Source: Mycoplasmatota bacterium
GTDB taxonomy: Bacteria; Bacillota_I; Bacilli_A; Haloplasmatales; Haloplasmataceae
Reading direction: 5' to 3'
DNA length: 64,000 nt
Assembly: GCA_018394295.1 (NCBI GenBank)
Contig: CP074573.1
Span: 3,042,543 to 3,106,542 of the forward strand
Under the pieces are notes generated by a model, which was not told where the DNA came from, did not search any database, and saw only the letters and a program-made list of their open reading frames with translations. The number at the start of each line of letters is the position of its first letter. The first letter of the stretch is position 1. The position numbers and the translations under genes are program-made. Of this stretch, positions 1 to 64,000 are shown one piece after another.

Positions 1-713
1 TTGATTGTTTTACCTAATCGTGTGAATGTATCTTTAATCCAGTGCTCACTCTTTTCTAGATAATATTTTTGTTCAACATTTTTAAGCATAGGTAATGAAT
101 AGAACCACCACCAGAGTAAAGAAATGGCGAAAGCGATTGCGATGGCGATTTTAGGATCAAATTTTATTATTTCTAAATAAACTAATCCATAGATTCCTAT
201 ACCTAAAATAAATGGAATACAACTACCGATATAACCCCATGCATAACCAGCAGATGATACTTTATTATATCTATCTTCAGTTGTAACATCAGTTAGAAAT
301 GAATCATAAAAGACATTAGCTGCTGTATAACCTATTGTCGCAATGGAATAGATGATAAGTATTACTTGCCAAGGAATCACTGGGATACATAATAATAATC
401 CAAATATTAATCCAATAGACAACGATGCTTTAAAGAATTTTTTCTTATGACCCTTAAAATCAGACATTGTACCTAGGATTGGGGATAATATAGCTACAAT
501 AAATGAGATGATACCTGTTGCATATAATAAAATGGAGTTGGCGATATTATTATTTGTCGATTCATTCGCACTAAAGGCTCCCTTTGTGATTAAGAGATAT
601 AATAATGGAAATAATACGGTCACTATGGTTAATGTGTACGCTGAATTGGCGATATCATACTTAATCCAACTTTGTTCCTCTTGATTGAATTCTTCTAAAA
701 AACTATCAAACAT
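1..713 (-). CDS. MFS transporter, UMF1/Atg22-like family (partial, C-terminus outside window)
   Basis: The minus-strand frame is open from an ATG at 713 to the window edge, giving about 237 residues. The start follows an AAGGAG site and reads MFDSFLEEFNQEEQSWIKYD. The motif YDIANSAYTLTIVTVLFPLL near residue 20 is typical of the UMF1/Atg22-like branch of the major facilitator superfamily. Several strongly hydrophobic segments follow, as does the loop SDFKGHKKKFF, which resembles the MFS loop between helices 2 and 3. The substrate cannot be told from sequence. It is divergent from the phospholipase-like gene at 845. Family assignment is fairly sure; function is not known. Confidence 0.8.
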   Translation of the reverse strand, partial: MFDSFLEEFNQEEQSWIKYDIANSAYTLTIVTVLFPLLYLLITKGAFSANESTNNNIANSILLYATGIISFIVAILSPILGTMSDFKGHKKKFFKASLSIGLIFGLLLCIPVIPWQVILIIYSIATIGYTAANVFYDSFLTDVTTEDRYNKVSSAGYAWGYIGSCIPFILGIGIYGLVYLEIIKFDPKIAIAIAFAISLLWWWFYSLPMLKNVEQKYYLEKSEHWIKDTFTRLGKTI

Positions 714-844
714 ATACTTTCTCCTTAATTTAATTTTTTATAAATTTATAGTATAATAGAGTTGTTAATGTTTTCATTATAACATAAACTAAAAATAAAT
801 AAATGAAATTATGATTTTGTTTTTGTAAAGAAGAGGAGATAGTT

Positions 845-1813
845 ATGCCTGATTTTGTCACTCACGCAACATTTGCGCTTGATCTTATAAATAAACTAGA
901 TAATGAAAAATTAAAGGACATCTTATCAAAGCATCAGTCTTCCTATTTTCTTGGAGCACAAGGGCCAGATGTTTTTTATGTCCATCAGTTATTTTCTTTA
1001 AAAAGAAATCCTCTATATGATGGTTTAGGGAATGTGATGCATGATACTAAAGTAAAAGATTTTTTTGTTGAAAGTATTAAATATTTAAAAAATAATTATA
1101 GTGAAATTTTACATAGTTATCTATTTGGTTTTATGTGTCATAATGTCTTAGATCGGAGTGCTCATCCTTATGTATATCATGTTACAGGAGAAGGAGATAA
1201 AAAATATCGGGGGAATCATGTTCGTTTAGAACGAGCGATTGATAGTTGGTTTATTATTAACCGGTGGAATGTATCATCTCCCCATCGGTTTAAGATTTAT
1301 AAACACATATTAAATTTTCGATTGAATAAAAATATTTTTGTTCCATATTATAATTATGTTTTAAATAAGGTTTTTAATATTAAAAATGGTGGAGAAGTAT
1401 TTATTAATTCAGCGATAAATTATAAGAGATATTCGAAAATATTATATGACCCTTTTGGTATTAAGAAGAAATTCGCTAGATGGGTTGATATACATTTTAA
1501 TAAAACGGGTAAAATTGTTTTAGAAACATTATTTTATTATAAAAATATAGATGATACAATTGATTACATGAATTTTAATAAAAAAGAATGGCATCACCCA
1601 GTGTTAAATGAAATGAAGTCAACTGAAAGTTTTTTAGATTTATATAATCATGGTCTAAATGAAGCTAAGAATGAAATAGGAACGATAAATTTATATTTAG
1701 ATAATAGTATTGATGAAACAGAATTAAAATCAAAAATACGTGATTTATCCTATGCTACAGGTTTAAATTGTACTGATAATAATGATATGAAATATTTTAA
1801 TGTCATATTTTAA
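845..1813 (+). CDS. Zinc-dependent phospholipase C-like protein
   Basis: This 322-residue protein starts at ATG 845 after AAGAGGAG. It begins MPDFVTHATFALDL and has FLGAQGPDVFY near residue 36, then MCHNVLDRSAHPYVYH and GNHVRLERAIDSWF in the first half. This spacing of His and Asp residues resembles the Zn_dep_PLPC family (alpha-helical, His-rich zinc hydrolases). The C-terminal half is Lys/Asn/Tyr-rich and I recognise no domain there. No signal peptide is visible, so it is probably cytoplasmic and need not be a secreted toxin; many family members are of unknown function. It lies 12 bases upstream of the YfcE-like gene and is probably co-transcribed with it. Confidence 0.72.
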   Translation: MPDFVTHATFALDLINKLDNEKLKDILSKHQSSYFLGAQGPDVFYVHQLFSLKRNPLYDGLGNVMHDTKVKDFFVESIKYLKNNYSEILHSYLFGFMCHNVLDRSAHPYVYHVTGEGDKKYRGNHVRLERAIDSWFIINRWNVSSPHRFKIYKHILNFRLNKNIFVPYYNYVLNKVFNIKNGGEVFINSAINYKRYSKILYDPFGIKKKFARWVDIHFNKTGKIVLETLFYYKNIDDTIDYMNFNKKEWHHPVLNEMKSTESFLDLYNHGLNEAKNEIGTINLYLDNSIDETELKSKIRDLSYATGLNCTDNNDMKYFNVIF

Positions 1814-1825
1814 AGGAGTGATAGA

Positions 1826-2365
1826 TTGAAATTATTATTTGCATCAGATATACATGGTTCTTTTTATTATACGAAACGATTAATTGAAATTTTTCATGAA
1901 GAAAAAGCTGATAAATTAATTTTACTAGGTGATATTTTATATCATGGACCTAGAAATCCACTAACAAAAGATTACAATCCCATGAAAGTCGCAAATTTAT
2001 TAAATCAATACCGTGATCAAATACTTTGTGTACGTGGTAATTGTGATAGTGAAGTAGATCAAATGGTGTTAGATTTTCCAATGATGGCAGATTATACACA
2101 GCTAGTTGTGGATAACTATCAATTTTTCTTAACCCATGGTCATTTATATAAACCAAATGATATTCCTGATTCGGGTAAAAATATTTTTGTATATGGTCAT
2201 ATACATGTTCCTGTGTTAGAAAAAAACAATGTTTTTGTATTAAATCCTAGTTCAATCGCTTTACCAAAAGAAAATAATCCAAGTACCTACGCAATTTATG
2301 AGAACAATATGATTCAGATAAAAACATTAGATAATAGGATTATTAAAGAATTAGAATTATCATGA
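1826..2365 (+). CDS. yfcE: YfcE/MJ0936-family metallophosphodiesterase
   Basis: This 179-residue calcineurin-like phosphoesterase starts at TTG 1826 behind AAAGGAGTG, just after the stop of the previous gene. The two-metal site is complete: D8 and H10 (SDIHGS), D36 (LLGDILYHG), the RGNCDSEVD motif near residue 70, and the THGH and YGHIH motifs in the C-terminal half. Length and motif order match the YfcE/MJ0936 family, which hydrolyses phosphodiesters in vitro. The physiological substrate is unknown. It is likely the last gene of a two-gene unit, since a terminator follows at 2368. Confidence 0.85.
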   Translation: MKLLFASDIHGSFYYTKRLIEIFHEEKADKLILLGDILYHGPRNPLTKDYNPMKVANLLNQYRDQILCVRGNCDSEVDQMVLDFPMMADYTQLVVDNYQFFLTHGHLYKPNDIPDSGKNIFVYGHIHVPVLEKNNVFVLNPSSIALPKENNPSTYAIYENNMIQIKTLDNRIIKELELS

Positions 2366-2367
2366 TA

Positions 2368-2397
2368 ATAAGTTATGTTAAAAGCATAACTTTTTCA
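2368..2397 (+). terminator. Rho-independent terminator after yfcE-like gene
   Basis: AAGTTATG (2370-2377) pairs with CATAACTT (2385-2392) across a 7-base loop, followed by a T-run. It separates the phospholipase/phosphoesterase unit from dusB. Confidence 0.75.
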
Positions 2398-2420
2398 TTT
2401 TTGTCGATTATAAAAATAAA

Positions 2421-2449
2421 TTGATAAATGAAGTAAAAAATTGTAAAAT
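2421..2449 (+). promoter_or_regulatory. Sigma-A-type promoter for dusB
   Basis: TTGATA (2421-2426) and TAAAAT (2444-2449) are separated by 17 bases. They sit between the upstream terminator and the dusB Shine-Dalgarno site AAAGGTGAT. Confidence 0.65.
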
Positions 2450-2466
2450 AAGATAAAGGTGATAAA

Positions 2467-3459
2467 ATGAAGTGGAACATAAATGATATTGAAATAGCTA
2501 ATCAGGTGGTCGTTGCCCCAATGGCAGGTATTAGTAATGTAGTATTTAGAAAAATATGTAAGAAAATGGGGGCAGGGTTAATTTACGCTGAAATGGTAAG
2601 TGATAAAGCCTTAATCTATGAAAATGAAAAGACTTTTGAAATGTTGCAGGTTGACAATTCAGAACAACCTGTTACAATGCAAGTCTTTGGTGGAGATATT
2701 TCTTCAATTGTTAATGCAGCTAAAATTATTGATAAACGTTGTAATGCGAAAATCATTGATATCAATATGGGATGCCCAGTTAATAAAGTTGTAAAATCTG
2801 ATGCTGGAGCTAAATTGTTATTAGAACCAGATAAAATATATGAAATCGTGAGCCGTGTAGTTGAGGTTGTAAAAAAACCAGTGACGGTAAAAATGAGAAC
2901 AGGTTGGGATAGTCAAAGTATTTATGCATTAGAAATTGCTGAAAAGTGTGAGAAAGCAGGGGCTGTAGCGATTGCTATACATGGTAGAACACGTGCACAG
3001 ATGTATGAGGGGCATGCTGATTGGGATATTATAAAACAAGTTAAGGAAGTTGTTAAGACAATTCCAGTTATAGGAAATGGTGATGTTAAAACAGCGATAG
3101 ATGCTAAACGGATGTTAGATGAAACCAAAGTTGATGCAGTAATGATGGGGAGAGCAGTATTAGGGAATCCATGGTTAATTAAACAAACTGTTCATTATTT
3201 GGAAACCAATGAATTGTTAAAAGAACCAACTCCATCTGAAAAAGTGCAGCAAGCATTAACGCATCTAGATTCTTTAATGGATTTAAAAGGAGAGAAATTA
3301 GCAGTATTAGAAATGAGAAGTCATATTCCTTGGTATATTAAAGGGTTATATGAAGCAACAAGTGTTAAAAGAAAGATTAATACATTAAAGACAGCTGTTG
3401 AAATTAAAAAGGTGATGTATGATTATTTAGAAAGAATTAATCAATATTCTACGCAATAG
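2467..3459 (+). CDS. dusB: tRNA-dihydrouridine synthase
   Basis: This 330-residue flavoenzyme reduces specific uridines in tRNA to dihydrouridine using FMN and NADPH. Visible motifs are VVAPMAGISNVVFR (residues 15-28), MGCPVNKVVKSDAGAKLL with the catalytic Cys at 103, VTVKMRTGWD, IHGRTRAQMYEG.ADW, and the FMN-phosphate motifs IGNGDV and MMGRAVLGNPW. Length and motifs match the DusB group, which sits upstream of lysS in many Bacillota. Here lysS is also next, with one small membrane-protein gene between. Confidence 0.93.
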   Translation: MKWNINDIEIANQVVVAPMAGISNVVFRKICKKMGAGLIYAEMVSDKALIYENEKTFEMLQVDNSEQPVTMQVFGGDISSIVNAAKIIDKRCNAKIIDINMGCPVNKVVKSDAGAKLLLEPDKIYEIVSRVVEVVKKPVTVKMRTGWDSQSIYALEIAEKCEKAGAVAIAIHGRTRAQMYEGHADWDIIKQVKEVVKTIPVIGNGDVKTAIDAKRMLDETKVDAVMMGRAVLGNPWLIKQTVHYLETNELLKEPTPSEKVQQALTHLDSLMDLKGEKLAVLEMRSHIPWYIKGLYEATSVKRKINTLKTAVEIKKVMYDYLERINQYSTQ

Positions 3460-3476
3460 AATAGAGGGTGGTCTGT

Positions 3477-3911
3477 ATGAAGAAAAAGTATGTTTTGGAT
3501 CGTTTTATATCGTTATGTTATGATTATATATTTGTGATAATCGTATTGGGGATTATTACCTTTGGATTAGATTTTTTAAACAAACAATATGTCCATTTTA
3601 ACCATTCTTGGTATGTGATAATTGCCATAGATGTTTTCGTGTATCTATTTGGCTTTTCATTTATTTATTTAAAATTAGATGGTTCAGTTGGAAAATCCTT
3701 AAATGATTTTTATATAGAATCAACCTATGGGACAATAACATATGGGAGAATTTTATTTAGAGAAATAATTATGAAACAGTTATTTTATCTAACAGTTATA
3801 GGATTTTTGATTGAAGTCATATTCTTTATTGTTAAAAAAGATACTATACACGATTATTATTTAAAAACAAAGGTTATTAAAAAAGGAATTGATTTTTCAA
3901 ACAGAAGATAA
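3477..3911 (+). CDS. RDD-family small membrane protein
   Basis: I chose ATG 3477, which gives 144 residues, because GAGGGTGG sits 5 bases before it. An in-frame GTG at 3468 would lie inside that site. The protein has D and R near the N-terminus (VLDRFISLCYD), hydrophobic segments near residues 17-34, 44-64 and 100-120, the motif GKSLNDFYIES and the ending DTIHDYYLKTKVI. This layout matches the RDD family, where HD.....TKV is the C-terminal signature. Function is unknown. It begins 17 bases after the dusB stop, so it probably belongs to the dusB transcript. Confidence 0.7.
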   Translation: MKKKYVLDRFISLCYDYIFVIIVLGIITFGLDFLNKQYVHFNHSWYVIIAIDVFVYLFGFSFIYLKLDGSVGKSLNDFYIESTYGTITYGRILFREIIMKQLFYLTVIGFLIEVIFFIVKKDTIHDYYLKTKVIKKGIDFSNRR

Positions 3912-3949
3912 AAAAGGTAATTTATTTAGAAAAAACAAATAATACTTAG

Positions 3950-5520
<1,571 letters not shown>

Positions 5521-5527
5521 AAGTATT

Positions 5528-5552
5528 AAAAACTGCCATTGGCAGTTTTTTA
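5528..5552 (+). terminator. Terminator of lysS
   Basis: AAAACTGCC pairs with GGCAGTTTT across ATT, followed by a T-run, 8 bases after the lysS stop. Confidence 0.85.
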
Positions 5553-5787
5553 ATTTATATACTGATTTTTATAATTTTATAATCTGAATAAAAACAAAAC
5601 AAGATAAGAAGTATAAAACATATATACATATCTAGAGTATTTAGAAACATGGAAAAAGTTTAGTGATTAAGATTAGGTCTTTTAATTATATTTTTAAATG
5701 TAAGTTAGTCCTCTTATTAGTGTAGATACAGATATTGGTAAATTTGTTTTGGGTTATTCACATAATGTAGCGATATGCCAAAATTTA
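5553..5787. other. Intergenic region, no gene seen
   Basis: This AT-rich stretch lies between the lysS terminator and the next promoter. I see no start codon with a Shine-Dalgarno site and a usable frame, no tRNA-like cloverleaf and no convincing repeat. Confidence 0.6.
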
Positions 5788-5796
5788 TGATATAAT
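5788..5796 (+). promoter_or_regulatory. Extended -10 promoter of the E2-like gene
   Basis: TGA followed by TATAAT (5791-5796) forms an extended -10. No good -35 lies at 16-18 bases. It is about 30 bases before the start codon. Confidence 0.55.
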
Positions 5797-5825
5797 ATTA
5801 GGAAGAATAAGAAGGAGAGAATGAA

Positions 5826-6704
5826 ATGAATAAAAAGAAAAGGCGATTTGGTGATAGGTATGATGGTAGAATATTAAAAAACGTCGATCCATTTTTCAAA
5901 ATTATTCCATATATAATGAAATCACGAGTAGATGCACAAGTATATTTTGATGATAAGATAATCCTCACTAAAACAGAAAAGTTTTTACTAGAGAAAAGAG
6001 AAGAAAAAATAAATATTGGTTTCTTGCATATTGTTTGTGCTGCAATGGTTAGAACAATTTCACAAAAACCTAAATTAAACCGATTTGTGAGTGGAAGAAA
6101 AATGTTTGCTCGTAATGGTATTTATATTAGTTTAGCTGTTAAAAAAGATATGACTGAAGATAGTCCTGAAACTACTGTAAAAGTGAAATTTAAACCAACT
6201 GATACAATTTTTGATGTAGTTGAAAAAGTGAATCGTGTAATTAATGAAAGTCAAGGTCAAAAAACTAGCAATGAAACGGATAAAACCGCAAAAATGATCT
6301 CTATGTGCCCACGATTCGTTATTAGTATATTAGTTAAATTCTTAACTTGGTTAGACAAACATGGAAAGATGCCTAAAGTTATTAACGAAGTAAGTCCTTT
6401 TCATACAAGCTTATTTATAACTGATATGGGGTCATTAGGAATTAGACCGGTTTATCATCATATATATGATTTTGGAACAACATCTATTTTTATTGCCTTT
6501 GGTATTAAAAATAAAGAAAAAGTATTTGATCGTAATAATAACATAATTGAACGTAAATTTATTGACATGAAAATCGTAGTAGATGAAAGAATTTGTGATG
6601 GATTTTATTATGCAAAAGCTTTAAGAATCTTTAAACGATACATGGAAAATCCTCATCTTTTAGAAAAAGCTCCTGATAAAGTTGTTGAAGATAACGAAAT
6701 TTAA
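5826..6704 (+). CDS. Stand-alone 2-oxoacid dehydrogenase E2-like acyltransferase domain
   Basis: This 292-residue protein matches only the catalytic core of dihydrolipoamide acyltransferases (chloramphenicol-acetyltransferase fold). It has no lipoyl domain and no peripheral-subunit-binding domain. SLFITDMGSLGI (195-206) corresponds to the E2 strand TISNLGmfG, and VVDERICDGFYYAKAL (251-266) corresponds to the active-site motif DHRxxDG. The catalytic His is replaced by Glu at 254, while Asp258-Gly259 are kept. No E1 or E3 gene is nearby. It sits alone between its own promoter and terminator. It could be an acyltransferase of altered chemistry or a binding protein; the substrate is unknown. Confidence 0.78.
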   Translation: MNKKKRRFGDRYDGRILKNVDPFFKIIPYIMKSRVDAQVYFDDKIILTKTEKFLLEKREEKINIGFLHIVCAAMVRTISQKPKLNRFVSGRKMFARNGIYISLAVKKDMTEDSPETTVKVKFKPTDTIFDVVEKVNRVINESQGQKTSNETDKTAKMISMCPRFVISILVKFLTWLDKHGKMPKVINEVSPFHTSLFITDMGSLGIRPVYHHIYDFGTTSIFIAFGIKNKEKVFDRNNNIIERKFIDMKIVVDERICDGFYYAKALRIFKRYMENPHLLEKAPDKVVEDNEI

Positions 6705-6711
6705 TATTGAT

Positions 6712-6746
6712 AACTTGCATAGCAAAATTGCCTTGCAAGTTTTTTT
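6712..6746 (+). terminator. Terminator of the E2-like gene
   Basis: AACTTGCA (6712-6719) pairs with TGCAAGTT (6734-6741), followed by seven T. It lies 8 bases after the stop codon. Confidence 0.8.
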
Positions 6747-6822
6747 ATGTATGTAAAAATTGTAGTTAGAAATTTAAACTAAGTATAGAGCTGAATAATA
6801 GGTTTACTATAAAAATTCTATC

Positions 6823-6862
6823 AAAAAACACTAGAATTTATAAAAAATCCTAGTGTATCTTT
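6823..6862. terminator. Terminator of the ispD-ispF unit (possibly bidirectional)
   Basis: ACACTAG (6828-6834) pairs with CTAGTGT (6850-6856). On the minus strand it is followed by six T (complement of 6823-6828), just past the ispF stop. On the plus strand it is followed by ATCTTTTCTT. Confidence 0.7.
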
Positions 6863-6885
6863 TCTTAGAAAGTTTATCATTTTAG

Positions 6886-7362
6886 TTATTTAATTAATAA
6901 CACGACTGCTTCGCAAGCAATACCCTCATTTCGACCAATAAATCCTAGTTTTTCACCACGTGTTGCTTTTATATTTATGTTTTCTACATCAGTTTCTAAT
7001 AACTTCGCAATCAAAGTTCTCATATGTGGGATATGAGCTACCATTTTTGGTTTTTCAGCATAGATAGTTGCATCAAGGTTATTTATATGATAACCTTTTT
7101 CTTTTGCTAAATTGTAAGCATTTGATAAAAGGATTTTTGAATCAATGTTTTTATAAGCTTTATCTGTGTCTGGAAAATGAGTACCGATGTCACCTAAACC
7201 TAAAGCACCAATAATTGCTTCAGTAATGGCATGTAATAAAGCATCAGCATCACTATGTCCTAAAAGACCTTTTTCAAAGTCTATTTTAATGCCGCCTAAT
7301 ATTAAATCTCTATTTGGTACTAACTGATGAATATCAGTAGAATGACCAATTCGTATATTCAT
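6886..7362 (-). CDS. ispF: 2-C-methyl-D-erythritol 2,4-cyclodiphosphate synthase
   Basis: This enzyme of the MEP isoprenoid pathway cyclises CDP-ME 2-phosphate and releases CMP. It has 158 residues, the normal length. GHSTDIHQL carries the zinc ligands D10 and H12. GHSDADALLHAI and DIGTHFPDTD are family signatures. IKATRGEKLGFIGRNEGIACEAV is reflected in the C-terminal block. It follows ispD after 15 bases, an arrangement common in bacteria, and ends at a strong hairpin. Confidence 0.95.
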   Translation of the reverse strand: MNIRIGHSTDIHQLVPNRDLILGGIKIDFEKGLLGHSDADALLHAITEAIIGALGLGDIGTHFPDTDKAYKNIDSKILLSNAYNLAKEKGYHINNLDATIYAEKPKMVAHIPHMRTLIAKLLETDVENINIKATRGEKLGFIGRNEGIACEAVVLLIK

Positions 7363-7377
7363 AAAAGCTCCTTCTTT

Positions 7378-8064
7378 CTAGTTAAAGTATTTATCATATA
7401 AACGCTCAGCATAGATTAAATCTTCTTTTGTCGTGATTTTAATATTCTCATAGTTTGATTCAATGAGTTTAACTGATAGTGGCGTATATTTTTCAACTAG
7501 ACTAGCTTCATCTGTTCCCAAGAAATTTTCTTCTTTTGCTAATTCATGTGCTTTTTTGATTAAACTTGTTTGGCAAGCTTGTGGTGTTTGAACAGCATAT
7601 AGAAATTCTCTTGGTAAGGTTTCTTTAATGAAATTATTGTTTACATACTTAATGGTATCTTTTACTTTAACACCAGGGATACAGCATCCATTAGTTTTAG
7701 CTTCTTCTACTAATTGATGAATTAATTCTCTTGTGATAAATGGTCTGGCTCCATCGTGAACTAAAACAATATCATTTGTGACATTTTGAAGACCATTATA
7801 AACACTATATTGGCGTTCATAACTGCCGCTGACAATCATACATTTTTCAGTATATAAGTCATGTTGTTTTAGGATTAACTCTAGGTCTTTTATTTCTTTT
7901 TCATTTCCTACAATAATAATTTCAGTGCAATTTTCATCATCTAGAAATTTTTGAATTGATAATGTGATTAATGGTTTATTCTTTAATGTAAAAAACATTT
8001 TATTATAGCCTAAGTTCATTCTTGAACCACTACCAGCAGCCAGAATAATCGCAGTATATTTCAT
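7378..8064 (-). CDS. ispD: 2-C-methyl-D-erythritol 4-phosphate cytidylyltransferase
   Basis: The enzyme transfers CMP from CTP to MEP in isoprenoid synthesis. It has 228 residues and a nucleotidyltransferase fold. IILAAGSGSRMNLGYNK (residues 6-22) is the CTP-binding loop, and VHDGARPF and TDEASLVE are the later active-site motifs. The ATG at 8064 follows AAAGGTGAT. With ispF it implies that this organism uses the MEP rather than the mevalonate route. It lies 53 bases after glpX and may be read from the same transcript. Confidence 0.95.
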   Translation of the reverse strand: MKYTAIILAAGSGSRMNLGYNKMFFTLKNKPLITLSIQKFLDDENCTEIIIVGNEKEIKDLELILKQHDLYTEKCMIVSGSYERQYSVYNGLQNVTNDIVLVHDGARPFITRELIHQLVEEAKTNGCCIPGVKVKDTIKYVNNNFIKETLPREFLYAVQTPQACQTSLIKKAHELAKEENFLGTDEASLVEKYTPLSVKLIESNYENIKITTKEDLIYAERLYDKYFN

Positions 8065-8117
8065 CTTATCACCTTTAAATCTGTATTAAAATAATTTTAA
8101 CACAGATAATTCAAAAT

Positions 8118-9128
8118 TTAAATAAAATAGGGAGATAACTCAACATCTTTCTTTTCTAAATCGTGTATCGATTTAATTCTTCGGATGGTTCCAGTTTTAC
8201 CACGGATTAATAATGTTTCTGTTTCAGATATATTTCCTTTTCGACTAATTCCATCCAAAAGATCTCCTTTTGTGATTCCAGTTGCTGAGAAAATAATATT
8301 ATCATTTTTAACTAAATCATTTAATTTTAATATTTTATTAGGTGTAACATTCATCTCTGCACATCGTTTCTGTTCCATCTTAGAAATTTGTCGATTCTCA
8401 AGTGTATCTCCTTTTACGTCTTTTCTTAAGAGTAGTTTAGCATTCATATCTCCACCAAACGCTGTGATTACTGCTGCAGAAACAACTCCCTCTGGGGCAC
8501 CCCCAATACAATATAAAACATCTACTTCACTAAATGGCATACAAGTTAATATGGAAGCAGCAACGTCACCATCTGGAATTGCATATACTTTAATTCCTGC
8601 TTTTTGCATATTTAATATCAATTTATCATGTCTTGGTTTTGCTAGTGTGATGACTGTTAAATCAGTTAATTCTTTATTTAATTTTTTAGCGATTAATTTC
8701 ATATTATCTAATAAAGGTAAATTCAAATCAATAACACCTTTAGCCATAGGTCCTACAATAAGTTTTTCCATATACATATCAGGCGCCTTTAAGAAAGCAT
8801 CTTTTTCCCCAACTGCTAATACAGATAATGCATTACTTTGTCCTAAAGCAGTCATACGGGTACCTTCTATTGGATCTACAGCGATATCAACTGGTGCTCC
8901 TGTCCCATTTCCTACATTTTCTCCAATATATAGCATTGGGGCTTCATCTATTTCCCCTTCACCAATGACAATTTCTCCATTAATATTAATTCGATTTAAC
9001 ATGGTTCTCATCGCTATGACTGCTGCATGATCTGCACTGTTTTTATCTCCACGCCCAAGCCATTTATAAGCAGCAAGTGCAGCAGCTTCAGTCACACGAG
9101 AAAATTCTAAGGCCAATTCTCTGTTCAT
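8118..9128 (-). CDS. glpX: Fructose-1,6-bisphosphatase, class II
   Basis: The enzyme removes the 1-phosphate of fructose-1,6-bisphosphate in gluconeogenesis. I take ATG 9128 (MNRELALEFSRVTEAAALAA) as the start, 8 bases after GGAGG. An in-frame TTG at 9143 is part of that site. The result is 336 residues, close to class II enzymes. Metal- and phosphate-binding motifs are GEGEIDEAP (56-64), DPIEGT (85-90) and YCIGGAPEGV. A perfect hairpin at 9159-9186 stands directly upstream and may govern its expression. Confidence 0.93.
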   Translation of the reverse strand: MNRELALEFSRVTEAAALAAYKWLGRGDKNSADHAAVIAMRTMLNRININGEIVIGEGEIDEAPMLYIGENVGNGTGAPVDIAVDPIEGTRMTALGQSNALSVLAVGEKDAFLKAPDMYMEKLIVGPMAKGVIDLNLPLLDNMKLIAKKLNKELTDLTVITLAKPRHDKLILNMQKAGIKVYAIPDGDVAASILTCMPFSEVDVLYCIGGAPEGVVSAAVITAFGGDMNAKLLLRKDVKGDTLENRQISKMEQKRCAEMNVTPNKILKLNDLVKNDNIIFSATGITKGDLLDGISRKGNISETETLLIRGKTGTIRRIKSIHDLEKKDVELSPYFI

Positions 9129-9158
9129 TTCTATTTCCTCCAATTATATAATTAATAG

Positions 9159-9186
9159 AAAATACTTCACTGAAGTGAAGTATTTT
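9159..9186 (-). terminator. Perfect 12-bp hairpin between the 53-aa ORF and glpX
   Basis: AAAATACTTCAC (9159-9170) and GTGAAGTATTTT (9175-9186) are perfect complements around TGAA. On the minus strand the 3' arm ends in TTTT, then CTATT. This is a weak U-tract, so it may terminate partially, act as an attenuator or stabilise the mRNA of glpX. glpX has no room for its own promoter downstream of it. Confidence 0.5.
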
Positions 9187-9192
9187 AATAAT

Positions 9193-9354
9193 TTATACTA
9201 GTATTAACGATTTATCATGGTCTTGTGTAGAGCATGGCGAAACCGTATCAGTCATTCTACATTGTGGATAATTATATACTAGTGTAGTCATATCAATCAT
9301 AGGGGTTGACTTTAGTTTAAATACACAACCGTTTTTTAATATAACTTTTGACAT
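9193..9354 (-). CDS. Unrecognised 53-residue protein
   Basis: A short minus-strand frame runs from ATG 9354 to TAA 9193. It has AAAGGA 8 bases before the start and a consensus promoter about 30 bases further up. The product begins MSKVILKNGCVFKLKSTPMI and has Cys at 10, 32 and 41. It has no membrane segment, no signal peptide and no motif I know. The good promoter, ribosome site and following hairpin argue that it is expressed. Whether it is a functional small protein or a leader peptide for glpX cannot be decided here. Confidence 0.55.
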   Translation of the reverse strand: MSKVILKNGCVFKLKSTPMIDMTTLVYNYPQCRMTDTVSPCSTQDHDKSLILV

Positions 9355-9385
9355 AGTATCATCCTTTCAATGTATGTTCTGTATT

Positions 9386-9414
9386 ATTATAGCAAATGTG
9401 TTTTTTCATTTCAA
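9386..9414 (-). promoter_or_regulatory. Strong sigma-A promoter for the 53-aa ORF
   Basis: On the minus strand TTGAAA (9414-9409) is 17 bases from TATAAT (9391-9386). TGC before the -10 makes it an extended -10. It begins immediately after the stop of the RluA-like gene. Confidence 0.75.
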
Positions 9415-10074
9415 TTAAAATGAAAATTCATTAAATGGAAAATTTGTGGATGGTTTTTTCGTAAAAGTGAGTAATTCTTTAGTCGTTGGATGATAAACTG
9501 ATAATTGATAAGCGTATAAACCGATAGAAGTGAAACCATCTTTTTTTCCATATTTTTTATCTCCAATTAAGGGATGATGAATATGTGAAAATTGAACTCT
9601 AATTTGATGGGGTCTTCCAGTCTTTAAATCTATATCTACTAAAGATAAGTTATCTTTAAATTGAATACGTTTATAATGTAATTCAGCTCTTTTTACCTGA
9701 CTAACCTCTTGTGGCTTAACATAAACAGTATTTGTTCTTACATCTTTTTTTAAATAATTAATAAGTGTGTCTTCGACTTTTGTTTTACCATGTACAACGG
9801 CTAAGTATTTTTTTTGAAAAGAGTGATTTCTTACTTGTTCACTTAAGCGAGAAGCAGCTTTACTTGTTTTGGCAAATATCATAACACCACCCACCATACG
9901 ATCTAAACGATGGATGAGTCCTAAAAATACATTGCCAGGTTTATTAAATTTTTCTTTCAAATAAGATTTAATCAAGGTTAGCATGTCTTTATCGCCTGTG
10001 TTATCTTCTTGACTTAATATTCCTGGTTCTTTTACAACAACGATAATATGATTGTCTTCATATAAAATCTCCAT
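9415..10074 (-). CDS. RluA-family pseudouridine synthase
   Basis: The protein converts uridine to pseudouridine in RNA. I take ATG 10074, whose A overlaps the stop of the preceding methyltransferase gene (TAATG), with GGAGATGA upstream. This gives 219 residues. The catalytic motif is GLIHRLDRMVGGVMIFAKT with Asp58, followed by KKYLAVVHGK and TGRPHQIRVQFSHIHHPLIGD, all typical of the family. There is no N-terminal S4 domain, unlike RluD. The target site cannot be told from sequence. Translational coupling to the methyltransferase suggests a paired role in RNA modification. Confidence 0.88.
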   Translation of the reverse strand: MEILYEDNHIIVVVKEPGILSQEDNTGDKDMLTLIKSYLKEKFNKPGNVFLGLIHRLDRMVGGVMIFAKTSKAASRLSEQVRNHSFQKKYLAVVHGKTKVEDTLINYLKKDVRTNTVYVKPQEVSQVKRAELHYKRIQFKDNLSLVDIDLKTGRPHQIRVQFSHIHHPLIGDKKYGKKDGFTSIGLYAYQLSVYHPTTKELLTFTKKPSTNFPFNEFSF

Positions 10075-10937
10075 TACTTCATCTCCCAGCGGGAATAAAT
10101 ACCGCATGGTAAAACAAGATTAGTTTTAGAGGTTTTTAATCCTAATTCTCCTGATTGTAAATTTCCGGGATATTTTTTATTTAAAGTCGTTTTCATTATA
10201 TTGTGTAAAACAATTGGAGAAAACGCGGAAGTATAACTATTAATGATGTAAAATAATGGTTTTTCACTTAATACATTCAATGTTAAATTAATCAAATCCA
10301 CTAATTTTTCTTCAATTTTCCATACTTCATTTTTTGTTCCTCGTCCAAAAACAGGTGGGTCCATGACAATCGCATCATAGGTTCTTCCGCGTCTTATTTC
10401 TCTTTCAACAAATTTAATAACATCATCAACGATAAAGCGAACATTTCGGTCCCCTAATTGTGACAATTGTATATTTTCTTTCGCCCAAGAAACAACGCCT
10501 TTAGCTGCATCAACATGACACACTTCAGCACCAGCATAAGCACAAGCAACTGTTGCTCCTCCAGTATAAGCAAATAAATTAAGAACTTTAATCGGACGTT
10601 TCGCTGTTTTTATTTTTTCAATCATAAAATCCCAATTAACAGCTTGTTCTGGAAATAACCCGGTATGTTTAAAACCAGTTGGACGAATATAGAATTTTAA
10701 ATTATTATATTCTATTGTCCAAGACTTAGGAAATGAAGCAATCTTCCATTTGCCCCCACCAGTAGAACTTCTTTCATAATAACCATGATATTTATCCCAC
10801 GATGAAAAGTCCTGACGTGGCCAAATTGCTTGTGGGTCAGGACGTCTTAAAATATATTTTCCCCATTGTTCAATCTTTTCATTATCTCCTGCATCAATTA
10901 ATTTAAAGTCTTTCCAATTATCTGCAACTAAAAGCAT
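10074..10937 (-). CDS. RlmI/RlmK-like SAM-dependent methyltransferase
   Basis: This 287-residue class I methyltransferase starts at ATG 10937 after AGGAGGAAAA. SAM-binding motif I is VLNLFAYTGGATVACAYAGA (118-137), followed by HVDAAKG and the catalytic-site motif DPPVFGRG (193-200). DPPxFGRG without an N-terminal PUA domain places it in the COG1092-like group related to 23S rRNA methyltransferases such as RlmI. The exact target is not evident. It is translationally coupled to the RluA-like enzyme downstream. Confidence 0.82.
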   Translation of the reverse strand: MLLVADNWKDFKLIDAGDNEKIEQWGKYILRRPDPQAIWPRQDFSSWDKYHGYYERSSTGGGKWKIASFPKSWTIEYNNLKFYIRPTGFKHTGLFPEQAVNWDFMIEKIKTAKRPIKVLNLFAYTGGATVACAYAGAEVCHVDAAKGVVSWAKENIQLSQLGDRNVRFIVDDVIKFVEREIRRGRTYDAIVMDPPVFGRGTKNEVWKIEEKLVDLINLTLNVLSEKPLFYIINSYTSAFSPIVLHNIMKTTLNKKYPGNLQSGELGLKTSKTNLVLPCGIYSRWEMK

Positions 10938-10961
10938 TTTTTCCTCCTGTATTTATAATTA

Positions 10962-11489
10962 TTATGACAAATATTTTTCAAATCTTATATCATCGTACCA
11001 TATCCCATTATAAAATGTAAACCGAGGGATACGGCCAATCGGTTGATAACCTAATTGTTTATAAAATGAAATGGCTTTTGTGTTAAATTCAAAAACACCT
11101 AATTCCATCCTAGTAAATCCTATACTTTTTGCATATTGTTCAATATAACACATGGCTATCTTTCCAATCCCTAATCCTCGATAAGGTTTTTCTCCAATTG
11201 TGATCCCTAACCAGCAAGAGGATTGGTCTTTTTTGAAAAGAAAGTCAGGATTATCAATAATATTAACATCCCCTATAATATAATTATCTGCCACAATAAA
11301 AAATGCATGCTTCTTATATTTGGTAATAAGGTTTGATTGAGAAACATATTCAGGTGATATATAACTTAATGATCCTTGATAAAAATTGGGTGAAATTAAA
11401 TAATTGATTTCTGGGTCATTAAACCATTTGGCTAAAATGGCACAACTGTTCATATCAGAGAAATCAATTGGGATAAAATCAATTTTCAT
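10962..11489 (-). CDS. GNAT-family N-acetyltransferase
   Basis: This 175-residue protein starts at ATG 11489 behind GAGGTGTAAG. The acetyl-CoA binding segment is WLGITIGEKPYRGLGIGKIA, with the RGLGIG pyrophosphate loop, and the later strand/helix FTRMELGVFEFNTKAISFYK and LGYQPIGR. The layout is that of RimJ/RimL- and SpeG-type enzymes that acetylate proteins or polyamines. The substrate cannot be assigned. It lies between radA and the RlmI-like gene in one minus-strand operon. Confidence 0.85.
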   Translation of the reverse strand: MKIDFIPIDFSDMNSCAILAKWFNDPEINYLISPNFYQGSLSYISPEYVSQSNLITKYKKHAFFIVADNYIIGDVNIIDNPDFLFKKDQSSCWLGITIGEKPYRGLGIGKIAMCYIEQYAKSIGFTRMELGVFEFNTKAISFYKQLGYQPIGRIPRFTFYNGIWYDDIRFEKYLS

Positions 11490-11508
11490 TCTTACACCTC
11501 ATATTTAT

Positions 11509-12882
11509 TTAAAATGAAGTATCTAAAAAAACCTTCTTGACAACATCATCAATATTGCTTATACCGATTACTAAAAAATCTTTTGGGAGTTTGTATTTTT
11601 CAATATCTTTTTTTGGTATAAAAGCTCTTTTAAAGCCCATTTTATAAGCTTCCTGGCATCTTGCCTCTATTCTTGATACACGTCTCACCTCTCCAGTTAA
11701 CCCAACTTCACCGATAAAAACATCTAGAGGATTAAGGGGTTGGTTTTTATAACTTGAAACAATGCTCATTAAGATGGCTAAATCAGCCGCTGGTTCACCT
11801 ATTTTAGCTCCTCCAGTTACTTTAATATAAGCATCTTGGTTTTGAAGGGTATATCCTAAACGTTTTTCAATAACAGCAATTAATAATGATAATTTATTAT
11901 TATCAAATCCTGAAGCGGTTCTTTTAGGATTATTAAAAGAAGTGGTTGATAAAAGGGCTTGTATTTCAATTAAGACAGGTCGTGTACCTTCAATACTAGC
12001 TACAACACTAGTACCAGGGTAACCTAAAGAACGATCTTCAAGAAAGATACCAGAAGGATTTAAGACTTCAACCAACCCATCTTCTCTCATGTCAAATACG
12101 CCGATTTCATTTGTTGAACCAAAGCGATTTTTAACGGCTCGTAGAATTCTAAACGTATGGTGATTATCTCCTTCAAAATATAAAACTGTATCCACCATAT
12201 GCTCAAGCATTCGTGGACCTGCGATGGCACCATCTTTTGTCACATGTCCTACTATAAAAGTTGGGATGTTTTTGGATTTAGCAAGTTTCATTAATGTTTG
12301 TGTACATTCTCTTACTTGAGATACACTCCCTGGGGCTGAATTGATATAATCTAAATAAATCGTTTGAATTGAATCAATTATAATGTATTCAGGATGTATA
12401 TTTTCAATCTGATTAAGCACAGCTTGTAAATTATTTTCTGAATAAATATATAGTTCGTCACAATTAATACTTAATCTTTCTGCACGATTTTTTATTTGCT
12501 GTGGAGATTCTTCGCCACTAACATATAAAACAGTTCCCTTTAAGGCAATACTTTCACTCATCTGTAGTAATAAAGTAGATTTTCCTATTCCTGGATCACC
12601 ACCAATTAAAACCAATGAACCTAATATTATTCCGCCGCCTAAAACACGATTAAATTCTTGAAGGGATGTTTTAATTCTAATTTTCTCATCTATTTTTAAT
12701 TCATTAATTTTTTGGAGTCTATTGTTTGTAGATATAGAATTTTGATGATGGGTCTTTTTTTTGGGTTCTTTAATTTCTTCAACCATTGTGTTGTATTGTC
12801 CACAACCAGGACACTTTCCGACCCATTTTAAAGTTTCATTACCACATTCTTTACAAAAGAATATTGTTTTTGTTTTTGCCAC
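11509..12882 (-). CDS. radA: DNA repair protein RadA (Sms)
   Basis: RadA is a RecA-like helicase that drives branch migration in recombination. It has 457 residues and starts at GTG 12882, just behind AGGAGGGG. A C4 zinc finger (CKECG...CPGCG, residues 10-28) comes first, then Walker A GGDPGIGKST (94-103), Walker B YIIIDSIQT, the RadA-specific KNRFGS motif, and a C-terminal Lon-like domain (GGAKIGEPAADLAILMSI). The clpC-radA order is the conserved Bacillota arrangement. Confidence 0.96.
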   Translation of the reverse strand: MAKTKTIFFCKECGNETLKWVGKCPGCGQYNTMVEEIKEPKKKTHHQNSISTNNRLQKINELKIDEKIRIKTSLQEFNRVLGGGIILGSLVLIGGDPGIGKSTLLLQMSESIALKGTVLYVSGEESPQQIKNRAERLSINCDELYIYSENNLQAVLNQIENIHPEYIIIDSIQTIYLDYINSAPGSVSQVRECTQTLMKLAKSKNIPTFIVGHVTKDGAIAGPRMLEHMVDTVLYFEGDNHHTFRILRAVKNRFGSTNEIGVFDMREDGLVEVLNPSGIFLEDRSLGYPGTSVVASIEGTRPVLIEIQALLSTTSFNNPKRTASGFDNNKLSLLIAVIEKRLGYTLQNQDAYIKVTGGAKIGEPAADLAILMSIVSSYKNQPLNPLDVFIGEVGLTGEVRRVSRIEARCQEAYKMGFKRAFIPKKDIEKYKLPKDFLVIGISNIDDVVKKVFLDTSF

Positions 12883-12977
12883 AGAACCCCTCCTAAATTT
12901 CTTATAAAAATTTCTTTGAAATTTCTTATTAAATGAATTATAACGTATTTATGGGAAGAATTCCATGAAATTATATA

Positions 12978-15014
12978 CTATTTTTTGATAAAGAAACGTT
13001 TTTCTTTTTCATTATATTTTATCACAAAACTATTTTGTTCATGATTAAAGAAACATTCATATAATAGATTTTCTAATTCACTATTATTATTTTTATCAAT
13101 ATGGGCGACAATATCATCAAAATCTTCAAATACAAGTGCTTTATTGTTAGTTTTAAAATATAAAATATATTTATCTAGTAAAGATTCTTGTTCTTTAGTG
13201 GTTTGTTTTAAGAAACGATTAAGGTTAATCTTCTCTTTAAAACGAAGTTCTCCTTTGTACTTCTGCTCAATTTCTAAGTTCAAGAAACCAATAGATTTAT
13301 GATTAGAATTTTCAGTGGCTATTATTATCGTATTTGTAAAATATATTTTGTTGCTAGCTAAATCTTCAACATAGCCACTATTTAAAATATCTTTAAATAA
13401 TTGTGTGATATTCTGTGCACAATTTTCGATATTTTTTAGTAGAATAATTGACCGAGGGTATTTTTGTACAAATTTTGTTAAAGTATTTGGATTATCAAAA
13501 CCAACATATCCAGGAGGAGAGCCTATTAGATTTGAAATACTATGTTCATCTGAAAAATTATTAAGATTAATTATTTTGAGTGCTTCATTACGAATGTTGA
13601 AGATATAAGAAATATCATCGATAAATAGATTCAACTGATTCTCATCGGTATACTGACAGAGGATACTTGTTATGGGTTCAAATGAATTTGTTATATTACT
13701 ATAATAACGAAGAAAATACTTTTTTAAGAAAGGATAACATTCTAATTTTTTTAAGCTTTTGTTATTGTAGTGTTGGTTATTAACAGTTTTAATAATGTAA
13801 TCAATCGTTTTGAAAGAAATTTGATTTAATTGATTTAATTTAGCGTAAGAACATGCTTCATCTAAAACATCAATAGCCTTATCAGGAAAATAACGATTGA
13901 TAATTGCTTTTTCAACATGTTCACATAAATAAGGAATCGTGTTTGAAGGGATATCAATCTGATGAAATTTTTCAAAATATTGTTTAATATTCGTGAGAAT
14001 ATTAATCGTTTCTTCTAATGTGGGTTCATCTACGAAGATCGGTAAAAATCTTCTTGATAGAGCTGTATCATTAGCGATATGTTTATAATATTCATCAATA
14101 GTTGTAGCACCAATACAATTTAATTCACCGCGTGCTAGACTTGGTTTTAATATATTGGCTACATCTAAATTACTATCTCCATTTCCAACATTAATAATAT
14201 TATGAATTTCATCAATAAAAACAATTACTTCTTCCTTGTTTTTAACAGAATCTAAAAAATCCTTGATTCTTTGTTCAAAGTCACCACGATATTTTGTTCC
14301 TGCTAGTAATGATGTAATATTAAGTGAAACAATTAGTTTGTTAGCCTGCTCTTTATAGTATTTTTGAGCAAGACCTTCAACTATCGCACTTTTACCAACC
14401 CCAGCATTTCCAATTAATATCACATTCCGTTTATTCCGTTTATTTAGTATATTTGTGATACGGGTTAGAATTTTCTCTCTTCCAATAAGGGGTAGTAATT
14501 TATCTTTCTTAACGAGTGAAGTGATATTTTCAACAAAAGAAAAATTATCAAATAATTGTTTTTTATCAAATGAATCTTCCACGTTCCACCCCATTACATC
14601 AGTAATTTCTGTAATTAAATTATCTATATCAATCGGTAGATTTTCTAGTACCTTATAAGCAATACAATCAGTTACTTTTAGTAAAGAATAGAATAAATGC
14701 TCTTCATAAACAAAATCAGATCCTGTTTTTTTACTTATGTTTGAAGCATAATCTAACACAGAACGAAATTTAGGTGTATAGATAACTAAACCAGGTATGT
14801 TTTTTCGAAAGACATTGATTTTTTTAATTTCATCTAAAATATGATTTTCGGTAATTTTTAATTCTTTGAGTAAAATTTGGCAACTACTGTTAGGTTCATT
14901 GAACAGAGATAATAATAAATATTCTGTTCCAACGACATATTCATTTTGATTTAAAGCAAATCGATGACTTCTTATAATAATTCCCTTAGCTTGACTAGAA
15001 AATTTATCATACAT
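12978..15014 (-). CDS. ClpC-like AAA+ protein with degenerate second ATPase domain
   Basis: I take ATG 15014 (MYDKFSSQAKG) as the start, giving 678 residues versus about 810 in ClpC. The Clp N-terminal repeat domain (1-145) and D1 are intact: Walker A GNAGVGKS (202-209), pore loop KYRG (241-244), Walker B VIVFIDE (263-269), GATT and RR 321-322. The coiled-coil M domain is essentially missing (about 411-447). D2 keeps GSPPGYVGF (498-506) but its Walker A position reads LCQYTDEN (452-459) and its Walker B reads IILLKNIE (523-530), so both lack catalytic residues. IGF at 575-577 matches the ClpP-docking loop. It precedes radA, where clpC normally lies; ctsR, mcsA and mcsB are absent upstream. 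Confidence 0.85.
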   Translation of the reverse strand: MYDKFSSQAKGIIIRSHRFALNQNEYVVGTEYLLLSLFNEPNSSCQILLKELKITENHILDEIKKINVFRKNIPGLVIYTPKFRSVLDYASNISKKTGSDFVYEEHLFYSLLKVTDCIAYKVLENLPIDIDNLITEITDVMGWNVEDSFDKKQLFDNFSFVENITSLVKKDKLLPLIGREKILTRITNILNKRNKRNVILIGNAGVGKSAIVEGLAQKYYKEQANKLIVSLNITSLLAGTKYRGDFEQRIKDFLDSVKNKEEVIVFIDEIHNIINVGNGDSNLDVANILKPSLARGELNCIGATTIDEYYKHIANDTALSRRFLPIFVDEPTLEETINILTNIKQYFEKFHQIDIPSNTIPYLCEHVEKAIINRYFPDKAIDVLDEACSYAKLNQLNQISFKTIDYIIKTVNNQHYNNKSLKKLECYPFLKKYFLRYYSNITNSFEPITSILCQYTDENQLNLFIDDISYIFNIRNEALKIINLNNFSDEHSISNLIGSPPGYVGFDNPNTLTKFVQKYPRSIILLKNIENCAQNITQLFKDILNSGYVEDLASNKIYFTNTIIIATENSNHKSIGFLNLEIEQKYKGELRFKEKINLNRFLKQTTKEQESLLDKYILYFKTNNKALVFEDFDDIVAHIDKNNNSELENLLYECFFNHEQNSFVIKYNEKEKRFFIKK

Positions 15015-15141
15015 CTTTCTCACCTTTCTTTCTTATTAAAGATATATGATAATGCTCAGTGATTATTGCTTATTCCGATAAAAAATATGTGATTTAATAT
15101 TTTTTTAATAAAATTTTGAAAGTTAAAATTTCGGTTTGGTG

Positions 15142-15170
15142 TTGTTTTCAGAGGATATTTAGTTTATAAT
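15142..15170 (+). promoter_or_regulatory. Promoter for nrdJ
   Basis: TTGTTT (15142-15147) and TATAAT (15165-15170) are 17 bases apart, about 36 bases before the nrdJ start. I see no cobalamin riboswitch-like leader; the leader is too short for one. Confidence 0.65.
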
Positions 15171-15205
15171 TCAAGTTAGATTATTTTTAAAGAGGAGGAA
15201 TATTT

Positions 15206-17761
15206 ATGCAGGCAAAATATGAAAAGCGGTATATACAAAAAATAAATGATGATATTATTACATATTTTCCTCATTTACATACGATTGATGAGACAATGAA
15301 AACAACTCACGCAGGTGTTTCAAGACTAGTGATGCTTGACCGTTATGCTCAAAAAGATATTAACCGGATTTCATTAAAAGAAGATGATATCGTTTTAGTA
15401 GTGGTAAAAGATGACCCTAAATTTCCAGCACGTGGAATTGGAAAAGTGATAAAAATTGATCGTAAAAATGGGTATGCAGATATTTTAATTGAGGAAGAAT
15501 TTAGAGGAACATTAAGCGATTCGAAAGAAATAGAAACAGGCATTGTTAAAAGAAAGCTTGATACAATAGATAAACCTTTAGAGATTTTTTATGAACAGAT
15601 AGCTAAACGAGTAGCGCATGATTTAGCTAAAAATGAGAAGAGTGCTGAAAAAAGTAAAGAATGGGAAGAAAAATTTTTTTATGAATTAAAAAATTTAAAC
15701 TTTGTACCTGCTGGTCGTGTATTATATGGCGCTGGTAGTGGTACACAAGTTACTTATTTTAATTGTTTTGTAATGCCATTTATTGAAGATTCTCGTGGTG
15801 GTATTAGTGACCATCGTAAACAAGTAATGGAGATTATGAGTCGTGGTGGGGGCGTTGGTACGAATGGTTCTACTTTACGACCTAAAAATGCTTTAGCTAA
15901 AGGTGTTGGAGGAAAATCAAGTGGTGCTGTTAGTTGGTTAAATGATATCGCCAACTTAACACATCTTGTTGAACAAGGTGGTTCAAGACGTGGTGCGCAA
16001 ATGATTATGCTTTCTGATTGGCACCCAGATGTACTAGAATTTATTATTTCAAAAATGCAGAATCCTCGTATTCTTCAATATCTGATCGAAAATTTAAAAG
16101 ATGAAGATATCATTCGTCTAGCAAAAGAAAAATTAAAATTTATTCCTCTTTCTGATGATGAATATAAAATGTATTCAAATATCATTAGCGTATCTGAAGA
16201 TAATGCTCCATCTCCTTTCTCAGATGATATTGTTTTAAAAGCTAAGAAATTAGTGCGTGATGGTGGAAAATATGAAGTCAACAATCCTGAGTTTTTATCT
16301 GGTGCTAATATTTCTGTTACTTTAACAAAAGAATTTATGAAAGCAGTAGAAGAAGATGGTGAGTTTGAACTTCGTTTCCCTGATATCAATCATTATGATG
16401 CAGAAACTAAAAAAGCTTATGATGAAAAATGGCATGAAGTTGGAGATGTCCGTGAATGGGAAGCATTGGGTTATAAAATAGCAACTTATAAACGAATAAA
16501 AGCACGTGAAATGTGGAATTTAATAAATATTTGTGCTACTTATTCAGCAGAACCAGGTATATTCTTTATTGATAATGCGAATGAGATGACAAATGCACAG
16601 GGATATGGTCAGAAGGTTGTAGCAACTAATCCATGTGGAGAACAACCACTAGCACCTTATTCTGTATGTAATTTAGCAGCAATCAATTTAGCCAATATGG
16701 TTGATAAAACAAAAGGTAGAGTTGATTGGGAGAAACTACGTAAAACAGTTCAAACTGGTGTACGTATGCAAGATAATGTCATTGATTCCACACCATACTT
16801 TTTAGAAGAAAATAAAGAACAAGCATTAGGTGAAAGACGAATTGGTTTAGGAATTATGGGATTACATGACTTATTAATTTGGTGTAATGAGCGTTATGGA
16901 AGTCCATCAAGTAATAAATTAGTTGACCAAATATTTCAATATATCGCTACAACTGCATATGAAACCTCAATTGATTTAGCGAAAGAAAAAGGAAGTTTCT
17001 CATTCTTAGAAACAAAAGGGTCAAGGGATTTATTTGTGAAATCAGGCTACTTAAAGAAAATGCCAAGATTTATTAGAGACGGAATCTTAACTTATGGAAT
17101 TAGGAACTCACATTTATTAACGATTGCTCCTACTGGTTCTACAGGAACAATGGTTGGGGTGTCAACAGGTTTAGAACCATACTTTGCATTTACTTATTTT
17201 AGAAGTGGTCGTTTAGGAAAATACATTGAAGTGAATGCACAAATTGTTGATGATTATTTAGCGATACACCCTGAATATGCAAAAGATCAATTACCTGATA
17301 TATTTGTTAATGCGATGCAATTAACACCTGAGGAACATGCGGATATGCAATGTATTATTCAGCGCTGGGTAGATTCTTCTATCTCTAAAACCGTTAATGC
17401 ACCACGTGGATTTACCGTTAATGATGTGCAAAAAGTGTATGAGCGTTTATATAAAGGTGGCGCTAAAGGCGGAACCGTTTATGTAGATGGTTCTAGAGAT
17501 TCTCAAGTATTAACATTAAAAGCTGAAGAGAATAAACTTGAACAAATTGATGCGATGCAATTTGGATTAGAAGTAGATGAAGTTGTTGAACCAAAACCTC
17601 ATAAAGAAGATAATATTAATCCTCCTAGAACAAAGGCAAATAAAAATATTGGTGTAGAAGTAGGGGATATTTGTCCAATTTGTTTAGAAGGAACAGTCGA
17701 AGAAATTGGTGGATGTAATACTTGTACAAATTGTAATGCACAATTAAAATGTGGACTGTAA
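15206..17761 (+). CDS. nrdJ: Adenosylcobalamin-dependent (class II) ribonucleotide reductase
   Basis: The enzyme reduces ribonucleotides to deoxyribonucleotides with B12, independently of oxygen. It has 851 residues. An N-terminal beta-rich segment (about 36-110) precedes the 10-stranded barrel. The finger-loop motif NPCGEQ (475-480) gives the thiyl Cys477 and Glu479. Cys187 (FNCFVMPF) and Cys488 (SVCNLAAIN) are the expected redox pair; 477 and 488 have the class II spacing of 11. The C-terminus carries CPIC, CNTC, TNC and CGL cysteines for re-reduction. It starts behind GAGGAGG and has its own promoter and terminator. No other RNR is in the window. Confidence 0.94.
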   Translation: MQAKYEKRYIQKINDDIITYFPHLHTIDETMKTTHAGVSRLVMLDRYAQKDINRISLKEDDIVLVVVKDDPKFPARGIGKVIKIDRKNGYADILIEEEFRGTLSDSKEIETGIVKRKLDTIDKPLEIFYEQIAKRVAHDLAKNEKSAEKSKEWEEKFFYELKNLNFVPAGRVLYGAGSGTQVTYFNCFVMPFIEDSRGGISDHRKQVMEIMSRGGGVGTNGSTLRPKNALAKGVGGKSSGAVSWLNDIANLTHLVEQGGSRRGAQMIMLSDWHPDVLEFIISKMQNPRILQYLIENLKDEDIIRLAKEKLKFIPLSDDEYKMYSNIISVSEDNAPSPFSDDIVLKAKKLVRDGGKYEVNNPEFLSGANISVTLTKEFMKAVEEDGEFELRFPDINHYDAETKKAYDEKWHEVGDVREWEALGYKIATYKRIKAREMWNLINICATYSAEPGIFFIDNANEMTNAQGYGQKVVATNPCGEQPLAPYSVCNLAAINLANMVDKTKGRVDWEKLRKTVQTGVRMQDNVIDSTPYFLEENKEQALGERRIGLGIMGLHDLLIWCNERYGSPSSNKLVDQIFQYIATTAYETSIDLAKEKGSFSFLETKGSRDLFVKSGYLKKMPRFIRDGILTYGIRNSHLLTIAPTGSTGTMVGVSTGLEPYFAFTYFRSGRLGKYIEVNAQIVDDYLAIHPEYAKDQLPDIFVNAMQLTPEEHADMQCIIQRWVDSSISKTVNAPRGFTVNDVQKVYERLYKGGAKGGTVYVDGSRDSQVLTLKAEENKLEQIDAMQFGLEVDEVVEPKPHKEDNINPPRTKANKNIGVEVGDICPICLEGTVEEIGGCNTCTNCNAQLKCGL

Positions 17762-17776
17762 TCACATAAGAAAATA

Positions 17777-17816
17777 AAAAAGATTATCATGATATATTTT
17801 GATAATCTTTTTCTTT
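17777..17816 (+). terminator. Terminator of nrdJ
   Basis: AAAGATTATCA pairs with TGATAATCTTT across a short loop, followed by TTTCTTTT. Its 3' half overlaps the hflX -35 element. Confidence 0.8.
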
Positions 17817-17827
17817 TCAGTTATAAT
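17799..17827 (+). promoter_or_regulatory. Promoter for hflX
   Basis: TTGATA (17799-17804) and TATAAT (17822-17827) are separated by 17 bases. The -35 lies within the nrdJ terminator stem. Confidence 0.6.
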
Positions 17828-17855
17828 AATAAATAGTAAATGGAGATGATCTTAT

Positions 17856-19106
17856 TTGAATGTAAATAATGAAAAAAAATATGAAAGAACCTTACTCGTA
17901 GGGACTTATACAAATGATGAAGAAGAGTTCATATATTCGATGGAAGAATTAGAAAATTTAGCTATTAGTTGTGAATTAAATGTGATTGGTCAAATAACTC
18001 AAAAATTAAGAACAATAACTGCAGCTACTTATTTAGGGTCGGGAAAAGTCGATGAAATAAAGCAATTTGTAGAAGCAAATGATATTGAAATGGTTGCCTT
18101 TAATGATGATCTATCGACTTCTCAAACAAGAAATATTCAGGAAATTATTGGATGTCAAATCATTGATAGAACCTTATTGATATTAGACATTTTTGCAAGA
18201 CGTGCTAAGACGAAAGAAGCAATGCTTCAAGTTGAAATTGCTCAATTAAAATACATATTACCAAGAATTAGTATTATGAGGGGTAATTTTAATGAACGTT
18301 TAGGTACAAGAGGTCCTGGTGAAACAAAATATGAATTAGATAGACGTAAAATTGAAAAACAAATTTCATTATTAGAACAGGAATTAAGTACGATGGTTTC
18401 AAATCGTCAAGTACAAAGACGAAGACGTAATAAAAATGAAATTCCTATAGTTAGTTTAGTTGGGTATACAAATTCAGGTAAATCTACTTTGATGAATACA
18501 TTATTAGATTATAGTATTGTTAAAAATGACGATAAAAGGGTTGTTGCGCAAGATTTATTATTTGCGACATTAGAAACCACAACAAGACAAATTGTTTTAG
18601 AGTCTAAAAAGAAATTATTATTGACGGATACTGTTGGCTTTGTTAGTCGGTTACCCCATCAATTGGTAAAAGCTTTTCGGTCTACATTAGAAGAAATTAC
18701 TGAAGCTGATTTAATATTACATGTCATTGATTTATCAAATAAAGATTATGAAAGACAATTAGAAGTGACAGAAAAAGTATTAAAAGAAATCGGTGTCACT
18801 GGCATTCCAATCATTCATGTTTATAATAAAATTGATAAGTTTGATAGCTTGAATGTAGGGGATGGAGTCTTTATTTCCGCTAAAAATAAATCTAATATTG
18901 ATCATTTACTTAATGAAACGAGTAAAATATTATTTAAAAATTATAAAACAGTTAAAATGTTAATTCCATATGCTAGTGGGTATATTTTTAATTACTTAAA
19001 AGAAAATGCCAATGTAATTAGAGAAAGTTATATAGATGAAGGAATTGATGTAACTGTTGAACTAAGTGATATATTATTTCAGAAATATAAACATTTAATT
19101 CGATAA
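17856..19106 (+). CDS. hflX: GTPase HflX
   Basis: HflX is a ribosome-associated GTPase that splits stalled 70S ribosomes. It has 416 residues and starts at TTG 17856 after TGGAGATGA. The HflX N-terminal domain carries GSGKVDEI (61-68), followed by the glycine-rich segment RGPGETKYELDRR (152-164). The G domain has G1 GYTNSGKS (203-210), G3 DTVGF and G4 NKID. The order and length match the family. Confidence 0.94.
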   Translation: MNVNNEKKYERTLLVGTYTNDEEEFIYSMEELENLAISCELNVIGQITQKLRTITAATYLGSGKVDEIKQFVEANDIEMVAFNDDLSTSQTRNIQEIIGCQIIDRTLLILDIFARRAKTKEAMLQVEIAQLKYILPRISIMRGNFNERLGTRGPGETKYELDRRKIEKQISLLEQELSTMVSNRQVQRRRRNKNEIPIVSLVGYTNSGKSTLMNTLLDYSIVKNDDKRVVAQDLLFATLETTTRQIVLESKKKLLLTDTVGFVSRLPHQLVKAFRSTLEEITEADLILHVIDLSNKDYERQLEVTEKVLKEIGVTGIPIIHVYNKIDKFDSLNVGDGVFISAKNKSNIDHLLNETSKILFKNYKTVKMLIPYASGYIFNYLKENANVIRESYIDEGIDVTVELSDILFQKYKHLIR

Positions 19107-19128
19107 CACTGTTTTTTTGGAAAAATTA

Positions 19129-19137
19129 TGTTAAAAT
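19129..19137 (+). promoter_or_regulatory. Possible extended -10 promoter for gltX
   Basis: TGT followed by TAAAAT (19132-19137) forms an extended -10 about 40 bases before gltX. No convincing -35 is present. Confidence 0.4.
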
Positions 19138-19177
19138 ATTGAAGATAATAAAAACGATTGATTAAATAGGAGGAATC

Positions 19178-20632
19178 ATGAAAGTTCGTGTAAGATACGC
19201 ACCAAGCCCTACAGGCTATTTACATATTGGAAATACTAGAACCGCGTTGTTTAACTTTTTATATGCGAAAAAACACGGGGGGGATTTTATCGTTCGTATT
19301 GAAGATACAGATGTAGAACGAAATGTATCTGAAGGTGAACAATCACAATTAAGACATCTAAAATGGTTAGGGATTGATTATGATGAATCTGTGGATAAAG
19401 CAAACCCTAAGTATGCCCCATATCGTCAGTTAGAAAGATTAGATATCTATAAAAGGTACGCAATGGAGCTTGTTGAACGCGGATTAGCTTATAAATGTTA
19501 TTGTACTGAAGAAGAACTCGCAAAAGAACGTGAAGAGTTATCAGAAGATAAGGCATCTCATATGCATTATTCACGTCGTTGTTTAAATGCTTCAAGTGAG
19601 GAATTAAAAGAATTAGAAAAACGTGGTGAATATACTATTCGGTTTCAAGTACCAGAAAATGTTACCTATGTTTTCAAGGATATTGTGAAAGGAGAGGTTT
19701 CATTTTCATCTGAAGATATTGGTGACTGGGTAATTATGAAACGAAATGGTATCCCTACTTATAATTTTGCGGTAGTGATTGATGATCATTTAATGGATAT
19801 AACCCATGTATTACGCGGTGAAGAGCATATTACTAATACTCCTAAACAAATGGGGATATATGATGCCTTTGGTTGGGATTATCCTACATTTGGACATATG
19901 ACATTGATTGTTAAAGAAGATGGGAAAAAGTTATCAAAGAGGGATCCAAATATTATTGCTTTCATTTCTCAGTATGAAAAAATGGGCTATTTACCAGAAG
20001 CGTTATTTAACTTTATTTCCTTATTAGGATGGAGTCCTGAAGGAGAAGAGGAAATCTTATCGAAAGCAGAGATAATCGATAAATTTGATGAGAAACGTTT
20101 ATCTAAATCACCTGCAACGTTTGATAAAAATAAGTTAATGTATATAAATAATCGTTATATTAAAGAATTACTCCTTGAAAATATGGTAACATTGTGTAAA
20201 CCCCATATTGATTGCCATGAGACATTGAAAGAGAAATCAACAGAATGGATTACAAAGTTAGTTGGTTTATTCCATGATAGAATGTCTTTTGGCGCAGAAA
20301 TAATCTCATTGTATCATGAATTTTTTGAAAAAGATTTTGTGATTGATGAAGAAGAATTAACATTTATTAAACAAGATGGTGTTAAAACAACATTAGAAGT
20401 ATTTAAATTGAAATTAGAGGAATTAACTGAATTTAATACTGAGAATATTAAAAAATGTATTAAAATGGCAGGGAAAGAAACAAAGGCAAAAGGGAAACTG
20501 TTGTATATGCCTTGTCGAATCGCAACAACATCACAAATGCATGGACCTGATTTACCAAAAGTAATTGAATTATTAGGTAAAGTAGAAGTAATTAATCGAC
20601 TAGAAAAAACACTAGCATTATTACCTGCTTAG
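19178..20632 (+). CDS. gltX: Glutamyl-tRNA synthetase
   Basis: The enzyme charges tRNA-Glu. It has 484 residues and is a class I synthetase with HIGN (16-19) as the HIGH motif and KLSKR (251-255) as the KMSKS motif. The zinc-knuckle region KCYCTEEEL and the later Tyr/Cys (HYSRRC) are present. ATG 19178 follows AGGAGG. The usual cysE between gltX and cysS of Bacillus is missing. I see no T-box leader. Confidence 0.96.
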   Translation: MKVRVRYAPSPTGYLHIGNTRTALFNFLYAKKHGGDFIVRIEDTDVERNVSEGEQSQLRHLKWLGIDYDESVDKANPKYAPYRQLERLDIYKRYAMELVERGLAYKCYCTEEELAKEREELSEDKASHMHYSRRCLNASSEELKELEKRGEYTIRFQVPENVTYVFKDIVKGEVSFSSEDIGDWVIMKRNGIPTYNFAVVIDDHLMDITHVLRGEEHITNTPKQMGIYDAFGWDYPTFGHMTLIVKEDGKKLSKRDPNIIAFISQYEKMGYLPEALFNFISLLGWSPEGEEEILSKAEIIDKFDEKRLSKSPATFDKNKLMYINNRYIKELLLENMVTLCKPHIDCHETLKEKSTEWITKLVGLFHDRMSFGAEIISLYHEFFEKDFVIDEEELTFIKQDGVKTTLEVFKLKLEELTEFNTENIKKCIKMAGKETKAKGKLLYMPCRIATTSQMHGPDLPKVIELLGKVEVINRLEKTLALLPA

Positions 20633-20642
20633 TATGTGGGTA

Positions 20643-20667
20643 TAAAGCCGCATACGTGCGGCTTTTG
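20643..20667 (+). terminator. Terminator of gltX
   Basis: AAAGCCGCA (20644-20652) pairs with TGCGGCTTT (20657-20665) around a 4-base loop. The stem is GC-rich but the T-run is only four bases. Confidence 0.7.
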
Positions 20668-20755
20668 TATTTGCACAAATGAAAAGTCTTGCAATTTGTC
20701 ATAAAATAGCACAAAATTAAATTAGCATGCAAATTATATATAAAGAGGTGATATT

Positions 20756-22111
20756 ATGTATATCTATAATTCGTTAACGAATCAGAAAGAAGTATTCAAA
20801 ACAATTATACCTAATAAGGTGAATATGTATGTATGTGGGCCAACTGTTTATAATTACATTCATATAGGAAATGCTAGACCTGTTATTTTTTTCGATGTGG
20901 TCAAAAGATATTTAGAACATCGTGGTTATGATGTAACTTATGTATCAAACATTACAAATGTCGATGATAAAATTATTAATGCAGCTAAAGAAAATCAGGT
21001 TAGTGAAGAGGTTATTGCTAACCGATATAAAGAAGCTTTTTTAGAAAATGTTAAGCAATTAAATTGTGTTGAATTTGATATAAACCCTAGTGTAACTGAT
21101 TATATGTCAAATATTATAAATTATATAAAAGAACTTGAAAATTTAGGTTATGCCTATGAAGTAGAGGGTGATGTTTATTTTTCAGTCAATAAGATAAGTT
21201 CCTATGGCCAATTATCAAATCAAGAAACAGAAAGTCTTGAAATTGGTGCAAGAATTACAGAACATAGTAAAAAACAAAATCCTTTAGACTTTACATTATG
21301 GAAGAAGACAGATGATGGAATCAAGTGGGATTCTCCTTGGGGAAAGGGTAGACCTGGATGGCACACAGAATGTGTTGCGATGATAAATGATACTTTAGGT
21401 TCATTAATTGATATTCATGGTGGAGGTTCAGATTTAAAGTTTCCACATCATGAAAATGAAATTGCCCAATCGATGGCGATGAATAAAACAATATTAGCTA
21501 ATTATTGGATGCACAATGGTCGATTAATGATTGATAATGAAAAAATGAGTAAATCGTTAGGAAACTATATATTAATTAATGATTTTTTATCTCATTATGA
21601 TTTTCGTGTATTACGTTTATTTATGCTTTCTACACATTATCGTCAACCACTTAATTATACATTTGAAAATATAGAGAATATTAAAAATGAGGTAACTAAG
21701 ATTGAAACTTCTTATAAACAACTTCAAATGAAGTTAGATTTAAATCATTATTTAGATGAAGTGGTATCAATTAATGATTTTTCACAGACTATAATCAATC
21801 AATTTAATCAAGCAATGGATGATGATTTTAATTCAGCGAATGCGATTACTGCTTTAATGAATTTAATAAAAGAAGTTAATAAGGTTATTCGTAAGCAAAT
21901 ATTCACTATAGATGAATTAAAGTATATGTTAAGTTTACATCATACCTTTAAACAGATTTTAATGATTTTTGGAATTAGTTATGAGATTCCACGATTAGAT
22001 AATGAAATTAGAGATTTAATTAAAATAAGAGAAGAAGCTAGAAAAAATAAAGATTTTGAAAAAGCTGATAAAATTCGAGCGATATTAAATGAAAAAGGAA
22101 TAAATATATAA
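20756..22111 (+). CDS. cysS: Cysteinyl-tRNA synthetase
   Basis: The enzyme charges tRNA-Cys. It has 451 residues and is class I with zinc-ligand Cys27 (VCGPTVYNYIHIGNA), HIGN 36-39, the zinc site GWHTECVAM, and KMSKS (263-267). ATG 20756 follows GAGGTGAT. It opens the conserved run cysS-mrnC-rlmB-sigma factor-rpmG-secE-nusG. Confidence 0.96.
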   Translation: MYIYNSLTNQKEVFKTIIPNKVNMYVCGPTVYNYIHIGNARPVIFFDVVKRYLEHRGYDVTYVSNITNVDDKIINAAKENQVSEEVIANRYKEAFLENVKQLNCVEFDINPSVTDYMSNIINYIKELENLGYAYEVEGDVYFSVNKISSYGQLSNQETESLEIGARITEHSKKQNPLDFTLWKKTDDGIKWDSPWGKGRPGWHTECVAMINDTLGSLIDIHGGGSDLKFPHHENEIAQSMAMNKTILANYWMHNGRLMIDNEKMSKSLGNYILINDFLSHYDFRVLRLFMLSTHYRQPLNYTFENIENIKNEVTKIETSYKQLQMKLDLNHYLDEVVSINDFSQTIINQFNQAMDDDFNSANAITALMNLIKEVNKVIRKQIFTIDELKYMLSLHHTFKQILMIFGISYEIPRLDNEIRDLIKIREEARKNKDFEKADKIRAILNEKGINI

Positions 22112-22114
22112 AAT

Positions 22115-22504
22115 ATGGTAAATTATAAATTATTAAATGGTGTTAGCTTGGCTTATATTGGAGATGCATATTACGATTTATGGATTAGACAATATTTGAT
22201 TAATAAAGGATATACTAAAGTCAATGATTTACATAAATTGGCAACGAAATATGTTTCTGCAACAGCTCAAGCAAAAATCATTAATCACTTAATGAAAAAT
22301 AAAGATTTATTAGAAGAAGAAATCGAAATTGTTAAAAGAGGTAGAAATGCGAAAATCAATCATAAAAAACATAATGTTGATATTTTAACCTATAAACATA
22401 GTACTTCTTTTGAATCATTGATTGGATATTTATATTTAATGGAAAAAAAAGAAAGATTAAATAAAATAATTCTATTCGCTATTGAATTAGTTGAAAGTTG
22501 GTGA
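22115..22504 (+). CDS. mrnC: Mini-ribonuclease III
   Basis: Mini-III is an RNase III-type enzyme without a dsRNA-binding domain that matures 23S rRNA in Bacillota. At 129 residues it has the right length. The catalytic region is AYIGDAYYDLWIRQYL near the N-terminus and FESLIGYLYLM near the C-terminus. It follows cysS after 3 bases and overlaps nothing, which is the usual position. The Shine-Dalgarno site AAGGAA is rather far (14 bases), so translation may be coupled to cysS. Confidence 0.92.
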   Translation: MVNYKLLNGVSLAYIGDAYYDLWIRQYLINKGYTKVNDLHKLATKYVSATAQAKIINHLMKNKDLLEEEIEIVKRGRNAKINHKKHNVDILTYKHSTSFESLIGYLYLMEKKERLNKIILFAIELVESW

Positions 22505-22508
22505 TGAT

Positions 22509-23240
22509 ATGGCAGAATATATTTATGGAAAAAATACAGTTATCGAAATGATTAAATCTGGACATAAAATCGAGGAAGTTTTGGTGACGGAGTTAGTTAT
22601 TAATAAAGAACCTATGATTCATTCTTTAATTAAGAAAGCCAATATTACCTACCAAATCGTAGGGCGTAAACAATTAGATCGATTAGTAAAAGGAAATCAT
22701 CAAGGAATTATCTGTAAAATTGCCCCCTTTCCATATTATGAAATAACGGATATGTTAAATGTAGCAAAACAAAAAAATGAAAATCCATTTATTGTCATTT
22801 TAGATGGACTTGAGGACCCTCATAATTTAGGTGCTATATTAAGGACTGCTGATTGTAGTGGGGTTCATGGAATCATTATTCCTAAAAATCGGTCTGTCAG
22901 TTTAAATGCAACGGTTGCTAAGTTATCAACAGGTGCTATTAAGTATGTTAAAGTAGCTAAAGTAACTAATTTAACAAATACGATTAAACAATTAAAAAAA
23001 ATGGGTTTATGGATTATTGGATGTGATATGGATACAAAATTGGATTACCGCCAAATGGATGCTAAAGCCCCTATCGCTCTTGTTATTGGTAGTGAAGGAA
23101 AAGGAATTAGTCGCCTGGTAAAAGAAAATTGTGATATGGTAGTTAAGTTACCAATGAAAGGTCATATCACTTCATTAAATGCATCTGTTGCAACTTCTAT
23201 TATTCTATATGAAGTGTTAAATCAACGTTGTCCCCTCTAA
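22509..23240 (+). CDS. rlmB: 23S rRNA (guanosine-2'-O-)-methyltransferase RlmB / TrmH family
   Basis: This SPOUT-class methyltransferase modifies a 23S rRNA guanosine. I take ATG 22509, preceded by GGTGAT, and reject an upstream in-frame start inside mrnC. This gives 243 residues. An N-terminal substrate-binding domain precedes the SPOUT motifs: LDGLEDPHNLGAILRTADC, VIGSEGKGISRLV and the trefoil-knot segment MKGHITSLNASVATSI. Position after mrnC is conserved in Bacillota. Confidence 0.92.
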   Translation: MAEYIYGKNTVIEMIKSGHKIEEVLVTELVINKEPMIHSLIKKANITYQIVGRKQLDRLVKGNHQGIICKIAPFPYYEITDMLNVAKQKNENPFIVILDGLEDPHNLGAILRTADCSGVHGIIIPKNRSVSLNATVAKLSTGAIKYVKVAKVTNLTNTIKQLKKMGLWIIGCDMDTKLDYRQMDAKAPIALVIGSEGKGISRLVKENCDMVVKLPMKGHITSLNASVATSIILYEVLNQRCPL

Positions 23241-23264
23241 ATTAATTTAAGGAGGACAGACGCA

Positions 23265-23813
23265 ATGCGTCAAAATGATGAAAAATCAATAAATAAAGCA
23301 CTTATTGAATATGAATATATTATTAAGATTATACTATCTAAATATAAGATTATACCAAAAGATTATGATGATGCTCTTCAAGAAGGAAGATTGGGGTTAT
23401 TAAAAGCCATACGTGCTTTTAAAGATAATAAAGGCGCTAATTTTACTTCATTTGCATCACTCTGTATTGATCGGCAAATTTTATCTTTTCTGAGAAATCA
23501 AGGTAGAAAGAAGAATAAGATTCATCAATACAGTTATTCCCTTGATTCTTATTATACTGAAGTAGAAATTAGTAAATTAAGTCATATGAAGAATAATATT
23601 GAAGATTATATCTTTGCTAAAATGCATTATGAAAATGTTTATCACAAAGCGCTCGTGCAAATGAGTTATCTTGAAAAGAACATTTATCGATATTATATTA
23701 CAGGATATACGATTCAAGAATTAAGTAAGGAATATCAAATACCCAAAAAACAAGTTTATGTAATTATAGCTAAAGCAAAAAAGAAGATTGAACAAAAATT
23801 GAATCAATACTAA
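23265..23813 (+). CDS. Sigma-70 family factor at the sigH locus
   Basis: This 182-residue protein starts at ATG 23265 after GGAGG. Sigma region 2 is clear: DYDDALQEGRLGLLKAIRAFKDNKGANFTSFASLCIDRQILSFLRNQ reads in the first third, and region 4 is a helix-turn-helix near the end (TIQELSKEYQIPKKQVYVII). It stands where sigH stands in Bacillus, but yacP/rae1 is missing between it and rlmB. It is shorter and more divergent than SigH (about 218). It is probably an alternative sigma factor; a sporulation role is not shown. Confidence 0.82.
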   Translation: MRQNDEKSINKALIEYEYIIKIILSKYKIIPKDYDDALQEGRLGLLKAIRAFKDNKGANFTSFASLCIDRQILSFLRNQGRKKNKIHQYSYSLDSYYTEVEISKLSHMKNNIEDYIFAKMHYENVYHKALVQMSYLEKNIYRYYITGYTIQELSKEYQIPKKQVYVIIAKAKKKIEQKLNQY

Positions 23814-23816
23814 GTA

Positions 23817-23869
23817 TTGACATTTATCTTTTTATTTGTTAAAGTATTATAAGTTAGATTGTGTATAAT
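23817..23869 (+). promoter_or_regulatory. Promoter region upstream of rpmG-secE-nusG
   Basis: A consensus TTGACA (23817-23822) is followed after 17 bases by TAAAGT (23840-23845). A perfect TATAAT (23864-23869) with no matching -35 is closer to the gene. One or both may serve rpmG. Confidence 0.45.
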
Positions 23870-23884
23870 AGGTGAAAAATTTTT

Positions 23885-24034
23885 ATGAGAACAAAAATTA
23901 TTTTAGTATGTACTGAATGTCTCTCGCGAAATTATACCGCTGATAAGAATAAATTAATTTCAACAGAACGTTTAGAAATTAAAAAGTTTTGTAGGCATTG
24001 TAATAAACATACCTTACATAAAGAAACTAAGTAG
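23885..24034 (+). CDS. rpmG: 50S ribosomal protein L33 (zinc-binding form)
   Basis: This short frame from ATG 23885 to TAG 24034 encodes 49 residues. It begins [20 protein letters not shown] and contains CTEC (9-12) and CRHC (36-39), the four zinc ligands of the C+ form of L33. It is located between the sigma factor and secE, as in Bacillus. The nearest Shine-Dalgarno-like site is AGGTGA at 12-15 bases. Confidence 0.92.
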
Positions 24035-24048
24035 GAGGAACAATTAAA

Positions 24049-24708
24049 ATGAATACTCGTAAAGAAACAATATATGGTATTGTAAAATATGTTTCGGGTC
24101 TATTAGGATTTATAGGAATCATTTTAGCAATCTTTACCGTAACAGGTGCTATTGAATGGTTTTTAATTGAGATAGATTATAGAGGAGCATTTACAAATGA
24201 AACGAAGTTAATCTTATCTTTAACATCATCAATTTTAGGTATTTTCTTTTTGTTCATTGCATTTTCTAAGCAAATTGATAAATTCTTCAGTTACTTAGAA
24301 ACTCATTCAGTTAATCAAACGGAAGAGAAAAAAGGAATTACTATTGAATCAATTTTCTTTATAACAATCGCTGTTATTTTAATTGTATTAGCTTTGTTAT
24401 TAGCAATAGGAACATTAGCATTAAAAACAAATTTACCATTATTGGGTAACGCAACAAAAACTTTCTTAATTGGTGCTTTAGTTGTGTTAGCGATATTAGC
24501 TATTTTAACTGGATTTAACGAAACAATTGCTCAATCAATTAAGGAAATGAAGAAAGTTCATTGGCCAACTGGTAAAGAAATGGTTGATTATAGTAAAAAA
24601 GTATTTACATTTATAATATTTTTCAGTGTATTTTTCTTAATTTTAGACTTATTCTTAACCAACGCCCCAATTTGGTTGGAAAATATTTTTGGAATTGACA
24701 TAAAATAA
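24049..24708 (+). CDS. secE: SecE with long N-terminal membrane extension
   Basis: SecE clamps SecY in the protein-conducting channel. The C-terminal 60 residues are a standard SecE: the amphipathic segment KEMKKVHWPTGKE (165-177) and a membrane helix at 184-205. It is preceded by about 160 residues holding four predicted membrane helices (near 13-38, 54-73, 100-125 and 137-155). Bacillota SecE is usually about 60 residues with one helix, and E. coli SecE has three. ATG 24049 follows AGGAGG directly after rpmG, and no internal Shine-Dalgarno suggests a separate short SecE. Position between rpmG and nusG is canonical. Confidence 0.88.
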   Translation: MNTRKETIYGIVKYVSGLLGFIGIILAIFTVTGAIEWFLIEIDYRGAFTNETKLILSLTSSILGIFFLFIAFSKQIDKFFSYLETHSVNQTEEKKGITIESIFFITIAVILIVLALLLAIGTLALKTNLPLLGNATKTFLIGALVVLAILAILTGFNETIAQSIKEMKKVHWPTGKEMVDYSKKVFTFIIFFSVFFLILDLFLTNAPIWLENIFGIDIK

Positions 24709-24750
24709 ACTTATATTATCTTTTCTTCTAGCTACTAGGAGGTTTACATA

Positions 24751-25290
24751 ATGGAAGAGAAAAATTGGTTTGTTGTACAAACTTATTCAGGACTTGAGAA
24801 CACTGTAAAAAATAATTTAGAACGTCGTATTGAATCTATGGGGATGGAAAATCAAATATTTCGTGTAATTATCCCTGAAGAAACAGAAGTTGAAATTAAA
24901 AAAGGTGTTAAAAAAGAAAAGGTTAGAAAAATCTTTCCTGGATATGTATTTATAGAAATGGTTGTTACAGATGAATCTTGGTATGTTGTTAGAAATACAC
25001 CTAACGTAACTGGATTTATTGGTTCAAGTGGGAAAGGTGCAAAACCTGTTCCTTTACGTCCTGGAGAAATTGATCCTATTTTGAAAAAATTAGGTTTACA
25101 TCGTGCAGAATATGACTTAAAAGTCAAAGTTGGCGAGAGTGTAAGAATTAAATCTGGACCTTTTACTGGTCAAAATGGTATTGTTGATGAGATTGATTAT
25201 GATAAAATGGTTTTAAAAGTTTTAGTTGATTTCTTTGGTAGACAGACAAAATTTGAACTTGAATTTACACAAGTTGAAAAAATTGATTAA
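24751..25290 (+). CDS. nusG: Transcription termination/antitermination factor NusG
   Basis: NusG binds RNA polymerase and couples it to Rho or the ribosome. It has 179 residues. The NGN domain opens with NWFVVQTYSGLENTVKNNL and contains FPGYVFIEM and WYVVRNTPNVTGFIG. The C-terminal KOW motif is VRIKSGPFTGQNGIVDEID. Translation starts at ATG 24751 after AGGAGG. It follows secE and ends before a terminator hairpin. Confidence 0.96.
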   Translation: MEEKNWFVVQTYSGLENTVKNNLERRIESMGMENQIFRVIIPEETEVEIKKGVKKEKVRKIFPGYVFIEMVVTDESWYVVRNTPNVTGFIGSSGKGAKPVPLRPGEIDPILKKLGLHRAEYDLKVKVGESVRIKSGPFTGQNGIVDEIDYDKMVLKVLVDFFGRQTKFELEFTQVEKID

Positions 25291-25296
25291 AAAGTC

Positions 25297-25325
25297 TTGA
25301 TTTTATTTAAAATTAATGGTATCAT
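25297..25325 (+). promoter_or_regulatory. Promoter for rplK, overlapping the nusG terminator
   Basis: TTGATT (25297-25302) and TATCAT (25320-25325) are 17 bases apart with an extended -10 (TGG). A transcript started near 25332 would lack the left arm of the hairpin at 25326-25355, so it would escape termination. Confidence 0.5.
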
Positions 25326-25361
25326 AGCATAGCTAGCGTCCTTTTTAGCTATGCTTTTTTA
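25326..25361 (+). terminator. Terminator of the secE-nusG unit
   Basis: AGCATAGCT (25326-25334) pairs with AGCTATGCT (25347-25355), followed by a T-run. Confidence 0.75.
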
Positions 25362-25383
25362 TTGCGCTTTATGCTCAATTTGC

Positions 25384-25419
25384 GTGGGAGGATAAATTTC
25401 AATCATCCATTTAACCACA
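25384..25419 (+). promoter_or_regulatory. Putative L1 operator in the rplK leader (copy A)
   Basis: GTGGGAGGA (25384-25392) and AACCAC (25413-25418) can pair through GTGG/CCAC. The GTGGGAGG core with a downstream ACCAC strand resembles the L1-binding site of 23S rRNA (helices 76-78). It lies directly upstream of the rplK Shine-Dalgarno site, where L1 autoregulation of the L11 operon is known. A second copy precedes rplA. Confidence 0.5.
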
Positions 25420-25445
25420 TCACGGACTAGAGGAGGTGTTGTCTC

Positions 25446-25871
25446 GTGGCTAAACAAGTAACCAAAGTTATTAAATTACAATTGAACGCTGGAAAAGCAA
25501 CTCAAGCTCCACCAGTAGGACCAGCTTTAGGTCAAGCAGGTGTAAACAGTGCTCAGTTTTGTTCAGAATTCAATGAACGTACACGTGATATGATGGGTAA
25601 CATAGTTCCTGTTGTAATTTCTGTTTATGATGATCGTTCATTTACATTTATTACCAAAACGCCACCAGCTTCTGATTTATTGAAGAAAGCTGCAGGAATT
25701 AGTAGTGGTTCATCAAATGCAAAAACAACTAAAGTAGCTACTATTAAACGCGATAAAGTTCGCGAAATAGCCGAAATGAAAATGCCCGATTTAAACGCAA
25801 GTGACATTGAAGCTGCTACTAGAATTATTGAAGGAACAGCTAGAAACATGGGAATCGTTGTTGAAGACTAA
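25446..25871 (+). CDS. rplK: 50S ribosomal protein L11
   Basis: L11 forms the GTPase-associated centre of the 50S subunit. It has 141 residues and starts at GTG 25446 behind [29 protein letters not shown] and the C-terminal rRNA-binding segment ending in [14 protein letters not shown] are typical. Confidence 0.97.
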
Positions 25872-25902
25872 ACTACTTTTAGGTTGTATTGCAACCTAGA
25901 TT

Positions 25903-25927
25903 GTGGGAGGAGATTCCGTTTAACCAC
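25903..25927 (+). promoter_or_regulatory. Putative L1 operator before rplA (copy B)
   Basis: GTGGGAGGA (25903-25911) and AACCAC (25922-25927) repeat the element of the rplK leader with a shorter spacer. It lies just before the rplA Shine-Dalgarno site. A small hairpin (AGGTTG/CAACCT, 25881-25897) is immediately upstream. Confidence 0.45.
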
Positions 25928-25945
25928 ATTTTAGGAGGTGCCAAG

Positions 25946-26641
25946 ATGGCTAGTATAGGAAAAAAACATGCTGAAGTTTTAAAACTAGTTGATAGCAACC
26001 AGCTTTATTCAATTGAAGAAGCTGTAGAATTAGTTAAAAAAACGAGCTATGTCAAATTTGACGCTACAGTAGAAATTGCTTTCCGTATGGGATTAGATCC
26101 GCGTAAGGCTGAACAAAATTTACGTGGAGCAGTTGTATTACCTCACGGAACAGGGAAAACACGTACTGTATTAGTAATTGCTCAAGGCGATAAAGCGAAA
26201 GAAGCTACTGAAGCTGGAGCTGATTTTGTTGGTGATGCTGATTATATTAATAAAATTCAACAAGGTTGGTTTGGATTTGATGTAATCGTAGCTACTCCAG
26301 ACATGATGCCTCAATTAGGAAGATTAGGACGTATTTTAGGTCCTAAAGGATTAATGCCAAATCCTAAAACAGGTACAGTCACTATGGATGTTGCGAAAGC
26401 TGTTAATGAAATTAAAGCAGGTAAAGTAGAATATCGTGTTGACAAAGTAGGGAATATTCATGTTCCTGTTGGAAAAGTATCATTTGATAATGAAAAGTTA
26501 ACAGAAAATGTTAAAACTATTTATGAGAGAATGATGCGTATTAAACCAGCAACTGTTAAAGGTGTTTATATGAAAAACATATCTTTAACTTCTACTATGG
26601 GTCCTGGAATCAAAGTAGATTCTAGTTCAATCATTAAATAA
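25946..26641 (+). CDS. rplA: 50S ribosomal protein L1
   Basis: L1 forms the mobile stalk that helps release E-site tRNA and represses its own operon in many bacteria. I take ATG 25946 ([12 protein letters not shown]) after AGGAGGTG, giving 231 residues. A longer in-frame extension covers the leader element and has no ribosome site. [13 protein letters not shown] and the motif [20 protein letters not shown] mark the family. Confidence 0.96.
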
Positions 26642-26654
26642 TAATTAAATAAGA

Positions 26655-26775
26655 AAACGAATACCGTAGACAGTAGGGGCTAGAAAGCTTAATTATCCTA
26701 CCGAGGTTATTATAATATAATAATTATGATATCCTCTTGGTATAAAGAGGATATTTTTTTTCCTACGGTATAATT
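26655..26775 (+). promoter_or_regulatory. Ribosomal protein L10 leader with terminator/attenuator
   Basis: The region carries the conserved L10-leader features: ACCGTAGACAGTAGGGGC near 26663 and TATCCTACCGAGGT near 26694, able to pair AGTAGG with CCTACC. TACCGTAG (26662-26669) also complements CTACGGTA (26763-26770), bracketing a terminator. Binding of L10(L12)4 to this leader is known in Bacillota and is expected to promote termination. Confidence 0.85.
26729..26760 (+). terminator. Terminator within the L10 leader
   Basis: ATATCCTCTT pairs with AAGAGGATAT across a short loop, followed by at least seven T. It lies upstream of rplJ and so acts as an attenuator. Confidence 0.85.
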
Positions 26776-26794
26776 AAACTCAGGAGGTGTAATG

Positions 26795-27304
26795 ATGAAT
26801 TCAGCTATTTTAGAGGCTAAAAAACAACAAGTAAATGAACTTGCAGAAAAATTTAAAAACTCAGTATCTTGTGTTGTTGTTGACCCTCGTGGTTTAACAG
26901 TTCAACAGTCAACTGAATTAAGAAAGCAACTTCGTAATGAAGGTGTTGAATTAAAAGTGATTAAAAACAATATTTCTGCTCGTGCTGCTAGTGAAGCTGG
27001 ATATGAAGAAATGAGTAAGTTATTTGTTGGGCCAAGCGCAATCGCTTTTAGTGAAAATGATGCTGTTGCTCCTGCGAAAATAATTTACGAATTTAGTTCT
27101 AAAAATGAAAGCCTACAACTTAAAGGTGGTTTCATTGAAAAAAGAAATGTATCTATTGAACAACTAGCTGAAGTTGCAAAATTACCGAACAAAGATGGAA
27201 TGTTATCTATGCTTTTATCTGTATTACAAGCACCAATGCGCAATTTAGCTTATGCAGTTAAGCAAATTGCTGAAAAAGATAACCAAACTGAGGTAAGTGA
27301 ATAA
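26795..27304 (+). CDS. rplJ: 50S ribosomal protein L10
   Basis: L10 anchors the L7/L12 dimers to the 50S stalk. Two adjacent ATG codons lie at 26792 and 26795. The second is 7 bases from AGGAGG and is preferred, giving 169 residues. VVVDPRGLTVQQSTELRKQLR and KVIKNNISARAA are characteristic. Expression is expected to be set by the leader upstream. Confidence 0.95.
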   Translation: MNSAILEAKKQQVNELAEKFKNSVSCVVVDPRGLTVQQSTELRKQLRNEGVELKVIKNNISARAASEAGYEEMSKLFVGPSAIAFSENDAVAPAKIIYEFSSKNESLQLKGGFIEKRNVSIEQLAEVAKLPNKDGMLSMLLSVLQAPMRNLAYAVKQIAEKDNQTEVSE

Positions 27305-27331
27305 TTTATAATTTTAAGGAGGAAAATAAAA

Positions 27332-27697
27332 ATGGCAAAATTAACAACTACTGAAATTATTGAGTCATTAAAAGAGATGACAATTTTAGAATTAAATGAT
27401 TTAGTTAAAGCAATTGAAGAAGAGTTTGGTGTGACTGCTGCTGCGCCTGTGGCTGTTGCTGGTGGAGCACAAGAAGAAGCTGCTCAAACTGAATTTGATG
27501 TTGTATTAACAAGTGCAGGAGCATCAAAAATCAAAGTTATCAAAGTTGTACGTGAGTTAACTGGATTAGGATTAAAAGAAGCAAAAGCTTTAGTAGATTC
27601 AGCTCCTCAAGCAGTAAAAGAAAAAGTATCTGAAGAAGAAGCTAATACTATCAAAGCACAATTAGAAGAAGTTGGCGCTGTTGTTGAAGTTAAGTAA
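27332..27697 (+). CDS. rplL: 50S ribosomal protein L7/L12
   Basis: L7/L12 recruits translational GTPases. It has 121 residues: an N-terminal dimerisation segment ([19 protein letters not shown]), an Ala-rich hinge and the C-terminal domain with [20 protein letters not shown]. It follows rplJ after 27 bases with AAGGAGG. A strong terminator follows. Confidence 0.97.
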
Positions 27698-27714
27698 TAG
27701 TAAATAGTATGATT

Positions 27715-27745
27715 AACCTGGGAAGTGAGCCTTCTCAGGTTTTTG
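27715..27745 (+). terminator. Terminator of rplJ-rplL
   Basis: AACCTGGGAAG (27715-27725) pairs with CTTCTCAGGTT (27731-27741), 11 pairs including one G-U, followed by TTTT. Confidence 0.85.
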
Positions 27746-27798
27746 TACTTCTTTTTTTTGAAATCTTTTTAGTTAAATTTGTTGTGAGGTGAATACTT

Positions 27799-28398
27799 TT
27801 GACAAATCATTACTATAATAATAATTTAGATACGAAAAGTGAAGAAAGAACACTTGAATTTCAATTATTAACAGAAAGATTGAAGTTTATAACAGATAAT
27901 GGTGTTTTTTCTAAAAAGACAATTGATTATGGAACCCGAGTATTGGTAAAAGGTTGCACGATGGAGTCGTGGTATAAAAATGTATTAGACATAGGTTGTG
28001 GTTATGGTCCTATCGGAATAAGTTTAGCTAAGGAGTTTTCTGATATTCATTTTGATTTAATTGATATTAATTTAAGAGCCATAAACTTAGCGAGAAGAAA
28101 TGCAAAATTAAATAATTTGAAAAATATTTCCATTTTTGAAAGTAATATTTTTAAAATGATTAATACTAGTTATGATTGTATTCTTACAAATCCTCCTATT
28201 AGGGCAGGAAAAAGAGTAGTGCATCAAATTTTAGAAGAGTCGATTGATTACTTGAATAATAAAGGATCAATCTACATCATTATACAAAAAAAGCAAGGCG
28301 CTGCCTCAGCTATGGATAAATTAAATCAGATATACGGAAACTGTGAAATCATTTGTCGAGATAAAGGTTATTACCTGCTTAAAAGTGTAAAAAAATAA
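27799..28398 (+). CDS. RsmC/YbxB-like class I methyltransferase
   Basis: This 199-residue protein starts at TTG 27799 behind GAGGTGA. The SAM-binding motif is VLDIGCGYGPIGISLAK near residue 65, and the catalytic motif NPPIRAGK (about 132-139) is that of small-subunit RNA or base N-methyltransferases related to RsmC. It lies between rplL and rpoB like Bacillus ybxB. The RNA target is not known from sequence. Confidence 0.87.
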   Translation: MTNHYYNNNLDTKSEERTLEFQLLTERLKFITDNGVFSKKTIDYGTRVLVKGCTMESWYKNVLDIGCGYGPIGISLAKEFSDIHFDLIDINLRAINLARRNAKLNNLKNISIFESNIFKMINTSYDCILTNPPIRAGKRVVHQILEESIDYLNNKGSIYIIIQKKQGAASAMDKLNQIYGNCEIICRDKGYYLLKSVKK

Positions 28399-28408
28399 AA
28401 AAAATATA

Positions 28409-28437
28409 TTGACCTAAATTTATCATTATGATATTAT
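28409..28437 (+). promoter_or_regulatory. Promoter for rpoB-rpoC
   Basis: TTGACC (28409-28414) and TATTAT (28432-28437) are 17 bases apart. A perfect TATAAT overlaps further down at 28440-28445 at poor spacing. Confidence 0.6.
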
Positions 28438-28521
28438 TATATAATGCCTATATATTGTTTAAAAAAGGTTAAATATATAAAACTCCTAAAATATCTATCT
28501 TATAATTAAGGGGTGGTTCTC

Positions 28522-31500
28522 TTGAACACACAAAACAAAAATTACAAAGAAATCAGATACGGAAGAAAAAGAATACGTCGAAATTATTCTCGTATTAGTG
28601 GAGCTCTTGAATTACCTAATCTAATTGAAATTCAAACGAATTCTTTTGGGAAATTTTTAAACGAAGGTATGACTCGAATGTTTAATGATATTTCACCAAT
28701 AAAAGATCATAGTGAGAATTTAATATTAGAATTTGTTGGGCACGATATTGGATTACCTAAATATGAGGTTCTGGATGCTAAAGAACGTGATGTTACTTAT
28801 TCTGCACCATTAAAAGTGAAAATTAGGTTAACCAATTTAGAAAAACAAGAAGCGGTTGAACAAGAAGTATTTATGGGTGATTTACCATTAATGACAGAGA
28901 CAGGAACTTTTATTATTAATGGAGCTGAGCGGGTAATTGTAACACAATTAGTGCGCTCATCAGGTGTTTATTTCAGTAATAAAGATATTGATAAGAAAAG
29001 TGGAAAAGAAAAAATTAGTGGTCAAATTATACCAACTCGTGGTGCTTGGTTAGAATTTGAAGAAGATGCTAAGCAAATTGCCTATGTTCGTGTTGACCGA
29101 ACACGTAAATTACCAGTAACGGTATTGTTAAAGGCATTAGGGCTTATATCAAGAGAAGAAATTCTTGATATATTTGGTGAAAATCTTTTATTATTAAATG
29201 CTTTTGACAAAGATAGCACTGAAAATTGCCAAGAAGCATTGCTTGAAATTTATGAAAAATTACGCCCGGGAGAACCGCCAACCATAGAAGGAGCTAGAAG
29301 CTTATTTTTTGCTCGCTTTTTTGACGATAAGCGTTATGATTTAGCAGCGGTTGGTCGTTATAAATTTAATAAAAAGTTAAACTTTTTCAATCGATTAGTT
29401 GATAATGAACTTGCTGAACCTTTGATTGATAGCGAAACTGGTGAAGTTTTATTTGAGGCTGGTCATGTCTTTAAACAAGAAGATTATGATAATATGATTG
29501 AAAATAATGTTGATATATCCGCTATTAACAGAAAAAGAATATCTTTATTTGAACCTTTAGAGGATTTTGACTGTTATGTTCAAAGTGCTACGGTGAAAGT
29601 GTTAAATGAAGACGGAGAGCCAATAGATTTAGTGGTTGTTGGTAATAACCAAAGGGAAGAAAAATTAGTAGTTACAACAAGTGATATTATTGCCGCAGTT
29701 AGTTATTATTTTAATTTAAATTATGGTGTTGGAAATTTTGATGATATTGACCATTTAGGTAATAGAAGATTAAGACTTGTTGGAGAATTACTTCAAAACC
29801 AATTTAGAATTGGTTTAACGAGAATGGAAAGAGTCGTTCGTGAAAGAATGTCAACACAAGAAGCTGAACATTTAACACCACAGAATCTAATTAATATTAG
29901 ACCGGTAACAGCGGCTATTAAAGAGTTTTTTGGAAGTTCTCAATTATCACAATTTATGGATAAAGTAAATCCATTAGCAGAGATATCGAATAAACGTCGT
30001 TTATCAGCACTTGGACCTGGTGGGTTAACAAGAGAAAGAGCTTCAATGGAAGTTCGAGATGTGCATTATTCACATTATGGACGTATGTGCCCAATTGAAA
30101 CACCTGAAGGACCAAACATTGGTTTAATTAACCAGTTAGCGACTTATGCAAAAGTAAATGATTATGGATTCATTGAAACAGCATATCGTAAAGTTAGAGT
30201 AATTGATGGAAAAGCATATATTACCGATGAAATTGATTATTTCACTGCTGATGAAGAGGATTATTATGTTTTATCTCAAGCTAATCTAAAAATTGATGAA
30301 AATAGAATGATTGTTGATGAAAAAGTAATTGCACGTCATCGTGGTGCAACTATTATGGTTAGCCCACTAGATGTTAATTATGTTGATGTTTCACCTAAAC
30401 AAATTGTTTCAGTAGCGACAGCTTGTATTCCTTTCTTAGAGCATGATGATGCCAATCGTGCGTTAATGGGAGCTAACATGCAGCGTCAAGCAATTCCTCT
30501 TTTAGTTCCTGAGGCACCAATTGTTGGAACGGGAATTGAATATAAGGCAGCTAAAGATGCTGGTTCAGCTGTTATTGCGAAAAAATCTGGTGTGGTTGAA
30601 TATGCGGATGCTAAAGTAATTCGTATACGCAATTTACAAGGTGGATTAGATAAGTATAAGTTAATAAAATTTGTTCGTTCAAATCAAAGTACTTGTGTTA
30701 ATCAAAAACCAATTGTATCTATTGGTGAAACAGTTGAGGCAGGAGAAGTTATTGCTGATGGATTCTCAATGGATCAAGGTGAATTAGCGCTAGGTAGAAA
30801 TGTTTTAGTTGCCTTCATGACTTGGAATGGATATAACTATGAAGATGCAATTATAATGAGTGAACGTCTTGTAAAAGATGATGTGTATACATCAATTCAT
30901 ATAGAAGAATATGAAATTGAAGCACGTGATACTAAACTTGGACCTGAGGAAATAACTCGAGATATTCCAGGTGTTAGTGATGATTCGTTAAAAGACTTAG
31001 ATGAACGCGGAATCATACGTGTTGGAGCAGAAGTTAAAGAAGGTGGCTATTTGGTCGGAAAAGTTACCGCAAAAGGTCAGACTGACTTATCCGCTGAAGA
31101 AAGATTGCTACATGCTATCTTTGGAGAAAAAGCTCGTGAAGTACGTGATACCTCCCTACGAGTTCCTCATGGTGGTGAAGGAATTATCCATGATGTTAAG
31201 CATTTCACCCGTAAAAACGGGGATGAAATGGCACCGGGTGTAAATGAGGTTATTCGAGTTTACATCGTTCAAAAGCGAAAAATCTCTGAAGGAGATAAAA
31301 TGGCTGGACGTCATGGAAACAAAGGTGTAATCTCAAAAATACTACCAGAGGAAGATATGCCATTCTTACCAGATGGAACAGTATGTGATATCATGTTAAA
31401 CCCATTAGGAGTTCCATCACGGATGAATATTGGACAAATATTAGAATTACATCTAGGGATGGCGGCAAGAAAATTAGGCATTCATGTTGCTACACCAGTA

Positions 31501-32148
31501 TTTGATGGTGTGCAAATTGAAGACCTAGATGCTATTATTCGTGAAGCGAATATGGCACAAGATGCGAAAACTAAACTTTATGATGGAAGAACTGGTGAAG
31601 AATTCGATAATCGTATTTCTGTAGGCGTTATGTATATGATTAAGTTAGCTCACATGGTTGATGATAAATTACATGCTCGTTCAACAGGACCTTATTCATT
31701 AGTTACACAACAACCACTTGGTGGTAAGGCACAATTTGGAGGTCAAAGATTTGGTGAAATGGAAGTTTGGGCCCTTGAAGCTTATGGTGCCGCTTATACA
31801 CTTCAAGAAATCTTAACTGTAAAATCTGATGATATTGTTGGTCGAGTTAAAGTTTACGAAGCCATTATTAAAGGCGAACCTATTCCAGACCCAGGAGTGC
31901 CTGAATCATTCCGTGTACTGATTAAAGAACTTCAGGCATTAGGAATGGATGTAAAAATTACGAATGCAGAACATACTGAGATTGAATTAAAAGATAGTTT
32001 GTTAGAAGAATCTACTGTAAGAGAAATTAGTGGAATTGAAGATGAATATCGTTTAGAATATCGAAATAAATCAAATGATATAGACAATAATGATAATAAT
32101 GATGAAGTGCTCGTTGATGATGACGATATAGAAGATGATGCTGAATAA
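28522..32148 (+). CDS. rpoB: RNA polymerase beta subunit
   Basis: This is the catalytic-core subunit. I take TTG 28522 as the start ([14 protein letters not shown]), because AAGGGG lies about 8 bases before it. The in-frame GTG at 28513 falls inside the site. This gives 1208 residues. The rifampicin pocket reads [14 protein letters not shown] then [17 protein letters not shown]. The position equivalent to E. coli His526 is Asn (codon 29989-29991). The polymerase core ends with [24 protein letters not shown]. An acidic, Asn/Asp-rich tail closes the protein. Confidence 0.97.
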
Positions 32149-32203
32149 TTCAAGTCTTGTATCAATATAAAATAAACAATAACCTTACAGGGAGGTAAGA
32201 ACC

Positions 32204-35200
32204 TTGGTTGATGTAAATAATTTTAATTTTATGAAAATTGGATTATCTTCGCCAGAAAAAATTCATGAATGGTCTCATGGTGAAGTACTTAAACATGAAA
32301 CAATCAATTATCGTACGTTAAAACCTGAAAAAGATGGATTGTTTTGTGAAAGAATTTTTGGTCCTACTAAGGATTGGGAATGTAACTGTGGAAAGTACAA
32401 AAAAATTCGATATAAAGGGGTTGTCTGTGACAGATGTGGTGTAGAAGTCACACAATCTAAAGTTCGTCGTGAACGAATGGGACATATTGAACTTGCAGCA
32501 CCAGTTGCACATATATGGTATTTCAAAGGAATTCCTTGTCGCATGGCATTGCTTTTAGATATGTCGCCGAAATCATTAGAAGAAGTAATGTACTTTATTT
32601 CATATGTCGTTATAGACCCAGGTACTACACCTTTATTGAAAAAACAAATATTAAGTGAAAAAGAATATGAAAAATATGAACGTGAATATGGTAATAAGTT
32701 CAAAGCAGGTATGGGTGCTGAAGCAATAAAGAAATTACTTCAAGAAATCAATCTAGATAAAGAAGCTAAAAATCTACGTGATGATTTAAAAGTAACTCAA
32801 GGACAAAAACATGCAAAAGTGATTAAACGTCTTGAAGTTGTTGAAGCATTTAAACATTCTAGTAATCGTCCGGAATGGATGATTTTAGAAGCATTACCTG
32901 TAATACCACCAGAAATACGTCCAATGATTCAATTAGATGGAGGACGTTTCGCTACTAGTGATTTAAATGATTTATATAGAAGAGTTATTAATCGTAATAA
33001 CCGTTTAAAAAAATTAATTGAAATTGGAGCACCAAGTATTATTGTTCGAAATGAAAAACGGATGCTTCAAGAAGCAGTGGATGCTTTGATTGATAATGGA
33101 CGTCGTGGTAAAGCAATTATGGGTGCTGGTAATAGACCTTTGAAATCTTTATCACATACGTTAAAAGGAAAACAAGGTCGATTCCGTCAAAACTTATTAG
33201 GAAAACGTGTTGATTATTCCGGTCGTTCTGTTATTGTTGTTGGACCAAGCTTAAAGATGTATCAATGTGGTTTACCTAAAGAAATGGCTTTGGAATTATT
33301 TAAACCTTTTGTGATTAGACAATTAGTTGAAAGATCAATTGCTCAGAATATTAAGGGTGCTAAAAAATTAATAGAGCGTCTTGATGATAGAGTATGGGAT
33401 ATTGTAGAAGATGTTATTAGAGAACATCCTGTCTTATTAAACCGTGCGCCTACACTTCATAGATTGGGAATTCAAGCGTTTGAACCTAAACTTGTTGAAG
33501 GGCGTGCTATAAGATTACATCCACTTGTAACGCCAGCATTTAATGCTGACTTTGATGGAGACCAAATGGCAGTCCACGTACCACTTTCTCAAGAAGCACA
33601 AGCGGAAGCTAGATTGTTAATGCTTGCATCTAACAACATTCTAAATCCAAAAGATGGAAAACCAGTTGTAACTCCATCTCAAGATATGGTTTTAGGAAAT
33701 TACTACTTGACGATCGAAAAAGAAAATGAGATAGGTGAAGGTACTGTCTTTAAAAATAAGAATGAAGCAGTGATGGCTTATGAAAATAAATTTATTACCC
33801 TTCATTCAAGAATTGCAATTCCAACAAGTGCTTTAGTAAATAAAAAATTTAATGAAAAATATGAAAATCATTATTTAATTACAACATTAGGAAAATTAAT
33901 CTTTAATGAAATTCTTCCACCTTCATTCCCATATTTAAATGAACCATCAAAAGAAAACTTAGAAGTAGACATTCAAAGTTATCATTTTGTTTCTCAAGGT
34001 GAAAACATTAAAGAATTTATCGCTAATAAGAAAACTGTAGAACCGTTTAAAAAGAAATTTTTAGGGTTAATTATTTTAGAAATCTTCCGTCAATTTAAAA
34101 CGACAGAAACTTCTAGAATGCTTGACAACATGAAAAATTTAGGTTTTAAGTATTCAACATTAGCAGGAATGACTATTTCTTATACAGATGTTGTGATATC
34201 AGAAGAAAAATATAAAAAGATTGATGATACGCAAGAAAAGGTTGATAAAATTAATCAAGTATACCAACGTGGTTTATTAACTAATAATGAACGTTATCGT
34301 TGTGTTATTAAAGAATGGGAAACAGCAAAAGAAGAAATGAAAGATATTGTCATGAAAGGATTATCGAAAGAAAATCATATATTCATGATGCAAGATTCTG
34401 GGGCTCGTGGTAATGCTTCTAACTTCTTACAATTAGCTGGTATGCGTGGATTAATGGCCAACCCGAAAGGTGAAACTATTGAATTACCAATTACTTCATC
34501 ATTCCGTGAAGGATTAACCGTATCTGAATTCTTTATCTCAACACATGGTGCGCGTAAAGGATTAGCCGATACAGCATTGAAAACAGCTGACTCTGGTTAT
34601 TTAACACGTCGTTTAGTAGATGTTGCACAAGATGTAATCGTTAGAGAAGAAGATTGTGGAACTGATAAAGGTGTTAGAGTTAGCGAAATTGTAATTGGAA
34701 AAGAAAAAATAGAATCTTTAGGAGAACGGATTGCAGGACGCTATTTAGCGAAAGATGTGTATTATCCTGGTTCTAAAGATATAATTGCTCGATGCAATTC
34801 ATATATTGATGAAGATATGGCTCGTGAAATTGTGGATGCTGGTGTAGAAGAAGTTTATATCCGTAGTTTATTAACCTGTGACGCTAAGCATGGTGTTTGT
34901 AAAAAATGTTATGGACGTAATTTAGCAACAGGTGAAATAGTTGAAATTGGTGAAGCAGTTGGTGTTATGGCTGCGCAATCAATTGGAGAACCAGGAACAC
35001 AATTAACAATGCGTACATTCCATACCGGTGGGGTAGCAGGATCTGATATCACGCAAGGTTTACCTCGTGTACAAGAGTTATTTGAAGCTAGAAATCCGAA
35101 AGGTCGAGCTTATATTTCTGAAATAGATGGTGTCATCTTGAAAAAGGAACTTAAAAAAGATGGTAGATATGAAGTTCGTGTTCATAATGAAAATACTGAT

Positions 35201-35851
35201 GATGAAAAATCATATCTGTTACCTTATGGATTAGAACCTATTGTTAATGAAAAACAAGAAATAAAAGCTGGAGACCTAATAACAGAAGGTCCAATTGACC
35301 CTAAAGAATTACTTCGTGTAAAAGATGTTGAGAGTGCTCAACAGTATATTTTAAGAGAAGTACAACGTGTTTATAGAGCACAAGGGGTTGAAATTCAAGA
35401 TAAGCATATCGAAGTTATTATTCGTCAGATGATGCAAAAAGTTAAAATTGCTCAAACAGGTGATACTGAATTATTACCAGGTCAAATGATTTCTAAACAT
35501 GATTTTGATGAGCATAATTCAAAAATAGATATCTTAGCAGGACAACACCCAGCTATTGGTGTACCTGTGATGTTACGTATTACGAAAGCAGCACTTGAAA
35601 CTGATTCGTTCTTATCAGCAGCTTCATTCCAAGAAACGACAAGAGTGTTAACTGATGCTGCTATTAAAGGTAAAGTTGATAAATTATTGGGATTAAAAGA
35701 AAATGTAATTATTGGTAAATTGATCCCAGCAGGTACTGGTGTTGTTCCTGTGGATAATATTCAAGTAGAAATTAATGAACCTATAATTGATGAAGAACTT
35801 GATGATAGTGAATCTTATGATTTTTTTCAACAAAAACCAGCAAATTATTAA
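32204..35851 (+). CDS. rpoC: RNA polymerase beta' subunit
   Basis: This is the largest RNAP subunit, with 1215 residues. It starts at TTG 32204 behind GGGAGGTAAG. The N-terminal zinc ribbon ([20 protein letters not shown]), the catalytic loop [12 protein letters not shown] that binds the active-site Mg ions, and the second zinc site ([15 protein letters not shown]) are intact. Trigger-loop region [16 protein letters not shown] is canonical. It follows rpoB after 55 bases. Confidence 0.97.
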
Positions 35852-35900
35852 ATAATAATGCTTATGGAAAATATATTTTATAAGATTAATAAGAAATGTA

Positions 35901-35929
35901 TTGACATCATTCTCGTTAATTGATAAAAT
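35901..35929 (+). promoter_or_regulatory. Strong promoter for the str operon (rpsL-rpsG-fusA)
   Basis: Consensus TTGACA (35901-35906) lies 17 bases before TAAAAT (35924-35929), with TGA making an extended -10. It sits about 120 bases before rpsL, leaving a leader with a terminator-like hairpin. Confidence 0.8.
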
Positions 35930-35951
35930 ATTAAAGGCTTTTGTGAAAAAC

Positions 35952-35988
35952 ATGTTTTGCAGGGTTTCTTGCAAAACATAGTTTTTTG
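35952..35988 (+). terminator. Attenuator-like terminator in the rpsL leader
   Basis: ATGTTTTGCA (35952-35961) and TGCAAAACAT (35970-35979) form a perfect 10-bp stem, followed by AG and six T. It lies downstream of the promoter and upstream of rpsL. It could stop rpoC read-through and also attenuate the str transcript. Confidence 0.7.
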
Positions 35989-36046
35989 ACAAATATGAAC
36001 CACCTGGATATGTGGTACTAGATTCTAAATGAAAGGAGGAAATAAT

Positions 36047-36460
36047 ATGCCTACAATTAGTCAATTAGTTCGTAAAGGTCGTTCTACAAAATCGACTAAA
36101 TCAAAATCACCGCATTTAAATATTGGTTATAATAGCTTAGAGAAAAAATTTACTGACACTAAATCTCCACAAAAACGAGGCGTTTGTACACGTGTTGGAA
36201 CAATGACACCAAAAAAACCAAACTCTGCGTTACGTAAATTTGCTCGTGTTCGTTTAACAAATGGTTTAGAAGTTACAGCTTATATTCCTGGTATCGGACA
36301 TAAATTACAAGAGCATAGTGTGGTCTTAATTCGTGGTGGACGTGTAAAAGACTTGCCAGGGGTACGTTATCATATTGTACGTGGTACTCTAGATGCTACT
36401 GGTGTTGAAAACAGAAAACAAAGTCGTTCATTATATGGAGCAAAGAGACCTAGAAAATAA
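36047..36460 (+). CDS. rpsL: 30S ribosomal protein S12
   Basis: S12 lines the decoding centre. I take ATG 36047 ([11 protein letters not shown]) after AAAGGAGGA, giving 137 residues, the usual length. [18 protein letters not shown] (with the decoding-centre Lys) and [17 protein letters not shown] carry wild-type residues at the classical streptomycin-resistance sites. Confidence 0.97.
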
Positions 36461-36462
36461 TC

Positions 36463-36588
36463 AATTTTATTAATTTATAATAGCAATTAATAGAACAAAT
36501 AATTAATTTTATTAATTTATAAAAGAAATTAATAGAGCAAATAATTAATTTTATTAATTTATAATGAAAATTAATGAAAGGAGGAGAT
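36463..36588 (+). repeat. Three tandem 42-bp hairpin-forming repeats before rpsG
   Basis: The block AATTTTATTAATTTATAA recurs at 36463, 36505 and 36547, an exact 42-base period. Each unit holds ATTAATTT and a complement (AAATTAAT or AATTAAT) about 7 bases later, so each can fold into a small AT-rich hairpin. The last unit runs into the rpsG Shine-Dalgarno site. Function is unknown; see findings. Confidence 0.85.
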
Positions 36589-36592
36589 TTAG

Positions 36593-37063
36593 ATGCCTCG
36601 TAAAGGTAGTGTACCTAAAAGAGATGTATTACCAGATCCAATTTATAATTCAAAGTTAGTTACTAGATTAATTAACAACATTATGTTAGATGGTAAAAAA
36701 GGTGTTGCTCAAGGGATTTTATATGGTGCTTTTAAAAGAATAGAAGCTAAGACAGATAAAAATCCACTTGAAGTATTTGAAACAGCACTTGAAAACATTA
36801 TGCCTATTCTTGAAATTAGATCACGTCGTATTGGTGGAGCTAACTATCAAGTACCAATTGAAGTACGTCAAGATCGTCGTGTTACCTTAGGGTTACGTTG
36901 GTTAACGCAATATGCGCGTTTACGTAACGAAAAAGTAATGGAAGAAAGATTAGCAAATGAAATTATTGATGCTTCAAACAATATAGGTGCTTCTGTGAAA
37001 AAACGTGAAGATACTCATAAGATGGCTGAAGCTAATAAGGCATTTGCACATTATCGTTGGTAA
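36593..37063 (+). CDS. rpsG: 30S ribosomal protein S7
   Basis: S7 nucleates assembly of the 30S head. It has 156 residues, starting at ATG 36593 after [30 protein letters not shown] and [14 protein letters not shown] are typical. It follows rpsL after an unusual repeat-filled spacer of 132 bases. Confidence 0.97.
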
Positions 37064-37121
37064 TAAAAGCATAAAATTTGTATAAACTATTCGAGATAGA
37101 CTTACTCACAGGAGGTAAAAC

Positions 37122-39191
37122 ATGAGTAGAGCATTCCCGTTAGATAGAACTCGTAATATTGGGATTATGGCTCACATTGATGCAGGTAAAACAACAACGA
37201 CTGAGCGTATTCTATATTACACTGGAAGAATTCACAAAATTGGTGAAGTTCACGAAGGTGCTGCAACAATGGACTGGATGGAACAAGAACAAGAACGTGG
37301 AATTACAATTACCTCAGCTGCTACAACTGCTCAATGGAATGATTTTAGAATCAATATTATTGATACTCCAGGGCACGTAGATTTTACAGTTGAAGTTGAA
37401 CGTTCATTACGTGTTTTAGACGGTGCTGTTACGGTATTGGATGCACAATCAGGGGTAGAGCCACAAACAGAAACTGTGTGGCGTCAAGCAACAACATATG
37501 GGGTGCCTAGAATTGTTTATTGTAATAAAATGGATAAGATAGGAGCAGATTTTAGCTATTCTATCCAAACATTACATAAACGACTAGGAGCTAATGCTCA
37601 TGCTATTCAAATGCCTATTGGAGCAGAGGATCAATTCCGTGGTATTATAGACCTTATCGAAATGAAAGCTTATTTTTATCATAGCGATGATGGGACAAAT
37701 ATCGAAGTAACTGAAATTCCAGAAGAGTATTTAGAAGAAGCACAAATTAGTAGAGAAGCATTAGTTGAAGCAGTTGCAGAAACTGATGAAGAATTAATGA
37801 TTAGATATTTAGAAGGAGAAGAAATTTCTGTTTCTGAATTAAAAGAAGCCATCCGTACGGCAACTTGTAAGGTAGAATTTTACCCAGTATTATGTGGTTC
37901 ATCATTTAAAAATAAAGGTGTACAACTTATGTTAAATGCAGTTGTAGACTATTTACCAGCACCTACTGATGTTCCAGCTATTAAAGGAACAACAAATGAT
38001 GGTGCAGAAGTTGAACGACATGCAAATGATGAGGAACCATTCTCAGCATTAGCATTTAAAATCATGACTGACCCATTCGTTGGAAGATTAACATTTTTCC
38101 GCGTGTATTCGGGTACAATTAATTCAGGTTCATATATATTAAATTCAACAAAAAATCAACGCGAAAGACTTGGTCGTATTCTACAAATGCATGCAAATCA
38201 TCGTGAAGAGATTAAAAAAGTTTATTCTGGTGATATAGCAGCTGCAGTAGGATTAAAACATACGACTACAGGTGACACATTGTGTGATCAAACAAGTCCT
38301 GTTATTCTAGAATCTATGGAGTTTCCAGAACCAGTTATTTCGGTTGCTATTGAACCAAAATCTAAAGCTGACCAAGATAAAATGGGTCTAGCATTACAGA
38401 AATTATCTGAAGAAGATCCAACTTTCCGTGCTTCAACAGACAAAGAAACTGGTGAAACAATTATTGAAGGAATGGGTGAATTACATCTTGATATAATTGT
38501 TGATCGTATGAAACGTGAGTTTAAAGTTTCAGCAAATGTTGGTGCACCACAAGTTGCTTATCGTGAAACGATTAGAAATAGTGCAGAATGTGAAGGTAAA
38601 TTCGTACGCCAATCTGGAGGTCGTGGACAATATGGACATGTTTGGATTCGTTTTGAACCAAATGACCGCGGTGAAGGGTATGAATTTAAAGATGAAATAG
38701 TAGGGGGAACTGTTCCAAGAGAATATATCCCAGCTGTTCAAAAAGGTCTTAGTGAAGCATTAGAAAATGGTTTACTTGCTGGTTATCCAGTTGTTGACGT
38801 TAAAGCTGCTTTATATGATGGATCTTATCATGATGTCGATTCTTCAGAAATGGCATTTAAAATTGCTGCATCTATGGCATTAAAAGAAGCTGCAAAAAAA
38901 TGTCATGCTGTTATATTAGAACCAATTATGGCTGTAGAAGTAGTTGTTCCTGAGGATTATTTAGGAACTGTAATTGGTGATATTGTAAGCCGTCGTGGAC
39001 GTCCAGAAGGACAAGAACAAAGAGGAAATGCGCAAGTAATTAAAGCGGGTATTCCTTTAAGTGAAATGTTTGGATATGCAACATCACTTCGTTCAAACAC
39101 ACAAGGGCGCGGAACTTTCGTAATGCAAATTGATCATTATGAAGAAGTTCCAAAATCAATTTCGGAAGAAATTATTAAGAAAAATAGTTAA
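37122..39191 (+). CDS. fusA: Elongation factor G
   Basis: EF-G drives translocation. It has 689 residues, slightly shorter than the roughly 692 of Bacillus. G1 is [10 protein letters not shown], switch II is [10 protein letters not shown]4 is NKMDK, and the domain IV segment [12 protein letters not shown] carries the family loop. ATG 37122 follows AGGAGG. Confidence 0.97.
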
Positions 39192-39279
39192 TTAAAAATA
39201 GACATCTAATACTTGCATAATTGCAAGTAGTAATGTAAAATAAAATTGTTAAATTGTAAAATTAAGGAGGAAAATACAA

Positions 39280-40464
39280 ATGGCAAAAGCTAAATTCGAA
39301 CGTACTAAACCACATATTAATATTGGTACAATCGGACACGTAGACCACGGGAAAACGACTTTAACTGCCGCGATTACATCTGTATTAGCACAAAAAGGTG
39401 GAGCTGATTTCATGGGTTATGATCAAATCGATGCTGCTCCAGAAGAAAAAGCTCGTGGAATAACCATTAATACTGCTCACGTTGAGTATCAAACTGAAAG
39501 TCGTCACTATGCGCATGTTGACTGTCCAGGTCATGCTGACTACGTTAAAAATATGATTACTGGTGCTGCTCAAATGGATGGAGCAATCCTTGTTGTATCT
39601 GCTGCAGATGGTCCAATGCCTCAAACTCGTGAACATATTCTTTTATCAGGTCAAGTAGGAGTACCTCGTATGGTTGTATTCTTAAATAAATGTGATATGG
39701 TTGATGATGAAGAATTATTAGAACTTGTAGAAATGGAAGTTCGTGATTTATTATCAGAATATGACTTCCCAGGAGATGAAGTACCTGTTGTTATGGGTTC
39801 TGCATTAGGTGCATTAAATGGAGATGCAAAATGGGTTGGAAAAATCGAAGAGTTAATGGCTGCTGTTGATGAATATATCCCTACACCAACTCGTGATTCT
39901 GACAAACCATTCTTAATGCCAGTAGAAGACGTTTTCACTATTACTGGTCGTGGAACTGTTGCAACCGGACGTGTTGAACGTGGACAAGTAAAAGTTGGAG
40001 ATACAGTTTCTATCGTTGGATTAAAAGAAACAAAACAAACTGTATGTACAGGTGTTGAAATGTTCCGTAAATTATTAGATTACGCTGAAGCAGGAGACAA
40101 CATCGGTGCGTTATTACGTGGTGTTTCACGTGATGAAATCGAACGTGGTCAAGTTTTATGTAAACCAGGTTCAGTAACTCCTCATCACAGATTTACAGCA
40201 CAAGTGTACGTTTTAACTAAAGAAGAGGGTGGACGTCATAAGCCATTCTTCTCAAATTACCAACCACAATTCTTCTTCCGTACAACAGATGTTACAGGTA
40301 AAATTTTATTACCTGAAGGTGTAGAAATGGTTATGCCTGGAGATAACATTGAAATGACAGTTGAATTAGGTAAAATCGTTGCGGTTGAAAATGGTACTAA
40401 ATTCTCAATCCGTGAAGGTGGACGTACAATCGGTGCAGGAAACGTTGTTTCAATAATTGAATAA
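39280..40464 (+). CDS. tuf: Elongation factor Tu
   Basis: EF-Tu delivers aminoacyl-tRNA. It has 394 residues. G1 [21 protein letters not shown] and NKCDMVDD are present, as is the effector region. ATG 39280 follows AAGGAGG. A small hairpin without T-run (ACTTGCA/TGCAAGT, 39211-39228) lies in the fusA-tuf spacer. A good terminator follows the gene. Confidence 0.97.
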
Positions 40465-40473
40465 TTTCAAAAT

Positions 40474-40504
40474 AAAAAGTTGCTATATTTAGCAACTTTT
40501 TTTT
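40474..40504 (+). terminator. Terminator of tuf
   Basis: AAAAGTTGCT (40475-40484) pairs with AGCAACTTTT (40491-40500), continuing into eight T. It closes the str operon. Confidence 0.9.
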
Positions 40505-40522
40505 GCCCTATGATATAGAATG

Positions 40523-40551
40523 TTTAAATTATATATGTTTTATGGTATACT
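40523..40551 (+). promoter_or_regulatory. Promoter for the Smr-domain gene
   Basis: TTTAAA (40523-40528) and TATACT (40546-40551) are 17 bases apart, with TGG making an extended -10. Confidence 0.5.
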
Positions 40552-40582
40552 TTTAATATTATATTATAAGTAAGGGATTAAG

Positions 40583-41041
40583 ATGAAAAGCATTTTTAAT
40601 AATGGAGACACAGTTTTAGTTAAAATATACAATATAACAGGCGTTATCGTTGAAAAAGTGAATGATAGAGAATATCGTGTAGAGCGTAAAAATCAATCAT
40701 TTATTGTGGATAAAAAACAATTAGAAATTGTTAAAAGAAATACTAAGTATGATCAAATTAAAGTTGAAGAACAATATGACCCATTAGATAATGTTTATGA
40801 AATAGACTTGCATGGTTATACAAAGTATGAAGCGTTAAAGGATGTAGCTTATGTGATAGAAAATGTTTCAATGCATCAGTTCCCAATTATTAAAATAACT
40901 CATGGTAAAGGTAAAGGAATTTTAAGAATGGCGATTCATGATTTATTGAAGGAATATAAGATTACTGGATTAATTAAAAGTTATGAATATGCTCAAGATT
41001 ATAAAGGTGGTTATGGTGTTACTATTGTGTATATAATTTAG
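40583..41041 (+). CDS. Stand-alone Smr-domain protein resembling the C-terminus of MutS2
   Basis: This 152-residue protein has a short N-terminal beta-rich segment (GDTVLVKIYNITGVIVEKV, 8-26) like the KOW-type region before Smr in MutS2, followed by the Smr nuclease-type domain with DLHG (75-78) and THGKGKG (106-112). The MutS ATPase core is absent. It starts at ATG 40583 with a weak site (AAGGGATTAAG). It could be a reduced MutS2-like factor acting on collided ribosomes or on DNA, or an independent Smr endonuclease. Its place between tuf and rpsJ is not the usual one. Confidence 0.75.
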   Translation: MKSIFNNGDTVLVKIYNITGVIVEKVNDREYRVERKNQSFIVDKKQLEIVKRNTKYDQIKVEEQYDPLDNVYEIDLHGYTKYEALKDVAYVIENVSMHQFPIIKITHGKGKGILRMAIHDLLKEYKITGLIKSYEYAQDYKGGYGVTIVYII

Positions 41042-41063
41042 ATGTAAATGGCATCTTTTTTTT
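41040..41063 (+). terminator. Short terminator after the Smr gene
   Basis: AGATG and CATCT form a 5-bp stem followed by eight T. The stem is weak but the T-run is good. Confidence 0.5.
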
Positions 41064-41243
41064 ATTGAAATTAATAGTAATTAGATTCTTTTTTGTTTCT
41101 GTAAAAATTATACATGATATTAATAAAATGAGATATACTTAATAAATGAGTTAGCAATTTTTCTATAATTTGTATTTTTTTTATCTTGAATAAAATTAAG
41201 ATAAGTAAACGATAATGAATATGAAAATATTTGCGAAAAATTG

Positions 41244-41272
41244 TTGCATTAACATTCGTGATAGTGTATAAT
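41244..41272 (+). promoter_or_regulatory. Promoter of the S10-spc-alpha ribosomal operon
   Basis: TTGCAT (41244-41249) and TATAAT (41267-41272) are 17 bases apart. It is the only clear promoter found before a run of genes reaching rplQ at 56204. Confidence 0.75.
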
Positions 41273-41278
41273 ATACAA

Positions 41279-41398
41279 GTCTATGACTAGCGTAGAAGTG
41301 GGAGGTTGCTGATACACCCGGCCGCTTTGCCATGGCGAGGTGCAGTCAGGTTTAATTTCCATGGAGCAGTCTATTGCGAAATAGGCGAAAGGAGGAAC
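41279..41398 (+). promoter_or_regulatory. Structured, GC-rich leader of rpsJ (S10 leader)
   Basis: This 120-base stretch is much richer in GC than its surroundings and contains GACTAGCGTAGAAGTGGGAG, CCGGCCGCTTTGCCATGGC and CCATGGAGCAGTCTATTGCG. Paired segments include CACC/GGTG flanking GGCCGC...GCCATGGC. From memory, closely similar sequence precedes rpsJ in other Bacillota, so it is likely an autoregulatory ribosomal-protein leader. The ligand is not established by this sequence. The rest of the 41064-41243 gap is AT-rich with no gene seen. Confidence 0.65.
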
Positions 41399-41404
41399 AA
41401 AGTA

Positions 41405-41713
41405 ATGGCAAATCAAAAAATAAGAATTCGCTTAAAAGCGTATGACCACAGATTAATTGATCAATCAGCGAAAAAAATTGTTGATAGTGCGAAAAGATCA
41501 GGTGCTAACGTATCTGGACCAATCCCATTACCAACAGAAAGACAAATCTACACAGTGTTGCGTGCGGTTCACAAGTATAAAGATTCTCGTGAGCAATTTG
41601 AAATGCGTACACATAAACGCTTGGTTGACATTGTCGACCCAACACCACAAACGATTGATGCATTAATGCATTTAGAGTTACCATCTGGTGTTGATGTTGA
41701 AATCAAATTATAA
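41405..41713 (+). CDS. rpsJ: 30S ribosomal protein S10
   Basis: S10 is a head protein of 30S and the NusE antitermination partner. I take ATG 41405 ([15 protein letters not shown]) behind AAAGGAGGAAC, giving 102 residues. An upstream in-frame extension reads through the structured leader and is rejected. It opens the operon. Confidence 0.97.
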
Positions 41714-41733
41714 TTTTTTAGGAGGTGTAACTC

Positions 41734-42366
41734 ATGACCAAAGGAATCTTAGGTAGAAAAATTGGTATGACATCAATTTTTGATAGCAATGGATTTTTAA
41801 TTCCTGTTACTGTAGTACAAGCTGTTCCTAACATTGTATTACAAAAGAAAACCGTAAAGACTGACGGATATGATGCTGTTCAATTAGGTTTAGAAGACTT
41901 AAGACCTATATTAGCTAACAAACCAAAAACTGGTCACGCTAATAAAGCTGAAACAGCACCTAAGCGCTTCGTTAAAGAAATTCGTGGTTCTGAAATGATG
42001 AGCTATGAAGTTGGTCAAGAGGTAAAAGTAGACATGTTCTCAGAAGGGGAATATGTTGATGTTACTGGTACTTCAAAAGGTAAAGGATTCACTGGCCCAA
42101 TTAAACGTAATAATCAATCACGTGGACCAATGGCACATGGTTCTGGATATCATCGTGGACCTGGTTCAATGGGAAGTGTTGATGGAGCTCGTGTATTTAA
42201 AGGTAAAATCATTGGCGGTCACATGGGAAGTGAAACAGTAACAATCCAAAATTTACAAGTTGCTAAAGTTGACACAGAAAAGAATATTATCTTAATTAGA
42301 GGTAATGTTCCAGGTGCTAAAAAATCCTTAGTAATGATTAAAGACGCTGTTAAAAAGAACAGCTAA
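41734..42366 (+). CDS. rplC: 50S ribosomal protein L3
   Basis: L3 helps shape the peptidyl-transferase entrance. It has 210 residues, with [17 protein letters not shown] at the N-terminus and [18 protein letters not shown] in the loop that reaches the catalytic centre. It follows rpsJ after 20 bases, with AGGAGGTG. Confidence 0.97.
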
Positions 42367-42399
42367 TTATAGTTGGATTAAAGAAAGGAGGACCACACA

Positions 42400-43023
42400 A
42401 TGCCAGAAGTTGCATTATTTAATCAAAGTGGTACACAAGTTGGAGAAATTCAATTGGCGGATACAGTTTTCGGAATTGAACCAAACGAGCAAGTACTATT
42501 TGAAGCGGTGTTAAAACAAAGAGTAGCCCAACGTCAAGGGACTCATAAAGCAAAGACACGTACTGAAGTACGTGGAGGTGGAAGAAAACCGTATTCTCAA
42601 AAAGGTACTGGTCGTGCTAGACAAGGTTCAACTCGTGCCCCTCAATGGCGTGGAGGTGGAGTTGTATTTGGTCCAATCCCAAGAACTTATACTTATAAAT
42701 TAAACAAAAAAGTACGTAGATTAGCTTTAAAATCAGCTTTATCACAAGTCGTACTTGAAAACAATATGGTTGTGTTAGATTCTTTAAGTTTTGATGCTCC
42801 AAAAACAAAAGAAATGATAACTGTTTTAGATAGTTTTAATGCTGATAAAAAAGTTTTAGTTGTTACAGCTGAAGAAAATGTAAATGTTATGTTATCAGGT
42901 CGTAATATTCCAGGAGTAATGACGATTACAGCAAACAGTGTTAATGTTTATGATTTATTAAACGCTAATAAAGTATTATTAACACAAGATGCTGTAAGAA
43001 AAATTGAGGAGGTGCTTGGGTAA
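42400..43023 (+). CDS. rplD: 50S ribosomal protein L4
   Basis: L4 lines the exit tunnel. It has 207 residues. The tunnel loop [20 protein letters not shown] is present and wild-type in appearance. It ends in TAATG, overlapping the rplW start by one base, so the two are translationally coupled. Confidence 0.97.
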
Positions 43024-43310
43024 TGAGAGATCCTAAAGATATCATTAAGCGCCCAATTATTACTGAAAAAACTTCAGATTTAATGGCGAAAGATAATAAA
43101 TATACTTTTGCTGTTGATAAAAAAGCGAATAAAACAGAAGTTAAATACGCAATTGAAGAACTTTTCAATGTTAAAGTTGATAAGGTTAATGTTGCAAATG
43201 TTAGACCTAAAAGACGTAGAGTTGGAAAATATGAAGGGTTAAAACCTGGATATAAAAAAGCAATTGTTAAATTAGTCGCTGGAAACTCTATAGAATTATT
43301 CGAAGTATAA
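43023..43310 (+). CDS. rplW: 50S ribosomal protein L23
   Basis: L23 sits at the tunnel exit and docks trigger factor and SRP. It has 95 residues, with [15 protein letters not shown] near the start and [20 protein letters not shown] near the end. GGAGG lies inside the end of rplD, about 12 bases upstream. Confidence 0.97.
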
Positions 43311-43357
43311 TGGATAAAGAAGTATATCTAACCTTATAAGAACAGGAGGAAAGTTAG

Positions 43358-44197
43358 ATGCCAATTAAAGTTTATAAACGTACTACTAATGGACGTCGTA
43401 ATATGTCTGTTATGGAGTACAAAGATACTATTACGACAGATAAACCTGAAAAATCTTTATTAACAACGTTAAATAAGAATTCAGGACGTAATAATCAAGG
43501 TAAAATAACAGTTCGTCATCAAGGCGGCGGGCATAAACGTAAGTATCGTATCATTGACTTTAAACGTAATAAGGATAATATTCCTGGACGTGTTGCTACG
43601 ATTGAATATGATCCAAACCGTTCAGCTAACATAGCATTAATTAATTATGCTGACGGAGAAAAACGTTATATATTAGCTCCTAAAGGATTAAAAGTTGGTA
43701 TGGGAATTTTATCAGGTGAAAATGTTGATATTAAAGTTGCAAACACATTACCACTTAAAAATATCCCTGTAGGAACAATCATTCATAATATTGAATTAAA
43801 ACCAGGAAAAGGTGGACAACTAATTCGTTCTGCTGGAACTTCAGCACAAATTTTAGGACGTGAAGATCGTTATGTATTAGTTCGTTTACCATCTGGTGAA
43901 GATAGAAAAATTTTAAATACTTGCCGTGCTACTATCGGTGAAGTTGGAAATGAATTCCACAGTTTAGTGAGAATCGGAAAAGCTGGGCGTACTCGTTGGT
44001 TAGGTAAAAGACCTACAGTGCGTGGATCTGTCATGAATCCAAATGACCATCCACACGGTGGTGGAGAAGGAAGACAATCTGTCGGATTACCATCTCCTAT
44101 GACTCCATGGGGGAAACCTGCTCTTGGATTAAAGACACGTAATCGTAAGAAAGCTTCAAGTAAGTTAATCGTACGACGTAAAAATGATAAAAAATAA
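43358..44197 (+). CDS. rplB: 50S ribosomal protein L2
   Basis: L2 is near the peptidyl-transferase centre and needed for subunit joining. It has 279 residues. [12 protein letters not shown] and the C-terminal [15 protein letters not shown], with the conserved His, are intact. It follows rplW after 47 bases, with AGGAGG. Confidence 0.97.
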
Positions 44198-44228
44198 TTA
44201 ATTTAAGAGGCGAAAGGAGGAACTTTTA

Positions 44229-44507
44229 ATGGGACGATCTCTTAAAAAAGGACCTTTTTGTGATGATCATTTAATGAAAAAAATTATGAAATTAAACGAA
44301 TCAGGGCAAAAAAAAGTTATTCAGACTTGGTCTCGACGTTCAACAATTTTCCCACAATTTATTGGGTATACAATCGGTGTTCATGATGGTCGTAAGCATG
44401 TACCAGTATATATAACTGAAGACATGGTAGGACATAAACTAGGTGAATTTGCTCCTACACGTACTTATTATGGACATGATAAAGATGATAAAAAAGCTAG
44501 AAAATAA
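44229..44507 (+). CDS. rpsS: 30S ribosomal protein S19
   Basis: S19 is a head protein near the A-site finger. It has 92 residues, with [18 protein letters not shown] and [21 protein letters not shown]. Its Shine-Dalgarno site is AAAGGAGG. Confidence 0.97.
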
Positions 44508-44526
44508 TTGAGAGGAGGATTAAGAA

Positions 44527-44859
44527 ATGGAAGCTAAAGCCATAGCAAAAACAATTCGTATAGCTCCTCGTAAAGTTCGTTTAGTTATAGATTTGATTCG
44601 AGGAAAACAAGTAGGAGATGCTTTTGCGATCTTAAAACATACAGACAAAAGATCTACAATTGTTATTGAAAAAGTATTAAAATCTGCGATTGCTAACGCT
44701 GAACATAATTATAATATGGACGTTGATGGTCTATATATAAAAGAAGCTTATGTAAATGCAGGACCTACATTAAAACGTTTCCGTCCTCGCGCAAAAGGAC
44801 GTGCAGGATTAATCAATAAAAGAACTAGCCACATTACAATAGTAGTGGCAGAAAAATAA
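44527..44859 (+). CDS. rplV: 50S ribosomal protein L22
   Basis: L22 lines the exit tunnel. It has 110 residues, with [17 protein letters not shown] near the start and the tunnel hairpin [20 protein letters not shown]. It begins 20 bases after rpsS, behind GAGGAGG. Confidence 0.97.
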
Positions 44860-44880
44860 TCGGAAAAGGAGGGACGAACC

Positions 44881-45657
44881 GTGGGTCAAAAAGTTAGTCC
44901 AGTTGGTTTACGAATAGGTATTAACCGCGATTGGGAATCACGTTGGTATGCTGAAAAAGATTATGCGGACCTATTACATGAAGATATAAAAATTCGTAAA
45001 TATTTACAAAATTACTATAAAAATGCATCAGTTTCTAGAATCGAAATTGAGCGTTCTAAAAATAGAATCAAAATTACAATTTATACAGCTAAACCTGGTA
45101 TGGTTATTGGACGTGAAGGTTCAGTAAAAGATGTTGCTGTTAAAGAATTACAAAAAGTAACTGAAAAAACAATTTTCATTAGCATTATTGAGATTAAAAG
45201 ACCTGAGTTAGATGCTCAACTAGTTGCTCAAAGCATTGCAGATCAATTAGAAAACCGTGCATCTTTCCGTAGAGCTCAAAAAAGTGCGATTTCACGTGTT
45301 TTAAGATCGGGTGCTAAAGGATGTAAAACATTAGTTTCAGGTCGCTTAGGTGGCGCTGAGATGGCTCGTTCTGAAGGATATAGTGAAGGTAATGTTCCTT
45401 TACATACATTACGTGCTGACATCGATTACGCATGGGCAGAAGCTTCAACTACTTATGGTAAACTAGGTGTTAAAGTTTGGATTTACAAAGGTGAAATCTT
45501 ACCTGGTAAAACTAGTGATGCTGAAGCAAGAAACCAAGGTAGAAATCCTAAATATAATAAAAGAAATGCAAGAAATAAAGATCAAAGAGATAGAAATGGA
45601 CGTGGAAATCAACCTCGTTCAAGAAAACCTTATAATAACAGTAAGGAGGGAAAATAG
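44881..45657 (+). CDS. rpsC: 30S ribosomal protein S3 with extended basic tail
   Basis: S3 forms the mRNA entry helicase of 30S. It starts at GTG 44881 after AAGGAGGG and has 258 residues. The KH domain ([11 protein letters not shown]) and the C-terminal S3 domain ending [19 protein letters not shown] are standard. About 40 further residues rich in Asn, Arg, Lys and Gln follow, which the Bacillus protein (about 218) lacks. Confidence 0.96.
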
Positions 45658-45660
45658 ACT

Positions 45661-46092
45661 ATGTTAATGCCTAAACGTACAAAATACCGTCGTCCACATA
45701 GAGTGAAATACGAAGGAAAAGCAACTTCAGGTACAACTGTTGCATTTGGTGAGTATGGTATGCAAGCTGTAACTGGTTCTTGGATTAATAGCCGCCAGAT
45801 TGAATCAGCTCGTATTGCGATGACTCGTTATATGAAACGTGATGGTAAAGTTTGGATTCGAATTTTCCCTCATATGGCAAAAACCAAAAAACCTTTAGAA
45901 GTTCGTATGGGTTCTGGTAAAGGTGCTCCTGAAGAGTGGGTAGCTGTTGTTCAAGAAGGTAGAATAATGTTTGAAATTGCAGGCGTAACTGAAGAAATTG
46001 CTCGTGAAGCATTTCGTTTAGCTTCTCATAAATTGCCTGTTAAAACAAAATTCGTTATCCGTGAAAGTGGTGGTGATAGTCATGAAAGCTAA
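45661..46092 (+). CDS. rplP: 50S ribosomal protein L16
   Basis: L16 organises the A-site of 50S. It has 143 residues and starts [14 protein letters not shown], consistent with the family's MLLPKR. An internal ATG at 45667 is less likely. Its last 11 bases overlap rpmC. Confidence 0.96.
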
Positions 46093-46276
46093 TGAAATCA
46101 GAAATAATTCCACTGCCGATTTACTAACTAAAATTGATGAGTTAAAAAGTGAACTATTTAACTTGAGATTTCAATTAGCAACAGGGCAATTAGAAAATAC
46201 AGCTCGTATCAAACAAGTAAAAAAAGATATCGCACGAATGAAAACAATCATTCGTGAACGAGAACTTAACAACTAG
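46082..46276 (+). CDS. rpmC: 50S ribosomal protein L29
   Basis: L29 sits at the tunnel exit. I take ATG 46082 ([14 protein letters not shown]), inside the end of rplP, giving 64 residues. GGTGGTGAT in the rplP coding sequence is its ribosome site. [20 protein letters not shown] is the family core. Confidence 0.95.
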
Positions 46277-46296
46277 CTGAGAGGAGGTTCTTATTC

Positions 46297-46566
46297 GTGG
46301 AAAATAAAGACCGTAAAGGACGTAAACAATTAATTGGTAAAGTTGTTTCAGACAAAGGAGATAAAACTATTTCTGTTCTTGTTGAAACATATAAAAAACA
46401 TCCTCTTTATAATAAACGTGTTAAACATTCAAAGAAATATGCTGCACATGATGAACAAAACATGGCTGAAATGGGTGACAAAGTTAGAATTGAGGAGACT
46501 CGCCCATTATCAAGCACTAAACATTTCCGTTTAGTTGAAATTATTGAAAAAGCTATTAAGATTTAA
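46297..46566 (+). CDS. rpsQ: 30S ribosomal protein S17
   Basis: S17 is a primary 16S-binding protein. It starts at GTG 46297 after GAGGAGG and has 89 residues. [19 protein letters not shown] and [20 protein letters not shown] are typical. Confidence 0.96.
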
Positions 46567-46605
46567 TTTGTATAGATTTTGGAAAACTGAAAGGAGGTCC
46601 AAATC

Positions 46606-46974
46606 ATGATTCAACAAGAAACACGCTTGGGTGTTGCTGACAACACAGGTGCACGAGAAATATTAGTAATAAGAGTTGTGGGTGGATCAAGACGCAAGTT
46701 TGGAAATATCGGTGACGTAGTCATCGCGACTGTTAAAGAAGCTACACCAGGTAGTGTGGTAAAAAAAGGTGAAATTGTTAAAGCAGTCATCGTAAGAACA
46801 AAATATGGAGTTAATAGACCAAATGGTACCTTAATTAAATTTGATGATAATGCCGCTGTAATTATACGTGATGATAAATCGCCTAGAGGTACTCGTATTT
46901 TTGGACCTGTAGCGAGAGAATTACGTAATCATGATTTCATGCGTATTGTTTCTTTAGCTCCAGAAGTTTTATAA
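46606..46974 (+). CDS. rplN: 50S ribosomal protein L14
   Basis: L14 forms an intersubunit bridge. It has 122 residues, with [19 protein letters not shown] at the start and [20 protein letters not shown]. It begins behind AAAGGAGG. Confidence 0.97.
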
Positions 46975-47004
46975 GAATACCTTAAACTAGGAGGTGCAAT
47001 CAGA

Positions 47005-47382
47005 ATGCATATAAAAAAAGGTGACAAAGTTCAAATTATCGCAGGAAAAGGTAGTTCTGCTTTAGATGTGACAAAAAGACAAGGTACTGTACTACATGTG
47101 TTTCCTAAAGAAAACAAAGTCATTGTTGAAGGAAAAAATATCGTAAAGAAACATACAAAACCTAATCAAGCGAACCAACAAGGTGGTATTGTTGAATTTG
47201 AAGCGCCAATTCATGCTTCTAATGTGCAAGTTCTTGACCCTGTTACTAAAAAACCAGTTAGAATAGGGCATAAATTTGTTGAAAATAAAGCAGGAAAATT
47301 GGTAAAAGTTCGCTATACTGTTGGTAAAAACGCATCAGGTGAAATATTAGATAATCCGAACAAGGATAACTTTAGAAAGTAA
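47005..47382 (+). CDS. rplX: 50S ribosomal protein L24 (longer than usual)
   Basis: L24 is an assembly initiator of 50S. The 125 residues exceed the usual 103 or so. The KOW loop GKdkGKqG is expanded to [15 protein letters not shown] (residues 14-28), and the C-terminal domain is longer. [15 protein letters not shown] and [14 protein letters not shown] are standard. ATG 47005 follows AGGAGGTG. Confidence 0.94.
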
Positions 47383-47412
47383 AAACAAACTTTGAAGGGA
47401 GGTTCAACCTAA

Positions 47413-47952
47413 ATGAATCGTTTGTATGAACAATACAAAAATGAAGTAATACCTGCATTATCAAAAAAGTTTGGTTATACTTCAGTAATGCAAGTACCAA
47501 AAATAGATAAAATTGTTGTTAACATGGGTGTTGGTGACGCTATTACTAATTCAAAAGTGTTAGATGATGCTGTCAATGATTTAACAATCATCACAGGTCA
47601 AAAACCAATCATAACAAAAGCAAAAAAATCAATTGCTAGTTTTAAATTACGTGAAGGTATGTCTATTGGATGTAAGGTAACTTTACGTGGCGCACGCATG
47701 TTTGACTTTTTAGATAAATTAATATCAATTTCATTACCACGTGTTCGTGACTTTAATGGAGTTTCAAAATCTGCTTTTGATGGTCGTGGAAACTACACAT
47801 TAGGAGTTAAAGAACAACTTATATTCCCTGAAATCGATTACGATAAAGTAAATAAAGTTCGTGGTATGGACATAGTTATTGTAACAACTGCTAACACTGA
47901 TGAAGAATGCCGCGAATTATTAGGCCAACTCGGTATGCCATTCAAAAAGTAA
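47413..47952 (+). CDS. rplE: 50S ribosomal protein L5
   Basis: L5 binds 5S rRNA and forms a bridge to the 30S head. It has 179 residues with [31 protein letters not shown] and [13 protein letters not shown]. It starts at ATG 47413 behind GGGAGG. Confidence 0.97.
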
Positions 47953-47969
47953 AAAGGAGGCGTAAGGTA

Positions 47970-48155
47970 ATGGCTAAAAAATCTTTAATCATTAAAGCAC
48001 ATAGAAAACAAAAGTTTGGTGTGCGTGAATACACTCGTTGTGAAAGATGTGGTCGTCCACATTCAGTAATGCGTAAATTTAAGTTATGCAGAATTTGTTT
48101 CCGTGATTTAGCTTACAAAGGACAAATTCCAGGTGTTAAAAAATCAAGTTGGTAA
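47970..48155 (+). CDS. rpsZ: 30S ribosomal protein S14 type Z
   Basis: This is the short zinc-binding S14. I take ATG 47970 ([17 protein letters not shown]) behind AAAGGAGG, giving 61 residues. CERCG and CRIC form the zinc knuckle. An upstream in-frame extension overlaps rplE and is rejected. Confidence 0.96.
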
Positions 48156-48193
48156 TCTTTTTATATAAATTATTATTTAACTAAAATTATAAA

Positions 48194-48229
48194 TTATAAA
48201 TTCTCATTTAATTATAAATTCTCATTTAA
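48194..48229 (+). repeat. Two tandem 18-bp repeats before rpsH
   Basis: TTATAAATTCTCATTTAA occurs at 48194-48211 and again, identically, at 48212-48229, ending next to the rpsH Shine-Dalgarno site. Short AT-rich tandem duplications of this kind often arise by slippage. Confidence 0.85.
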
Positions 48230-48249
48230 TGGGAAGGAGGAAATTAAAA

Positions 48250-48645
48250 ATGGTTATGACAGATCCAGTTGCAGATATGTTAACTCGTATCAGAAATGCC
48301 AGTCAAATGCGTCATGAGGTTGTTGAAATGCCTGCTTCAAGAATTAAACTTCAAATGTTAGAAGTTTTAAAATTTGAAGGGTATATCAATGATGTTGAGT
48401 ATATTGAAGATGATAAACAAGGTATTTTACGTGTTTATTTAAAGTATGTTAAAAATGAACGTGTTATTAAAGGCTTAAAGCGAATTTCAAAACCAGGACT
48501 ACGTGTGTACGCTAAAACAGATGAACTTCCTAAAGTTTTAAATGGTTTAGGTATAGCCGTTATTTCTACTTCGGAAGGTATTATGACAGATAGAGTAGCA
48601 CGTCAAAAACAAATCGGTGGAGAAGTATTAGCTTACATATGGTAA
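48250..48645 (+). CDS. rpsH: 30S ribosomal protein S8
   Basis: S8 binds the central domain of 16S rRNA and in many bacteria represses the spc operon. I take ATG 48250 ([16 protein letters not shown]), 131 residues, after AAGGAGG. TDEL and [20 protein letters not shown] near the C-terminus are typical. Confidence 0.97.
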
Positions 48646-48678
48646 TAAAAAATAATCGGACAGGAGGTGCGCTGTGCA

Positions 48679-49218
48679 ATGTCTCGTATTGGTAAAAAAC
48701 CTATCGTGGTTCCAAATGAGGTTGAAGTAAATATTGATACTAACAATCTTGTTTCAGTTAAAGGACCAAAAGGACAATTATCGTTTCAGTTTAAAAATAT
48801 CATTAAAATAGATAGACAAGAAAATGAATTAGTTATTTCTCGTGACTCTGATTCAAGAGAAAAAAGAGCACTTCATGGTACTACTCGAGCAATCATTAAT
48901 AATATGATTGAAGGGGTAACTAAAGGTTTCACAAAAGAATTAGAAATTAAAGGTGTTGGGTACCGTGCTACTTTAAAGGGGAATATCTTAAATCTTGCTT
49001 TAGGTAAATCACATCCAGAAAATGTTGAAATTCCTGAAGGGATTACTGTAGAAGTTCCCAAAAATACTATCATTATTATTAAAGGTTGCGATAAGCAATT
49101 AGTTGGTGAATTCGCCGCTAATATTCGTAAGTTACGTGCTCCAGAGCCTTACTTAGGTAAAGGTATTCGTTACAAAGGTGAGCATGTTAGAATTAAAGAA
49201 GGTAAAACTGCAAAATAG
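48679..49218 (+). CDS. rplF: 50S ribosomal protein L6
   Basis: L6 lies near the factor-binding site. I take ATG 48679 (MSRIGKKPIVVP), 179 residues, behind AGGAGGTG. The motif EIKGVGYRATLKGN and the C-terminal block RAPEPYLGKGIRYKGEHVR are typical. Confidence 0.97.
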   Translation: MSRIGKKPIVVPNEVEVNIDTNNLVSVKGPKGQLSFQFKNIIKIDRQENELVISRDSDSREKRALHGTTRAIINNMIEGVTKGFTKELEIKGVGYRATLKGNILNLALGKSHPENVEIPEGITVEVPKNTIIIIKGCDKQLVGEFAANIRKLRAPEPYLGKGIRYKGEHVRIKEGKTAK

Positions 49219-49240
49219 TAAGAAAGGAGTGGCTTAATTC

Positions 49241-49603
49241 ATGATTAATAAACCATCACGTAACGAAACTCGTAAAAAAAGACATTTACGTATTCGTCAA
49301 AAAATCTCAGGAACTCCTAACATGCCTCGTTTGAATGTGTTCCGTTCAGCTAGACACATTGAAGCACAATTAATTGATGATACAAAACAAGTAACATTAG
49401 TTAGTGCATCAACAAAAGAAAAAGAATTGAATGTAAAAAATGGTGGAAATATTGAAGCTGCAAAATTAATTGGAAAATTAATTGCAGAAAGAGCGCAAGA
49501 AAAAGATGTTAAAAAAATAATTTTTGACCGCGCTGGGTATTTATACCATGGACGTGTTAAAGCTATGGCAGAAGCTGCTCGTGAAGCAGGACTTGAATTT
49601 TAA
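49241..49603 (+). CDS. rplR: 50S ribosomal protein L18
   Basis: L18 binds 5S rRNA with L5. It has 120 residues: [34 protein letters not shown] and [20 protein letters not shown]. It begins behind AAAGGAG. Confidence 0.97.
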
Positions 49604-49621
49604 TAGAAGGAGGGAAACTCA

Positions 49622-50125
49622 ATGCATCAATTTATAGATCCTAGCAATTTACAACTTGAAGAGCGTGTTGTTTCAATCAACCGTGTAACAAAAGTAGTTA
49701 AAGGTGGACGTCGTATGCGTTTTGCTGCTTTAGTAGTTGTTGGGGATAAAAATGGTCATGTTGGATTTGGTACTGGTAAAGCTAATGAAGTTCCTGATGC
49801 AATCAAAAAAGCAATTGAAGATGCTAAAAAGAACTTAATTAGTGTACCTATCATAAATACTACAATCCCTCATGCAGTTAATGGAATTTATGGTTCAGGA
49901 AACATCTTATTAAAACCTGCTGGAGCCGGTACCGGAGTTATCGCTGGTGGACCAGTTCGTGCTGTACTAGAGTTAGCAGGTGTTAAAGATATATTATCAA
50001 AATGTTTAGGTTCACGTTCAGCTATTAATGTGGTTCGTGCAACTATTGAAGGGTTAAAAGAATTACGCACTGCTGAAGATGTAGCTGCGTTAAGAGGAAA
50101 ATCTGTACAGGAAATTTTAGGATAA
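49622..50125 (+). CDS. rpsE: 30S ribosomal protein S5
   Basis: S5 takes part in mRNA unwinding and decoding fidelity. It has 167 residues. [20 protein letters not shown] is the N-terminal RNA-binding loop; [19 protein letters not shown] follows. The Shine-Dalgarno site is GAAGGAGG. Confidence 0.97.
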
Positions 50126-50140
50126 GGAGGGAATCTCCAA

Positions 50141-50323
50141 ATGGCTAACAATATTAAAATTACTTTAGTTAAAAGTTTGATTGGAGCAAGACCTGATGTA
50201 CGTAAAAACGCTGAATCTTTAGGACTTACTAAGGTAAATAGTTCAGTCGTGAAACAAGATACACCTACAATTCGTGGAATGATTAATAAGGTTTCATCTT
50301 TAGTTAAAGTAGAAGAAAAATAA
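50141..50323 (+). CDS. rpmD: 50S ribosomal protein L30
   Basis: This 60-residue L30 reads [20 protein letters not shown] near the start, then [21 protein letters not shown]. It sits between rpsE and rplO, as expected, behind AAGGAGG. Confidence 0.96.
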
Positions 50324-50340
50324 CAAGGAGGTGTCTCGCC

Positions 50341-50820
50341 GTGAAATTACATCAATTAGGATATAACGAAAATGGCGAAAAAGTCATTTTCCGTAAATCT
50401 AAAAAACGTCTTGGACGTGGTACTGGTTCAGGTTTAGGAAAAACTGCTGGTAAAGGTCACAAAGGTCAAAATGCACGTTCAGGTGGTGGTGTTCGCCCAG
50501 GATTTGAAGGTGGACAAACAACATTATTCAGACGTTTACCAAAACGTGGATTTACTAATTTTACTACGAAAAAATTTGTTTTAATAAATTTAGACTTATT
50601 AAGTCGTTTTGATGAAGAATCTGTAATTACACCAGAATTCTTAAATCAAAATAAAATAATTACAAATGCAGAATTAACAAAAGTTCAAAAAGGGAAGTTA
50701 GGTATTAAAGTATTAGGAAGTGGTGAACTTACTAAGAAACTTACAGTAAAAGCAACAAAATTTACTGCTTCTGCTGAAGAAAAAATAACTGCCATTGGTG
50801 GAAAAGTTGAGGTGATCTAA
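50341..50820 (+). CDS. rplO: 50S ribosomal protein L15
   Basis: L15 is a late-assembly 50S protein. It starts at GTG 50341 behind AAGGAGGTG and has 159 residues, slightly longer than Bacillus L15. [20 protein letters not shown] and the Gly-rich [11 protein letters not shown] mark it. Only one base separates it from secY. Confidence 0.96.
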
Positions 50821-50821
50821 T

Positions 50822-52165
50822 GTGTTTAAAGCATTAGTACAAGCTTTTAAAAATAAAGACCTTAGAAAACGTATCTTCTTCACATTGTTTGCGTTTTTAA
50901 TCTTTAAATTAATGACGTTTATACCAATTCCATTGTCAGATCCAAGTGTATTAAAAAACTTGGAAGAGACAAGTTTATTAGGATTTGCTAATGCACTTTC
51001 AGGAGGAGCATTAAAACGTTTTTCAATCGTTGCTTTAGGGGTTAGCCCATACATTACCGCTTCGATTGTAATTCAGTTACTTCAAATGGATATTGTTCCA
51101 GTATTGTCTGAATGGTCTAAAGAGGGAGAAACTGGTAAACATAAAATTAAGTTAGTAACACGCTATTCTGCTTTAGTATTAGCATTTATTCAAGCTTTAG
51201 CGATGTCTATTGGATTTGATAAATTATATCATGGAACCCTTTTAGAACCATTTAATGTTACCCCTCTTATGTATACTTATATTGCTTTAGTTATGACAGC
51301 AGGTACTGCTGCAGTTTTATGGCTAGCTGACCAAATTACCGCTAAGGGAATTGGTAATGGTACATCTATGATTATTATGGCTGGTATCGTAGCAAGTTTC
51401 CCATACATGATTAGTGATTTATTTAAAAAATATATTGTGGGATTTAATGCAACAGCAAATCAATATAATAAAACAATTAAAGAATGGGTAATGGTTACAG
51501 ATCCAAAACAAGCATTAATATTTTTATTAGTTATTCTTGTAATGATTATAATTGTTATCGCAATCATTTTTATGCAAAATGCTACACGTAAAATACCGAT
51601 TCAATATGCAAATAGAGCAAATTCTGCAACACTTAAAGGTAAAAAAGATTCACATTTACCAATCAAATTGAATCCATCTGGTGTTATTCCAGTAATTTTT
51701 GCCTCATCATTATTAAGTTTACCGTTAACTATAGCATCGTTTACTACGAATATGAATTTAAAAAATACATTACAAAATTTGTTTAACTATAATCAACCGA
51801 TTGGATTTACATTATATGTATTATTAATTTTCTTATTCTCATTTTTCTATGCTTTCGTACAAGTTAGTCCAGAAAAGGTAGCTGAGAATTTAAGAAAACA
51901 AGGTTCTTATATACCTGGGGTTAGACCTGGTAAAGAAACAGAAAACTTTGTTTCTGGAGTTTTATTTAGAACAACCGTAATCGGTTCTACTTATTTGATG
52001 ATTGTTGCAATCTTACCAATTTTATTCTCAATATTTACAGACCTTCCAGGTTCAGTAAGAATCGGTGGAACAAGTTTACTAATTGTAGTTGGTGTTGCAC
52101 AAGAATTATTTAAACAAATTGAAACAAAATCAAAAGCCCAAAAATATAGTGGTTTCATTAAATAA
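50822..52165 (+). CDS. secY: Protein translocase subunit SecY
   Basis: SecY is the protein-conducting channel of the inner membrane. It starts at GTG 50822 behind GAGGTGATC within rplO and has 447 residues with ten predicted membrane helices. ALGVSPYITASIVIQLLQMD and the cytoplasmic C5 loop ENLRKQGSYIPGVRPGKET are well conserved. Its partner SecE, encoded at 24049, is unusually long. Confidence 0.97.
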   Translation: MFKALVQAFKNKDLRKRIFFTLFAFLIFKLMTFIPIPLSDPSVLKNLEETSLLGFANALSGGALKRFSIVALGVSPYITASIVIQLLQMDIVPVLSEWSKEGETGKHKIKLVTRYSALVLAFIQALAMSIGFDKLYHGTLLEPFNVTPLMYTYIALVMTAGTAAVLWLADQITAKGIGNGTSMIIMAGIVASFPYMISDLFKKYIVGFNATANQYNKTIKEWVMVTDPKQALIFLLVILVMIIIVIAIIFMQNATRKIPIQYANRANSATLKGKKDSHLPIKLNPSGVIPVIFASSLLSLPLTIASFTTNMNLKNTLQNLFNYNQPIGFTLYVLLIFLFSFFYAFVQVSPEKVAENLRKQGSYIPGVRPGKETENFVSGVLFRTTVIGSTYLMIVAILPILFSIFTDLPGSVRIGGTSLLIVVGVAQELFKQIETKSKAQKYSGFIK

Positions 52166-52839
<674 letters not shown>

Positions 52840-52840
<1 letters not shown>

Positions 52841-53586
52841 TGATTATATGCAAAACTCAACGCGAAATAGAAATTATGCGACAAGCAGGTCGTATAGTTG
52901 CCCTAACCCATGCAGAGTTAAAAAAGCATATAAAACCAGGGATTACTACAAAAGAATTAGACATAATTGCTGAGGAAGTAATCAGATCTAATCATGCTAT
53001 TCCTAGTTTTAAAGGTTATAATGGTTTTCCTGGAAGTATATGTGCTTCTGTAAATGAGGAGCTTGTTCATGGAATTCCAGGATCAAAAAAATTAAAAGAT
53101 GGTGACATTATTTCAATTGATATCGGTGCTGAATATAATGGATATCATGGAGACTCTGCTTGGAGTTTTCCTGTTGGTAAAGTATCAGAAAGTGCAAGAA
53201 AATTATTGACTGTTACAGAAAATTCGTTATATGAAGGTTTGAAAAAAGCTAAACCGGGTAACAGACTATTTGATATATCTCATGCTATTCAAAAACATGT
53301 TGAAAATAATGGATTTTCAATTGTTGAAGAATATGTCGGCCATGGAATAGGACAAGAACTTCATGAAGACCCACCTATTCCTAATTTTGGCCATCCAAAT
53401 CGTGGACCATTGTTGAAAAAAGGTATGGCATTGGCCATAGAACCTATGGTAAATCAAGGTAAAAGATTCGTCAGAGTCTTACCCGATAATTGGACTGTAG
53501 TTACAGCTGATAAAAAACTATGTGCTCATTTTGAGCATACGATAGTTATAACAGATAATGGTTACGAAATTTTAACACAGGTTTAA
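52840..53586 (+). CDS. map: Methionine aminopeptidase, type I
   Basis: The enzyme removes N-terminal Met from new proteins. It has 248 residues. Metal ligands lie in [19 protein letters not shown], in the [12 protein letters not shown] block, and near LAIEPMV and FEHTIVIT. It starts in the TAATG overlap with adk. Confidence 0.96.
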
Positions 53587-53608
53587 TGTGTTTAAGGAGG
53601 AGTTAACT

Positions 53609-53827
53609 ATGGCTAAACAAGATGTTATTGAAGTTGAAGCTGTTGTGGTTGAAACATTACCTAATGCAATGTTCAGAGTTGAATTAGAAAATGGTCACAA
53701 GATTTTGGCGCACGTTTCTGGTAAAATCCGCATGAATTACATACGCATTTTACCAGGAGATAAAGTGACAGTAGAATTGTCACCGTATGATTTAACACGT
53801 GGCCGTATCACTTATAGACATAAGTAA
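53609..53827 (+). CDS. infA: Translation initiation factor IF-1
   Basis: IF-1 occupies the A-site during initiation. I take ATG 53609 ([15 protein letters not shown]) behind AAGGAGGAG, 72 residues. It is an OB-fold protein with [19 protein letters not shown]. Confidence 0.97.
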
Positions 53828-53860
53828 CTATAAGCTCCCAAAAGATAAGGAGGTTTTTAA

Positions 53861-53977
<117 letters not shown>

Positions 53978-53997
53978 AAATTTAGGAGGTGCGGTTA

Positions 53998-54372
53998 ATG
54001 GCACGTATCGCAGGTATAGATATCCCACGTGAAAAACGAATTGTAATTTCATTGACTTACATATTCGGGATTGGGAGATCAAGAGCTGAACAAATTTTAA
54101 AAGAAGCCAATGTATCAGAAGATACACGTGTACGCGATTTAACAGAAGATGAATTAAACCGTATTCGTCGTTCAGTTGAGAATTATAAAGTTGAAGGTGA
54201 CCTACGACGTGAAGTATCATTAAATATTAAACGTTTAATGGAAATCGGTAGCTACCGTGGATTACGTCATCGTAGATCATTACCAGTACGTGGACAACGC
54301 TCTAAAACGAATGCTCGTACTAGAAAAGGTCCATCACGTACTGTTGCTAACAAGAAAAAAGCTACTAAGTAA
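53998..54372 (+). CDS. rpsM: 30S ribosomal protein S13
   Basis: S13 contacts P-site tRNA and forms head bridges. I take ATG 53998 ([14 protein letters not shown]), 124 residues, behind [27 protein letters not shown] and [17 protein letters not shown] are typical. Confidence 0.97.
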
Positions 54373-54391
54373 TAGCGAAGGAGGTTAAAAA

Positions 54392-54775
54392 ATGGCTAAA
54401 CAAGTACGTAAGCGTCGTGTGAAAAAAGATATTCCAGTTGGGGTAGCACATATTCATTCGACTTATAATAATACAATTGTTACTCTTACAGACGAAAGAG
54501 GAAATGCTATTGCATGGAGCAGTGCTGGTGCATTAGGATTTAAAGGGTCTCGTAAATCTACTCCGTTCGCTGCTCAAATGACTTCTGAAGCTGCTGCTAA
54601 AGCTGCAATGGAGCAAGGTATGCAAAGAGTTGAAGTATCTGTAAAAGGTCCTGGACCAGGGCGTGAAGCAGCTATCAGAGCGTTGCAAACTGCAGGATTA
54701 GATATTACATCTATTAAGGACGTTACACCTGTTCCTCATAACGGATGTCGTCCTCCAAAACGTCCTCGTGGATAA
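54392..54775 (+). CDS. rpsK: 30S ribosomal protein S11
   Basis: S11 lies on the 30S platform at the Shine-Dalgarno cleft. It has 127 residues with [18 protein letters not shown] and the C-terminal [15 protein letters not shown]. It begins behind GAAGGAGG. Confidence 0.97.
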
Positions 54776-54840
54776 TCTATATCAGGAACTGTTGATAGAA
54801 AATCTAGGGGAAAACATAAATAAGGAGGGCTAATGCTATT

Positions 54841-55791
54841 ATGTTACGATTTGAGAAACCTAATGTTGGAATCGAAGAATATGCTAGAGATAAATATTAT
54901 GGCAAGTTTGTTATTGAACCATTAGAAAGAGGATATGGAATTACTTTAGGAAATGCATTAAGAAGAATTTTATTATCTTCATTACCAGGTTCTGCTGTAA
55001 CAACAATTAAAATTGAAGGTGTACAACACGAATTTAGTGCTATCACTGGCGTTGTTGAAGATGCAACAACTATTATTTTAAATTTAAAAAAATTAATTCT
55101 ACATATCGATTCTGATGACGATTATATTGAGAAAGTTTTAGAAATCCATGCAAATGGTGAAGGTGTTGTAACAGCTGCAGATATTGAACATGATGAACAA
55201 GTAACGATTATTAACCCTAAATTACATATTGCTACACTTTCAAAAGGTGGTAAACTAGATATGACCTTGATTGCCCGTCGAGGTAGTGGATATGTAAGTT
55301 CAAATGAAAATAAGAAGTTCAATCAAGAAATAGGGCAAATTGCTATTGATTCTATTTATACCCCTATTGAGCGAGTTCAGTATGAGGTTGAGAAAACACG
55401 TGTTGGTCAAGATGCTGATTATGATAAATTGATAATCGAAGTTTACACTAATGGTAGCATAGAACCCCAAGAAGCAATCGCCTTATCGTCAAAAATTTTA
55501 ATTGAACACTTAAATGTGTTTGTTGAATTAAATGATCGTGCAAAAATGGCTGAATTCATGATTGAAAGTGAAGAAGACAGCAAAAATAAAATCTTAGAAA
55601 TGAGTATTGAAGACTTAGATTTATCAGTTCGTTCATACAATTGTTTAAAACGTGCTGGTATTAACACTGTTCAAGAATTAGCAAATCAAACTGAAGAAGA
55701 TATGATGAAAGTACGTAATTTAGGTCGTAAATCATTAAAAGAAGTTAAAGATAAATTAAATGAATTAGGACTTTCATTACGTCGCAATTAA
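54841..55791 (+). CDS. rpoA: RNA polymerase alpha subunit
   Basis: This subunit dimerises to start RNAP assembly. It has 316 residues. The N-terminal domain has [21 protein letters not shown]. The C-terminal domain has [20 protein letters not shown] and [15 protein letters not shown], which bind UP elements and activators. It starts at ATG 54841 behind AAGGAGGG. Confidence 0.97.
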
Positions 55792-55838
55792 TCATTTTCC
55801 GAATTTCACATAAATTTTGAAAGGAGGACCAGAGTACG

Positions 55839-56204
55839 ATGGCTAGAGGATATCGTAAATTAGGTCGAAGAAGTGATCATCGTAAACATATGTTACGAAA
55901 TTTAGTGACAGATTTAATCATTAATGAACGTATTACAACCACGGAAACTCGTGCAAAGGAAGTTCGTTCTATTGCTGAGAAAATGATTACTTTAGGTAAA
56001 CGTGGTGATTTACATGCACGTCGTCAAGTAGCAGCATATGTACGTAGAAAAGAAGCAAACGAGACACAAGATGCAATTCAAAAATTATTCTCTGATATTG
56101 CACCACGCTTCAAAGAACGCAATGGTGGATATACAAGAATATTAAAAGTAGGAACACGTCAAGGTGATGCTGCTCCTATGACTATTATTGAATTTGTAGA
56201 ATAA
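55839..56204 (+). CDS. rplQ: 50S ribosomal protein L17
   Basis: L17 is at the bottom of 50S near the tunnel exit. It has 121 residues: [20 protein letters not shown] and [18 protein letters not shown]. It ends the long ribosomal operon and is followed by a terminator. Confidence 0.97.
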
Positions 56205-56213
56205 CAAAAAGAT

Positions 56214-56257
56214 GGGGACATGTGATAACTTTTTTATCACTTGTCCTCTATTTTTAA
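56214..56257 (+). terminator. Terminator after rplQ
   Basis: GGACATGTGATA and TATCACTTGTCC pair with one T-T mismatch, followed by TCTATTTTT. It separates the ribosomal operon from the NusG-II/ECF genes. Confidence 0.8.
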
Positions 56258-56337
56258 ATTATTTGATTAAGTAAGGAAATAAAAAATTATTTTTTTATTT
56301 AATGAAACAATTGACAGTGTTATTATAGAGAAAAATT

Positions 56338-56346
56338 TGATATAAT
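56338..56346 (+). promoter_or_regulatory. Extended -10 promoter for the NusG-II/ECF unit
   Basis: TGA plus TATAAT (56341-56346) lies about 30 bases before the start codon. A perfect TTGACA at 56311 is 24 bases upstream, too far to be its usual partner. Confidence 0.55.
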
Positions 56347-56377
56347 GGATATGCTGTAATGAAAAAGAGGTGATTTA

Positions 56378-56755
56378 ATGAAAAAAGGGGATTTATATAT
56401 TGGTCTTGTGGCGATTATTATTATGATGATAATCGGTATTGGGTATAAACTATATTTAAGTAATATTGGAAATGAAAGATATGTTAATGTATATATAGAT
56501 AGAAAACTAGTGCATTCTGTTAAATTAACGAATTCAGTAGATAAAAAAATTACAATAAATAACGATTATGGTTATAATTTAATTTATATACACGATAATG
56601 GTGTAGAAGTAATAGATGCTGATTGTCCAAATAAAGATGATGTTAGACAAGGTTTTGTTCGTATGCCTGGAGTTCCTATTATTTGTCTACCACATCATTT
56701 AAAAGTAGTTATTGAAGGAGAAAATTCAGTTTCAGATTTTGACGCCATTACTTAG
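56378..56755 (+). CDS. NusG domain II-containing membrane-anchored protein
   Basis: This 125-residue protein has one N-terminal membrane helix (about 8-29) and an extracellular domain. DADCPNKDDVRQGFV and PGVPIICLPHHLKVVI correspond to the CP...C..G and ICLPn.L signatures of the NusG_II family. Such proteins often neighbour transporters and membrane-bound electron-transfer genes; function is unknown. It begins behind AAGAGGTGA and sits 11 bases before ecfA1, so it is probably co-transcribed with the ECF genes. Confidence 0.75.
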   Translation: MKKGDLYIGLVAIIIMMIIGIGYKLYLSNIGNERYVNVYIDRKLVHSVKLTNSVDKKITINNDYGYNLIYIHDNGVEVIDADCPNKDDVRQGFVRMPGVPIICLPHHLKVVIEGENSVSDFDAIT

Positions 56756-56766
56756 GAGGAAACATT

Positions 56767-57600
56767 ATGAATCATCCAATTATTAAAGTTAATGATCTAT
56801 ACTTTAGTTATGATAATAAAAATTTAGCAATTAATAAATTATCATTGGAAATTTATGAACGTGAGTGGGTTTGTATATTAGGCCATAATGGGTCTGGAAA
56901 ATCTACGTTATCGAAATTAATTATCGGTTTATTAGTTCCTTTAAAAGGGACAGTTGAAGTAAACGATAAAGTATTAAGTGAAGATACCGTTTATGATATA
57001 AGAAGAGATATTGGAATAGTATTCCAAAATCCAGACAATCAATTTGTTGGGTCTACCGTGTTAGACGATATCGCATTTGGGATGGAAAACCAACAAATAA
57101 GTCGTAAAGAAATGAAAAATAGAATCGATAAATTTATTAAGAAAGTAAAAATGCAAGATTTTTTATCATCTGAACCTCATATGTTATCTGGAGGACAGAA
57201 ACAACGTGTGGCAATCGCCGGGGCACTTGCACTAGATTCAAAAGTATTATTTCTTGATGAATCAACTTCAATGTTAGATCCACAAGGTAGAGATGATATT
57301 GTTTCACTTATTAAAGAATTGAAAACTGATGGTGAAAAAACCATTGTATCAATAACGCATGACATTAATGAAGCAATGCTTGCCGATCGAATTATTGTTA
57401 TGAAGAATGGGCAAGTGGTGGCTTCTGGACTACCTGAAGACATTTTACAAGATGAAGCATTGATGAAAGATTGTGGATTAGATATCCCCATGACTGTCAA
57501 GCTTTCAAATAAACTTAAAGATTATGATATCTTTGACAAGCTATATGTTAAAGAGGAAGATTTGGTGAATTCATTATGGGAATACAATTTGAAAAAGTAA
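56767..57600 (+). CDS. ecfA1: Energy-coupling factor transporter ATPase EcfA1
   Basis: This is one of two ATPases of the shared ECF module that powers vitamin uptake. It has 277 residues. Walker A is GHNGSGKST, the Q-loop is FQNPDNQFVGSTV, the signature is LSGGQKQR, and Walker B is VLFLDESTSMLDP. It overlaps ecfA2 by 25 bases, indicating coupled translation. No S-component is in the window. Confidence 0.94.
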   Translation: MNHPIIKVNDLYFSYDNKNLAINKLSLEIYEREWVCILGHNGSGKSTLSKLIIGLLVPLKGTVEVNDKVLSEDTVYDIRRDIGIVFQNPDNQFVGSTVLDDIAFGMENQQISRKEMKNRIDKFIKKVKMQDFLSSEPHMLSGGQKQRVAIAGALALDSKVLFLDESTSMLDPQGRDDIVSLIKELKTDGEKTIVSITHDINEAMLADRIIVMKNGQVVASGLPEDILQDEALMKDCGLDIPMTVKLSNKLKDYDIFDKLYVKEEDLVNSLWEYNLKK

Positions 57601-58448
57601 ATTTTAGATATGCTGAAGGTTCTGTAAGAGAACATGCTGCATTAATTGATATTGATTTAAATATTGAATTAGGTAGTTATGTTGCCGTCATTGGTCATAC
57701 AGGTTCAGGTAAATCAACCCTTATTCAACATATGAATGCTTTATTACTACCTAATAGTGGTACCATTAATATATTTGATAAAAAAGTAATTGGTGGCAAG
57801 AAAAATAAAGGCATTAATTCAATAAGAAAAAGAGTTGGACTAGTATTTCAATTTCCTGAATATCAATTATTTGAAGAAACAGTAGAAAAAGATATCATGT
57901 TTGGACCGATGAATTTTGGTGTATCAAAAGATGAAGCATCAAAAAAAGCACATGAAGTGATTAATTTAGTTGGTCTTGATGATGAGTTTTTAACTCGTTC
58001 TCCACTAAATCTAAGTGGTGGTCAAATGAGACGTGTGGCGATAGCAGGGATTTTAGCAATGGACCCTCAAGTCTTAGTCCTAGATGAACCAACGGCAGGT
58101 TTAGACCCATCAGGTCAAAAAGAAATGATGGAGATGTTTAATAATCTTTATGAAAACCATCAAAAAACAATTATCTTAATTACACATGATATGAATTATG
58201 TAGCCCAATATGCTAAAAGGGTCATTGTTATGGACCATGGGAAGTTAGTTTTTGATGGGAAGCCAATGGAGTTGTTTTCACAAAAAGATTTATTAACAAA
58301 ATATCAACTTGATTTTCCAGATATTACAAAGATGATTTATCATATTGAAAATAAATTAGGGATAACTTTAGATAAAAAGATTAAAACAGTTGATGAATTA
58401 TCCCAAGCAATTGTGGAAGCAATAGGTGGTGAACCTCATGTTAGATAA
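57576..58448 (+). CDS. ecfA2: Energy-coupling factor transporter ATPase EcfA2
   Basis: This is the second ECF ATPase, 290 residues. Walker A is GHTGSGKST, the Q-loop is FQFPEYQLFEETV, the signature is LSGGQMRR, and Walker B is VLVLDEPTAGLDP. The start codon ATG 57576 is inside ecfA1. The tail overlaps ecfT by 11 bases. Confidence 0.95.
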   Translation: MGIQFEKVNFRYAEGSVREHAALIDIDLNIELGSYVAVIGHTGSGKSTLIQHMNALLLPNSGTINIFDKKVIGGKKNKGINSIRKRVGLVFQFPEYQLFEETVEKDIMFGPMNFGVSKDEASKKAHEVINLVGLDDEFLTRSPLNLSGGQMRRVAIAGILAMDPQVLVLDEPTAGLDPSGQKEMMEMFNNLYENHQKTIILITHDMNYVAQYAKRVIVMDHGKLVFDGKPMELFSQKDLLTKYQLDFPDITKMIYHIENKLGITLDKKIKTVDELSQAIVEAIGGEPHVR

Positions 58449-59421
58449 TATAAAATTAGGTCAATATTTATATGGGGATTCATGGTATTACCGATTAGAC
58501 CCACGTGCTAAATTGGTGATGTCTACGTTTTTTATTGTAGTTATCTTTTTAGCGAATAACTGGGTTACATACTTAGGAGCATTTGTCTTTACTTTATTTA
58601 TAATATTAACTAGTGGAGTTTCATTGAAGTTTTTTATACGTAGTATAAAACCCATATTTTTCTTAATGTTGTTAACGTTCTTTTTGAACTTGTTTTTTTA
58701 TAAAACAGGGGATCCATTTCCACCATTACGTATTTCACTCAATAAAATTATTGTTGGAATTTATGGAATTATAATTATTTTGTTAATCATATTAAGAATA
58801 ATTAAAAAAATTGATAAGTATATTTCCGGGAAAATTATTAAATTTTCGACACTCATATTCATAATCATAAACATCTTAATTGTGTATTTCTACAAAAGTG
58901 AACAAATAACGTGGACATTTAATTGGATAGTATATAAAAACGCTGTGATGACTAGTGGGTTTATTATATTACGATTAGTTTTAATTATTTCATTTTCATC
59001 TTTACTAACTTTTACAACGAAACCTACTGATTTAACATTAGCAATAGAACGTGTTTTAGGTCCACTAAAAATAATAAAATTACCAGTTTCAGAATTAGCT
59101 TTAATGATTTCTATTGCTTTACGTTTTATTCCAACTTTATTAGAAGAAACACAGAAAATCTTAAAAGCACAGACCTCACGAGGAGCTGATTTTACAGAAG
59201 GAAATATAAAAGATAAAATAATTCAAATCATTTCTCTCCTTATTCCAATGTTTATTATTTCCTTTAAACGGGCTGAGGATTTAGCCAATGCGATGGAAGC
59301 AAGAGGGTATGTACCAGGTAAGAAAAGAACAAGTTTTAGAGAACTCAAATGGCACCTTAGAGATACATTGTATGTCTCAAGTTTTCTTATATTAGTGAGT
59401 TATTTTATATATTTTGGATAA
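58438..59421 (+). CDS. ecfT: Energy-coupling factor transmembrane protein EcfT with insertion
   Basis: EcfT couples the ATPases to substrate-binding S-components. I take ATG 58438 (MLDNIKLGQYLYG), 327 residues, against about 265 in Bacillus. YYRLDPRAKL (17-25) is the N-terminal signature, and SRGADF (247-252) and EARGY (287-291) are the coupling motifs. An extra stretch around residues 102-160, containing two further hydrophobic segments, accounts for the added length. The gene overlaps ecfA2. Confidence 0.92.
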   Translation: MLDNIKLGQYLYGDSWYYRLDPRAKLVMSTFFIVVIFLANNWVTYLGAFVFTLFIILTSGVSLKFFIRSIKPIFFLMLLTFFLNLFFYKTGDPFPPLRISLNKIIVGIYGIIIILLIILRIIKKIDKYISGKIIKFSTLIFIIINILIVYFYKSEQITWTFNWIVYKNAVMTSGFIILRLVLIISFSSLLTFTTKPTDLTLAIERVLGPLKIIKLPVSELALMISIALRFIPTLLEETQKILKAQTSRGADFTEGNIKDKIIQIISLLIPMFIISFKRAEDLANAMEARGYVPGKKRTSFRELKWHLRDTLYVSSFLILVSYFIYFG

Positions 59422-59435
59422 ATGGAAGTGAAACT

Positions 59436-60170
59436 ATGTCGTATCGAATTAAATGTATTGTCTCTTATGATGGTTGTAGGTTTTCAGGATATCAGCGACA
59501 AATAAAAGAGAGAACCGTTCAAGCTGAAATTGAAAAAGCATTAAAAATAATTCATAAATACCCGATAACAATTCATTCAGCTGGTCGGACAGACGCTTTT
59601 GTTCATGCATTGGGGCAAGTATTTCATTTTGATACTGAATTAGATATTAAAAATCAGAATTGGAAAAGAGCCATTAATTCCATTTTACCTAAAGATATTT
59701 ATATTAAAGAGGTTGAAATAGTTACCGAAGATTTTCATGCTCGATTTAGTGCTAAAAGAAAAGAATATCGTTATTATATTTCCTTAGATGAATATAATCC
59801 GATTAGAAGTGGATATGTGTGTTTTATTAATCGAACAATAGATGTTAATAAAATGAAACAAGCGTTAAAACTTTTTGAAGGGACGCATGATTTTACGAGC
59901 TTTTCATCCGGTCAACATGTTAATAAAAATAAAGTAAGAACGATTTATGAAACACAGATAAATGTTAAAGATAAGGAGTTAGAATTTGTTTTTATAGGAA
60001 ATGGATTTTTACGTTATCAGATTCGGATTATGATGGGAACTATCATTGAAATAGGATTAGGTAAAAAAGATATTGATGTTATTAACTATTTGTTTGGGCA
60101 TAAAGATCGTGCTAAAGCGCGATATACTGCAGAACCACAAGGATTATATTTATGTAAAGTTGACTATTGA
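59436..60170 (+). CDS. truA: tRNA pseudouridine(38-40) synthase TruA
   Basis: TruA makes pseudouridine in the anticodon arm of tRNA. It has 244 residues. SAGRTDAFVHALGQ carries the catalytic Asp53. FSAKRKEYRYYI and GNGFLRYQIRIMMGTIIEIG are later family motifs. It follows ecfT after 14 bases, as in Bacillota. The usual next genes rplM-rpsI are not here. Confidence 0.96.
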   Translation: MSYRIKCIVSYDGCRFSGYQRQIKERTVQAEIEKALKIIHKYPITIHSAGRTDAFVHALGQVFHFDTELDIKNQNWKRAINSILPKDIYIKEVEIVTEDFHARFSAKRKEYRYYISLDEYNPIRSGYVCFINRTIDVNKMKQALKLFEGTHDFTSFSSGQHVNKNKVRTIYETQINVKDKELEFVFIGNGFLRYQIRIMMGTIIEIGLGKKDIDVINYLFGHKDRAKARYTAEPQGLYLCKVDY

Positions 60171-60185
60171 AACTTATATATAATG

Positions 60186-60221
60186 AAGAATGTATCTTAA
60201 ATTTTGATATATTCTTTTTTT
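60186..60221 (+). terminator. Terminator of truA
   Basis: AAGAATGTATC (60186-60196) pairs with GATATATTCTT (60206-60216) with one G-U pair, followed by a T-run. The rest of the gap to 60398 is AT-rich with no gene seen. Confidence 0.75.
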
Positions 60222-60397
60222 ATAGGTTATTGATTATAAGTTTATTAATAAACAATGTTTCATCATTAACTTCATTTGTTAATTATTGAGGATGAATTAG
60301 TAGCTAGTAAATCTAAACATAATCAAATTTTTCCTTTTGTATATTATTATCTATGTCGAAAGATTGATTTTGTTGGTTATTTAGTATAAATATACAA

Positions 60398-60426
60398 TTG
60401 TTTTTTTAGTATCTGAATTATATAAT
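60398..60426 (+). promoter_or_regulatory. Promoter for the amidohydrolase
   Basis: TTGTTT (60398-60403) and TATAAT (60421-60426) are 17 bases apart. Confidence 0.6.
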
Positions 60427-60463
60427 AATTATAGATTAGTTAAAATATAAGGAGTTAAAGTGT

Positions 60464-62062
60464 ATGATTTTATATAACGGTAATTTTATTACGATGGATA
60501 AAAGAAATAAGTTTGCTCAAGCAGTTAAGATTAAAGGTAATAAATTTGTTAAAGTGAGTACTAATGAAGAAATCCTTTCAATGAAATTTCCTGGAGAAGA
60601 ATGTATTGATTTAGAAGGAAAAACAGTTATTCCTGGACTTAATGATAGTCATATGCATTTATATGGGTTTGGATTAACCTTACAAATGGTAAATTTGATG
60701 AATGTTCAATCGATTGATGAGATAATTTTGAAAGTAAAAAGTTATATAAATGATAAAAATATAGCATATAATCGTTGGATTCAAGGGCGGGGATGGAATC
60801 AAGATTATTTTACTGGGGATAAGAGATTTCCAACTCGAATGGATTTAGATCAAATATCAACAAAACATCCAATTATTTTAACACGTGCTTGTGGACATAT
60901 GGCAGTTGTAAATTCTAAAACATTAGAAGTATGTGGAATTAATCATTTGACAGAAGAGGTCGAAGGGGGAGCGTTTGATATTGATTTGGGGTTATTTAGG
61001 GAGAACGCATTAAGTCTAATTTTCGAGAATATGCCCAAACCAAGAGTTGATGACATAAAAGAAACGTTACTATTAGCTATGAAATATGCAAATAGTAAGG
61101 GGCTTACGTCAATTCAAACAGATGATTTATCACATGCAGGCAATTATAAACAAGTACTTAAGGCTTATGAAGCCTTAAGAGATGAAGGAAAATTAACCTG
61201 TCGTATTTATGAACAAAGTTTATTAAATAAAGAAGAGTTAATTGAATTTTTATCTTTAGGTTACAATACAGGAGTTGGAAATGAATTCTTTAAAATAGGT
61301 CCATTAAAGGTTTTAAGTGATGGTTCACTTGGAGCTAGAACAGCTGCGTTAACGAAACCATATGCAGATGATCCTAGTACAAGAGGGATTATGTGTTATT
61401 CACAAGAGGAATTAGATGATTTAATTGGAACAGCACATCAAGCAGGCATGCAAATAGCTGTACATTGTATTGGGGATAGAGCGATGTATATGGTGTTTGA
61501 AAGTTATGAAAAAATATTAGAAAAAGACTATCGAGCTAATCATCGTCATGGAATTATTCATTGTCAGATTATGGACGAATACTTATTAAATAAATATAAA
61601 GAATTAGATATATGTGCTTATGTACAGCCCATCTTTCTTCATTATGATTTACACATTGTTGAAGACCGAGTAGGTAAGGAGCTGGCAAAGACATCTTATG
61701 CTTTTAAGTCAATGATTGATAAAGGAATTCATACTTCTTTTGGAACGGATTGTCCTGTTGAAGCATTAGATACAATGTCAAATATTCACTGTGCAGTTAC
61801 ACGTTCTGATCTTAGTGGAGAACCTATTGGTGGATGGAATCCTAAAGAGAGGTTGAGTGTATATGAGGCATTATATCATTATACACAAGAAGGGGCTTAT
61901 ACTTCCTTTGAAGAAAATACCAAAGGAAGTATAACAGAAAACAAGTTTGCTGATTTAGTTGTATTAAAGGATGATATCCTTAAGACTAAGCGTTCTAATA
62001 TAAAGGATATTGAAGTACTGATGACCTTTGTAGGTGGAAAGATGGTCTATAAAAATTGTTAA
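60464..62062 (+). CDS. YtcJ-like metal-dependent amidohydrolase
   Basis: This 532-residue protein starts at ATG 60464 behind AAGGAG. The N-terminal beta-sandwich segment (LYNGNFITMD) precedes the metal-binding barrel: GLNDSHMHL with His63 and His65, AVHCIGDRA, and TDCPVEALDT near the C-terminus. QGRGWNQDYF and RACGHMAVVNS match the Amidohydro_3/YtcJ family. Members act on N-substituted formamides or other amides; the substrate here is unknown. It is a single-gene unit with its own promoter and terminator. Confidence 0.88.
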   Translation: MILYNGNFITMDKRNKFAQAVKIKGNKFVKVSTNEEILSMKFPGEECIDLEGKTVIPGLNDSHMHLYGFGLTLQMVNLMNVQSIDEIILKVKSYINDKNIAYNRWIQGRGWNQDYFTGDKRFPTRMDLDQISTKHPIILTRACGHMAVVNSKTLEVCGINHLTEEVEGGAFDIDLGLFRENALSLIFENMPKPRVDDIKETLLLAMKYANSKGLTSIQTDDLSHAGNYKQVLKAYEALRDEGKLTCRIYEQSLLNKEELIEFLSLGYNTGVGNEFFKIGPLKVLSDGSLGARTAALTKPYADDPSTRGIMCYSQEELDDLIGTAHQAGMQIAVHCIGDRAMYMVFESYEKILEKDYRANHRHGIIHCQIMDEYLLNKYKELDICAYVQPIFLHYDLHIVEDRVGKELAKTSYAFKSMIDKGIHTSFGTDCPVEALDTMSNIHCAVTRSDLSGEPIGGWNPKERLSVYEALYHYTQEGAYTSFEENTKGSITENKFADLVVLKDDILKTKRSNIKDIEVLMTFVGGKMVYKNC

Positions 62063-62074
62063 AATATTATAGTT

Positions 62075-62108
62075 AACTGGATAAATTGTCGATTTATCCA
62101 GTTTTTTT
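62075..62108 (+). terminator. Terminator of the amidohydrolase gene
   Basis: AACTGGATAAAT (62075-62086) pairs with ATTTATCCAGTT (62092-62103) over a 5-base loop, followed by seven T. It is a strong 12-bp stem. Confidence 0.9.
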
Positions 62109-62164
62109 GTGAAAAAAATGGTGAAACTTGAAGAATGTTGTCGGAATATGACGCATGAAAAATT

Positions 62165-62193
62165 TTGAAATTATCTATATATAATGATATAAT
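62165..62193 (+). promoter_or_regulatory. Promoter for the NuoE/NuoF-type operon
   Basis: TTGAAA (62165-62170) is 17 bases from TATAAT (62188-62193), with TGA as extended -10. The first gene starts 80 bases later. Confidence 0.75.
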
Positions 62194-62273
62194 TTATGTA
62201 TAACTTGGTTATTTTTTTTGATGTCATTTGTGAAACTTATAACAAAGTTAAATGATTTAAGGGGAGGTTGAAT

Positions 62274-62774
62274 ATGTTAGAAGATTCTAAGAAGTGTAGT
62301 TGTTGTGAAGAATCAGATGAACAAAAATATGCGAAGATTGAACAAATAATCGAAGAGTACAAAGACAAAGAAGGGTGTCTCATTCAAATTCTTCATTTTG
62401 CTCAAGGGATTTTTGGTTATCTACCGCTAGAACTTCAGGAATTTATCGCACAAAGGCTTAACATACCTTTATCTGAAGTTTCTGGGGTAGTATCATTTTA
62501 CTCATTCTTTTCTACCCAACCACGTGGGGAAAATACCATACGTGTTTGTCTTGGGACAGCTTGCTACGTAAGAGGTGGTAAAAAAATCGCTGAAAAACTA
62601 GGAGAAATTCTAGATATTAATGTAGGTGACACCACAAAAGATGGTAAGTTTACGCTAGAAGTTATGCGCTGTATTGGGGCTTGTGGATTAGCACCAGCTA
62701 TAACGATTAATGACAAGGTTTTTAAACAGGTTAATCCTGATAAATTGCATTCAATCCTTGAGAAGTATTACTAA
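62274..62774 (+). CDS. NuoE/HndA-type [2Fe-2S] subunit
   Basis: This thioredoxin-like ferredoxin subunit belongs to NAD(P)-linked hydrogenases or complex I-type modules. I take ATG 62274 with GGGGAGG 6 bases upstream, giving 166 residues. The cluster ligands are Cys92 and Cys97 (VCLGTACYV) and Cys133 and Cys137 (RCIGACG). SGVVSFYSFF and the helical N-terminal domain are typical. The extra N-terminal CSCC (8-11) is not part of the standard motif. It lies 30 bases before a NuoF-like gene. Confidence 0.9.
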   Translation: MLEDSKKCSCCEESDEQKYAKIEQIIEEYKDKEGCLIQILHFAQGIFGYLPLELQEFIAQRLNIPLSEVSGVVSFYSFFSTQPRGENTIRVCLGTACYVRGGKKIAEKLGEILDINVGDTTKDGKFTLEVMRCIGACGLAPAITINDKVFKQVNPDKLHSILEKYY

Positions 62775-62804
62775 GTATGAAACGAAAACTAGAAGGATGT
62801 GAAA

Positions 62805-64000
62805 ATGATGAGTAAGAACTTAATTAAAAGTATGGAAGATTTAGAAAATATTAAAAAGAAATTTCAGGAACAATGTGATAAGTACAAATTCAAAGTATTA
62901 GTTTGTGGTGGGGCTGGATGTATCTCTTCAAATTGTTATGATGTGAAAGATGCACTCATTAAAGCGGTTGATGAAAATAATTTAACAAATGATGTATTTA
63001 TTACTGAAACAGGATGTATGGGTACATGTGATATAGGACCGGTAATGCTTGTACAACCAGGAGATATTTTTTATACAAAAGTAGAAGTTTCAGATGTACC
63101 AGAAATTGTTGCTTCCCATTTTATTAATGGAGAGATTAAATTAGATAAAACTTATTATGATTCTGTAGAGGAAAGATATATTCCACATTTATACGATATT
63201 AATTACTTTAAACAACAAGTGAAAATAGCACTTAAAAATTGTGGCACGATTGATTATGCTTCGATTGAAGCATATATCGCAAATGATGGATATATGGCGT
63301 TAGCTAAAGTACTTCAGAATATGTCTAGTGAAGCAGTAGTTGAAGAAATGAAACAATCTGGTTTACGTGGTCGTGGAGGTGGAGGCTTCCCAACTGGTAT
63401 TAAATGGCAAGCAGGATTAAACGCACCTGGTAAGGAAAAATATATTGTTTGTAATGCAGATGAAGGAGACCCTGGTGCTTTTATGGACCGAAGTATTCTT
63501 GAAGGAGACCCTCATTGTGTTATTGAAGGAATGATGATTGGTGGATATGCAATAGGTTCTACAAAAGGATATGTTTATGTAAGAGCGGAGTATCCTTTAG
63601 CTGTTGAGAGATTACAAAATGCGATTATACAAGCAAGAGAAAATGGAATTTTAGGAAAGAATATTTTAGGAAGTGAATTCAATTTTGATCTTGAAATAAG
63701 AATTGGTGCAGGGGCATTTGTTTGTGGAGAAGAAACAGCGCTAATGGCATCAATTGAAGGGCGTCGGGGTGAGCCGAGTCAAAAACCACCTTTTCCTTTT
63801 GAAAAGGGCTTGTTTGAAAAACCGACGATTATTAATAATGTGGAAACATTTGCGAATGTTCCTCTTATCATCCAAAAAGGAAGTAAATGGTTTAAATGTT
63901 TCGGTACTGAAGGTAGTAAAGGGACTAAAGTTTTCGCCTTAGCGGGAGATATCAATAATTCTGGTATTGTTGAAGTACCAATGGGGATTACTTTAGGAGA
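62805..64000 (+). CDS. NuoF/HndC-type flavoprotein subunit (partial, C-terminus outside window)
   Basis: The frame is open from ATG 62805 (AAGGA 7 bases before) to the edge, 398 residues. An N-terminal thioredoxin-like [2Fe-2S] domain has Cys34, 39, 71 and 75. The NADH/FMN domain has GRGGGGFPTG (189-198), CNADEGDPGAFMDR (216-229) and GAGAFVCGEETALMASIEGR (301-320). The presence of the extra N-terminal ferredoxin domain is typical of HndC/HydB of electron-bifurcating or NADP-reducing [FeFe] hydrogenases rather than complex I. The catalytic hydrogenase gene would lie beyond 64000. Confidence 0.9.
   Translation, partial: MMSKNLIKSMEDLENIKKKFQEQCDKYKFKVLVCGGAGCISSNCYDVKDALIKAVDENNLTNDVFITETGCMGTCDIGPVMLVQPGDIFYTKVEVSDVPEIVASHFINGEIKLDKTYYDSVEERYIPHLYDINYFKQQVKIALKNCGTIDYASIEAYIANDGYMALAKVLQNMSSEAVVEEMKQSGLRGRGGGGFPTGIKWQAGLNAPGKEKYIVCNADEGDPGAFMDRSILEGDPHCVIEGMMIGGYAIGSTKGYVYVRAEYPLAVERLQNAIIQARENGILGKNILGSEFNFDLEIRIGAGAFVCGEETALMASIEGRRGEPSQKPPFPFEKGLFEKPTIINNVETFANVPLIIQKGSKWFKCFGTEGSKGTKVFALAGDINNSGIVEVPMGITLG

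Follow-up and report, generated by a model that had tools for sequence, protein, structure and literature searches.

The window, the whole stretch of 64,000 nucleotides that we analysed, comes from the 3.29-Mb genome of a Haloplasma relative, whose nearest named record, with 77% identity, is a Haloplasma contractile MAG. On its minus strand, as are all features located in the window below, lies a gene that we call clpC* (12978..15014), encoding a protein of 678 residues with an N domain, an intact first AAA domain (D1), no M domain and a second AAA domain (D2) of pseudo-ATPase type. The frame ends with a stop at 12978 and could open at an ATG at 15014 or at an alternative GTG at 15023. The ATG is the likely start, since a Shine-Dalgarno-like AAAGGTG (15021..15027, read directly) lies six bases upstream of it and the GTG sits within that ribosome-binding site. 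Residues are numbered here from the GTG, which places them 3 above those of an earlier, sequence-only reading of this DNA.

Downstream of clpC* lies radA (11509..12882), and upstream, divergently oriented, is nrdJ. Firmicutes have a ctsR-clpC-radA operon, with which the position of radA agrees; this linkage, a ClpC trait, recurs in the Haloplasmataceae loci checked, and the order gltX-hflX-nrdJ / clpC*-radA-GNAT is constant in the loci of the family that we read, as far as they reach. No ctsR-mcsA-mcsB operon is found upstream of clpC*, where nrdJ stands instead, and a search for upstream operators gave CtsR-box matches at chance level, none of them upstream of clpC*, and no CIRCE.

The two AAA domains of ClpC*

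Pfam recognises in ClpC* the Clp_N repeat, an AAA domain, the D1 lid and, in D2, an AAA_2 match that starts only past the Walker A region. The N domain is a Clp_N double repeat (PF02861, two stretches; 14589..15014). D1 is of the active type that is a trait of ClpC, with a Walker A motif GNAGVGKS (residues 205-212; 14388..14411), a pore loop KYRG (14283..14294), a Walker B motif VIVFIDE (residues 266-272; 14208..14228) and an arginine finger RR within RRF (14049..14054), which bears out the sequence-only reading, where the two Walker motifs had been numbered 202-209 and 263-269. The GK of Walker A and the DE of Walker B are present in all relatives readable there, the Y, R and G of the pore loop are invariant in 49 relatives, and D1 with this loop is the best conserved part of the protein. 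From the D1 lid to the pore loop of D2 there are only about 90 residues, whereas ClpC proteins that possess an M domain have 152-157 there and ClpB has 221. The M domain, read from the letters alone as nearly absent, is thus missing altogether.

D2 (residues 423-681; 12981..13757) is of the opposite kind. The Walker A place reads LCQYTDEN (residues 455-462; 13638..13661), shortened in the alignment and without GKT, and at the Walker B place, IILLKNIE (residues 526-533; 13425..13448), the D-E pair has become K-N. The alignment also shows the loss of the sensor 1 N, the arginine finger and sensor 2, so that the ATPase traits of an active ClpC D2 are all missing, and no intact Walker residues were found anywhere else in the domain. 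D2 retains, at the equivalent positions, pore loop 2, GSPPGYVGF (residues 501-509; 13497..13523), and the tripeptide IGF (residues 578-580; 13284..13292), which corresponds to the PhiGF motif for docking on ClpP. An AlphaFold model of D2 alone (mean pLDDT 86.5) superposes on the D2 of ClpC and ClpB over its full length, about 250 residues, with Z of 18-20, and Foldseek matches it to ClpC with an E of 8e-17; the best PDB matches of ClpC* are the S. aureus and B. subtilis ClpC proteins. Since the model is well folded and superposes in this way, D2 is an AAA domain that still folds but has no ATPase site, and not a remnant. The loss of both Walker motifs and the retention of the pore loop and docking tripeptide, as read from the letters alone, thus hold under alignment and superposition.

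Comparison with the known Hsp100 proteins places ClpC* closest to the ClpC of the Bacillus/Staphylococcus type (class I Hsp100), with which it shares Clp_N, D1, both pore loops, PhiGF and the radA neighbour. It differs in lacking the M domain and the D2 ATPase residues, and no MecA or CtsR was found in its genome. Active D2 and the M domain are both defining features of ClpC, and we therefore do not file the protein as an ordinary ClpC despite its descent and synteny. ClpA likewise has two rings and no M domain and docks on ClpP, but its D2 is active, and ClpS was not found in the clpC* genome, though five controls were positive. ClpB has a long M domain and no PhiGF loop, whereas ClpC* is the reverse on both counts.

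Relatives, single origin and selection

A class-wide search for relatives covered 395 genomes, of which 56 gave strong matches. Forty-six proteins, spread over five groups at family level (f1, f3, f5, f16 and f21), combine a kept D1 with a pseudo-ATPase D2, and in a tree restricted to the N domain and D1 they all form one clade with support of 100/99. Their sister group consists of ClpC-like proteins from two further groups, f13 and f24 (L020, L077-L080 and L096), which also lack the M domain and keep PhiGF, but whose D2 Walker A and B are intact; the M-domain ClpC proteins (f10) fall outside. The frame of L096 ends at a contig end, and its translation shows an intact D2, which puts it outside the loss clade. 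With a single clade and a sister group that is M-less yet intact in D2, the loss of the D2 ATPase has one old origin, later than the disappearance of the M domain. In two f13 proteins (L074 and L075) D2 has eroded a second time, independently: they have lost the GYVG of pore loop 2 and have partly changed Walker motifs, with the GF motif kept.

The 46 proteins allow the constraint on D2 to be read column by column. Only 6 of 230 D2 columns are invariant (G501, G505, Y506, G508, D554 and G579): pore loop 2 accounts for four, the docking motif for one, its G, and the sixth is an aspartate, D554. Five of the six thus belong to the 11 columns that make up pore loop 2 and PhiGF; for five or more the hypergeometric P is 5e-7 if the linkage of neighbouring columns is ignored. 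Of 44 readable rows, all 44 keep the G of PhiGF and 38 keep the F; in a few relatives GF is replaced by GY, GL or GI, or the first residue is T, K or A. The Walker B place has not simply changed at random: E has become N in 40 of 45 proteins and D has become K in 34 of 45, and a newly conserved glutamate, E480, is present in 96% of the set. The conserved K-N together with E480 looks like a rebuilt site, as opposed to random decay.

Selection was measured as dN/dS by the Nei-Gojobori method (our own script) on pairs with measurable dS. For the gene of the window and its sister, D1 gives a ratio of 0.061 and D2 one of 0.107. Among close pairs D2 gives 0.02-0.34, reaching 0.25-0.27 in one genus of f5 and 0.34 for the pair L070/L071. 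D2 is thus under strong purifying selection as well as D1, which indicates a gene in use. That clpC* might be a decaying gene on its way to loss has in its favour the faster evolution of D2 relative to D1 and the shortened C termini of a few relatives, and is nonetheless hardly tenable given D2 ratios far below 1, frames that are open in five families, and a single old origin. Seven Haloplasmataceae genomes share the same D1/D2 state with all frames open, and we found no frameshifts within the Haloplasma strains and no dN/dS near 1 among the relatives compared.

Some proteins of f3, f5 and f16 terminate 0-20 residues past the docking motif; L018 stops right behind IGF, and L070 and L071 two residues further. 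We considered whether the stops within the L018 and L070 matches were artefacts and rejected this, since D2 continues in none of the three frames and the stops are therefore true ends. No complete relative ends before PhiGF, a count that leaves aside L014 and L017, which are cut by contig ends.

In f3, f5 and f16 the next gene encodes a protein of about 1400 residues with helicase-like matches (DEAD/ResIII, DUF4011), and the one after it an ankyrin-repeat protein (L083:687-4799, L085:6772-11100, L088:496-4773). These neighbours are possible functional partners, and are not adjacent to the gene in Haloplasma. In one f5 locus (L085:3589-4896) an ORF resembling a TnpB-type transposon protein lies immediately upstream of the clpC-like gene.

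ClpP, other Clp proteins and adaptors

A strong ClpP match is present in 44 of the 45 genomes that have a ClpC*-type protein, compared to 97 of the 350 that do not (Fisher P 4e-21, a value that is overstated because the genomes are related and the count is of genomes, not independent events). In the genomes listed for f3, f5 and f21, strong ClpP and the ClpC*-type protein occur together; in f16 several genomes have ClpP and no ClpC*-type protein, and there ClpX is presumably its partner. The one genome with the gene and no ClpP found is G258, an assembly that is 82% complete. Several genomes of f5, f16 and f21 also show, next to the main ClpP, a weaker second match to the ClpP family (E about 1e-60, from profile position 14), which may be a paralogue.

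The genome of the window has one ClpP, whose S-H-D triad looks intact by eye, one ClpX, one ClpB at another locus, and Lon. There is no second ClpC: the PF07724 matches are ClpB, ClpX, ClpC*, Lon and two RarA-like proteins. The last two are RarA/MgsA-like AAA proteins with frames of 426 and 455 residues (near 1496160 and 1769198 of G000:C1; L004 and L007). The relatives likewise have, among strong matches, only a ClpC*-type protein and ClpB. Inactive subunits can in principle poison a hexamer, and a dominant-negative or regulatory partner mixing with full-length ClpC had been one of the three roles proposed from the sequence; in a genome that holds no full-length ClpC to poison, we give this role almost no credence.

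Of the usual adaptors and regulators, MecA was found in none of 60 genomes, with positive controls in B. subtilis and L. lactis, and CtsR in none of 60, with a positive control in L. lactis only. The B. subtilis control was silent for both CtsR and PF00217 although that species has ctsR and mcsB, so the search for McsB (PF00217) had no working control and its negatives are unreliable. The loss of the M domain, taken together with the failure to find MecA and CtsR, implies that ClpC* is not activated in the usual way, through gating by MecA.

Function of the second ring

We think it probable that ClpC* is an unfoldase powered by D1, whose D2 ring would serve as a passive, substrate-lined collar for docking on ClpP. 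The protein would be a derived ClpC working as a hexamer, in which the D1 ring alone, through its KYRG pore loops, would hydrolyse ATP, unfold the substrate and thread it onwards. The D2 ring would not hydrolyse ATP, and normal ATP binding has probably gone too; its GYVG loops would line the lower channel and guide the chain, and its PhiGF motif would anchor ClpC* on ClpP, where the substrate would be degraded. Two observations favour such a D1-only unfoldase docking on ClpP, namely that strict constraint in D2 is confined to the parts that dock and line the pore, and that the gene tracks ClpP across genomes. As also proposed from the sequence, ClpC* may instead be a reduced regulator without unfoldase activity, though it is D1 and its pore loop that are best conserved.

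Work on active ClpC proteins bears on both halves of this reading. The PhiGF loops of the second ring dock ClpC on ClpP, and mutating PhiGF abolishes binding of the S. aureus ClpC to ClpP (PMC12521514). In ClpC of C. trachomatis about 70% of the ATPase is due to the D1 Walker B, and a D2 mutant retains chaperone activity (PMC10128030). The premise that the main motor normally lies in D2 therefore does not hold universally, though for B. subtilis ClpC about 85% of the ATPase is attributed to the D2 Walker B (as cited in PMC10128030), so that D1 alone may be weak. Designed D2 Walker B mutants, such as E644A of C. trachomatis, in which D2 hydrolysis is off, D1 works and chaperone activity is kept (PMC10128030), resemble what we read in ClpC*; those are single laboratory changes, whereas in ClpC* the whole D2 site is lost and the loss is evolutionarily fixed.

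Two other readings survive less well. D2 might bind nucleotide without hydrolysing it and so gate D1 or ClpP allosterically, as the conserved K-N that replaces the D-E of Walker B, together with the conserved E480, would suggest if they form a rebuilt pocket, and as the S. aureus ClpC structures, which couple the ClpP hairpins to the D2 ATP site, would allow (PMC12521514). With a shortened Walker A that has no GKT, and with sensor 2 and the arginine finger lost, we consider this unlikely. To a similar degree we doubt that ClpC* is a D1-powered chaperone or remodelling factor independent of ClpP, in which PhiGF and pore loop 2 serve other contacts, for instance in ring assembly. Chaperone activity of ClpC without ClpP is known (PMC10128030), and PhiGF is imperfect in a few relatives, but the docking G never varies, the shortened forms retain the motif to the last, ClpB, which does not dock ClpP, lacks it, and the co-occurrence with ClpP is strong.

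Proteasome ATPases dock via their C-terminal tails (HbYX), and the shortened forms of ClpC* invite comparison with them. Taken as a whole, the picture would be of a single-motor, two-ring ClpCP protease of natural origin: an old ClpC clade whose second ATPase ring became a passive docking collar, with a K-N site rebuilt from the catalytic D-E, and in some lineages a D2 so far trimmed that the docking motif is left as the C-terminal tail of the protein, an arrangement convergent with that of the proteasome ATPases. On this full picture our judgement is evenly divided. In the literature searched, outside which most subscription journals lie, we found no description of such a clade or of an Hsp100 with degenerate Walker motifs acting with ClpP.

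The division of labour between the two motors of double-ring Clp unfoldases is debated. A clade living on D1 alone would show which features of D2 are needed without hydrolysis, namely the ClpP anchor and the lower of the two pore loops, and would offer ready-made proteins with which to ask if a single ring suffices to drive unfolding into ClpP, and what purpose a second motor serves. That the same D2 state is found in Haloplasma and at least four related families suggests a machine of the two-motor kind that naturally runs on one motor, and not a local oddity.

Follow-up and report, generated by a model that had tools for sequence, protein, structure and literature searches.

SecE, a small subunit of the protein-export channel, is present almost universally, and in work by Schatz dated 1991 one of three SecE stretches reportedly proved sufficient. 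The excerpted text of one paper sets the SecE of Escherichia coli, which has three helices, apart from those of Streptomyces and Bacillus subtilis, which have one (PMC3087755). According to the excerpts of another, the accessory SecE hairpin of E. coli runs at a tilt alongside the C-terminal half of SecY, in contact with TMH8 and with the lateral gate, which it seems from simulations to modulate; the same excerpts describe its role as largely unclear and place such a hairpin in some Gram-negative bacteria (PMC6776908). Accessory SecE helices likely stabilise an early insertion state, in the words of a review excerpt (PMC8082313). Our literature search found no paper joining SecE with Haloplasma, and none on a five-transmembrane SecE translocase subunit. 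The SecE described here is a genuine, conserved, and family-specific elaboration of this subunit and not a new system; of the two hairpins that it adds, one is a common feature of the class.

The gene lies at 24049-24708 of the window (i.e., the whole stretch of 64,000 nucleotides that was analysed), on the + strand, like every other feature of the window given below. It starts with ATG and encodes 219 residues with five predicted membrane helices, a form that is kept in 6/8 genomes of the order. Its ribosome-binding site, AGGAGG (24033-24038), is placed 10 bases 5' of the ATG at 24049 and overlaps the stop of a 49-aa ORF (23885-24034), which we take, from its position and cysteine pairs, to be rpmG (ribosomal protein L33). 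The next gene 3' of secE is nusG (24751-25290), named by resemblance and position, which gives the order rpmG, secE, nusG; nusG also adjoins secE at four other loci (L098-L101). The canonical SecE core (residues 160-205, 24526-24663), composed of an amphipathic helix and TM5 (24601-24657), is matched by Pfam PF00584 (E 3.9e-13, 49.5 bits for a cut-off of 22.7) and by NCBIfam TIGR00964 (E 1.2e-12, 47.5 bits for a cut-off of 27.55), and its residues E166, M167, K169, V170, W172, P173, and D200 are invariant in an alignment of 16 SecEs. The sequence-only reading of this DNA had called the C-terminal unit standard, and these matches bear it out. In its own genome, a whole-protein search returned the 219-aa SecE as sole match, while the second PF00584 match (G000:C1:599636) reaches 18 bits and stays under the family cut-off. 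With its core over the curated cut-offs and its place before nusG, this ORF is the genome's only clear SecE.

Ahead of the core, a Kyte-Doolittle scan places four segments in the same frame, the five together covering residues 17-35, 54-72, 102-120, 138-156, and 185-203; the four extra helices that had been read from the window alone are found in all six genomes having the locus. TM1 (24097-24153) and TM2 (24208-24264) belong to an N-terminal domain (residues 1-93, 24049-24327), and TM3 (24352-24408) and TM4 (24460-24516) form an accessory hairpin (residues 94-160, 24328-24528). An AF2 monomer model built with 16 sequences (mean pLDDT 75.8, pTM 0.48) gives membrane helices at 2-32, 50-72, 99-120, 134-155, and 175-214, together with two short helices, 74-85 and 157-169, each of which closes a hairpin. 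The first of these, predicted as amphipathic (KQIDKFFSYLET, 24268-24303), carries the invariant residues D77, F80, and E84. The block 74-85 is modelled with a pLDDT of about 50-64 and the linker 86-92 with a pLDDT below 50; the model is only moderate as a whole, and its packing is not to be trusted. A Foldseek search of this model against the PDB gave no match with E <= 0.001.

The sequence-only reading had assumed that Bacillota SecE has one helix, and this assumption has to be given up. A PF00584 search covered 394 genomes of the class and matched in 363 of them. Reading 97 distinct SecEs yielded six five-helix forms (all of family f1), 52 three-helix forms, and 39 one-helix forms, proportions that are not frequencies, since the sample is non-random and long open frames were picked in order to find hairpins. 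From one 97-locus reading set, seven repeats of another locus and L039, which holds no SecE, were dropped. The three-helix SecEs (L010-L012, L018, L025, L028, L051, L056, L058-L075, L078-L095, and L152-L159) are spread over nine further families of the class (f3, f5, f9, f12, f14, f16, f20, f21, and f22). Such three-helix SecEs, with their accessory hairpin, are thus found widely in this class of Bacillota. Eight long frames (L152-L159) were considered as further five-helix SecEs and all read as three-helix; some of them carry long tails of charged residues or stay open further upstream. In three members of family f21 (L152 in G293, L153 in G210, and L155 in G079), acidic, lysine-rich N-terminal tails precede three-helix SecEs, with up to about 139 residues ahead of the first helix. 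The five-helix profile was also searched in 392 genomes of the phylum, of which 125 matched: a start at profile position 1-6 was seen only in the five Haloplasmataceae matched in that draw, and none of the other matches listed begins before position 74. Among 76 pattern matches in viral contigs there was no relative.

The hairpin formed by TM3 and TM4 is the one that these three-helix proteins share. Aligned by hhalign with 44 three-TM SecEs, residues 94-176, a stretch whose final part borders the SecE core, give a probability of 98.66% (E 4e-16, 78 columns). As decoys, 177 transmembrane hairpins were taken out of the own genome, of which about 464 kb, window included, were used. For five of the six members, residues 94-160 scored above all 177 decoys; for the sixth and most distant (L036), 16 of the 177 equalled or beat it. 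The protein thus has the homologous hairpin directly before the core, as three-helix SecEs do, and exceeds them in its number of helices. Since the three-helix SecEs of the class account for TM3-4, the novelty amounts to two helices and not four.

The order comprises eight genomes, and a near full-length SecE match was obtained in six of them, the own one included, with an identity to the window SecE of 61-67% in four relatives and of 35% in one. All six were read as five-helix SecEs of 212-224 residues, each with a good ribosome site. The two other genomes (G005 and G007) gave no SecE match and no nusG match either, in a nusG search run without its own positive control, so that the secE locus is probably missing from those two assemblies. 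One more match to the window SecE, in G002 (L039), was rejected as chance, since it is a different membrane ORF, followed by a helix-turn-helix-like gene. As the whole frame is present in six genomes, it is not an assembly artefact. In the most distant five-helix SecE (L036, G006), the TM1-TM2 loop is about seven to nine residues shorter and the N domain is much less conserved than in the others.

The N-terminal domain is under constraint in its own right. Residues 1-93 are 54-66% identical in the four closer relatives, for 66-76% in the core; pair by pair, the N domain and the core show 63-66% versus 66-67% in three pairs and 54% versus 76% in the fourth. In the most distant member, 25% of residues 1-93 are identical versus 48% of the core. 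In the four closer pairs, changes over residues 1-93 are rarest at the second codon position (0.11-0.22), then at the first, and most frequent at the third (0.40-0.56), the values of the far pair being 0.59, 0.32, and 0.55 at the first, second, and third positions. Judged from this substitution pattern, residues 1-93 are evolving as translated protein, and in conservation they come close to the SecE core. A short SecE could also arise by internal initiation or processing, in which case the extra helices would be irrelevant, and TTG and GTG codons are present inside the secE frame. However, these are the only alternative starts before residue 160, they lie within the hydrophobic part, and the window gene has no in-frame ATG between its first ATG and the SecE unit. 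In 6/6 five-helix genomes no candidate start outscores the first ATG for its ribosome site, and the codon-position pattern of residues 1-93 is that of translated protein. We thus hold internal initiation or processing to be extremely improbable from these data. The fusion, which had been said to look genuine, stands, with a coding pattern and a frame shared by six genomes.

Where TM1-2 came from is less easily settled. A profile of residues 1-93, searched in 60 genomes, strongly matched only the six Haloplasmataceae SecEs, the next matches (E 0.002 or worse) looking like chance. Neither the order nor these 60 genomes, own genome included, contained a stand-alone copy of TM1-2, i.e., the two parts were nowhere seen encoded separately, and no Pfam or NCBIfam family reached its cut-off over residues 1-161. 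On the strength of these searches, TM1-2 (residues 1-93) is Haloplasmataceae-specific and constitutes the real novelty. One origin would be a tandem duplication of the accessory hairpin within SecE, so that TM1-2 would repeat the functional part that TM3-4 represent. The AF2 model, in which the helix pattern repeats (each hairpin being followed by a short helix), is consistent with this, as are the hydrophobic moments of the two post-hairpin helices (0.60 for residues 74-85 and 0.52 for the other), both amphipathic. In global mode, hhalign scored the N domain against the three-TM hairpin profile at 17.8, for a shuffle mean of 4.3, with 0/150 column shuffles as high. Measured against real hairpins, however, the six N sequences do not stand out: 4 to 83 of the 177 decoys scored as high. 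Moreover, the local hhalign probability was only 23% or 32%, and the comparison of the N domain with TM3-4 of the same proteins, in global mode, was not significant (11/150 shuffles as high). Duplication is thus conceivable but somewhat doubtful. The same decoy test, by detecting no tie of residues 1-93 to the other hairpin, speaks for TM1-2 being an accessory membrane subunit of unrelated origin that became fused to SecE, and around TM2 the domain has a strongly conserved stretch of its own (SSILGIFFLFIAFSKQIDKFF). Capture is nevertheless unlikely, given that neither a stand-alone homologue nor a family over its cut-off emerged from the searches above and that SecG and YidC are encoded on their own.

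A SecDF-, YidC-, or SecG-like helper had been proposed for the added helices, and the searches give it no backing. PF03840 (SecG), PF02096 (YidC/Oxa1), and PF02355 (SecDF) gave no match within residues 1-161. SecG is encoded separately in 7/8 genomes of the order and YidC in 8/8, including the own one in both cases (G000:C1:135441-135638 and G000:C1:2916372-2916947, respectively). In the own genome, PF02355 had no match at E <= 0.001; three relatives gave only weak ones, in open frames of 741-1133 residues that presumably resemble other RND proteins. Strong SecDF matches (E <= 1e-40) occurred in only five of 60 relatives; the three of these genomes whose SecE was read have the one-helix form, and none of the five was among the 23 genomes in which a three- or five-helix SecE was read. 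Haloplasmatales, like most of the class sample, seem to be without a true SecDF. The coincidence of SecDF absence with extra SecE helices is a lead only, because many one-helix genomes also go without SecDF. That the second hairpin would permanently add a wall or gate element to the translocon, doing in cis the task of a separate partner such as SecDF, seems to us very unlikely.

The reading that we favour, with reasonable though limited confidence, is a SecE built on three levels, i.e., the core, the class-wide hairpin TM3-4, and the Haloplasmataceae-specific hairpin TM1-2, with the hairpins placed beside SecY and modulating its gate. From helix parity and the charged ends, adding a helix pair would keep the core orientation, with the N-terminus in and the C-terminus out. 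Like the accessory hairpin in E. coli, the hairpins would sit next to the C-terminal half of SecY, and there they might stabilise SecY and modulate the opening of the lateral gate during membrane insertion. TM3-4, by their position, would have the role of the hairpin in E. coli, with TM1-2 as a second pair outside them that would widen the collar. By analogy with E. coli SecE, this second accessory hairpin probably packs beside SecY near the lateral gate; the contact with SecY and any effect on gating are inferred.

These proteins can be set against three known types of SecE. The three-helix SecEs of the class (e.g., that of Candidatus Izimaplasma, L103) have the same place before nusG, the same SecE core, and a homologous hairpin ahead of it; they differ in being without TM1-2, their N-terminus being a short charged tail. 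The Bacillus/Geobacillus-type SecE of about 60 aa and one helix, which we take PDB entries 5eul and 7xha to represent, shares the core (E 2.5e-9 to 3e-9) but is devoid of accessory helices. The SecE of E. coli (127 aa, three helices) likewise combines the core with an accessory N-terminal hairpin, a single one where Haloplasmataceae SecE has two. Against the E. coli SecEs in the PDB, the full-length profile aligns in register, if weakly (5gae_h 25-122, E 0.42; 5mg3_E 28-135, E 0.23), whereas the Bacillota hairpin profile, searched by itself in the PDB set, finds no match to E. coli SecE. Hence, the role known from E. coli is carried over on the ground of position and not of proven homology, and the Bacillota and E. 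coli hairpins may be separate inventions. Three-helix SecE is widespread in a Bacillota class, whereas the hairpin is attributed, in the excerpts of PMC6776908, to some Gram-negative bacteria. To this hairpin, one family has added a further helix pair under purifying selection, and SecEs with one, three, or five helices that share a core make up a natural series for testing what the accessory helices of SecE do.
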